Below are positions 1-32,271 of a DNA stretch of 32,271 nucleotides, one piece after another (within the stretch, counting starts at the first letter, position 1; each line of letters begins with the position of its first letter). Source of the DNA: a virus; IMG/VR virus record IMGVR_UViG_3300025138_000006, positions 1 through 32,271 of that record. One strand, given 5' to 3'. A model generated the notes under the pieces. That model was not told where the DNA came from and did no database searches. It saw nothing but the letters and a program-made list of their open reading frames with translations. The position numbers and the translations under genes were made by a program.

Positions 1-126
1 ACATCCTTTGAAAAGATAATTGTTTTTATCTATTGGTAACATGTCCATCATTGGATAAGTGTATTGATTAGTATAACTACCATCTTCACTTTCATAATAC
101 TGAATAACCCAAGCGTTATATTCCAT
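1..126 (-). CDS. 5' fragment of early hypothetical gene (complete copy at 31938-32270)
   Basis: This is the first 42 codons of the gene whose full copy lies at 31938-32270; it runs off the left end only because the circle was cut here. Start ATG at 126-124, preceded on the minus strand by AGGAG six bases upstream. The start overlaps the end of the upstream gene (stop at 118-116), so translation is probably coupled. It should be merged with the right-hand copy when the genome is circularised. Confidence 0.85.
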   Translation of the reverse strand, partial: MEYNAWVIQYYESEDGSYTNQYTYPMMDMLPIDKNNYLFKGC

Positions 127-127
127 T
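1..127. repeat. Terminal direct repeat, left copy (circular overlap)
   Basis: Bases 1-127 are identical to 32145-32271. The repeat cuts through the 5' part of an early gene whose complete copy is at the right end (31938-32270). An exact 127-base end overlap is what short-read de Bruijn assembly with k=127 leaves on a circular sequence, so it most likely marks circularity (a circularly permuted or circular replicative genome) and not a true packaged terminal repeat. Seen directly; the interpretation is inference. Confidence 0.95.
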
Positions 128-328
128 AGTTGCTCCTAATTCTCTGTGTGTTTTTTTAACTTGGTCATGCATACCTAACAAATAAACATATTTTAAAATG
201 AAATCATGCCTTACAATTTCCATGATATCACCATCTAATTTATCCATAAGTTTATCATCTATTTGTTTAAACGTTTTGTTTCTTAAACTATTTTCATGTA
301 TCGTTTTAATTTTATTGTACGCGTTCAT
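116..328 (-). CDS. Small hypothetical early protein (70 aa)
   Basis: I do not recognise this protein. It is a 70-residue, charged, predicted helical polypeptide with no signal peptide or membrane segment. The start is supported by a strong ribosome binding site, AAGGAGG, about seven bases upstream of the ATG. It sits in the early minus-strand operon: the 87-residue gene ends just upstream, and its own stop overlaps the start of the next gene by 11 bases. Nothing in the sequence points to a function. Small early genes in this position of phage genomes are often host-takeover or regulatory proteins, but that is only positional inference. Confidence 0.7.
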   Translation of the reverse strand: MNAYNKIKTIHENSLRNKTFKQIDDKLMDKLDGDIMEIVRHDFILKYVYLLGMHDQVKKTHRELGATNGI

Positions 329-332
329 CAGC

Positions 333-596
333 TTACCTCCTTATATTCATGTAATCTATACAAAGATTATCCAATATATTCTTATTATGTATACGAACAC
401 GTTCAGATGGACTTTGTGATTTTCTTAATGAGATTTCATCTTTATATTCTACAAGCAAAGCTTCCGCATACTCTCGATATGAAATCCCAAACTTAGCAAT
501 AGTTAATCTAACTACCTGCTCATTTGTATAGTCTTGAAGTTGCTCACCAATAAACTGTTCAACCTCAATCAATATATTATTCTGTAAATTTGCCAT
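333..596 (-). CDS. Small hypothetical early protein (87 aa)
   Basis: Unrecognised soluble 87-residue protein in the early operon, one base downstream of the 68-residue gene. The ATG is preceded by GAGG about nine bases upstream. The N-terminal half is acidic and predicted helical (VEQFIGEQL and similar), the C-terminal half more basic. There is no metal-binding or nucleotide-binding motif. The tight packing with genes on both sides supports a real coding sequence in the same transcript as the ArdC-like gene. Function unknown. Confidence 0.65.
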   Translation of the reverse strand: MANLQNNILIEVEQFIGEQLQDYTNEQVVRLTIAKFGISYREYAEALLVEYKDEISLRKSQSPSERVRIHNKNILDNLCIDYMNIRR

Positions 597-803
597 CTAA
601 TTAACCTCTTCAATTTTATGTTCATGTAATAAAGGAACCTCGTTATATTCACTCCAAGACTTTTGCGTTTTAGCCACAAAGAATTGTTCATTTAAACTAG
701 GTTGTATAACTGCTATATGTTTAGCTATCTCGGTAGCTTGCCCCAAGTTAGGGCAAGATTCACCGATAAGATCAGCTAAATAATTTCTAAATGAGGTATT
801 CAT
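597..803 (-). CDS. Small hypothetical early protein (68 aa)
   Basis: Unrecognised 68-residue protein directly following the ArdC-like gene (the two abut at 803/804). A good ribosome binding site (GGGAGG) lies about seven bases before the ATG, inside the end of the upstream gene, which suggests translational coupling. No membrane segments, signal peptide or known motif. Its place directly behind an antirestriction-type gene makes an accessory anti-host role possible, but the sequence itself does not show one. Confidence 0.65.
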   Translation of the reverse strand: MNTSFRNYLADLIGESCPNLGQATEIAKHIAVIQPSLNEQFFVAKTQKSWSEYNEVPLLHEHKIEEVN

Positions 804-1691
804 TTAAGCTACCTCCCGCATTTCATTTGAATAATACAATAAATAATCTGTTGCTTTTTGTGCTAAACTAAAAGCTTTCATCATTGCTTTTTTATCTTGC
901 TTTAAAATCTCTAACCATGAATTTAAATACTTTGCATTATCTATTGATGGTTTGTTATTTACTTTTAATATTGCACATAAAAAAGATGCGGAAGTTTCTG
1001 CAACTAATTCCTCAAAGGCGTAAGCATTAGAACCAAATCTATTTATTAACTTTCTATCTAATCTTTTTTCGTGTCCGCTCCAATGGCTTAACTCATGTAA
1101 TAATGTAGAATAATAAGCTTGCTTTGCGTTTGTTGTTTCTGTTCCTTTGAAATCTTCTTTGCTTGGCATCTGCACAAAATCAAACTTTGGAGAATAAAAA
1201 GCTTTATCTCCTCCATGTTTAATAATTGCTTGTGAATTGTTAACTAATGTTTCAGCTTTAATATGATTAAATGTTGCAGGCTTTATATATTTATCTGCAC
1301 TTTTATATCCATCTATTTGTTCAGCATTAAAGATGCTGAAACCTTTTATCATAGGTATAAATTTATCTTTGTTTGTTGTCTTGTCTTCAATCTTCAGCTT
1401 ATCAAAGTATACAATGTCTGTTCCTTTACTTCCTTTTTGTACTTGATAACCTGCTTCTTTCCATTGTTTATATGTTCCCCATTCATTAGAAGAAAAACCT
1501 TTTGCATAAGCTGAAATAGCAGTACAAAAAACATTTGTACCTTGATATAATTTATTACTAAATTTGTTCTTATGCCCGGACATTGCGGAACCTTGCCATG
1601 GTTTAGTCCATCCCGTGCCGTGCTCCTGCATTAATTCAATTACTTGATTTGTTAAGATTTGATAACGATCTTTAGGTTGTTTGTTTTTCAT
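804..1691 (-). CDS. ArdC-like antirestriction protein with zincin metallopeptidase domain
   Basis: A 295-residue protein with the two-part structure of the ArdC family. The N-terminal part (about 1-125, with W28, PW and YQGTN motifs) resembles the ssDNA-binding ArdC N domain. The C-terminal part is a zinc metallopeptidase-like domain with HELSH at 199-203 and EELVAE at 227-232, which would supply the zinc ligands and catalytic glutamate (H199, E200, H203 and a downstream E). Family knowledge: ArdC-type proteins of plasmids and phages protect incoming DNA from type I and some type II restriction. It is the first gene of the early minus-strand operon, as expected for a function needed on entry. 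GATAGGAAA forms its ribosome binding site. A repressor-type operator lies about 65 bases upstream. Confidence 0.85.
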   Translation of the reverse strand: MKNKQPKDRYQILTNQVIELMQEHGTGWTKPWQGSAMSGHKNKFSNKLYQGTNVFCTAISAYAKGFSSNEWGTYKQWKEAGYQVQKGSKGTDIVYFDKLKIEDKTTNKDKFIPMIKGFSIFNAEQIDGYKSADKYIKPATFNHIKAETLVNNSQAIIKHGGDKAFYSPKFDFVQMPSKEDFKGTETTNAKQAYYSTLLHELSHWSGHEKRLDRKLINRFGSNAYAFEELVAETSASFLCAILKVNNKPSIDNAKYLNSWLEILKQDKKAMMKAFSLAQKATDYLLYYSNEMREVA

Positions 1692-1753
1692 AACTTATTT
1701 TCCTATCGTAGTTAATATTTAAGTTGTGGTAGTGAAACAATCACTATATTTAG

Positions 1754-1770
1754 TATGCACTATTGCAGTA
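1754..1770 (-). promoter_or_regulatory. Operator-like dyad upstream of early operon
   Basis: Read on the minus strand, this site is ATACTGCAATAGTGCATA-like, with half-sites TGCA separated by four bases (core 1756-1767). It differs from the site at the repressor promoter (26034-26045) by one base in the core and shares the flanking ATA. A weak minus-strand promoter (TTGATA, then an AT-rich -10 region near 1745-1755) overlaps it. The simplest reading is that the repressor at 26066-26722 binds here to silence the early operon in the lysogen. Confidence 0.6.
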
Positions 1771-1975
1771 TCAATGCAAGCATTATTTTATCTTTTTTGT
1801 TGTTTTTTATACCTTTTATAGTGTTTCAATACGTTTGCTATATCAGCTTATAACCTGCAGAAACTATGCAAAATAGAACAATCAATATATATCTTTTCTG
1901 TGGTTGCCGTGGCAAAAATGAAAGTCGCTCTTGAACTGTTGGGGTTCACCGCTCCTAACATTTTTGGTAGGTTGG

Positions 1976-2009
1976 AAAATTAGGCACTTAGCAGGGCGTG
2001 CCTAATTTT
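1976..2009. terminator. Perfect 12-bp stem-loop, possible bidirectional terminator
   Basis: AAAATTAGGCAC (1976-1987) pairs completely with GTGCCTAATTTT (1998-2009) around a 10-base loop. With A-rich and T-rich ends on both strands it looks like a bidirectional intrinsic terminator. No gene obviously ends here, so it might end antisense read-through from either divergent promoter, or be part of a small RNA or a packaging or replication structure. Confidence 0.55.
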
Positions 2010-2057
2010 GCTTTGTGGGTGGTGCAACGCTCTTGCTTATGCACGAAATAACTGACC

Positions 2058-2069
2058 ATTTGTGCGTTG
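2058..2069 (+). promoter_or_regulatory. RTTTGTGCGTTG element, copy 1 (before small terminase)
   Basis: First of five exact or one-base-variant copies of a 12-mer found only on the late strand at unit boundaries (others at 2779, 6585, 9791 and 19774). It ends 47 bases before the small terminase start and is followed by an AT-rich run. In this copy the element runs into TTGACA (2067-2072), so a sigma70 -35 box may overlap. Probable late promoter or activator-binding site. Confidence 0.6.
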
Positions 2070-2116
2070 ACAGTTTTCTATTTATGGCTGAATAAAGGGG
2101 GGAAAGAGGGGGGTTT

Positions 2117-2491
2117 ATGCTTACTCAGGAAAGAAAGATAACTAAACGTCAAATGCTCCTAGTTGATACATTAGTAGCATCTGGTTGTACGATAAAAGAA
2201 GCGAGCCAATGTGCAGGATATGCAGATGGTGAGAGTGGCAGGGTGACTGCTAGCAAGACTTTGAGACTACCCCACGTTCAGCAGTATATGATGACTCGTA
2301 TACACGAGACTGTAGGTTTAAACGCTACGACCGCCCTAGCAACGGTGATGAAGCTTGCAAGTGGTGCCAAGTCGGAGTATGTGAAGTTGGAAGCGAGCAA
2401 AGACATACTAGACCGGGCAGGCTTCAAGGCACCAGACAAGCATATGCATTTACACACTGGCGATCTCCGCGTGCATATTGACTTAGGTTAG
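2117..2491 (+). CDS. terS: Terminase small subunit
   Basis: A 124-residue protein with an N-terminal helix-turn-helix-like segment (about residues 8-45: KRQMLLVDTLVASGCTIKEA, then a G-Y pair and a helix ending in LRLPHVQQYM). A helical oligomerisation region follows (60-105) and then a short tail. This matches the usual small-terminase plan in which the N domain recognises the packaging site and the central helices form a ring. It heads the late arm; the large subunit follows about 2.6 kb downstream, separated by small genes. A G-rich ribosome binding site precedes the ATG. The assignment rests on fold pattern, size and position. Confidence 0.7.
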   Translation: MLTQERKITKRQMLLVDTLVASGCTIKEASQCAGYADGESGRVTASKTLRLPHVQQYMMTRIHETVGLNATTALATVMKLASGAKSEYVKLEASKDILDRAGFKAPDKHMHLHTGDLRVHIDLG

Positions 2492-2565
2492 GGTGGGGGG
2501 GCAAAAACCGGGCAATGGTATAGTTGCCAATCTCCCATACAAACATAATTCCGCCACAAAGCTTT

Positions 2566-2577
2566 TGCATTATTGCA
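2566..2577. promoter_or_regulatory. Operator-like dyad before small membrane gene
   Basis: TGCATTATTGCA, the exact complement of the 12-base core at the repressor promoter (26034-26045), extended by GT to give the shared 14-mer ACTGCAATAATGCA on the minus strand. It lies 21 bases ahead of the start of the membrane protein gene at 2599. This suggests repressor control of that gene or of the start of the late arm. Confidence 0.5.
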
Positions 2578-2598
2578 GTGTCTAACAAGGAGAGAGAT

Positions 2599-2796
2599 AT
2601 GGCTAATTCTGGTATTGCATGGATTGACTATGCGTTTGATTGGTGTGTGATATTACTGGTCAATGTAGCGAATGTTATTGGTATTACTTATGAGGAAATC
2701 AATGTGTGGTTATTCTGCATTATTCTACCGATAGTTTTAATCATTTTATTTTTTGAGGTAATAAGGCTCCGTCTTATCGTTTGTGCGTTGAGGTAA
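2599..2796 (+). CDS. Small membrane protein (65 aa), conserved marine-phage type
   Basis: The start ATG at 2599 follows AAGGAGAGAG and is preferred over upstream in-frame codons, which have no ribosome site. The product has a possible short amphipathic or membrane helix (12-29) and a clear transmembrane helix (35-55), linked by a GITYEEINVW motif. From memory, this motif recurs in small membrane proteins of marine phages and bacteria. Its function is not known; a holin-like or superinfection role is conceivable. It has an operator-like site upstream, and its last codons contain copy 2 of the RTTTGTGCGTTG element. Confidence 0.65.
   Translation: MANSGIAWIDYAFDWCVILLVNVANVIGITYEEINVWLFCIILPIVLIILFFEVIRLRLIVCALR
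2779..2790 (+). promoter_or_regulatory. RTTTGTGCGTTG element, copy 2
   Basis: Exact GTTTGTGCGTTG overlapping the last codons of the small membrane gene, 32 bases before the start of the 310-residue gene. An AT-rich stretch follows (AATTTTAAAAG). Same orientation and boundary position as the other four copies. Probable promoter or regulator site for the block 2823-6583. Confidence 0.6.
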
Positions 2797-2822
2797 TTTT
2801 AAAAGCATAACATATTGTGTGA

Positions 2823-3755
2823 ATGTTAAAGGAATATCAAAAAGTATATTTAAATGCTGTCTTTAATAGTTTTGCACCTGAGTATGCAGACAAGGATAGT
2901 TTTGGGGATGAAGATATATCTCCTGAGACAAAGAGTTTCTTGCGTGGTGTATTGGATCATTATTACAAGGATGATGAGACTACTGCACAGCGATTGAGAG
3001 AGAACGCTAACAACCCAGAGATTACTCAAGCTTTAAGAAATAGTTCTGTAAACTATTCAATGATAAATAAATTATATAACCTTGAGAGTTATTTTAAGAA
3101 TGAACAGTATGATGGTCCTGCGACTGATGTAAAGATGATCTTAGGATCGTTTAAGGTTGATAGGATTGATGGTGGCGGTTATCAGGTAACGGATGTTTAT
3201 GACTTTGCTAACAACGAAAACTTTTTCAAAGAAAGCTTACCGGGTGTTGCTGATTTCTTGGATAACCTTGGCATTGAAACTGATAACAATTTATTTGAGG
3301 TTATTGGTGGAGGGGTGCAATCATTCAAAGAGGATAGTTCCTATCCACTAGCCAGATCGGTAGCTGAGTATCTAATGCCAGAGGGCAGTGATAATAGTAT
3401 GTTGGTTAACTTTACTGTTCCTGCAGAAGATGAGGTTATGGACTTAGTGTTACCAGAGCCAAGACCTGATTTAGAATTAGCTGAAGCTGATGATTATAAA
3501 TTTCCTAACGTACCTTTTACAGAAGAAAGAAAAGGAATGTTTGATGAGTTTATGAATTTTATATTCCCTCCTGCTCAAGCATCAACAATATCTGATAGCA
3601 ACTCTGCATACTCATATGCAACGGGAAGAGCTAACGCAAAAGCTGAAGACTTTGCAAAGTTTCAAGAATTAGAGATGGATGATCCTATGGTTCAAGAGGT
3701 TTATAGAAATCAATATAATGATGATATGAACGCTTATAGGAGTACATTAAAATGA
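2823..3755 (+). CDS. Hypothetical phage protein (310 aa), possible structural or accessory protein
   Basis: Not confidently recognised. It is an acidic soluble protein with a helical N-terminal part and a central segment (about 105-135: ILGSFKVDR, GGGYQVTDVYDF). The central segment looks like a small beta domain recurring in phage virion-associated proteins. The C-terminal part contains a hydrophobic FDEFMNFIFPPAQAS stretch (about 241-255). No transmembrane helix long enough to be sure. It is the first gene after element copy 2 and is followed, with a 4-base overlap, by a DUF6321-like gene, so it belongs to the late operon between the two terminase genes. A minor virion protein is the best guess; confidence in function is low. 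Confidence 0.75.
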   Translation: MLKEYQKVYLNAVFNSFAPEYADKDSFGDEDISPETKSFLRGVLDHYYKDDETTAQRLRENANNPEITQALRNSSVNYSMINKLYNLESYFKNEQYDGPATDVKMILGSFKVDRIDGGGYQVTDVYDFANNENFFKESLPGVADFLDNLGIETDNNLFEVIGGGVQSFKEDSSYPLARSVAEYLMPEGSDNSMLVNFTVPAEDEVMDLVLPEPRPDLELAEADDYKFPNVPFTEERKGMFDEFMNFIFPPAQASTISDSNSAYSYATGRANAKAEDFAKFQELEMDDPMVQEVYRNQYNDDMNAYRSTLK

Positions 3756-4048
3756 GTTCACCTGCATGGACACGCAAGGAGGGTAAAAATCCAGGTGGAG
3801 GGTTGAACCAAAAAGGTAGAGACTCTTACAAGGGTGGAACATTAAAGGCTCCGGTTAAGAGTGGAGACAATCCAAGGCGTGCATCTTTCTTAGCAAGGAT
3901 GGCAGGCAACAAAGGACCTGATAGAGATTCCAAAGGAAAGCCTACAAGAAAATTATTATCTTTAAGGGCTTGGGGTGCATCAAGTTCTAGTGATGCGAGA
4001 TCAAAGGCTAGAGCAATATCAAAACGTAACAAATCAAAGAAGGGATAA
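3752..4048 (+). CDS. DUF6321-like small basic protein
   Basis: A 98-residue, strongly basic, glycine-rich protein. The blocks PAWTRKEGKNPGGGLN (residues 4-19), PRRASFLARM (41-50) and PTRKLLSLRAWGASS (64-78) match what I recall of DUF6321, seen in many phages. The overlap with the upstream stop is 4 bases (ATGA type), so translation is coupled. The biochemical role is unknown. The composition suggests nucleic-acid binding, and the position just before the large terminase suggests a packaging-related or virion-DNA role, but both are inference. Confidence 0.75.
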   Translation: MSSPAWTRKEGKNPGGGLNQKGRDSYKGGTLKAPVKSGDNPRRASFLARMAGNKGPDRDSKGKPTRKLLSLRAWGASSSSDARSKARAISKRNKSKKG

Positions 4049-4052
4049 CATT

Positions 4053-4181
4053 ATGCCAATGGGTAAAGGAACATATGGAACGACTAAAGGCAGACCACCT
4101 GCTAAGAAAACGTTATTAACTGGGAAGCAAAAGAAACTTCCTATGTCTTTAAAGAAAAAAATTATGGCTAAGAAAAAGTAA
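4053..4181 (+). CDS. Tiny lysine-rich protein (42 aa)
   Basis: ATG at 4053, four bases after the upstream stop. The 42-residue product is very basic (about one third Lys/Arg) with an MPMGKGTYG start and a KKK end. Small proteins of this type lie beside terminase genes in marine podoviruses. There is no fold assignment. It may be a DNA-condensing or terminase-accessory peptide. Its tight place between coding genes and its continuous reading frame support it. Confidence 0.55.
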   Translation: MPMGKGTYGTTKGRPPAKKTLLTGKQKKLPMSLKKKIMAKKK

Positions 4182-4191
4182 GGAGATTGTT

Positions 4192-4449
4192 ATGGCTATT
4201 CCTAAAGAAAAAGATAAGAAAAAGAAAACGTTATTAAAAGCAGATATAAATAAAGAAAAAGAATTAAAAGTTGCTTTAGTGAAAGGAAGAGAAATTGGTC
4301 CTTACTTTAGTCAAGCACAAGCTAAAGAACTTTATAATGAGTATAGGCAAGGTGGTATGCCTCCTAAGTCAGCACAACGTTCTATGTTAAGAATGTTAAG
4401 AAAGATGAGACAGATAGAGCTTGATGAGTTTAGTGGTAAGAATCAATAA
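4192..4449 (+). CDS. Small basic hypothetical protein (85 aa)
   Basis: A good ribosome site (AAGGAG) lies seven bases before the ATG. The N-terminal 25 residues are almost all Lys/Glu/Asp. The rest (30-80) looks like a small helical domain (SQAQAKELYNEYRQGG, SAQRSMLRMLRKMRQ). I do not recognise a family. The stop overlaps the next start (TAATG). It belongs to the run of basic small genes ahead of the large terminase. Confidence 0.6.
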   Translation: MAIPKEKDKKKKTLLKADINKEKELKVALVKGREIGPYFSQAQAKELYNEYRQGGMPPKSAQRSMLRMLRKMRQIELDEFSGKNQ

Positions 4450-4616
4450 TGGCAGTTAATGAAGCCGGCAACTATTCCAAACCCACTATGAGGAAAGCTA
4501 TCTTTCGTAGGATTAAAGCCAGTGGTAAGGGTGGCAGACCGGGTCAATGGTCTGCACGAAAAGCACAGATGCTTGCCAAACAATATAAAGCTAAAGGTGG
4601 GGGTTACACTTCCTAA
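4449..4616 (+). CDS. Conserved small phage protein with GGKPGQWSARKAQ-type motif (55 aa)
   Basis: A 55-residue basic protein. The segment GKGGRPGQWSARKAQMLAKQYKA (about residues 26-48) matches a conserved core I know from many phage and virus hypothetical proteins. Start and stop both overlap neighbours in TAATG junctions, typical of coupled translation. The function is not established. Its size, charge and constant neighbourhood point to a DNA-associated role, which is inference. Confidence 0.65.
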   Translation: MAVNEAGNYSKPTMRKAIFRRIKASGKGGRPGQWSARKAQMLAKQYKAKGGGYTS

Positions 4617-4876
4617 TGGCGTTAACAAAATCACAAAGGTCGTTGCGTGCGTGGACAAAACAAAAGTGGAGAACCAAGTCAGGTAAACCTAGTACACAAG
4701 GGAATAAGGCAACTGGCGAACGTTACTTACCTGAGAAAGCGATTAAGGCTCTTAGTTCCAGTGAGTACGCCAAGACTACGGCTCTTAAACGCAAAGCAAT
4801 TAGAGCAGGTAAACAAGTATCTAAACAGCCCAAAAAGACGGCAAGCAAAACGAGAAGCTTTCGCAATTTCTCATAG
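4616..4876 (+). CDS. Conserved small basic phage protein (86 aa)
   Basis: A very basic 86-residue protein with conserved-looking blocks LRAWTKQKWRTKSGKPS (10-26), GERYLPEKAIKALSSSEYA (35-53) and KQVSKQPKK (66-74). I have seen this pattern in many marine phage genomes beside terminase and portal genes, without known function. The start overlaps the preceding stop (TAATG). A longer reading frame in another phase (4647-4898) lies on top of it, but lacks a ribosome site and the conserved pattern. Confidence 0.65.
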   Translation: MALTKSQRSLRAWTKQKWRTKSGKPSTQGNKATGERYLPEKAIKALSSSEYAKTTALKRKAIRAGKQVSKQPKKTASKTRSFRNFS

Positions 4877-4884
4877 GATAGATA

Positions 4885-5076
4885 ATGAGACTACATAGAT
4901 TAACTAAAGAAGACAGAGACATACTCCGTATAGTTGTTAAGCAGGTTCACTTTAAACATTACCCCGATCAATTCTGCACCAACTATGAAGCAGACAAAAT
5001 GATTGCATCTATTTCCCCTAGTATAATTGAGAAGTTAACTAAGGTTGGAAAGGATATGGGAATTGATAGACTTTAA
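4885..5076 (+). CDS. Small hypothetical protein (63 aa) overlapping the large terminase start
   Basis: 63 residues, His-rich and helical, no recognisable family. The ATG at 4885 follows AGGATAGATA. Its last four to five codons overlap the start of the large terminase gene in another frame, so the two are probably translationally coupled. It keeps the compact operon spacing, which is the main support. Function unknown. Confidence 0.55.
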   Translation: MRLHRLTKEDRDILRIVVKQVHFKHYPDQFCTNYEADKMIASISPSIIEKLTKVGKDMGIDRL

Positions 5077-6583
5077 ATACAAACCTGATGGGGAAGTATG
5101 TAAGGCTTTTCTTAAAGATGATATTTTTTTTAGAGGACTAAGAGGTCCGGTTGGTTCCGGGAAATCAGTAGCTTGTTGCATAGAAGTATTTAGACGAGCG
5201 TTAATGCAGGAGAAATCAGCAGATGGCAAAAGAAAAAGTAGGTGGGCGATTATCAGAAACACCAATCCTCAACTTCGTACTACCACGATTAAGACTTGGT
5301 TGGATTGGTTCCCAGAAGAAACTTGGGGTAGGTTTTCTTGGTCAGTACCATATACGCATCATATATCCAAAAGTGACTTGGAGTTGGAAGTTATATTCCT
5401 TGCACTCGACAGACCTGAAGATGTAAAAAAATTATTAAGTTTAGAATTATCTGGCATTTGGATAAACGAAGCACGTGAGATTCCGAAAAGTATTATAGAT
5501 GCTTGCACTATGAGAGTCGGAAGATACCCCTCAATGCGTGATGGAGGTCCAACTTGGACCGGAGTTATAGCTGATACGAACGCTCCCGAAGAAGATCATT
5601 GGTGGGCAATCATGGCAGGCGAGGTTCCTATCCCAGATCATATGACAAGAGAAGAAACCAAGATGTTAGTTAAGCCTGATAATTGGAGGTTCTACACTCA
5701 ACCCTCTGCAATGTTAGAAGTTAAGAATGAGGATGGAGAAATAGATAAGTATACTCCTAATCCCGTTGCTGAGAATAAAAAACATATGATGGAAAGTTAT
5801 TATACTAATTTGTTACAAGGTAAAACTAAATCATGGATAGATGTTTATGTAATGAATAGATTGGGAACCATACAAGATGGTAAGCCAGTTTATAATATGT
5901 TTAGTGCAGACGTTCATGTTTCTAAAGAAGAGATCCCCGTTGCAGATGGATTGCCATTATATGTTGGATTAGATTTTGGATTAACTCCTGCAGGTGTATT
6001 TGCTCAAAAGGTTCGTGGTCGTTGGTTAATACTACAAGAGATTGTAGCTTTTGATATGGGTATTGTTAGGTTTGCTGAACTACTTAGACAAGAGATTGCA
6101 TTACGCTACGCTAACTGTGAAGTAAATATATTTGGTGATCCTGCAGGTGACTTTAGAGCACAGACAGATGAAAGCACTCCATTCCAAATACTAAGAGGTG
6201 CAGGTCTTAAAGCTAGACCAACTCATAGTAATGATGTGTCTTTGAGGTTGGAGTCTGTATCAGGTCCGCTTCAAAGAATGGTTGATGGTCAATCGGGTGT
6301 GTTGATTGATTATAGATGTAAAGAATTAATCAAAGGATTTGAGGGTGGCTATCATTATAGACGAATACAAGTATCAGGAGAACGCTATGATGATAAACCA
6401 AACAAGGATAGGTTTTCTCATATACATGATGCGTTGCAATACTTAATGCTTGGATCAGGAGAGGGCAGGCAGGTTATGGGACAGAACCAAAGAGTCCATG
6501 CATTTCAAGCAAAGACTTCTTTTGATGTATTTACCAGACAACCAAAGCAACAAAGAAGACAAGGTTTATGGTCAAGAATGTAA
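5063..6583 (+). CDS. terL: Terminase large subunit
   Basis: DNA packaging motor. I place the start at TTG 5063, because AAAGGA lies eight bases upstream and the protein then begins MIDFKYKPDG, a sensible N-terminus; TTG 5045 has no spaced ribosome site. From 5063 the product is 506 aa. It has a Walker A motif GPVGSGKS (28-35), a Walker B-like GIWINEARE (131-139), and an RNase H-like nuclease domain. The nuclease domain carries acidic residues in YVGLDFGLTP (D304), FGDPAGDF (D359) and HIHDALQY (D456). Length and motifs match podovirus-type large terminases. It would work with the portal at 6861-8396 and the small subunit at 2117-2491. The non-ATG start embedded in the upstream gene suggests coupled, limited translation. 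Confidence 0.95.
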   Translation: MIDFKYKPDGEVCKAFLKDDIFFRGLRGPVGSGKSVACCIEVFRRALMQEKSADGKRKSRWAIIRNTNPQLRTTTIKTWLDWFPEETWGRFSWSVPYTHHISKSDLELEVIFLALDRPEDVKKLLSLELSGIWINEAREIPKSIIDACTMRVGRYPSMRDGGPTWTGVIADTNAPEEDHWWAIMAGEVPIPDHMTREETKMLVKPDNWRFYTQPSAMLEVKNEDGEIDKYTPNPVAENKKHMMESYYTNLLQGKTKSWIDVYVMNRLGTIQDGKPVYNMFSADVHVSKEEIPVADGLPLYVGLDFGLTPAGVFAQKVRGRWLILQEIVAFDMGIVRFAELLRQEIALRYANCEVNIFGDPAGDFRAQTDESTPFQILRGAGLKARPTHSNDVSLRLESVSGPLQRMVDGQSGVLIDYRCKELIKGFEGGYHYRRIQVSGERYDDKPNKDRFSHIHDALQYLMLGSGEGRQVMGQNQRVHAFQAKTSFDVFTRQPKQQRRQGLWSRM

Positions 6584-6584
6584 C

Positions 6585-6596
6585 GTTTGTGCGTTG
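6585..6596 (+). promoter_or_regulatory. RTTTGTGCGTTG element, copy 3 (before portal block)
   Basis: Exact GTTTGTGCGTTG beginning one base after the large terminase stop, followed by an AT run (TGTATTTTTATATTC) and 46 bases before the next start. It stands in one of the few gaps of the late arm. Probable promoter or activator site for the portal-scaffold block. Confidence 0.65.
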
Positions 6597-6642
6597 TGTA
6601 TTTTTATATTCATAGGTATGCGTTAAAGAAAAGGAGTTGCAT

Positions 6643-6861
6643 ATGTGTTTACCAAGTGGCAGATCAAGACAACCTCAAGAGAGTGCTGAATCCAAGATGG
6701 AGCGTGAGTCTGCGGAAGAAAAAGAACAAACAAAAACTGCTGAACTTAAACAAGATGCCTTAGAAGAAACTGTTTCAAGAAAAAGAAAAGGCACTGGCAG
6801 ACGATCATTACTTACTGGTTCTGGTGGTGGTATAGGTTTTTATGATAGGTACTCTGCGTAA
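6643..6861 (+). CDS. Small hypothetical protein upstream of portal (72 aa)
   Basis: ATG at 6643 is chosen because AAGGAG (6631-6636) lies six bases before it; an upstream TTG at 6637 touches that site. The product begins MCLPSGRS, has a highly charged Glu/Lys helix (about 14-48) and ends in GRRSLLTGSGGGIGFYDRY (53-71). Short proteins with an MC start and a GRRSLLT-GG tail accompany portal genes in many podoviruses, role unknown. The stop overlaps the portal start. A head-assembly accessory or minor virion protein is plausible. Confidence 0.65.
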   Translation: MCLPSGRSRQPQESAESKMERESAEEKEQTKTAELKQDALEETVSRKRKGTGRRSLLTGSGGGIGFYDRYSA

Positions 6862-8396
6862 TGCATGATTTAGCTAAAGGATATATTGCTAAATACGAAA
6901 AAGCTAAAACTATCAGACGTGATTTTGAAGACTTGTATGATGAGATATTTGAATACTGTCTTCCCCAACGTCAAGGTTTTAAAAATTATACTCCCGGTCA
7001 AAGACGTGATGACAAGATATTTGATGAGACTGCAGTAGTTGGTGTTCAAGAATTTGCATCAAGGCTACAATCAGGTCTTGTTCCTAACTTTGCTAGATGG
7101 GCAGACTTTGTTGCAGGTAGTGAAGTGCCTGATACTGAAGCAGATGAAATAAATAATAAGCTAGATAAAGTTACTGAATACATATTTGAGGTACTACAAA
7201 CATCTAACTTTGCACAAGAAATACATGAATGTTTTATTGACCTTGCTTTAGGCACAGCGGTTTTAATGATAACAGAGGGAGATGCAGTTACCCCTATAAG
7301 ATTTCATTCTGTACCATTACCTCAAGTTGTTCTTGATACTGGACCTGATGGTAGAATAGATCATGTATATAGAGAACGTGAACTTAAATATTCCGACATG
7401 ATGATTGCTTATCCTAAAGGTGTCTTTAGTGAAAGAATTTTAAAAAAGATACAAGATTATCCTGAGTCAAAATGTAAGTTACTTGAGGTGTCATGCAAGT
7501 TATATGATGAGCCAAACGTAGAAAAATATTCTTTTATGGTTATTGAATTAGCCGATAAAGATTTAATCTTAGAAGAAACTTATACTGGTGTTGGTTCTAA
7601 TCCATTTATAGCGTTCCGTTGGAGTAAGGCGTCTGGCGAAATTTATGGGCGTGGTCCTGCAATTAATGCATTAAGTGCAATCAAAAGTGCCAACCTTACA
7701 ATAGAATTAGTATTAGAAAACGCACAGATGTCTATATCAGGTATCTATCAGATGGATGATGATGGTGTTATTAATGTTGATACAATTAATCTTGTACCGG
7801 GAACTGTTATTCCAAAGGCACCAAACTCGCAAGGACTACAACCTATAAGGTCTGCAGGTAACTTTGATGTAGCAAACTTAGTTCTTAATGATATGAGAAA
7901 CAATATTAAACGAGCCTTGTATAATGATATGCTTGGCGATCCTAATAAAACACCTGCATCAGCTACAGAAGTAGCAGAACGTATGGCTGATTTATCTCGT
8001 AAGATTGGTTCTGCATTTGGCAGACTGCAAGCTGAGATGGTTCAACCCGTACTTCAACGTGTGGTTTATCTTTTAAGCAAGCAGGGTAGAATAGAAATAC
8101 CTACTGTTAATGGAAGAGAAGTAAAGATAAAAAGTGTTTCCCCTCTGGCACAAGCACAATCAAATCAAGATATTGTGTCTCTAGATAGATTTTTAGAGAT
8201 GGTTGCAGGTCGTTTCGGTCCTGAGGTCATTAATCTCCTTGTGTCCTCCGAGGAAACTGCCATCTATCTAGCCAAAAAATTTGGTGTGCCAGACCACCTC
8301 ATTAGAGATATTGGCGAAAGACAACAGATGGTTGAGATGGCTCAACAGATGCAACAACAAGGAACAGTTGAAAATGTCCAAGCACTTAGGGGTTGA
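6861..8396 (+). CDS. Portal (head-to-tail connector) protein, T7-like
   Basis: 511-residue protein of the T7 gp8 / Bbp21-type connector family. The N-terminal helical part includes FEDLYDEIFEYCLPQRQ, the RLQSGL(V)PNFARWADF segment, a conserved GRGPA(I)NALSAIKSAN region (about 268-282), and the ASATEVAERMADLSRKIG helix. A Gln-rich end follows. It forms the dodecameric vertex ring through which the terminase packages DNA and on which the tail is built. Usual family length is about 510-540, so it is complete. It overlaps the small upstream gene by one base; the next gene begins inside its last codons (8374). Confidence 0.92.
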   Translation: MHDLAKGYIAKYEKAKTIRRDFEDLYDEIFEYCLPQRQGFKNYTPGQRRDDKIFDETAVVGVQEFASRLQSGLVPNFARWADFVAGSEVPDTEADEINNKLDKVTEYIFEVLQTSNFAQEIHECFIDLALGTAVLMITEGDAVTPIRFHSVPLPQVVLDTGPDGRIDHVYRERELKYSDMMIAYPKGVFSERILKKIQDYPESKCKLLEVSCKLYDEPNVEKYSFMVIELADKDLILEETYTGVGSNPFIAFRWSKASGEIYGRGPAINALSAIKSANLTIELVLENAQMSISGIYQMDDDGVINVDTINLVPGTVIPKAPNSQGLQPIRSAGNFDVANLVLNDMRNNIKRALYNDMLGDPNKTPASATEVAERMADLSRKIGSAFGRLQAEMVQPVLQRVVYLLSKQGRIEIPTVNGREVKIKSVSPLAQAQSNQDIVSLDRFLEMVAGRFGPEVINLLVSSEETAIYLAKKFGVPDHLIRDIGERQQMVEMAQQMQQQGTVENVQALRG

Positions 8397-8652
8397 CGGC
8401 TATCCTCGTTCCCAAGAACAAGATCATAAAATCTCCCTCGACCTAGCCAGTACATTCAATACTCCGAGTGGACTGGCTACGTTGCAGTATCTTAAATCAA
8501 TTACCATTGAAGCTATATCAGGTGCAAATATAACTAATGAAGAGTTAAGGCATCTTGAGGGTCAAAGGTATTTAGTGGCTTTAATAGCCAAACGTGTTCA
8601 ACATGCAGAGAGGATAAACCATGGAAGAAACATTACTAAAAACGCCAAGTGA
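8374..8652 (+). CDS. Bbp19-like small phage protein
   Basis: The frame is open further upstream, but ATG 8374 is the most economical start, overlapping the portal end by 23 bases. The 92-residue product contains LASTFNTPSGLATLQYLKSITIE (about 23-45) and EGQRYLVALIAKRV (about 66-79). This is the pattern I associate with the Bbp19 family (Bordetella phage BPP-1), small proteins encoded between portal and scaffold in T7-like phages. Its role is not well defined; a head-assembly or virion-associated role is inferred from position. Its 3' end overlaps the scaffold gene by 32 bases. Confidence 0.65.
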   Translation: MSKHLGVDGYPRSQEQDHKISLDLASTFNTPSGLATLQYLKSITIEAISGANITNEELRHLEGQRYLVALIAKRVQHAERINHGRNITKNAK

Positions 8653-9355
8653 AACACCAACCGAAACTCCAACAATAGAAACTGCACCTACTGAAATCGC
8701 AAGACCAGAATGGTTGCCCCCAAAGTTTAATGACCCTGCTGATATGGCAAAAGCCTATAGTGAACTTGAGGGTAAGTTAGGTAAAGGCGAAGAAGAACTA
8801 CGCACTAAGCTTATGACAGAGATGGAAACAGAAGCGTTTGCTGAACGACCTGATGCTGTGGGCGATTATATATTACCAGAAACATTAGATGAAGCAGAAG
8901 CAGTTGATAATGAATTGCTTAGTTGGTGGTCTAATTATTCTTGGGAAAATGGATTAAGCCAAGATGAATTTGCAGAGGGTATAGCAAAATATGCAGAAGC
9001 GGTTCAAGGAACACAACCTGATCTTGAAGCTGTAAGTAAAGAGTTAGGTGACAATGCATCAGCAAGAGTTGAAGCGGTGCAACTATGGATGAATAAATTC
9101 TTTCCTGATCCTGCAATGCAAGAAGCTGTTTCAGAATTAGGTTCATCTTCTGCGGGAATAAAAGCTTTAGAATATGTAATAGAACAAACTAAATCTATTA
9201 CACCAAATCCTACAGCACAAGTTGCAGGTCAAATAACTCAGTTAGATGTTGAGTCCAAGATGAAAGACCCTCGTTATTGGCAACAAGGAAAACGTGATAA
9301 TGCATTTATTCAAGAGGTAAATAATGATTGGAAACGACTTCACGGGGGTAGGTAA
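8621..9355 (+). CDS. Capsid assembly scaffolding protein
   Basis: A 244-residue, very acidic protein with a Thr/Glu/Pro-rich N-terminus (1-30), a long helical body and a basic C-terminal end (DNAFIQEVNNDWKRLHGGR). This is the layout of T7 gp9-like scaffolds, where the basic tail binds the capsid protein. The conserved RPEWLPPKFNDPADMAKAYSELE start (28-50) is typical of podovirus scaffolds. Position between portal and major capsid fits. The start follows AGAGGATAAACC. Confidence 0.88.
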   Translation: MEETLLKTPSETPTETPTIETAPTEIARPEWLPPKFNDPADMAKAYSELEGKLGKGEEELRTKLMTEMETEAFAERPDAVGDYILPETLDEAEAVDNELLSWWSNYSWENGLSQDEFAEGIAKYAEAVQGTQPDLEAVSKELGDNASARVEAVQLWMNKFFPDPAMQEAVSELGSSSAGIKALEYVIEQTKSITPNPTAQVAGQITQLDVESKMKDPRYWQQGKRDNAFIQEVNNDWKRLHGGR

Positions 9356-9857
9356 GTACGGAGATGCTTACATTGTTAAAGCTAAACCTATTCACGCAGA
9401 AACATTACAACATCAACTAAGACCTACTGATGCAAGAGAATGTATGATAGCAGGCGTTACGCCTTGGCGTGCATTGATGTCTCCTTTTGGTTCCGACCAA
9501 CATGAAACATACACAGCATTAATAGATAACAACCCAGTTATGATGTTTGGCGTTATACCAGAACATGAACTTGTTGGGTCTATATGGATGCTTTGTAATG
9601 ATATAGTAGACAAATATCCTAAAACATTTCTTAAATTTTCTCCTGCAATCGTTGAATACTTTCAAGATAAATACTTTCTATTACAAAATGTTTGCCCCGT
9701 AGAGCATTACAAAACCCTTACATGGTTGGGTTATCTTGGTTTTATGATTATGCCTAAAGTAATTAAACAAAATGGGTATGACGTATTACGATTTGTGCGT
9801 TGTCAAGAAACTGAATATGTGAATATGTATGAGGATAAACAGCCCGGAATTAGCTGA
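9324..9857 (+). CDS. T7 gp13-like (DUF2833/GNAT-like) protein
   Basis: 177 residues with an N-acetyltransferase-like pattern: an RPTDARECMIAG segment (33-44), MMFGVIPEHELVGSIWML (74-90) in place of the GNAT beta-strand core, and a C-terminal YLGFMIMPKV strand. This resembles the T7 gp13 family, needed for virion maturation. Whether it acetylates anything is unknown. It starts inside the scaffold gene (AGAGG six bases before the ATG). Near its end, at 9791-9802, it contains a copy of the RTTTGTGCGTTG element. Confidence 0.75.
   Translation: MIGNDFTGVGKYGDAYIVKAKPIHAETLQHQLRPTDARECMIAGVTPWRALMSPFGSDQHETYTALIDNNPVMMFGVIPEHELVGSIWMLCNDIVDKYPKTFLKFSPAIVEYFQDKYFLLQNVCPVEHYKTLTWLGYLGFMIMPKVIKQNGYDVLRFVRCQETEYVNMYEDKQPGIS
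9791..9802 (+). promoter_or_regulatory. RTTTGTGCGTTG element, copy 4 (before major capsid)
   Basis: ATTTGTGCGTTG inside the 3' part of the gp13-like gene, 142 bases upstream of the major capsid start. It is followed by TCAAGAAACTGAATATGTG. It is the only copy lying well inside a coding sequence, yet still precedes the gene that must be expressed most strongly, with an 87-base non-coding leader in between. Confidence 0.55.
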
Positions 9858-9944
9858 TTGCCCTTACGGATAACAAGTCGAAGCAAGTGATGGATAACTG
9901 ATAGCAACTTAAACAACTAATCTGCTTTAGCAGGGAAAGGATTA

Positions 9945-10763
9945 ATGATGGCTAATACAATAGACACGGCTTTCATTAAGCAGTTCGAGAGCGAGGTACA
10001 TCTTGCGTATCAGAGAATGGGTTCAAAATTAATGAACACTGTTCGTAACGTAAGTAATGTTGCAGGAAGCGTGGTACGCTTTCAGAAAATCGGTGTCGGT
10101 TCTGCTTCAACTAAATCAAGAAATGGTATGGTCACTCCAATGGAATTGGCACACACCACAGTCGAAGCAACTCTTCAAGACTTTTATGCTTCTGAATACA
10201 TTGACAAGTTAGACGAACTCAAGACAAACATTGATGAACGTCAAGCTATTGCAACAAGTTCAGCTTCAGCATTAGGTCGTAAGACTGATGAAATACTTAT
10301 AACTGCAATGGATGCAGGTGCAAACTCAACTCAATTACATGATGCGAGTAGTGCTGTAGAAAAAGCAGATTTACTTTCTGCCTTTGAAACATTTGGTAGT
10401 GCAAACGTTCCGGAAGATGGACAACGTTATATTGCTATGCATCCTAAAGGTTTTGCTGATTTATTTTTAATAAATGAATTTGCATCATCAGATTATGTTG
10501 GGGATCAAAACCTACCATATGCAGGTGGTATGACTATGAAAAACTTCTTGGGATTTAATATATTCTCAACATCTGCTGTAACTGCAGGTAAGAATATGGC
10601 TTATCATACAAGTGCAATCGGTCTTGGAATTGGAGCAAACGTAACAACTGAGTTGAACTACGTTCCAGAAAGAGTTTCACATTTAGCAACATCAATGATG
10701 TCCATGGGTTCTGTCGTTATAGACGATAACGGTATCTATGAACTTCTTGATAACAACGGATAG
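9945..10763 (+). CDS. Major capsid protein
   Basis: A 272-residue protein starting at ATG 9945 or the adjacent ATG 9948 (AAAGGATT just upstream). The pattern includes FIKQFESEVHLAYQRMGSKL near the start, a charged helix DFYASEYIDKLDELKTNIDERQAIA (about 84-108, spine-helix-like), GRKTDEILITAMDAGA, and late strands MHPKGFADLF and MKNFLGFNIFSTSAV. This matches small HK97-fold capsid proteins of marine podoviruses. It lies directly after the scaffold/gp13 block, and the 87-base leader (9858-9944) may help its mRNA. Smaller than T7 gp10 (about 345 aa), so the capsid is of the compact type. Confidence 0.9.
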   Translation: MMANTIDTAFIKQFESEVHLAYQRMGSKLMNTVRNVSNVAGSVVRFQKIGVGSASTKSRNGMVTPMELAHTTVEATLQDFYASEYIDKLDELKTNIDERQAIATSSASALGRKTDEILITAMDAGANSTQLHDASSAVEKADLLSAFETFGSANVPEDGQRYIAMHPKGFADLFLINEFASSDYVGDQNLPYAGGMTMKNFLGFNIFSTSAVTAGKNMAYHTSAIGLGIGANVTTELNYVPERVSHLATSMMSMGSVVIDDNGIYELLDNNG

Positions 10764-10774
10764 GAGGTCTTAAT

Positions 10775-11038
10775 ATGGCTTATGGAGCAAGTGGACTAAT
10801 AAGATTAGCCGGGGGAAGTGGATTCAACCTCTGGGGTTATCAAACCGTTGATGCTATTGCGACTGTTAATAGTGCAAACTATTTTAATGGGGCAGCAAAT
10901 ATGCTGAACGTTCGTGACGTTATTCTTGTGGTGGATAGTAATGCACCAACAACAAGTTTTGTCACTGTGTTAAGTAATAACGGTACTGCCGTTGATGTAT
11001 CTGATGGTACAGCAATAGCTGAAACAGATAGCGACTAA
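10775..11038 (+). CDS. Small post-capsid structural protein, probable head decoration
   Basis: An 87-residue beta-rich protein (MAYGASGLIRLAGGSGFNLW at the start, then TVDAIATV and MLNVRDVILVVDS strands). It resembles the small protein coded directly after the major capsid in many marine podoviruses. AGGAGG lies before the start. A decoration or capsid-stabilising role is inferred from size, fold and place only. Confidence 0.65.
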   Translation: MAYGASGLIRLAGGSGFNLWGYQTVDAIATVNSANYFNGAANMLNVRDVILVVDSNAPTTSFVTVLSNNGTAVDVSDGTAIAETDSD

Positions 11039-11044
11039 AATTAT

Positions 11045-11632
11045 ATGACTTCAACGGCATCTAATTCAGCGTTGGATATTGCGTCAAGAGCCTTAGTGCT
11101 TATTGGTGCAGAGCCAATTACTTCTTTTGATAGTAATTCAACTGAAGCATTGGTGGCATCCAACATGTATGAGGATGTCGTTAGGTCATCTTTATGTATT
11201 GCCCGGTGGCGATTTGCTACAGAGCAAGCAACATTAAATCAATTAACAGAGACACCAACGGGCAGGTTTGCTATTGCTCATCAATTACCAAGTGATCTTT
11301 TAATGTTACACACAGTTACAGTTAATGATAATATTTTAGGATACACAGTTTACGCTGATAAAATTTTTTCTGATGCAAGTACAAGTGATGTATTAGTAGC
11401 TGATTATACATTTAGAGCATCCGAAATAGACTTCCCATCTTACTTTTCATTAGCTGTTCAATACTCACTAGCAGGAGTTTTTGCTACAGCTATAGCTAGA
11501 GATGATAGTTTAGCTTTGTTAATGGATGGTAAAGCTGATCGTCTAATGGCTAAAGCAAGAAATCTTGATAGCCAACAGCAAACAACTAGGTCTCTTTCAA
11601 CAACGAGGTTTGCAACTAATAGGCGTAGCTAA
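11045..11632 (+). CDS. Tail tubular protein A (T7 gp11-like)
   Basis: 195 residues with the family's start pattern SALDIASRALVLIGAEPITSF (8-28) and the helix YEDVVRSSLCIARWRFATEQ (42-61). A middle domain and a YSLAGVFATAIARD helix follow (about 138-151). This is the gatekeeper ring linking portal and nozzle. No clear ribosome site precedes the ATG, so it may depend on read-through translation. The stop overlaps the next start (TAATG). Length is typical for the family. Confidence 0.88.
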   Translation: MTSTASNSALDIASRALVLIGAEPITSFDSNSTEALVASNMYEDVVRSSLCIARWRFATEQATLNQLTETPTGRFAIAHQLPSDLLMLHTVTVNDNILGYTVYADKIFSDASTSDVLVADYTFRASEIDFPSYFSLAVQYSLAGVFATAIARDDSLALLMDGKADRLMAKARNLDSQQQTTRSLSTTRFATNRRS

Positions 11633-13875
11633 TGGCAAGGATAAGAATTCCACAAAATAGTTTTCAGTTTGGAGAAATAAGTCCTGCATTAACCTCGAGA
11701 ACTGACTCTCCGATATATACAAACTCTGCAGAAAAGGTAAGAAACTTTTTTATTAGAGGTGAGGGTGGAGTTGTTAAAAGACCGGGAACAAAACGTTGGC
11801 ATAACTTTGCATCTTCTCCTGCTTATTCATCAGGATTAAGACAGACGTTAAGAATAGAACCATTTATATTTTCAGATGATGAACAGTATATAATAGCATT
11901 TAGTAATACACAGATAGACATATTTCAAATAAGTCCTAGTGATGCAACAGTTTCTAAAATACAAACTATAACCTCTCAAACATGGTTGGTTAATACAACT
12001 TCAGCACCTTATTTAGAAGAATATACCTTTGCACAACAAGGGGATATAATGTTTATTTGCCATCAAACTATAGGACCTCGTAAAATTATTCGTACTGGTC
12101 TTACTTCATTTGTTGTAGAAACGTTTGCATTTGAAACGTCTGTTGATAATCAACATGTCTTTCAACCTTATTATCCATTTCAAACATTGGGTGTAACGTT
12201 ATCATCTAATGCAACTAGTGGTAGTGGTAAAACACTTACAACTTCAGCAGATTATTTTGTATCAGGTCATGTTGGATCGTATCTTAAAATAGGAGATGCA
12301 GAAGCTTTAATTACTGGATTTACAAATGCTACAACAGTTACCGCTACAATCTTAGGAACGTTAAGACATCAACTAGATAATGATGCATTGAAGACTGCAG
12401 AAGGTAGTGGAACTATACAAGTGACACATGCATTACATGGGTTAGGTGCAGGTGCATCTATTGTTATTGATAGAGCAGGAACAGTTGGTGGTATTGCTAT
12501 AACTAACATAAATGGCACACGATCAATTACTGCAGTCGTTAATGAAAACGTTTATGAGTTTACAGCAGGGGGCAGTGCAACCGCTTCATCTTCAGCAGAT
12601 GGTGGTGGTGCTCCAAGAATTGCTACGGGTTCAGCAACAACAGAATGGTCTGAACAAAGTTACTCTTCAGTACGAGGGTTCCCGGGAGCCGTTACCCTGC
12701 ATCAAAATAGATTATGGTTTGCAGGAACTTTGGCACAACCTGATGGTATCTGGGGTTCTAAAACTGGACAATACTTTAACTTTGATGTTGGAACGGCAGA
12801 AGATAATGATGCTCTTGATCTTACAGCAAACGTTGGTGAGATATTTACTATACGTCATTTAGTATCTAACAGAGACTTGCAAGTGTTTACAACGGGTGCT
12901 GAGTTGTTTGTTCAAGCACCAACTGATAAACCAGTTACACCTGCCAACGCACAGATCAGAAGACAAACACCTTATGGTTCTTCATTTGTTCGACCTACAG
13001 TATTTGATGGTGCTACATTATTTATACAAAAAACGGGCACGGCATTACGAGAGTTTGTGTTTACAGATGCAGAAGCATCTTATACTTCTGTTGCCGTTTC
13101 ACAACTTGCACCGCATTTAATTGTAGACCCCGTACAACAAGCATCAATTAAAGGAGCTTTGAGTCGCTCTGAGTCCTATGATTTCATTTTAAATAGTGAT
13201 GGCACCATAGCGGTGTTTTATTCTATTAGAGGGGATAATAAAGCAGGTTGGTCTTTATGGGATACAACTGGTAAATGGCACTCAATATGTTCAGTCCATG
13301 AAAGATTATTTGTTGCATCTGCAAGAGATGATGGGTCGGGATCAACAAAACTTTTTCTAGAAGAATTCCAGGTGGATATGCCTATGGATTTTTGCAATAT
13401 ATTTAGTGCATCTAATAGTGTCTTTGGTAGTTTAACATCACACTTTTCAAATGGTGCGGTTGTTAAAGCTATAAGCGGAAATGATTTTCTTGGTGAATTT
13501 ACAATATCAAATGCACAAATAGATGCATCTCTTGCAAAGGCTTCTGTGTCTACTGGGTTTATCGGTTATGCTTTCACTCCCCTCATAACAACCCTACCAG
13601 TAGATGCAGGAGTTCAAGGTGGTCCTTTAACGGGAGAGCCAAGGCGAGTTAGTCGTGTTGTCCTAGACCTTAATTCTACGTTAGCGGTTTCAGTTAACAA
13701 TAAAGACTTAGTCTTTAGAAACGTTACAGATGATATGTCAAATGATCGCATTGCAATAACGGGTAAAGAAGAATTTAGAATACTTGGATATAGCCGTGAT
13801 CCAAGAGTTTCAATATCTCAAAGCTTTCCGTTTAGTTTACAAATTAATGGTATGATTATGGAGGTATCTTTCTAA
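11632..13875 (+). CDS. Tail tubular protein B / nozzle protein (T7 gp12-like)
   Basis: 747 residues, close to the usual size of gp12-type nozzle proteins. The start contains FQFGEISPALTSRTDSPIY and NFFIRGEGGVVKRPGTKRW (about 12-55), a signature of the family. The body is beta-rich with Thr/Ser-Gly repeats, as for a propeller-type nozzle. It forms the hexameric tail tube and contacts receptors and fibres. Coupled by TAATG to both neighbours. Confidence 0.9.
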   Translation: MARIRIPQNSFQFGEISPALTSRTDSPIYTNSAEKVRNFFIRGEGGVVKRPGTKRWHNFASSPAYSSGLRQTLRIEPFIFSDDEQYIIAFSNTQIDIFQISPSDATVSKIQTITSQTWLVNTTSAPYLEEYTFAQQGDIMFICHQTIGPRKIIRTGLTSFVVETFAFETSVDNQHVFQPYYPFQTLGVTLSSNATSGSGKTLTTSADYFVSGHVGSYLKIGDAEALITGFTNATTVTATILGTLRHQLDNDALKTAEGSGTIQVTHALHGLGAGASIVIDRAGTVGGIAITNINGTRSITAVVNENVYEFTAGGSATASSSADGGGAPRIATGSATTEWSEQSYSSVRGFPGAVTLHQNRLWFAGTLAQPDGIWGSKTGQYFNFDVGTAEDNDALDLTANVGEIFTIRHLVSNRDLQVFTTGAELFVQAPTDKPVTPANAQIRRQTPYGSSFVRPTVFDGATLFIQKTGTALREFVFTDAEASYTSVAVSQLAPHLIVDPVQQASIKGALSRSESYDFILNSDGTIAVFYSIRGDNKAGWSLWDTTGKWHSICSVHERLFVASARDDGSGSTKLFLEEFQVDMPMDFCNIFSASNSVFGSLTSHFSNGAVVKAISGNDFLGEFTISNAQIDASLAKASVSTGFIGYAFTPLITTLPVDAGVQGGPLTGEPRRVSRVVLDLNSTLAVSVNNKDLVFRNVTDDMSNDRIAITGKEEFRILGYSRDPRVSISQSFPFSLQINGMIMEVSF

Positions 13876-14378
13876 TGAGTTTAATGATTGCAGGTGCAAT
13901 ATTTCAAGCATACGGACAAATAAAAGCAGGGCAAGTTAAGTCTGCAGAAGCACGAGCACAAGCTGAACAATTAAGAGTTCAAAAGGCACAAGCTAAATTA
14001 ACAGCAATGCAAGAGCATAATATCAGGTCTATGAATTTAAGAACCCTAAATAATGTAAACACTTCATTTACTGGGGTTATGGGTAGAGATAGTGGAAGTG
14101 ATAGATCACTTAAAGCAATAAGAGATAGAGCATCAAGTGAAGCAAGGATTACAGAGGATAGAGCAAGGTCACAATTTATTGCAGAACAAAGTCAACGTAC
14201 TATGGGAATACAGCTTGCAAATATGAGAGCAAGCAATGCAAGGAAGATGGCGTTAATAAATGCAGGCTCAACATTACTTTCTGCAGGTGCTAAGTATTCA
14301 TCAGTTGCACCAAAGGTACCTAAATCTACTGGTTACACAACATATGCAGAAAGACAACAGTTTGTAGGGTTTAGATAA
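13875..14378 (+). CDS. Internal virion protein B (T7 gp14-like)
   Basis: 167 residues with a short hydrophobic N-terminus (MIAGAIFQAYGQI) followed by a long Ala/Arg/Gln-rich helix (about 15-150). This composition is characteristic of gp14-like ejection proteins that form a pore in the outer membrane. Position between nozzle and the two large internal proteins matches the T7 order gp12-gp14-gp15-gp16. Start and stop are coupled (TAATG). Confidence 0.78.
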   Translation: MSLMIAGAIFQAYGQIKAGQVKSAEARAQAEQLRVQKAQAKLTAMQEHNIRSMNLRTLNNVNTSFTGVMGRDSGSDRSLKAIRDRASSEARITEDRARSQFIAEQSQRTMGIQLANMRASNARKMALINAGSTLLSAGAKYSSVAPKVPKSTGYTTYAERQQFVGFR

Positions 14379-16465
14379 TGGTAGAGTTTTTAAAAGCACA
14401 GACAACACAGCTTACTAATAAACCTATTGGAGTTATTTCAACTAACACTGGTGGTGTTGAATTAGGTAATGCTATTGCCCGGGCAGGTGCCAATGCTACA
14501 GAAATGTTTTTTCAAGAAGCTGTAACAGAACAACAGAAACTTGGTAAAGATACTGTAGCTAAAATAAGAATAAGACAAGATGATGGAAGTTTAGATTTTA
14601 AAGAACTACCAACAAGTCTTAGTGATGTAGCTAGAGAAACAGCAACACCGTTACTTCAGAAACGATATGCAGATGCCTTGTATGTGCAGACATCAAACAT
14701 GATGGGTAAACTTGCCGTTGATTCACAGTCATATGATGAGTTTGAGCAAAAAGCAAATGACTATTTAAGTGCTACAGAAGATCAATTAGCAGGAAGTAAT
14801 ACAACAAGTGATCTTATAGGACTGTATAGGGAGGACTCAGCTAAACTAAAGGCTCAGTATGGTATTAAAAAGTATGCTGAAGATGCAGAAAAAGAAGAAA
14901 GAATTGCTATTGAAAACAATTTAATTGTTATCAGCGATTTTATGAAAGATGCATTTACATTTCAAAGAGAGGGTTACACTGAGAGTGCTGATTTAAATAT
15001 AGCTGAAGCTAAAGCAAACATAGAACTATTAAGAGGTAGAGTTCCAAGAACAACTATTTCTGACTTAGAAAATAAAATGAGAGTTGGAATTAAATACTCA
15101 GATATACTTAGAGGTATAAATGGTATGAGTTCTGTTCAGATGAACATGGTAGAAAAAGGATTAAGAGAACGTAACTTTAATAATATCCCTAAAGGAATAC
15201 AAAAGGTTTTAGAAGAACGTGGCGTTAACAATACAATATTTAGAGATTTAACAGAAGCTAATATAAAATCATTAACAGTTCAACTTGCAGGTAACGCAAG
15301 TAATCAAGCAACTATTGAAAGCGGATTAAAAGATTCCATTAAAAATGCAGGTGCATTAAAACGTATATCTACGGGTACTGCAGATAAAAAAGATATGAAA
15401 GCCTTTGACCAAATGTTTGTTGGTTATGAGTCTTCATATGATTGGGCAACTAATCCAGATATATTAAAAGATGGTACTAAGCTAAGAGTTTTGCAACAAG
15501 CTAATATAATGCCAGATAGTTTATTTAAAATGTTAGGCAATGTTAAGAACAATTCTAATCTTACATCACAGCAGGTGTTTAATTTAAATCTAATTAGAAG
15601 ACAAGCTATGTCATCTACAACAAGAGATGGTGGAGTTAGATTTTTAAACAAAGGATTAGATACAGACACAGTTAATTTTTGGAGTACATACGATCATCTT
15701 GTGCGATCTATGGGTGCTGACCAAAAGGATCAGGCTTATCGTGTGGCGTTAAAAACATATGCTACAGACGATCAGAAACTTATTAGATCAAATGCAATTC
15801 AAAACAGATTTAGCAGTGATGAAAACGCCAACACTATTATTACAACCAAACTACGAGAGTTACAAAAAGAATATAATTGGAGTTCTACATCTATACCAAT
15901 GTTGAAACGTTTAGCTATGGCTTCATATACAAATCAAGAGATAAGTGAATCCGATATAGACTCAACATTGAATGACGTTTATCAGCTTATGTATACTAAA
16001 AGTAAGTATATGTTTAATGCTGAAATAGGTGGTACTCCCAAAGCATCTAACTTTTCTCCTGAAAGATATATTGCATCTAATAAATTTCCTGAATGGGAAG
16101 AGAACGCAAACAAAAAAATTAAACTTGCAGGCAAAAATTTAGAATTAGGTAAGAATGTTTTCTTACTAGCTAATCCTACAAGTGATGCATCTACTGCACG
16201 ATATATAGCAGTTGGTACAGATGGAGTTGCTTTAAGACATGGCAATGGAAACTTAATAGAAATCAAAACAAATCAATCTATGAGTGATGTTCTTCAAAGA
16301 AGAAGAGAGTTATCAGACAATTTGAAAAATCTATTTGACAAACAATTACTCAAAGAAAATGCATCAGTCTTAGGTTCGCAGGGTGTTTTAGATAAAGGTG
16401 TTCAAGATAAATCAATACAAAAACAAATAAGAAAACTTAAAGACTTATCAAAAGGCACACAATAA
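14378..16465 (+). CDS. Internal virion protein C (T7 gp15-like)
   Basis: 695 residues, almost entirely helical and charged, no signal peptide or enzymatic motif. Position, length and all-helical character fit gp15-like ejection proteins, which form the periplasmic tunnel for DNA entry together with the gp16-like protein. The first 60 residues (KAQTTQLTNKPIGVIST, GGVELGNAIARAGANATEMF) resemble the N-termini of such proteins in marine podoviruses. Assignment by context and composition. Confidence 0.72.
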   Translation: MVEFLKAQTTQLTNKPIGVISTNTGGVELGNAIARAGANATEMFFQEAVTEQQKLGKDTVAKIRIRQDDGSLDFKELPTSLSDVARETATPLLQKRYADALYVQTSNMMGKLAVDSQSYDEFEQKANDYLSATEDQLAGSNTTSDLIGLYREDSAKLKAQYGIKKYAEDAEKEERIAIENNLIVISDFMKDAFTFQREGYTESADLNIAEAKANIELLRGRVPRTTISDLENKMRVGIKYSDILRGINGMSSVQMNMVEKGLRERNFNNIPKGIQKVLEERGVNNTIFRDLTEANIKSLTVQLAGNASNQATIESGLKDSIKNAGALKRISTGTADKKDMKAFDQMFVGYESSYDWATNPDILKDGTKLRVLQQANIMPDSLFKMLGNVKNNSNLTSQQVFNLNLIRRQAMSSTTRDGGVRFLNKGLDTDTVNFWSTYDHLVRSMGADQKDQAYRVALKTYATDDQKLIRSNAIQNRFSSDENANTIITTKLRELQKEYNWSSTSIPMLKRLAMASYTNQEISESDIDSTLNDVYQLMYTKSKYMFNAEIGGTPKASNFSPERYIASNKFPEWEENANKKIKLAGKNLELGKNVFLLANPTSDASTARYIAVGTDGVALRHGNGNLIEIKTNQSMSDVLQRRRELSDNLKNLFDKQLLKENASVLGSQGVLDKGVQDKSIQKQIRKLKDLSKGTQ

Positions 16466-19400
16466 ATGAAGTTTGAAGAACAAAATCCATATGCAAGTAC
16501 AGTTGTTGGATTACCTACAGTAAGTTACTTTGAAAAAGCAAAGCCAGATGCAGGGTTTGTTGATAACTTTCTAGCACAGCTTGGTTACACTTACGCACCT
16601 ATCTATGATAGTTTTTCTGAGTCATCAACATTTGGTAACGTGCCAAGAACTAAAACAGAATTTACTTTAGAAGATATTGAGGGATATGAAGATCATATAG
16701 ATGAACTTGTTCGTGGTAAAAATGACGATCATGTAAACTTTATCAAACAAAGTATAGATGAAAACAGAGAACGTAGGCGGATTATGGGCAGGGCAAACTG
16801 GTATGATCCATCTAGTTTAGTTGCAGGTGTTTTAGATCCCTTAAATATATTATTTGCATTACCCGTTGCAGGACAACTTGGATTGTTTGCAAGAGGTGGG
16901 ATGACACTGGCACAAGGAGCAAAGGCAGGATTAAAAGGTGGTCTTGCTTATGGTGTGGTATCAGAGGGTATTCGAGCACCATTTGATCCACTAAACACTC
17001 CAACAGAAACAGCTATCAATACAATAACAGCCACGGGATTAGGAACTGTATTTGGTATTGCACCCGGGGTAGTAAGATCAGGGTTAGCAAGACTTAACAG
17101 ATCAAGCGATAATTTAAACAAGTTGGCTAATGGCGAGGAAATTGTAGACGTAAATAATTTACAAAAAGAAATTATTGATCCAGAAACGGGAGAAGTAACA
17201 TCTAATCCTTTAGCAACATCTTCTAAAATTAAAGATACTTTTTTCACAAAATATTTAATGAATGTTATACCAACGCCCGGTAAGCGTATTATGAAAAATG
17301 GTACCGAAAAGATGAGAGAAATTTATCAGCTAATTGAGGGTAATGGTGCAGTAGCAAGAGAAAAAGATGCTTTTGGTGTCACTGGTAATCAAAGTCTAAG
17401 ACAAAGAGAAGCTAGTTATAATGCAGAAGCTAATGCATTTGTTACAAGTTTTGAAAAACTTTATGTTCAAGATATAAAAAATAGTGCAGATGCATCTCCT
17501 ACAAAGGTATTTGATATTAATGTTACGTCTGCAAAAGCACGAGCAAAGAAAATGTTTGGTGGTCAAACACCACACTTTGACGAATGGTTTACTAATTTAC
17601 AAAGAAAGAGAATATTATTTAAAGACCCAAAACAATCATACAAACTTGGAAAAGAATTAACTAAAGTAGAGCAAGATGGCATAAAAAAACTAGATGACTA
17701 TTACGAAATATGGAAAGAAGATTCCAAACATGTTGGCTTATTACAAACAGAAGCACAACTTAGAGCAAAGAAAACATCTTTGCTTAAACGTATAGAAGAT
17801 TTAGACCAAAGATTTGAAGCACTTAAGGTAAAAGAAAAACAAATAGGATTAAGTAAAAAAGAACTAAATGAGTTTAATAGTTTTCAAAAAGTAAGAACAA
17901 AAGTAGGTAATAGATTACAAGAAGCATCTGATATGTTGGATCAAAACCTAGCTAGAGATTGGGTTAGTCCTATTTACTATAACAAAGCAAGATTACTTAC
18001 AGATGATGCATACAGACAAGGCTTAGAAAAAATATTTGCAAGACATTTAAGAGCAAACCCTGCAAGAGTTTACGATCAAATATCAGGTCAATATGTAAAT
18101 CGTTTAGTTGATAACCCTACTATGTTTGCAAAAAAAGTTGTTGCTAATATTTTAGAAGAAAATGCAGATGCAATAGACTTTGCTAGTCCATCAAGAGCAG
18201 GTTCAGCAAAACATTTAAAGCATAGAGTTTTGAACATACCAGAGCATGAGATTGTAGATTACATGATACTGGGTCCTGAAGTTGTTTATACATATTCAAA
18301 GAAGATGGGCAAGCGTGTTGAATGGGCAAGAAATTTTGGCGATAAAGATATAGATGATTTACTAGATGATATAGAACTTGATGGACAAAATGCAGGGTTT
18401 ACAGAAAAAAGAATTGCAGAATTAAAAAGAGATTTTTCAGAAGAAATAAGACGTATTACGGGCAACATAATAGAAGACCCTGATAGGTTATCGGTGCAAA
18501 TAGCACAGCGTTTAAAAGATATAGCAGGTATGACATATCTTCATGGTGCAGGATTATCTGCAGTTAACGATATGGGAGTCATGGTTTTAGAAAGAGGTCT
18601 TAAAAGAAACATTGCACCATTCTTTAATGAAGCCGATAGAGCCATAATGTTTAAGGGTATGAAAGATGGACCTAAACTTATAGATCAAATAGATTTATCA
18701 AAGTCTTTCATACAACAAAGATTAGTAGAAGATAGTGTTAAAAGAATACAACCTAATGCCGTTGAAAGAGTATTTAATCCTATTACTCAGGCATATTACA
18801 ACATACCTTTAATTGGCAATAACTTAGGCTTTGTTACTAAATACGCTAAAATTCTTAATGGAGTCCACGCTCAATCAGATTTAATAGAAGTTTCATTAAA
18901 GGTTAAAAATAATACAGCAACTAATTTTGAAATTGAATGGTTAGGCAGACACTTTATAGATATAGACACAGCTAAAAAGTTTGCTGACATGCCACATGAA
19001 AAGGGTGATAAAAGTTTTTATGCTAATACTGATGCTTGGGCAAGAGATACGCCACAAGATAGAGAACTAATTAGAAAGTTTCAAACAGCATTAAACACAA
19101 ACACAGCTAATGTTATTATGCATGCCACATCATTTGATAAGCCTATGCTTGTAAATGGTGTGTTTTATACAAAGCATCATCCTTTTATGAATAAGCTAGG
19201 TTTTAAAGTAGATGAAAGAGCAAGTACAAAAAACATTAAGATGACAAGAATTGAGTGGCAACCATTAGGCTTTCCATTTCAGTTTATGAACTTTGGTTTA
19301 GCATCTTCTAATAGAATATTTGGTGCAATGTTTGATCCTGCAAGAAAGAACAGAGTAATGGGGGCGTTAGCTTTAATGTTCTTAGGATATACAACACTTA

Positions 19401-19771
19401 ATATTAGAAATAGAAACAAACCTTGGTTTTTTGAAAAAGAACCTACAGATATATTCGCACGAACTGTAGATTTCTCAGGAATATTAGGCGTTTATTCAGA
19501 CATATTTTACATGGGTCTGCATGCAGGGGTTGGATCAGGCATGATAGAACAAAGTGATATGCTTATGGGCAAATATAAACCTGATGGTCTTGATGCATCT
19601 CTTGAATTTGCAGGTGCAGTACCCGGGCAATTATCAGAATTTATTAGAGCAGGTAATGATTATCTTAATGACAGACCATCAGAGGGTGCAAAAAGACTTT
19701 CAAGAAATTTACCTTGGATATCTTTATATGGATTGAATGATGATTTCAGAGATATAGCAGGTGGGCGATAA
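16466..19771 (+). CDS. Internal virion protein D (T7 gp16-like, no lytic transglycosylase seen)
   Basis: 1101 residues, the largest protein. After a charged N-terminal 110 residues comes a long Gly/Ala-rich, membrane-active-looking region (about 114-205: DPSSLVAGVLDPLNILFALPV, GLGTVFGIAPGVV). A very long helical body follows. T7 gp16 has an N-terminal lytic transglycosylase; I see no such domain here, so the peptidoglycan-opening function may be missing or provided elsewhere. It is the last gene before the tail fibre unit, and copy 5 of the RTTTGTGCGTTG element begins two bases after its stop. Confidence 0.78.
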   Translation: MKFEEQNPYASTVVGLPTVSYFEKAKPDAGFVDNFLAQLGYTYAPIYDSFSESSTFGNVPRTKTEFTLEDIEGYEDHIDELVRGKNDDHVNFIKQSIDENRERRRIMGRANWYDPSSLVAGVLDPLNILFALPVAGQLGLFARGGMTLAQGAKAGLKGGLAYGVVSEGIRAPFDPLNTPTETAINTITATGLGTVFGIAPGVVRSGLARLNRSSDNLNKLANGEEIVDVNNLQKEIIDPETGEVTSNPLATSSKIKDTFFTKYLMNVIPTPGKRIMKNGTEKMREIYQLIEGNGAVAREKDAFGVTGNQSLRQREASYNAEANAFVTSFEKLYVQDIKNSADASPTKVFDINVTSAKARAKKMFGGQTPHFDEWFTNLQRKRILFKDPKQSYKLGKELTKVEQDGIKKLDDYYEIWKEDSKHVGLLQTEAQLRAKKTSLLKRIEDLDQRFEALKVKEKQIGLSKKELNEFNSFQKVRTKVGNRLQEASDMLDQNLARDWVSPIYYNKARLLTDDAYRQGLEKIFARHLRANPARVYDQISGQYVNRLVDNPTMFAKKVVANILEENADAIDFASPSRAGSAKHLKHRVLNIPEHEIVDYMILGPEVVYTYSKKMGKRVEWARNFGDKDIDDLLDDIELDGQNAGFTEKRIAELKRDFSEEIRRITGNIIEDPDRLSVQIAQRLKDIAGMTYLHGAGLSAVNDMGVMVLERGLKRNIAPFFNEADRAIMFKGMKDGPKLIDQIDLSKSFIQQRLVEDSVKRIQPNAVERVFNPITQAYYNIPLIGNNLGFVTKYAKILNGVHAQSDLIEVSLKVKNNTATNFEIEWLGRHFIDIDTAKKFADMPHEKGDKSFYANTDAWARDTPQDRELIRKFQTALNTNTANVIMHATSFDKPMLVNGVFYTKHHPFMNKLGFKVDERASTKNIKMTRIEWQPLGFPFQFMNFGLASSNRIFGAMFDPARKNRVMGALALMFLGYTTLNIRNRNKPWFFEKEPTDIFARTVDFSGILGVYSDIFYMGLHAGVGSGMIEQSDMLMGKYKPDGLDASLEFAGAVPGQLSEFIRAGNDYLNDRPSEGAKRLSRNLPWISLYGLNDDFRDIAGGR

Positions 19772-19773
19772 TC

Positions 19774-19785
19774 GTTTGTGCGTTG
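19774..19785 (+). promoter_or_regulatory. RTTTGTGCGTTG element, copy 5 (before tail fibre block)
   Basis: Exact GTTTGTGCGTTG immediately after the gp16-like stop, followed by CCAGTATTTATAAC, and 32 bases before the fibre gene start. The placement directly after a stop codon copies that of copy 3. Probable promoter or activator site for the fibre-lysis block 19818-24938. Confidence 0.65.
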
Positions 19786-19817
19786 CCAGTATTTATAACA
19801 AGAAATAAGGTGCCAAT

Positions 19818-20639
19818 ATGACTATTACATTAAGCGATCATTCACCAAGAGAGTCTTACACTGTTAATGCAGGTGCTACACAGACGGCATTTACTGTACC
19901 ATTTGAATTTTTTGATGACGCTGATTTAAACTTTTATGTGGATGGTACTAAGAAAACATTATCTACGCATTACACTGTATCAGGTGGCAATGGCTCTAAT
20001 GGTACAATAAACACAACATCAGGTAATACTGTAACTGGTGCAAGTGGTGGATCAACTGTAGTAATTACAAGATCAATAGCTTTAAATAGAATTACAGACT
20101 TTCCATCATCAGGTTCATTTGAAGTAGCTAAATTAAATACAGAATTAGATAGATTTATTGCTATAGCAGACGATATTACAGACTTAACAACAAGGTCAAT
20201 TGGATTAGCAGATGATGATACGACTGCAACATTAACATTACCTATAAAGGCTAATAGAGTAGGTAAGGTATTAGGATTTAATTCTTCATCAGGTAACGCT
20301 GAAGCTGTAAATCATATTACTACTGCAGGTGTTACTGTTTCAACTGTTAGTGTTGGTGGTAGTGCAACGGCTTCTGTATCACAATCAGGAAACACAGCTA
20401 CTTTTGCACTTGGGATTCCAACTGGTGCTACTGGTGCTACTGGTTCAGCCGGTGCAGATGGTGATATGACAAATTTTATAGTGGCAGGTTCATCAGGAGA
20501 CAATCAAACAATTACAAATGGTAACACATTACGTATTTTAGCAGGTGCAAACATTACAACAACTGGTAGTGCAACAGATACAATAACGATTGCTTGTACT
20601 TTAGACGATCCCACAGCTATTGCAATCGCACTTGGATAA
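19818..20639 (+). CDS. Tail fibre protein, T7 gp17 N-domain-like with collagen-like segment
   Basis: 273 residues. The first 130 (SDHSPRESYTVNAGATQTAFTVPFEFFDDADLNFYVDG and so on, through RDRFIAIADD-type residues) match the tail-attachment domain of T7 gp17-type fibres. A Ser/Thr-rich shaft follows. Residues about 199-216 (GIPTGATGATGSAGADGD) form a short collagen-like repeat. The C-terminus is short and has no receptor domain, so the tip is probably formed by separate proteins coded just downstream. AAGGTG precedes the ATG. Confidence 0.82.
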   Translation: MTITLSDHSPRESYTVNAGATQTAFTVPFEFFDDADLNFYVDGTKKTLSTHYTVSGGNGSNGTINTTSGNTVTGASGGSTVVITRSIALNRITDFPSSGSFEVAKLNTELDRFIAIADDITDLTTRSIGLADDDTTATLTLPIKANRVGKVLGFNSSSGNAEAVNHITTAGVTVSTVSVGGSATASVSQSGNTATFALGIPTGATGATGSAGADGDMTNFIVAGSSGDNQTITNGNTLRILAGANITTTGSATDTITIACTLDDPTAIAIALG

Positions 20640-20649
20640 GGAGATATAA

Positions 20650-21021
20650 ATGGCAAACACATTCAAAGTAGTAACATTTTCAGCGGAACCTGCTAGTGCA
20701 GGATCGCCATACACTATGTATGAAACACCCTCAAGCAGAACAACTGTTGTCATTGGTTTAATATTAACAAACATACATACATCACAAGTTACAGTAGAAG
20801 TAGAGCTTTCATCTAATACTGGCACTAGAGGTGGTCCAACATCAAGTTTAGTATCAAATTCAAATTCGTTCCTTGCTAAAAATGTACCTTTAGCTGTTGG
20901 TCAATCTATAGAAATATTAACTGGTGGCAAAGTTATATTAGAAGCTACAGATGCAATTTTAATTGATTGTTCAGTAACAGATAAAGTTTCAGGCACACTA
21001 AGTATTATGGAGATTTCATGA
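20650..21021 (+). CDS. Tail-associated structural protein (123 aa), marine-phage type
   Basis: A 123-residue, Thr/Ser/Val-rich beta protein. The start (VVTFSAEPASAGSPYTMYETPSSRTTVVIGLILTN) resembles a family repeated in marine phage tail-fibre clusters. No enzymatic motif. It has a strong ribosome site (AAGGAGA), and its 3' end overlaps the next start by four bases. Likely a fibre or baseplate-tip component; this is inferred from neighbours. Confidence 0.65.
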   Translation: MANTFKVVTFSAEPASAGSPYTMYETPSSRTTVVIGLILTNIHTSQVTVEVELSSNTGTRGGPTSSLVSNSNSFLAKNVPLAVGQSIEILTGGKVILEATDAILIDCSVTDKVSGTLSIMEIS

Positions 21022-21503
21022 TAACAACACCTGATTTTCAAGGCACACATCTTTGGGATAGACTGTGTTGGGCAAAAGAAAACTTAGAGCCTTATAGATC
21101 AGAATATTGTGTGGTGTGGGAAGATCAGAATGAACCAGATGCTCCTGCAAAAGTAACACACCCTGATTGTAATTGGTTAGCTTGTGCTTTGCAAGGTGGA
21201 ATATTACCAGATGTGAGAGTCTATTGGGAGTTAGCTAAAGACGAAGCTAAAGCTGATTTTAAAAAACATACAAGAGGTTATCTATTACATAATACAAAAC
21301 CTATTGATGCCATGACCGAAGAACAAGCGATTGAATATGCCATTATGAAAGACATACCTCGTCATGTTTGGCAAGATTGGGATAAAGCAAACAAACCAAG
21401 ACTAGTTATATGCAAAAAATCACAACTGCCAAGTACAAGAACATGGCGAAACTCATGGAAGATATCAGAAGAATTAACAATACAACAACAAGAGGTGGCA
21501 TAA
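21018..21503 (+). CDS. Hypothetical tail-cluster protein (161 aa)
   Basis: 161 residues, Trp-rich, soluble, not recognised with certainty. It ends with the segment STRTWRNSWKIS (about 140-151), which matches in pattern the SDRHFRNAWSLSG segment near the start of the next gene. That R-x-[WF]-R-N-x-W motif is common in phage tail-fibre and fibre-chaperone proteins. Position and motif suggest a fibre assembly or fibre component role. Confidence 0.6.
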   Translation: MITTPDFQGTHLWDRLCWAKENLEPYRSEYCVVWEDQNEPDAPAKVTHPDCNWLACALQGGILPDVRVYWELAKDEAKADFKKHTRGYLLHNTKPIDAMTEEQAIEYAIMKDIPRHVWQDWDKANKPRLVICKKSQLPSTRTWRNSWKISEELTIQQQEVA

Positions 21504-21504
21504 T

Positions 21505-21873
21505 ATGGCAACTAACATAGCAGATAAAGATGGAAATATGATTGATGCTGAATCAGCAACGATCCCCTCAGACAGACATTTTAGAAATGCTTGGTCATTA
21601 TCTGGCACAGTTATAACTGAAGATTTAACTGCATCTAAAGTAATCTTTAAAGATAAAATTAGAGCAGTTAGAAAAGATTTACTTGAAGCACAAGATGTAG
21701 CTTATATGAAAGCATTAGAAGCTGATGATAGTGATGCACAAACCACAGCTAAAAATGCTAAGAAAGCATTAAGAGATGCACCTTCAGCAAGTGCAATAAC
21801 TAATGCAGATACTATTGCTAAATTAAAATCAGCTTGGGATACAAGTGTTTTAGGAACAAGTCCTTACGCATAG
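21505..21873 (+). CDS. Tail fibre-associated protein (122 aa)
   Basis: A 122-residue protein beginning with a short beta segment and the IPSDRHFRNAWSLSG motif (about 20-34). A helical domain follows (IFKDKIRAVRKDLLEAQDVAYMKALEADD), then an ALRDAP turn and a final helix. The plan is typical of phage tail proteins that end in such a helical hairpin in marine and other phages. GAGGTGG lies before the start. Function in fibre assembly or as a fibre domain is inferred. Confidence 0.65.
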   Translation: MATNIADKDGNMIDAESATIPSDRHFRNAWSLSGTVITEDLTASKVIFKDKIRAVRKDLLEAQDVAYMKALEADDSDAQTTAKNAKKALRDAPSASAITNADTIAKLKSAWDTSVLGTSPYA

Positions 21874-21882
21874 GAGTTTAAT

Positions 21883-22065
21883 ATGTTTAATAATATTGGT
21901 AAGAAAGCTGACACTACAAGTTACGAAGCTATCATACAACAACATGAAAATACTGTTACTGGATCATTAACTGTTGATGCAACTAACAATGCTTTGTCTT
22001 GTGGTCCAGTAACTATTGCATCTGGCACAACTATAACTCTTAGTGGGAATTGGACAATAGTATGA
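21883..22065 (+). CDS. Small tail-cluster protein (60 aa)
   Basis: 60 residues ending in a beta-rich Thr/Ser tract (TGSLTVDATNNALSCGPVTIASGTTITLSGNWTIV), the kind of sequence seen at the C-termini of fibre-like proteins in marine phages. The ribosome site is TAGGAG. The stop overlaps the next ATG (ATGA). It probably contributes to the fibre tip; no specific function can be given. Confidence 0.6.
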   Translation: MFNNIGKKADTTSYEAIIQQHENTVTGSLTVDATNNALSCGPVTIASGTTITLSGNWTIV

Positions 22066-22466
22066 GTAGTGAATTAGTCGTAGATAAATTAACTGGTAGA
22101 GGTACATCTGGAGTAATAACTGTTACACTTGAAAATAGTGAATCACAAATATTACAACAAGGGTTAGCTAAAGTGACAGCAAATATAAAAGGAGATGGTA
22201 CATCAAATGCAGATGCTGCATTAAATGTTAGTGGTGTAGTAGATGGAAGTGCAGGAATAAATACATTAACTATAAGTAATCCTTTTTCAGCAATAAAATC
22301 AGCAGTTCCACATATGACAAATCACGATTCTGGTTATAATAGGGGAACAGCAGTAGATGATGCATCTACTTCAGTATTTATACTTAGAATATTTCAGTCT
22401 AATAGTGGCTCGTTATTAGATGCTGATACAGACCACTCGGTTACAATTCATGGAGATTTAGCATGA
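22062..22466 (+). CDS. Tandem tail protein paralogue 1 (134 aa)
   Basis: First of three adjacent paralogues. ATG 22062 is preferred, overlapping the preceding stop (ATGA) and giving MSSELVVDKL; an in-frame start 12 bases upstream lies inside the neighbour. Shared features with the next two are an S-x-L-x-V-[DN]-x-L start, an LQQGLAK core (about 31-37), a beta-rich body and a terminal HGDLA. The GGAG that codes for part of the C-terminal GD also serves as ribosome site for the next gene. Beta-rich small proteins like this follow fibre genes in pelagic phages and are probably receptor-facing. Confidence 0.7.
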   Translation: MSSELVVDKLTGRGTSGVITVTLENSESQILQQGLAKVTANIKGDGTSNADAALNVSGVVDGSAGINTLTISNPFSAIKSAVPHMTNHDSGYNRGTAVDDASTSVFILRIFQSNSGSLLDADTDHSVTIHGDLA

Positions 22467-22876
22467 GTAGTACACTTAAAGTTAATACACTTACTGGTGT
22501 ATCTACAGCAGGATCAATCCTTGTTACTGGCGAGGGAAATTCAACAACAACTAGCCTACAACAAGGCTTAATTAAAGCGTGGAACAGATTAGACGGAGAT
22601 GCTAGTACATTGACTAGTAATGATTCATTTGGTTTTAATGTTAGTGCACTTGTAGATGGTGGAGAGGGTCGTTATGCTTCAACATTTACAAGTGTAATGG
22701 CTAATGCACATTATGCAATAAGTGTTACTGGTGACCTCGGATCAAGTGGTAGATGGTTTGGTATTATTAAAGGTACTTCAAATACAACAAAAATTAATAC
22801 TGTTATTTATGATCATAATGCTGGTTTTGCTGATAGTGATCCAACAATGATGTTAGTAGCAGGAGATTTAGCATGA
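22463..22876 (+). CDS. Tandem tail protein paralogue 2 (137 aa)
   Basis: Second paralogue: start SSTLKVNTLTG, core SLQQGLIKAWNRL (about 31-43), central NVSALVDGGEGRYASTF, and end VAGDLA. The middle differs strongly from paralogues 1 and 3 while ends and core are kept, as expected for a receptor-binding or exposed surface under diversifying selection. Overlaps both neighbours by four bases. Confidence 0.7.
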   Translation: MSSTLKVNTLTGVSTAGSILVTGEGNSTTTSLQQGLIKAWNRLDGDASTLTSNDSFGFNVSALVDGGEGRYASTFTSVMANAHYAISVTGDLGSSGRWFGIIKGTSNTTKINTVIYDHNAGFADSDPTMMLVAGDLA

Positions 22877-23280
22877 GTACATTAAACGTAGATGCACTAG
22901 TTGGTAATAGTTCTGCTAATGCTATAACTGTTAGAGGTGAGGGAACAGCTACTACTAGTTTACAGCAAGGGTTGGCTAAACAATGGGTTAAGTTTCAAGC
23001 TGATGAAACAATGTTAGATAATTTTAATACAAGTAGTGTTGCTGATATTAATGTTGGAAAATTTCAAATGACAAGAACAGCTAATTTAGCTTCAGCAAAT
23101 TATACTACAGTTCTTGGTGTTGATGTTACAGATGGTTCTGATTCTGGATTAGCTACAGCTTATGCTGATAATGGAAATTTAACAACATCAATTACGAGGG
23201 TTCTTTATTTATCTGCAACTGGCTTTGGTGCTTATGATGCTGATGGAATGTATACTCTTATACATGGAGATTTAGCATAA
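22873..23280 (+). CDS. Tandem tail protein paralogue 3 (135 aa)
   Basis: Third paralogue: start STLNVDALVGNS, core SLQQGLAKQWVKFQ (about 29-42), a divergent body, and end HGDLA. Its LQQGLAKxW block is closest to paralogue 2. The final codons again hold GGAG, used here for the following 55-residue membrane protein gene. Probable fibre-tip or adsorption protein by context. Confidence 0.7.
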   Translation: MSTLNVDALVGNSSANAITVRGEGTATTSLQQGLAKQWVKFQADETMLDNFNTSSVADINVGKFQMTRTANLASANYTTVLGVDVTDGSDSGLATAYADNGNLTTSITRVLYLSATGFGAYDADGMYTLIHGDLA

Positions 23281-23447
23281 TGGCTAAACCTACCATTCAA
23301 GAGATTCATGTAACACTAGAAAAACATATAGCTGTTAGTGACAATAAGTTTGCAGAACTTTTAAATAGAGTTAAACGTCAAGAGTCAATCATGTTAGGTA
23401 CTGCAGGAACAATGATTGTAATGCTAATAGGTTTACTACTGAGGTAG
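23280..23447 (+). CDS. XhlA-like small membrane protein, holin-associated candidate (55 aa)
   Basis: 55 residues starting at ATG 23280 (TAATG junction): a helical, probably coiled-coil N-terminal part (EIHVTLEKHIAV, ELLNRVKRQE) and one C-terminal transmembrane helix (about 37-54: IMLGTAGTMIVMLIGLLLR). This layout is like haemolysin XhlA-type proteins, which sit beside holins and endolysins. It is four bases upstream of the next lysis-region gene. A function as an accessory holin is inferred. Confidence 0.65.
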   Translation: MAKPTIQEIHVTLEKHIAVSDNKFAELLNRVKRQESIMLGTAGTMIVMLIGLLLR

Positions 23448-23450
23448 CCC

Positions 23451-23921
23451 ATGCTTGAAATGCTCATGGTTGCAAATAGTGCCTTTGCAATAATCAAACA
23501 AACCCTTGAAAATGGCAAAGATTTAAGTAGTGCAGGATCAGCAATCGCTAATTTTGTAGGTGCTGAAGAAAAACTACAACAAGATTTACATAAAAAAAAG
23601 AATAGTATTTGGACTAACTTCTTAGGTAAGACAGACAATGACCTAGAAGAATTTATGGCTCTTGAATCTATTAGAGTTAAGCAAGAAAAACTACGAGAGT
23701 ATATGCAACTTTACGGCAGAGCCAATCTCTATAAAGACTACATACAATTCTGTGCTGATGCCCGGGTTGCTAGGAAAGAACAACGGATAAAAGCACAGAA
23801 ACGTAGAGAGTATATTCGTGATATGGCTCTTAAAATTATATTAGGCATTTTAATTACAGCAATGTTGGCAGGTGTTGTAACCGTCTTGTTTGTTGTAGCT
23901 AAAAAGAAAGGGATAATATGA
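23451..23921 (+). CDS. Membrane-anchored lysis-region protein (156 aa), conserved in marine phages
   Basis: 156 residues: a hydrophobic N-terminus (LEMLMVANSAFAII), a long charged, probably coiled-coil middle (about 40-122, ending in a basic KAQKRREY stretch) and one transmembrane helix (126-150) with a Lys-rich cytoplasmic end. I recall similar proteins in marine phage lysis regions, without proven function. The layout could suit a spanin-like or regulatory partner, but there is no lipoprotein signal. It overlaps the next gene by four bases. Confidence 0.6.
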   Translation: MLEMLMVANSAFAIIKQTLENGKDLSSAGSAIANFVGAEEKLQQDLHKKKNSIWTNFLGKTDNDLEEFMALESIRVKQEKLREYMQLYGRANLYKDYIQFCADARVARKEQRIKAQKRREYIRDMALKIILGILITAMLAGVVTVLFVVAKKKGII

Positions 23922-24115
23922 CTGCGTTTATGTTGGCATGTTATCTTAATGGTGCAGTGCAAGGATCAATCTATTTCAAGTCAGTCGTAGACTGTATGTT
24001 TTATCAAGACCATTTAAGTGGTCAACAATTAGACACAGACAATGGCATGAAAGATTATAATTGCATGTGTAAATTGGTCCCCCAAATAGATGATAAGAAA
24101 GTGAGGGTATATTAA
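23918..24115 (+). CDS. Small cysteine-containing hypothetical protein (65 aa)
   Basis: 65 residues with a short hydrophobic N-terminus (TAFMLACYLNG) and four cysteines (at about 8, 26, 49 and 51), suggesting an exported or membrane-attached disulphide-bonded peptide. It recurs, as I recall, in marine phage genomes beside lysis genes, with no known role. Overlaps both neighbours (ATGA and TAATG-type). A spanin role is possible but there is no clear lipobox. Confidence 0.55.
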   Translation: MTAFMLACYLNGAVQGSIYFKSVVDCMFYQDHLSGQQLDTDNGMKDYNCMCKLVPQIDDKKVRVY

Positions 24116-24489
24116 TGTTAACGGCTTTGATACCTGCAGTATCAGGAATACTAGATAAGTTTATCCCGGATGCAGACACCAAACAAAAACTTAGCCATGA
24201 GATTTCTACTATGGCAGAGAAGCACGCACAAGAAATTGCATTGGCTCAGATCAAAGTTAATGAAGCTGAAGCTAAAGGTAACTGGTTTCAATCGTCGTGG
24301 AGACCCGCTACCGCTTGGGTATGTGTACTTGGATTTCTTGTAAACTTTTTAGTCTCACCTTTATGTGCAGGGTTTGGGATTATAATTCCACAAGCTGATA
24401 CGGCTACCATGCTACCGGTTTTAATGGGCATGCTAGGACTCGCAGGAATGAGAACCGCAGAGCGTTTAAAAGGTAAGGATAAAAAGTAA
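24115..24489 (+). CDS. Three-TM-type holin (GTA holin-like)
   Basis: 124 residues with an amphipathic N-terminus, a helical charged stretch, the SSWRPATAWVCVLGFLVNFLVSPL motif (60-83) and a second hydrophobic segment (about 96-113) before a basic tail. The WRP motif followed by membrane helices is the hallmark of the 3TM holin family first described for gene-transfer agents. It is directly upstream of the endolysin, overlapping it by one base, so it most likely makes the membrane lesion that releases the M15 peptidase. Confidence 0.8.
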   Translation: MLTALIPAVSGILDKFIPDADTKQKLSHEISTMAEKHAQEIALAQIKVNEAEAKGNWFQSSWRPATAWVCVLGFLVNFLVSPLCAGFGIIIPQADTATMLPVLMGMLGLAGMRTAERLKGKDKK

Positions 24490-24938
24490 TGGTTATGTTA
24501 TCCAAAAACTTTTCATTAAATGAAATGCTTAAAAGCCAGACAGCAGAACGTATGGGTATAGCTAACAACCCTGATGCAGATGCTATATACAATATGGGAG
24601 AGTTGGCAGAAAATATATTACAACCAATAAGAAATGAATATGGTCCATTCATGGTATCAAGTGGATTTCGTAGTCCAAAATTATGTGAAGCGATTGGATC
24701 AAATTCAAGCAGTCAACATTGTAAAGGGCAGGCGGTAGACTTTGAGGTTCCCGGGATCTCTAATTTTGATTTAGCTGAATGGATTTCAGACAACTTGCCA
24801 TTCGATCAATTAATATTAGAATGTTTTACTGGTGGTAATACTGGATGGATTCATTGTTCTTATGTGCCTAATGGTAGGAAAGAAGAACTTACTTACAGTA
24901 GATCACTCGGTTATCGTAAAGGATTATTGGAAAAGTAA
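24489..24938 (+). CDS. Endolysin, M15-type D-Ala-D-Ala carboxypeptidase/endopeptidase
   Basis: 149 residues of the Peptidase_M15_3 type. It has a start FSLNEMLKSQTAERMGI, the SSGFRSPKLC segment (57-66), the zinc ligands H77 and D84 in SSQHCKGQAVDF, a likely catalytic E111 (LILECF) and H122 in GWIHCSY. It would cleave peptidoglycan cross-links at the end of infection. No signal peptide, so it needs the holin. It is the last gene of the late arm, and its stop lies one base from the end of the convergent minus-strand cluster. Confidence 0.9.
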   Translation: MVMLSKNFSLNEMLKSQTAERMGIANNPDADAIYNMGELAENILQPIRNEYGPFMVSSGFRSPKLCEAIGSNSSSQHCKGQAVDFEVPGISNFDLAEWISDNLPFDQLILECFTGGNTGWIHCSYVPNGRKEELTYSRSLGYRKGLLEK

Positions 24939-24939
24939 A

Positions 24940-25191
24940 CTACCATTTAGGTTGTCTAAATATTCCGTTATCTTTTGATGTGATGTTTTGACTGCCCCAA
25001 TCTTCTACTTCATTGGTGGCTTGTGCTTTTAATTCTTTGTATAATTTTTTTAGTTCTTGATTGTCTGATCTATTGTCACCCTTACAATCAGGACACATCT
25101 TAGCGTATGGTCTTTTAAATGCAACGGGTGGCATACGAATACCACATTCGGAGCAGTGTTTTTGATCGAATTTAATTACTGGTCTTGCCAT
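24940..25191 (-). CDS. Zinc-ribbon protein (83 aa)
   Basis: 83 residues with C13-x2-C16 and C33-x2-C36 (HCSECG and MCPDCK), a compact zinc-ribbon, followed by a charged helix and a tail. AAGGA lies six bases before the ATG. It is the last gene of the minus-strand cluster 26046-24940 and follows the nuclease. It is probably a nucleic-acid-binding or protein-binding partner in that cluster; the specific role is unknown. Confidence 0.7.
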   Translation of the reverse strand: MARPVIKFDQKHCSECGIRMPPVAFKRPYAKMCPDCKGDNRSDNQELKKLYKELKAQATNEVEDWGSQNITSKDNGIFRQPKW

Positions 25192-25195
25192 ACAA

Positions 25196-25516
25196 CTATC
25201 CTTTCTTAAATAATTTGCTTACTGTTTCTTCTGAAAAAAACATTACCCATCTAGGTTCTGCGTTACCGCCACGCTTATAAAGAACGGCATCTCTGTTTTG
25301 CATCACAGTAAAAGGAGAGGGAAAACTTCCGGCTTTTCTATATTTAACTTCAACTATTATATCGTGACCATTCAACTCTAAGACTAAGTCTCCTTTGTAT
25401 TCCCCTCCCAAAGCTCCCGATAACGGTTGGCGTTTCGCTTTGATCTTCCACGCTTTGAATAATTTGACAAAGAAGTTTTCATGGTATGTTCCTTTTCTGC
25501 TAGCGTTGCTTGCCAA
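25196..25516 (-). CDS. PD-(D/E)xK nuclease, Holliday-junction resolvase-like
   Basis: 106 residues with the pattern of archaeal Hjc-like and phage resolvases: RKGTYHENFFVKLF (E13), RQPLSGALGGEYKGDLVLE (D43) and HDIIVEVKYRKAG (E56, K58), i.e. E...D-x12-E-x-K. It would cut branched DNA during replication or recombination. The start is TTG at 25516, supported by AGGGAG eight bases upstream; this lies 133 bases inside the preceding zinc-finger gene. The odd start and long overlap may keep expression low. Confidence 0.75.
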   Translation of the reverse strand: MASNASRKGTYHENFFVKLFKAWKIKAKRQPLSGALGGEYKGDLVLELNGHDIIVEVKYRKAGSFPSPFTVMQNRDAVLYKRGGNAEPRWVMFFSEETVSKLFKKG

Positions 25517-25617
25517 TTTGATTTCTCCCTACACGAAAAACAAACGTAATAAGTACGCATGCTTTTTACTTTCATTAAATATCTTGCGTTTGTATTGCAT
25601 ACATCACACTTTCTCAT
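25384..25617 (-). CDS. Zinc-finger protein (77 aa), overlaps the nuclease gene
   Basis: 77 residues with C4-x2-C7 and C26-x2-C29 (KCDVCN and VCFSCR) in the first 30 residues, then a basic Ser/Arg/Lys-rich tail. Its ATG overlaps the stop of the upstream HTH gene (ATGA), so coupled translation supports it. Its last 133 bases are also read in another frame as the N-terminus of the nuclease, so the basic tail may be only loosely constrained. Probable DNA- or RNA-binding regulator; unproven. Confidence 0.55.
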   Translation of the reverse strand: MRKCDVCNTNARYLMKVKSMRTYYVCFSCREKSNWQATLAEKEHTMKTSLSNYSKRGRSKRNANRYRELWEGNTKET

Positions 25618-25859
25618 TTAACTTTAAGCTTACAATCTAAAGCTTGAACCCAATATAAAAGCATATAACCTGATGGCAGACGTTCATATCTTTCCCATTT
25701 ACCTATGAGCGAATTTGCACAACCTATTTGAAATGCTAAAGCCTCCTGAGATATTTTAAGTTTGTTTCTTTTTTTTACTAAGGAAGTAACTAATTCAATC
25801 CAGTTTGGATCAACTGGTATTGGTACTGCCCGGTACTGAAATATCTGATCTGACTGCAT
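25614..25859 (-). CDS. XRE-type helix-turn-helix protein (81 aa)
   Basis: 81 residues with a canonical helix-turn-helix from about 25 to 72 (LKISQEALAFQIGCANSLIGKWERYERLPSGYMLLYWVQAL). Ribosome site AAAGG lies about seven bases upstream of the ATG. It lies second in the cluster transcribed away from the repressor, in the place of a lambda cII/cro-type regulator, and its start overlaps the preceding gene by 50 bases. Likely a transcription regulator of the lysogeny or early-right genes; which promoter it acts on cannot be seen. Confidence 0.75.
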   Translation of the reverse strand: MQSDQIFQYRAVPIPVDPNWIELVTSLVKKRNKLKISQEALAFQIGCANSLIGKWERYERLPSGYMLLYWVQALDCKLKVK

Positions 25860-26046
25860 CTGCTACCTTTTGTGCTGTACTAAAACGTAACTCCATTCCG
25901 TTGATGGCTCTATAGTATGTACTAGTTGGAACCTTTGCTTGTACGAACATATCAATTAAACGAATATCATGTAGATACGCTATATCTTGTAGTTGGTTTA
26001 AGTAATTTGACAATATCATGTGATAATGTATACTGCAATAATGCAT
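25810..26046 (-). CDS. Cro-like helix-turn-helix protein (78 aa or shorter)
   Basis: Divergent partner of the repressor. The helix-turn-helix is at about residues 30-66 (LIDMFVQAKVPTSTYYRAINGMELRFSTAQKVADAV). There are two candidate starts: ATG 26046, which lies inside the operator, and ATG 26019 (residue 10); neither has a clear ribosome site, so leaderless or low translation is possible. Its position across the shared operator from the repressor is that of lambda Cro. Function is inferred from fold and position. Confidence 0.65.
   Translation of the reverse strand: MHYCSIHYHMILSNYLNQLQDIAYLHDIRLIDMFVQAKVPTSTYYRAINGMELRFSTAQKVADAVRSDISVPGSTNTS
26007..26034 (+). promoter_or_regulatory. Near-consensus sigma70 promoter for the repressor
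   Basis: TTGACA at 26007-26012 and TATACT at 26029-26034 with a 16-base spacer, pointing toward the repressor gene. The transcription start would fall at about 26041, within the operator-like dyad, and AAGGGGA (26054-26060) would be the ribosome site. The promoter lies inside the N-terminal codons of the Cro-like gene on the other strand, so transcription of the two would interfere. Confidence 0.7.
26034..26045. promoter_or_regulatory. Operator-like dyad at the immunity switch
   Basis: TGCAATAATGCA, with TGCA half-sites four bases apart, directly adjoining the TATACT box of the repressor promoter and covering its probable +1. The same core, in the longer context ATACTGCAATARTGCATA, occurs at 1756-1767, and the 12-base core in exact complement at 2566-2577. 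A repressor bound here could regulate its own promoter and block the Cro-like gene. Confidence 0.6.
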
Positions 26047-26065
26047 AGTTTACAAGGGGAAAATT

Positions 26066-26722
26066 GTGTTATATTGTGCTTTTATTAATGATGATTTAAT
26101 TATTGAATCTGGATATGGTGTAATAATGCAGAATACCATAGATGAACAAGAACGAAAAGCATTAAAGGTTTGGATGCGAGGAGTAATCCAAAACCAAAAA
26201 ATGAGTGCGTATGAGTGGGCAACCAAAGCAGGTACTAGTCCTACTAACATTACACGTTTTCTCAATGGCAATGCTAAGTCTATACCATCTTCCAGAACTG
26301 TCGCTAAATTGTCCCATGTATCAGGAACAGAGCCTACCAAAGTAACTGTTGCTGATAGCTTAACCAGAACACTTGAGGTGTTTAATACGAAAGGGAACAG
26401 AGTGCGATATGTAAATGTTTATGGTATAGAGGGAAAAGCGTTAGCTTTAGAACTTGATACACCTAGTGGGTATGGTACTGCCGGGATAAATAAAGGCGAT
26501 ACTATAATAGTAGAACAAGATGTAAAGATAGAAGAAGAAGATGTGTTTGCATTTCGTTTTGAGTATAGAGTTTTAATAGGACAAAAGGTTGGGAATAAAA
26601 TTATTCATCACTCTTTGTGGGAGAAACATAAATTGTTTAAAGACGTTGAGATTATTGGTAAAGTAATTCAATGTATTAAATCGTTTAATGTTCCTAAAAA
26701 AGATTTCACTGATATGGTTTAA
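26066..26722 (+). CDS. cI-like repressor, HTH plus S24/LexA-like C-terminal domain
   Basis: 218 residues from GTG 26066, chosen because AAGGGGA lies five bases upstream; ATG 26126 would give a 198-residue form and is also possible. The helix-turn-helix is at about 46-84 (SAYEWATKAGTSPTNITRFLNGNAKSIPSSRTVAKL). From about 115 on it looks like an S24 peptidase-type domain (GINKGDTIIVEQ at 140-151). The catalytic pair is not clear: the usual SM motif reads TPSGYGTAG and the usual V-K-R strand reads VLIGQKVG, so self-cleavage may be lost. It is the only leftmost plus-strand gene beyond the late arm and should be the lysogeny master repressor. Confidence 0.8.
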   Translation: MLYCAFINDDLIIESGYGVIMQNTIDEQERKALKVWMRGVIQNQKMSAYEWATKAGTSPTNITRFLNGNAKSIPSSRTVAKLSHVSGTEPTKVTVADSLTRTLEVFNTKGNRVRYVNVYGIEGKALALELDTPSGYGTAGINKGDTIIVEQDVKIEEEDVFAFRFEYRVLIGQKVGNKIIHHSLWEKHKLFKDVEIIGKVIQCIKSFNVPKKDFTDMV

Positions 26723-26771
26723 TTTTTTTTATTCTATTTACTTAACATCTTCATAGTTATATAAATGATAC

Positions 26772-26790
26772 TGTGTGTTATTATGTGTAA
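26772..26790 (+). repeat. Left arm-type repeat of attP
   Basis: TGTGTGTTATTATGTGTAA, which corresponds to 27044-27064 as TGTGTGTTA plus a 3-base spacer plus TGTGTAA or TGTGTGTAA. The pair lies on either side of the tRNA-Val core in the same orientation, about 180 bases before and 25 bases after it. This is the arrangement of arm-binding sites for the N-terminal domain of tyrosine integrases. Confidence 0.5.
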
Positions 26791-26972
26791 AGATTAAATA
26801 GTCAATGCATTAAGAAACAATATAAAACGACAAACTTATTGAAAGTAATGCGATAATGCACAACGCAGTTTTTAAAAAAGGATTGCGTTTTTTCCTTGGT
26901 TTACATAGAGTTATTAAATTAATTTTAGCGTATCGTGGGATGTGACCAAAGACCATTTCGTTTAAACTCCTC

Positions 26973-27020
26973 CGTTTACACCGAGAATGTCGGCGGTTCG
27001 AGACCGTCACCGCCCACCAT
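26973..27020 (+). other. attP: attP core: 3' half of tRNA-Val(UAC)
   Basis: From 26975 the sequence reads as the 3' half of a tRNA: anticodon loop TTTACAC with anticodon TAC, then CGAGA (stem), ATGTC (variable), T-stem GGCGG with TTCGAGA loop and CCGTC, acceptor strand ACCGCCC, discriminator A, and CCA ending at 27019. Upstream of about 26973 the anticodon stem no longer pairs and there is no D-arm, so this is not a gene but a copy of the host tRNA end. Integration into the host tRNA-Val gene would restore it. The integrase lies 62 bases away. Confidence 0.85.
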
Positions 27021-27043
27021 TTACAGAGCATAGACAACCTAAG

Positions 27044-27064
27044 TGTGTGTTAAAATGTGTGTAA
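27044..27064 (+). repeat. Right arm-type repeat of attP
   Basis: TGTGTGTTAAAATGTGTGTAA, partner of 26772-26790 (see there). It lies 24 bases after the tRNA end and before the integrase stop codon, so after integration it would lie between the restored tRNA gene and the integrase. Confidence 0.5.
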
Positions 27065-27081
27065 CTTTTTAAATTTACCAT

Positions 27082-28113
27082 TTATTTCACGTTATTCATA
27101 GCTAGTTTTTTATGTTGAGTTGATATACCTACATAACGTTGTAACGTTTTTAAGTTAGTCCATCCACCTAATTGTCTCAAAGTCTCCATATCACCACCCG
27201 TAGTTAAAAACGTGCAGGCAAAATGATGTCTCCAATCATGTATAGTAAAGTGTGGTATCGTAGCTTTACCAAGTGACCTTAACTCTTCATTAGCTTTTAT
27301 TACTGCAGTCTTATGAGACTTAGCAGGACCTTGTTCAGCATATGGTTTCCCATATTTATTTACAAATACATATTTTTCATGTCTCCAACCCTCTTTAATC
27401 AACGCTTCTTTAAATCTAGGATGCATAGGAATAAAATTATTTTTACTTTGTTTAGTGTTTGTAAAAGGTAATCGTATTAACTCTTCATCTATTAAACAAT
27501 CATGTATCTCTAATAAACGTGCTTCACCTTTCCTAAACCCATGGTAAGCAACACCTATTCCCCACGTTTTTAACCATGGTTGATAATGTTTGAATAACAT
27601 TTCTCTTTGATCTACTGACAACCATATAACTTTTTGATTATCTACATGACGTTTAGGTATTGTTAAACAATCGGGCGTATCTTTAGCTACAACTTTATAT
27701 CCAGAGACTTTAAGTATAGCTTGGAAGACATCTCTTATTCTATTGTATGATGCAGGCTTATAGTTTTTCATAAACTTAATAGTGAATGTATTCCAATCAG
27801 CTAAGTTTATTTCATATATATTTGTGTTACGAAATACTCTTAACATATTATCTGCACACCATAGGTCACGCTTACTTCTTGTCTGAACCTTTGCCCAAGT
27901 GATAACTGCAGAACTAAAAGGGATAGCAAGTTTGCTATCTCCTTTAAGTAGTTCGATTGCTTTTCGTTCTATATCTCTTACGACTTCTTCTGCATCTCGT
28001 TTCTTAACACGTCTCGTGCTTTCACGTACTGAGATGAATCGATCTCCGAAGTATACTTTACCCTCGACTTGGTAAAACTTTGATCCTTTTCGTTTGAATA
28101 TAGGTAACGACAC
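27082..28113 (-). CDS. int: Tyrosine-type site-specific integrase
   Basis: 343 residues. The N-terminal arm-binding-like part (1-60: FKRKGSKFYQVEGKVYFGDRFISVR) is followed by a SAM-like core-binding domain (about 62-150) and a catalytic domain with R194 (HGFRKGEARL), K221 (FTNTKQSKN), H292-x-x-R295 (IHDWRHHFA), W318 in place of the second His (LGGW) and the nucleophile Y327 (QRYVGIS). Complete and likely active. The start is GTG 28113 with GGAGAG nine bases upstream, inside the excisionase-like gene. It is the last gene of the early operon and lies next to attP, so it should integrate the phage into tRNA-Val. Confidence 0.93.
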   Translation of the reverse strand: MSLPIFKRKGSKFYQVEGKVYFGDRFISVRESTRRVKKRDAEEVVRDIERKAIELLKGDSKLAIPFSSAVITWAKVQTRSKRDLWCADNMLRVFRNTNIYEINLADWNTFTIKFMKNYKPASYNRIRDVFQAILKVSGYKVVAKDTPDCLTIPKRHVDNQKVIWLSVDQREMLFKHYQPWLKTWGIGVAYHGFRKGEARLLEIHDCLIDEELIRLPFTNTKQSKNNFIPMHPRFKEALIKEGWRHEKYVFVNKYGKPYAEQGPAKSHKTAVIKANEELRSLGKATIPHFTIHDWRHHFACTFLTTGGDMETLRQLGGWTNLKTLQRYVGISTQHKKLAMNNVK

Positions 28114-28304
28114 TGCAAACTCTCCATAAGTAATTCATAATTTTCTTGTTTAAATCTCCATGCATGCCCCACTTTCATGTAGGGAATGTGATTTAATTTG
28201 CAAAGCTTTTTTAATTTACCTACTGAAGTTTGTAGTTCTCCTGCAATATCTTCTATAGCAATAGTAGGTATAATAGTTTCAATATTAGAATGGGATTTCA
28301 TCAT
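27978..28304 (-). CDS. Excisionase-like winged-helix/MerR-type DNA-binding protein
   Basis: 108 residues. The region 15-62 (AIEDIAGELQTSVGKLKKLCKLNHIPYMKVGHAWRFKQENYELLM) is an HTH_17-type winged helix as in phage excisionases: IEDIA start, P-Y-M-K-V-G turn and W-R-F wing. The remaining basic C-terminus (about 65-108) is read through the first 136 bases of the integrase gene in another frame. Lambda int/xis also overlap. The ATG follows GAGGAG, which lies inside the SSB-like gene. Expected to direct excision. Confidence 0.75.
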   Translation of the reverse strand: MMKSHSNIETIIPTIAIEDIAGELQTSVGKLKKLCKLNHIPYMKVGHAWRFKQENYELLMESLQCRYLYSNEKDQSFTKSRVKYTSEIDSSQYVKARDVLRNEMQKKS

Positions 28305-28764
28305 TCATCTCCTCTTCTTTAGGTTGTTCTTGTGTTACTTCAGCTTGTGTTATTTGAGGTGTCGTACCATTCTTTGCATCAAGGTATTCATTCCTACCGT
28401 TTTGATTTGCATTAGCAAGATAGTCTGTATTAACTTCTCTTAAACTACCTGATAACATTTGCTTTGTTTCTCCGGTTGATTTATCTAAATAATCTTTCCA
28501 ATAAAGACCTATTCTTTTAGCCATACCTAATAGATTAATAGTACCGCCAACATCCGGGATAGTTTCTTTTTCTTTATTCTCATTAAGATAAATTGGTCCT
28601 GCACTTATATAAACATTGCGGTAAGGTTTACCATCTCGACTTGTTGCTTTTACAATGATTGCTTTAACATCAGTACCATCACAGTTAATTGTTCCATCAA
28701 ACATAATATCTTTTTTATCTCTAGGTTGGAACAAGCTGACCCTATTTGTGTTATCAAATTCCAT
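28285..28764 (-). CDS. ssb: SSB-like single-stranded DNA-binding protein
   Basis: 159 residues from ATG 28764, chosen because GGAGG lies five bases before it, whereas ATG 28776 overlaps that site. The body is beta-rich, as for an OB fold (MFDGTINCDGTDVKAIIVKATSRDG, RNVYISAGPIYL). A Gln/Glu/Pro-rich linker leads to a C-terminal MNDEIPF, the acidic D/E-I-P-F tip by which SSBs recruit partner proteins. It is coded between the ERF protein and the excisionase-like gene. The start follows the ERF stop directly. Confidence 0.75.
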   Translation of the reverse strand: MEFDNTNRVSLFQPRDKKDIMFDGTINCDGTDVKAIIVKATSRDGKPYRNVYISAGPIYLNENKEKETIPDVGGTINLLGMAKRIGLYWKDYLDKSTGETKQMLSGSLREVNTDYLANANQNGRNEYLDAKNGTTPQITQAEVTQEQPKEEEMNDEIPF

Positions 28765-28766
28765 TG

Positions 28767-29348
28767 CTACCTCCATCCATTATTGTTAGACGTTTTAGTT
28801 TCTTTGTTTTTATTAGGATCATTCTCTGCATCACTAGCTAAATTAGCATCATCATCTGAAGCTAATCCCATGATAGCCTGCAAAGCATATCTTTTTGCAT
28901 AGGTGATAGAACTACCCATAGCTTGAGCATCATCTTGTTTACCTTGCTTAATTAATACGGGAACTTTACTTACTAATGTTGCTTCATCATTTTTATGAGA
29001 GACAGTAGTTTCTACATATATATCTAGATGAACTCTTTGTTTATTTTCTCCATCATTAAGTAATGTATTTTCAAACTTAACCGCTTGTGAAAATGACAAT
29101 CCAAAATCAGCACCATGATTGCAGGCATTAATAACACTAGTTAAATCAGCGTAACTATTTTTAAAGAATGGGTTCTTACTACTTTTAATTGCTGATATAT
29201 TAAGTTGTTGAAACATAGACATTGCTTCGTTAAGTGATTTACATTCAACATTTTTTTTTGTAGTATCTGAATTCATATGATTTCCTATCGTATGAACGGG
29301 GCTAGTTTCGTTGTGGGGATTAGTCCCATTTTTATTTTGCGTTGGCAT
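28767..29348 (-). CDS. ERF-family single-strand annealing protein
   Basis: 193 residues from ATG 29348 (AGGAG eight bases upstream, overlapping the preceding gene by 17 bases). A second start, ATG 29276, also has a good site (TAGGAAA) and gives 169 residues beginning MNSDTTKKN. The core (SLNEAMSMFQQLNISAIKSSKNPFFKNSYADLTSVINACN, then MGSSITYAKRYALQAIMGLASDDDAN) is diagnostic of ERF-type recombinases. Works with the YqaJ exonuclease as a RecA-independent annealing pair, for recombination or for circularising entering DNA. Two usable starts may give two forms. Confidence 0.88.
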   Translation of the reverse strand: MPTQNKNGTNPHNETSPVHTIGNHMNSDTTKKNVECKSLNEAMSMFQQLNISAIKSSKNPFFKNSYADLTSVINACNHGADFGLSFSQAVKFENTLLNDGENKQRVHLDIYVETTVSHKNDEATLVSKVPVLIKQGKQDDAQAMGSSITYAKRYALQAIMGLASDDDANLASDAENDPNKNKETKTSNNNGWR

Positions 29349-29637
29349 ATTGTTTCTCCTGCTTTTCTTGTTTAGTTAATTTAGTTTTAAAAAATCCATC
29401 ATGTTGTGGGTTCAATGCCATGAACAACCGAGCATAAAAAGCTATGTAATTATTATTGATTTTATAATCGGGATCATTAGTTTCTATTGCGGTTTCATAT
29501 CTGATACGCCCAATAACTAACCAATGACTTAGATGTTTGGCACCTCTATTAATGGCTATGTTAGTGTACTTTTCAAACTCTTTATATACACTTGGATTAG
29601 CTTTATGAAATGCCCAGAACTCTTGTTTCGTAGTCAT
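29332..29637 (-). CDS. Conserved small phage protein of recombination region (101 aa)
   Basis: 101 residues: FWAFHKANPSVYKEFEKYTNIAINRGAKHLSHWLVIGRIRYETAI and NNNYIAFYARLFMALNPQHDGFFKT. This arrangement (FW-FHKANP, R-IRYET, NNNY-A-YARLF, HDGFF) is one I recall in many phages beside recombination and replication genes, with no known function. AGGAG lies seven bases before the ATG. Coded between exonuclease and annealing protein, so a DNA metabolism role is likely. Confidence 0.72.
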   Translation of the reverse strand: MTTKQEFWAFHKANPSVYKEFEKYTNIAINRGAKHLSHWLVIGRIRYETAIETNDPDYKINNNYIAFYARLFMALNPQHDGFFKTKLTKQEKQEKQYANAK

Positions 29638-29645
29638 AAAAACTC

Positions 29646-30500
29646 CTATCTTATGTTGAATCTTACACCTGCTTTGGTGCGTTTAATTGACAGTGAACTA
29701 TTAAATACTTCTCGTTCATTGTCTGCGAGCATGCTTTTAAGATCCGCTTTTACTTTGTTGTGGTTGTCATGCTCTACCTTTGAAGAAATAAATTTCTCCG
29801 CTAGTTCTGTGAAATGATTTTCTTTGCTTGCATCTCTTGCAACCAAGTCATCAATAGCAATGCTATCAACAACCTTTAATGTTCTATCGGGTATGTTAGC
29901 AACGGGTTCTTCTCCCGATATAACTAACTTCCAAAAGTCTTTTAATACCGGGATCATCCTATGTATTTCAGCTTCATTCCTGCTAATCTTAGAACAAGTC
30001 CATTCATTACCTTGGATAACTGAGAAATACATAGAGTCTAAATCTGCAACAAACATATATAATTGTAGTTGCGGAGTGTAATATAAGACTTGATCTTGAA
30101 ATGATTTGTATGAGTTTACATGTTTACACTCAACACCTACCTCACTTAGATTACCCATCTCATTTAAAACAACACCATCAAGTGTACCTTTTAATGACAA
30201 ACCCTCGTAATCTTTCATAGCTTCTACTTGATATGCACATTGCTTTTCATACTGTTGCTCGAACCATTTAATATTAAAAGCTTCTGTTGCTACACCTAAT
30301 TGTACTCTGAAAATATCAGACAAATCTTTTGGTTGTGTCTTGCCCGTTTTCTCTAGCCATAACTCATGCCAATTACCTTGCATAATTTTGACTGCATCTG
30401 AGCCACCAATATAACCCATCCTCCAATGTGACTTTGCACCATTAGAATTAATATAATTTTTACCTATAGTGTGTTGTGGTTTTTGTTGTGGTTGTGACAT
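29646..30500 (-). CDS. YqaJ/lambda-Exo-type recombinase exonuclease
   Basis: 284 residues with the PD-(D/E)xK pattern of the YqaJ family: GYIGGSDAVKIM (29-40), VATEAFNIKWFEQQY (E73), LKGTLDGVV (D108), VGVECKHVN (E124, K126) and YYTPQLQLYMF (140-150). A 5'-3' double-strand exonuclease of this type resects ends for the annealing protein coded downstream. The ribosome site AGGAGA is in the common GATAGGA leader. The N-terminal segment HTIGKNYINS resembles the leader region of the ERF gene. Confidence 0.9.
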   Translation of the reverse strand: MSQPQQKPQHTIGKNYINSNGAKSHWRMGYIGGSDAVKIMQGNWHELWLEKTGKTQPKDLSDIFRVQLGVATEAFNIKWFEQQYEKQCAYQVEAMKDYEGLSLKGTLDGVVLNEMGNLSEVGVECKHVNSYKSFQDQVLYYTPQLQLYMFVADLDSMYFSVIQGNEWTCSKISRNEAEIHRMIPVLKDFWKLVISGEEPVANIPDRTLKVVDSIAIDDLVARDASKENHFTELAEKFISSKVEHDNHNKVKADLKSMLADNEREVFNSSLSIKRTKAGVRFNIR

Positions 30501-30518
30501 AAAATATCTCCTATCTGT

Positions 30519-31067
30519 TTATTTATACTGCACTTTTGCAAAAGAAAAGTCAATTAAATTTGTACGTTTTATGCTATTTTGCATCATTTCATACAACATT
30601 TTACGCTTTTTAAAGTGATATTCTCCCGCCATTCTGTATTCAGCTAGACTAGGGAACCAAGTTTTTGTTTTAGCAATGTGATCTACTGCATGTAAAAATA
30701 TATCTGCAGGAAAATCATTAAGTCCATCTGCTATTGCTCGTATTCTTAACGCAACATCTGCAGGTGTTTCTTGTGATGGTTTAACCATAACTAAAGTACA
30801 TTTATGTAATGCTTGATGCATTTGATCTAAAGGTAGTGGAACCATTGCCAAACTTATTATTCTATTTGCTTCTTCTATTTTATCAGCGGGATTATCTCCA
30901 ACTAAATAATAAGAATGTATTGAATAATCTTTATTAATTTTTTCCTTGTAAGATATTATTGAGTTTAACGTGGTAAGAATTTTGTTCGTTATATCTTTTG
31001 GTGTTTGAGTTGTTAATCTTTCTAATGCCTTGGTGCGAAGCGAATCGTCTAGTTGAATCAATTCCAT
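30519..31067 (-). CDS. Replication protein, possible helicase-loader (P/DnaC-like) candidate
   Basis: 182 residues from ATG 31067, preferred over GTG 31082 because GAGGT lies nine bases upstream of it. All-helical; contains MVPLPLDQMHQALHKCTLVMVKPSQET, ADVALRIRAIADGLNDFPADIFLHAVDHIAKTKTWFPSLAEYR. The FP(A)D--L-A--H-A---WFP-LAE-R pattern recurs in phage proteins coded right after an initiator-like protein and may correspond to helicase loaders; I see no Walker motif. It overlaps the initiator-like gene by 134 bases. The P-like role is inferred from place and pattern. Confidence 0.55.
   Translation of the reverse strand: MELIQLDDSLRTKALERLTTQTPKDITNKILTTLNSIISYKEKINKDYSIHSYYLVGDNPADKIEEANRIISLAMVPLPLDQMHQALHKCTLVMVKPSQETPADVALRIRAIADGLNDFPADIFLHAVDHIAKTKTWFPSLAEYRMAGEYHFKKRKMLYEMMQNSIKRTNLIDFSFAKVQYK
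30529..30540. promoter_or_regulatory. Weak fourth operator-like dyad
   Basis: TGCACTTTTGCA in the context ATACTGCACTTTTGCA, with the same TGCA-N4-TGCA geometry and left flank as the three stronger sites, but in the 3' end of a coding region, 29 bases before the exonuclease gene. Possibly chance, or an internal control site of the early operon. Confidence 0.25.
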
Positions 31068-31434
31068 TTGTTTGTACCTCACTATATGTTATTGGTTTAT
31101 GATTGGTAGGTTCGGGTGTCACTCTGACTCTACCATGGTGTCTCTCTGATACCTCCGAGGTGTCACTCTGACACTCCCGGTAATCTTTTATCTTATATAT
31201 ATTAACTTTGTTTGAACGTTGTTTCCTATCAATGAATTTATTCTTGCATAAGTAATCTATCTTTCTAATCACTGTACTCTTTGATAGGTTTGTTTCTTTA
31301 GCTATTGTATCTAAGGATGGATAACAAATTAATTTTATCTTGTCTGCATGATGATTGAGAACAAGTAAAACTAATTTAGCTACGCCATCTTTAACGTCTG
31401 CATTAATAATACCTTGTATATTTTTAAAGCACAT
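30934..31434 (-). CDS. Winged-helix replication initiator-like protein (O-like)
   Basis: 166 residues. The N-terminal 80 form a winged-helix domain (IINADVKDGVAKLVLLVLNHHADK, YPSLDTIAKETNLSKSTVIRKIDYLCKNKFI at 38-68, then RSNKVNIYKI), as in lambda O and related initiators. Residues 88-116 are a Ser/Thr/His-rich linker (SDTSEVSERHHGRVRVTPEPTNHKP). The last 50 residues are read from the same DNA as the start of the next gene, so the initiator domain proper may end at about 116. Replication origins of O-like systems often lie within this gene; no clear iterons are seen. Confidence 0.75.
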   Translation of the reverse strand: MCFKNIQGIINADVKDGVAKLVLLVLNHHADKIKLICYPSLDTIAKETNLSKSTVIRKIDYLCKNKFIDRKQRSNKVNIYKIKDYRECQSDTSEVSERHHGRVRVTPEPTNHKPITYSEVQTNGIDSTRRFASHQGIRKINNSNTKRYNEQNSYHVKLNNILQGKN

Positions 31435-31936
31435 TCTTTAATCTCTGTTTTGTTTTAGAGTTATTAACTTGAACACTTTCATTTGATACAGTTCTTCCAA
31501 CATGCCAACCAAAAGGAATAAGAACATCTTCTGGAAATACAATTAGATGATATTGATTTGCGGTATCTATTAATCTATCTTCTGATGGATAAAGTTGTAT
31601 AGCTTCTCTAGTTTTACCGCAGATAAAATTCTTTATTTGTTGTAAGTCTGCCCAATCTTGCAGGTGTCCTCGATCTTGTCTTCTAATAGATAACCAAGTA
31701 CATTTACCTTTGAGATCATCCGTATGTACCATTTCATCTGCTAATTCTTTATCATAAACTTGAACAAGATAATCTTCATTAGCATACATAACTTGAGTTG
31801 GTAACTTATCTTCATTAACAAGTTTCTTTGCTTGTTCTTTAGTTATTTGCTTACCAAGTTTAGCATGTAATTCTATCATAAATTTAATTCTATCTTTGAT
31901 AGGTACATGTTTTGATTTAACTAATTCTAAAAACAT
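31424..31936 (-). CDS. DUF7694-like phage protein
   Basis: 170 residues. The C-terminal part 79-149 (CTWLSIRRQDRGHLQDWADLQQIKNFICG, EAIQLYPSEDRLIDTANQYHLIVFP, IPFGWHVGR) shows the pattern I associate with DUF7694: LSI-R-DR---DW-DLQ-IKN, E---LYP-E-RL-DTANQYHL-VF. This is common in phages and has no defined role. The first 75 residues are helical and charged. AGGAA precedes the ATG; the start of the initiator-like gene overlaps its end. Likely early DNA metabolism or regulation. Confidence 0.72.
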   Translation of the reverse strand: MFLELVKSKHVPIKDRIKFMIELHAKLGKQITKEQAKKLVNEDKLPTQVMYANEDYLVQVYDKELADEMVHTDDLKGKCTWLSIRRQDRGHLQDWADLQQIKNFICGKTREAIQLYPSEDRLIDTANQYHLIVFPEDVLIPFGWHVGRTVSNESVQVNNSKTKQRLKNVL

Positions 31937-31937
31937 T

Positions 31938-32270
31938 TTAATTATTCCTACGTTGTGGTGTGTATTGTGGTATTAAGGTATGACTGTAACTATAACTAAA
32001 ACCTTTTTCAAATGCCTGCTCTACTAAGTTACAATGCATTTGTTTTAATCTATATTGTTTATTGAATTGATTTATATTGTAACCAAAATTTAAATATTCT
32101 TTACATAAATTATGCATCATTGCTTTAGCTTGAATTTCTCCTAAACATCCTTTGAAAAGATAATTGTTTTTATCTATTGGTAACATGTCCATCATTGGAT
32201 AAGTGTATTGATTAGTATAACTACCATCTTCACTTTCATAATACTGAATAACCCAAGCGTTATATTCCAT
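31938..32270 (-). CDS. Early hypothetical protein (110 aa), complete copy
   Basis: 110 residues, tyrosine- and asparagine-rich (ESEDGSYTNQYTYPMMDMLPIDKN, FSYSYSHTLIPQYTPQRRN). No family recognised. The window ends one base before its start codon context, and the first 126 bases of the window repeat its 5' part. Ribosome site AGGAG, visible in the left copy. It follows the 70-residue gene and precedes the DUF7694-like gene in the early operon. Confidence 0.72.
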   Translation of the reverse strand: MEYNAWVIQYYESEDGSYTNQYTYPMMDMLPIDKNNYLFKGCLGEIQAKAMMHNLCKEYLNFGYNINQFNKQYRLKQMHCNLVEQAFEKGFSYSYSHTLIPQYTPQRRNN

Positions 32271-32271
32271 T
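32145..32271. repeat. Terminal direct repeat, right copy (circular overlap)
   Basis: Identical to 1-127 over its full length; see the left copy. Removing one copy leaves a 32,144-bp circle in which the early operon runs without a break from 1691 through the junction to 27082. Confidence 0.95.

Follow-up and report, generated by a model that had tools for sequence, protein, structure and literature searches.

The viral DNA analysed here, a stretch of 32,271 nucleotides that we call the window, carries what we read, with a probability of about 0.83, as the attP site of a temperate podovirus that targets the tRNA-Val(UAC) gene of SAR116-order bacteria, uses an arm-held integrase and has a translated gene of 48 amino acids inside the site. 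A tRNA half with arm-type sites is a well-known form of attP, and the site is ordinary apart from the embedded gene, which was overlooked in the first reading of the sequence. It encodes a small membrane protein that is previously undescribed and conserved in related phages. The features are collected in Table 1.

Table 1. Features of the attP region and its neighbouring genes, in window coordinates.
Feature	Position	Strand	Basis
P-arm candidate arm-type site pair, TGTGTGTTATTATGTGTAAAG	26772..26792	+	direct repeat, recurrence in relatives
P'-arm candidate arm-type site pair, TGTGTGTTAAAATGTGTGTAAC	27044..27065	+	direct repeat, recurrence in relatives
attP core, 3' half of tRNA-Val(UAC)	26973..27019	+	47 bp, identical to host attB
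tRNA trailer kept in phage, TTTACAGAGCATAGA	27020..27034	+	13/15 identical to trailer of Caspian SAR116-order MAG G004
Microprotein, 48 aa, C-terminal transmembrane helix, MVFGHIPRYAKINLITLCKPRKKRNPFLKTALCIIALLSISLSFYIVS	26810..26956	-	comparison with relatives, helix prediction
Shine-Dalgarno GGAGGAG of microprotein gene	26967..26973	-	touches first base of core
Tyrosine integrase (int), 343 aa, GTG start	27082..28113	-	catalytic residues conserved in alignment
Probable excisionase, small HTH_17-like protein	27978..28304	-	overlaps int start; weak match, below Pfam cut-off
Probable lysogeny repressor	26066..26722	+	HTH_3-like; PHROG transcriptional repressor
HTH_3 protein, Cro-like candidate	25614..25859	-	HTH_3 match

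The tRNA 3' half reads CGTTTACACC...CCGCCCACCA (in full, CGTTTACACCGAGAATGTCGGCGGTTCGAGACCGTCACCGCCCACCA), with the anticodon loop TTTACAC at 26975-26981 (anticodon TAC) as the probable crossover region. A 3' half running through CCA to 27020 had been predicted here; the half and its CCA are present, and the CCA ends one base earlier, at 27019. ARAGORN detected no complete tRNA in the window and the 5' half of tRNA-Val is absent, as the original prediction had it, and the integrase ORF, which runs towards the tRNA half, indeed stops 62 bp from it. The bases upstream of the core are CTCCTC in the phage and GCATCT in the host 5' stem, so identity begins in the last part of the anticodon stem. 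The phage trailer is conserved in most related phages. Eight related viral contigs have the same core, position and arm pattern, the integrases of relatives with this attP layout being 50-84% identical to that of the window, and every tRNA-Val phage contig examined was in the attP form, with half a tRNA. An exact partial tRNA thus lies beside an integrase gene with its other half missing, and a plausible host has a complete tRNA gene that matches the core (see below). The exact core, the host match and the recurrence in relatives together identify a tRNA-targeted attP of known kind. A 14/18 repeat at 26893-26910 was considered as a second core and rejected: it falls within the microprotein ORF and does not vary with the tRNA from cluster to cluster. 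In another cluster (L081-L085) the attP core after int is the reverse complement of a tRNA-Thr 5' half, not the usual 3' half.

The two arms are direct repeats, identical at 15 of their first 17 bases. Only two mismatch-free matches to the arm motif occur in 32 kb, namely the arms themselves; allowing three mismatches adds two chance-like matches. Shuffling the attP region reached 15/17 in 26/1000 shuffles, which makes the repeat alone modestly unusual, and we take it as real because it recurs in nine loci rather than on the window statistics. In 9/9 attP loci compared, a P/P' pair matching at 13-16 of 17 positions was found at the same places. The shared arm sequence differs between families (GTGTGTTA or GTGTAGTA), and the arms within one phage are still alike. 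Such a pair, recurring in place while its sequence drifts, is as expected of integrase arm-type sites, and the repeats predicted on both sides of the tRNA half are thereby borne out. As judged by sequence and recurrence, paired arm-type sites flank the core as for a lambda-type (heterobivalent) integrase, and the protein itself has the corresponding catalytic domain (Pfam PF00589, E 1.6e-18), with R194, K221, H292, R295, W318 and Y327 invariant in the integrase alignment. Its N-terminus has no Pfam match, yet is conserved in the alignment. The overlap of the putative excisionase gene with int also occurs in Hafnia phage Meifeng.

For the host, 45 bases of the core (TTTACACC...CCACCA) were scanned across 84,980 species. 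The search for the core in bacterial tRNA-Val genes, which the original prediction had proposed, returned the exact 45-mer in 16 species-level genomes. Of these, 15 belong to a single order, SAR116, several of whose members are so titled; the sixteenth is a Hyphomicrobiales MAG. ARAGORN found a complete tRNA-Val(TAC) in 15 of the 16 matches, the remaining one being cut by the sequence end. All whole host copies start with GGGCGGT and have the stem-loop TCTCG-TTTACAC-CGAGA, and the acceptor GGGCGGT and loop TTTACAC foreseen for the host tRNA are found in all 16 matches wherever the sequence reaches that far. In the nearest host genome, the Caspian MAG (G004), the match extends beyond CCA, over 62 bp at 97%, and five other genomes of the order are two bases off the core, in the variable loop. 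The host is very probably a SAR116 bacterium; the attachment site predicts the bacterial order rather than a species. One related contig (L020) has two compensatory changes in its core that convert a T-stem G-C pair of the window core to A-T. A pattern allowing A-T matched only the G-C form within the host order, and L020 likely corresponds to an unsampled host tRNA variant.

Integration at tRNA-Val(UAC), as originally predicted, is upheld by the host tRNA match but not by prophages next to that gene. With cut-offs of E 1e-10 and 1e-15, neither the integrase protein nor a 10-member profile found integrase relatives in 136 genomes of the host order. IMG/VR loci with a whole tRNA-Val were scanned with integrase and ORF profiles, and among the 80 listed of 115 loci none had the whole tRNA-Val joined to this integrase. 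Altogether no attL, attR or prophage at tRNA-Val was found in the genomes and loci searched, a result that is evidence neither of integration nor of a different target; the anatomy of the site argues strongly for integration at tRNA-Val. Across 385 genomes of the class, a 12-member integrase profile had six distant matches. Two of these, in alphaproteobacterial genomes, are related integrases beside a whole tRNA-Gly (L142, G468:C34) or a tRNA-Gly 3' half (L144, G144:C549); neither a second junction nor the microprotein was found at either, and they are possible integrated relatives.

The lack of prophages in the 136 genomes would also fit a phage that integrates at tRNA-Val without forming stable lysogens. 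T7-like marine cyanophages provide the precedent, with int and attP in tRNA-Leu and integration without lysogeny (PMC8776855). Like the window they are marine podoviruses in which int is followed by a tRNA-half attP, whereas their host and tRNA are others and the window also has repressor-like genes. We regard this reading as unlikely: repressor-like and HTH genes lie next to attP, and the 16 host records with the core come from single cells or metagenomes, as assemblies that are usually incomplete.

The microprotein gene occupies the space between the core and the P arm, downstream of int and in the same direction, starting just past the core and ending just before the P arm. Its GGAGGAG lies ten bases before the ATG, and one helix is predicted confidently, at residues 26-47. 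Seven representatives of the microprotein had no significant match to a Pfam or PHROGs family, tblastn of the ORF against annotated phages matched only the tRNA sequence, and titles and abstracts of the open-licence literature contain no description of it. On the plus strand a terminator-like hairpin with a T run lies inside the gene (26862-26889). Transcription from the repressor gene could stop there, short of crossing attP; the hairpin sequence is not kept in L020.

Comparison with relatives suggests that the frame is translated. In seven tRNA-Val phages it has exactly 48 codons, without gaps and with a ribosome-binding site in the same place. Between the window and L020, 29% of synonymous and 4.5% of nonsynonymous sites differ (pS 0.294, pN 0.045). 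Substitutions in the closest pairs fall on third positions in 37 of 63 cases in group A, the tRNA-Val phages (p = 3e-5), and in 69 of 123 over ten pairs overall (p = 2e-7). Seven integrase clusters, differing in tRNA and in orientation, have a homologue at this position, and the same protein accompanies other tRNAs in L070/L071/L124, L073, L075-L080, L081-L085 (where the core is the reverse-complement tRNA 5' half) and L087/L088 (tRNA-Gly). The C-terminal 37 residues align without gaps as C-x4-K, then C-[IV]-x-A and a membrane helix to the end. When a cluster was left out of the training, the profile still recovered it at E 1e-8 to 1e-17, as against 0.008 or worse for reverse-strand controls. 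A hydrophobic segment is present in 24/24 ORFs, with the charge pattern typical of a membrane-anchored protein. In L073, L075, L081 and L087/L088 the frame begins at an ATG on the int side of the core and therefore runs through the tRNA half.

Ten further clusters (L089-L131) have an ORF that starts at the integrase stop or within 7 bases of it, mostly in an ATGA overlap, and that is read through a tRNA-Thr or other tRNA half in the same frame and has a hydrophobic helix. Homology of these ORFs to the window ORF is not established: full-profile matches covered mainly the membrane segment and overlapped the control range. Among 65 loci with enough sequence only L032 is without such an ORF, and that of L102 is interrupted by Ns.

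Part of the conservation appears to be at the DNA level. Two cysteine codons are invariant between clusters (TGT 13/13, TGC 13/13), and the alanine codon of the second motif is GCA in 11/11. Between-cluster identity is 0.50 at third positions, compared with 0.54 at first and 0.57 at second positions. Invariant codons and high third-position identity are both features of DNA-level constraint, which suggests that the segment also carries overlapping protein-binding sites; these would plausibly serve an excisionase or host factors, by analogy with the lambda P arm. In the window (26853-26900) and in L062-L088, TGTAAA-N3-AGG and TGCATT-NN-TGCA keep the TGT, TGC and GCA codons invariant.

The same two motifs invite the stronger claim that the conserved stretch is P-arm DNA with excisionase, IHF-like or extra integrase sites, in which the open frame is incidental. 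The invariant TGT and TGC codons and the between-cluster third-position identity speak for it, as do the L032 attP, which has no ORF and still has ATGCATTAATGCA, and the chance of 0.002-0.09 that each ORF alone would be open. We judge it improbable, a little more so than integration without lysogeny. It leaves unexplained the third-position excess within clusters, a length that stays at 48 codons, the accompanying ribosome-binding sites, a frame that is maintained across halves of different tRNAs, and the charge and hydrophobicity pattern of a membrane-anchored protein in 24 of 24 ORFs. A gene layer and a DNA-site layer can be true together, and we favour the view that the segment codes for a protein and has DNA sites overlapping the coding sequence.

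The portal, major capsid, tail and internal virion proteins of the phage are podovirus-like. Its nearest isolate is Pelagibacter phage EXVC031P Hodr (34 kb), with 60% identity in the portal and 53% in the capsid protein; Hodr is absent among the integrase matches listed. The virus record is 32 kb and the window has a GC content of 35.7%. The kinship with Hodr would favour another host group, such as SAR11. Structural genes travel between hosts, however, and none of the records titled SAR11 or Pelagibacter among the 84,980 species has the exact core, whose matches are concentrated in SAR116 (15/16), so a host outside SAR116 is quite improbable. That the half is what remains of a decayed phage tRNA, without a role in integration, as the presence of only half a tRNA might suggest, is already contradicted by the comparisons and can be dismissed: 47/47 bases are exact beside int and between arm repeats, the half is conserved in the eight related contigs, and other clusters have halves of other tRNAs in its place. 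Elsewhere on the minus strand the window encodes a recombination module of an ERF single-strand annealing protein and a YqaJ exonuclease (28767-30500) and an ORF resembling, by eye, ArdC-type antirestriction or ssDNA-binding proteins (804-1691).

In the model we propose, the integrase would recombine the tRNA-Val(UAC) gene of a SAR116-order bacterium with attP, exchanging strands near the anticodon loop. The layout suggests that, as for the lambda integrase, pairs of arm-type sites flanking the core would hold it in place. The phage-carried 3' half would restore the tRNA next to int. The predicted attL, on the int side, consists of the host tRNA-Val 5' half followed by phage core and trailer, and the predicted attR of phage CATTTCGTTTAAACTCCTC, core and host trailer. 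Between int and the small gene the minus strand showed no terminator-like site; in free phage DNA, transcription of int could thus continue into the small gene, and the two may share a transcript. Integration would move the small gene to the far prophage end, behind host DNA and away from int. The start codon of Val-type phages lies beyond the core, so their coding sequence would be uncut by integration and only the link to int lost; in clusters with the start codon before the core, integration would also replace the gene start. The product, positively charged before its C-terminal helix, should sit in the inner membrane.

The most likely consequence, at about even odds, is that this C-tail-anchored protein is made only before integration or after excision. 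It may act in the lytic branch, or in membrane sensing or superinfection exclusion. More tentatively, and at somewhat less than even odds, a membrane microprotein gene of marine phages that spans or abuts attP may be switched off by integration and on by excision, and so report the integration state. With the same reserve, the phages that carry such a gene may form a widespread family, in which it often starts at the integrase stop and is translated through the tRNA half.

Phage lambda is the prototype of the tyrosine-integrase attP with arm-type sites. A tRNA-targeted attP of a tyrosine-integrase phage with arm-type sites is known from mycobacteriophage Boilgate (PMC10865867). The present site shares with this type a tRNA 3' half as a core of ~45 bp, paired arm sites on both sides and restoration of the tRNA. 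It differs in that attP lies downstream of int, a small gene occupies the P arm and the target is a SAR116 tRNA-Val, and in that integration is deduced here from sequence. Host prediction through integrase and att is an established method, by which marine phages were linked to SAR116 in 2013 (PMC3861242). The groups G16 and G18 described there resemble our case in the reasoning and the host group and, roughly, in genome length and GC content, with G16 averages of 35.5 kb and 35.2%; unlike here, the passages on them mention no gene inside attP.

The nearest precedent for a coding sequence in attP is the repressor system of mycobacteriophage BPs, in which immunity depends on integration and the repressor is shortened at its C-terminus (PMC4557955). 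In both cases a coding sequence overlaps or abuts attP and integration changes, or here would change, its product or expression. The embedded gene of BPs is the repressor, whereas here it encodes an unrelated small membrane protein linked to int and the repressor-like gene ends outside attP. The phage therefore falls outside the BPs type.

Through its attachment site an uncultured marine phage is tied to the SAR116 order, and the exact junctions that reads would show can be predicted. The embedded gene matters more than the attachment site itself. One would not expect a coding sequence to be kept in attP across integrases as little as ~30% identical, with different tRNAs and in both tRNA orientations, given that the core already has to serve as a tRNA and as a recombination site. 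Should its expression depend on integration, the mycobacteriophage repressor system would have a counterpart in ocean phages, a second kind of switch coupled to integration.
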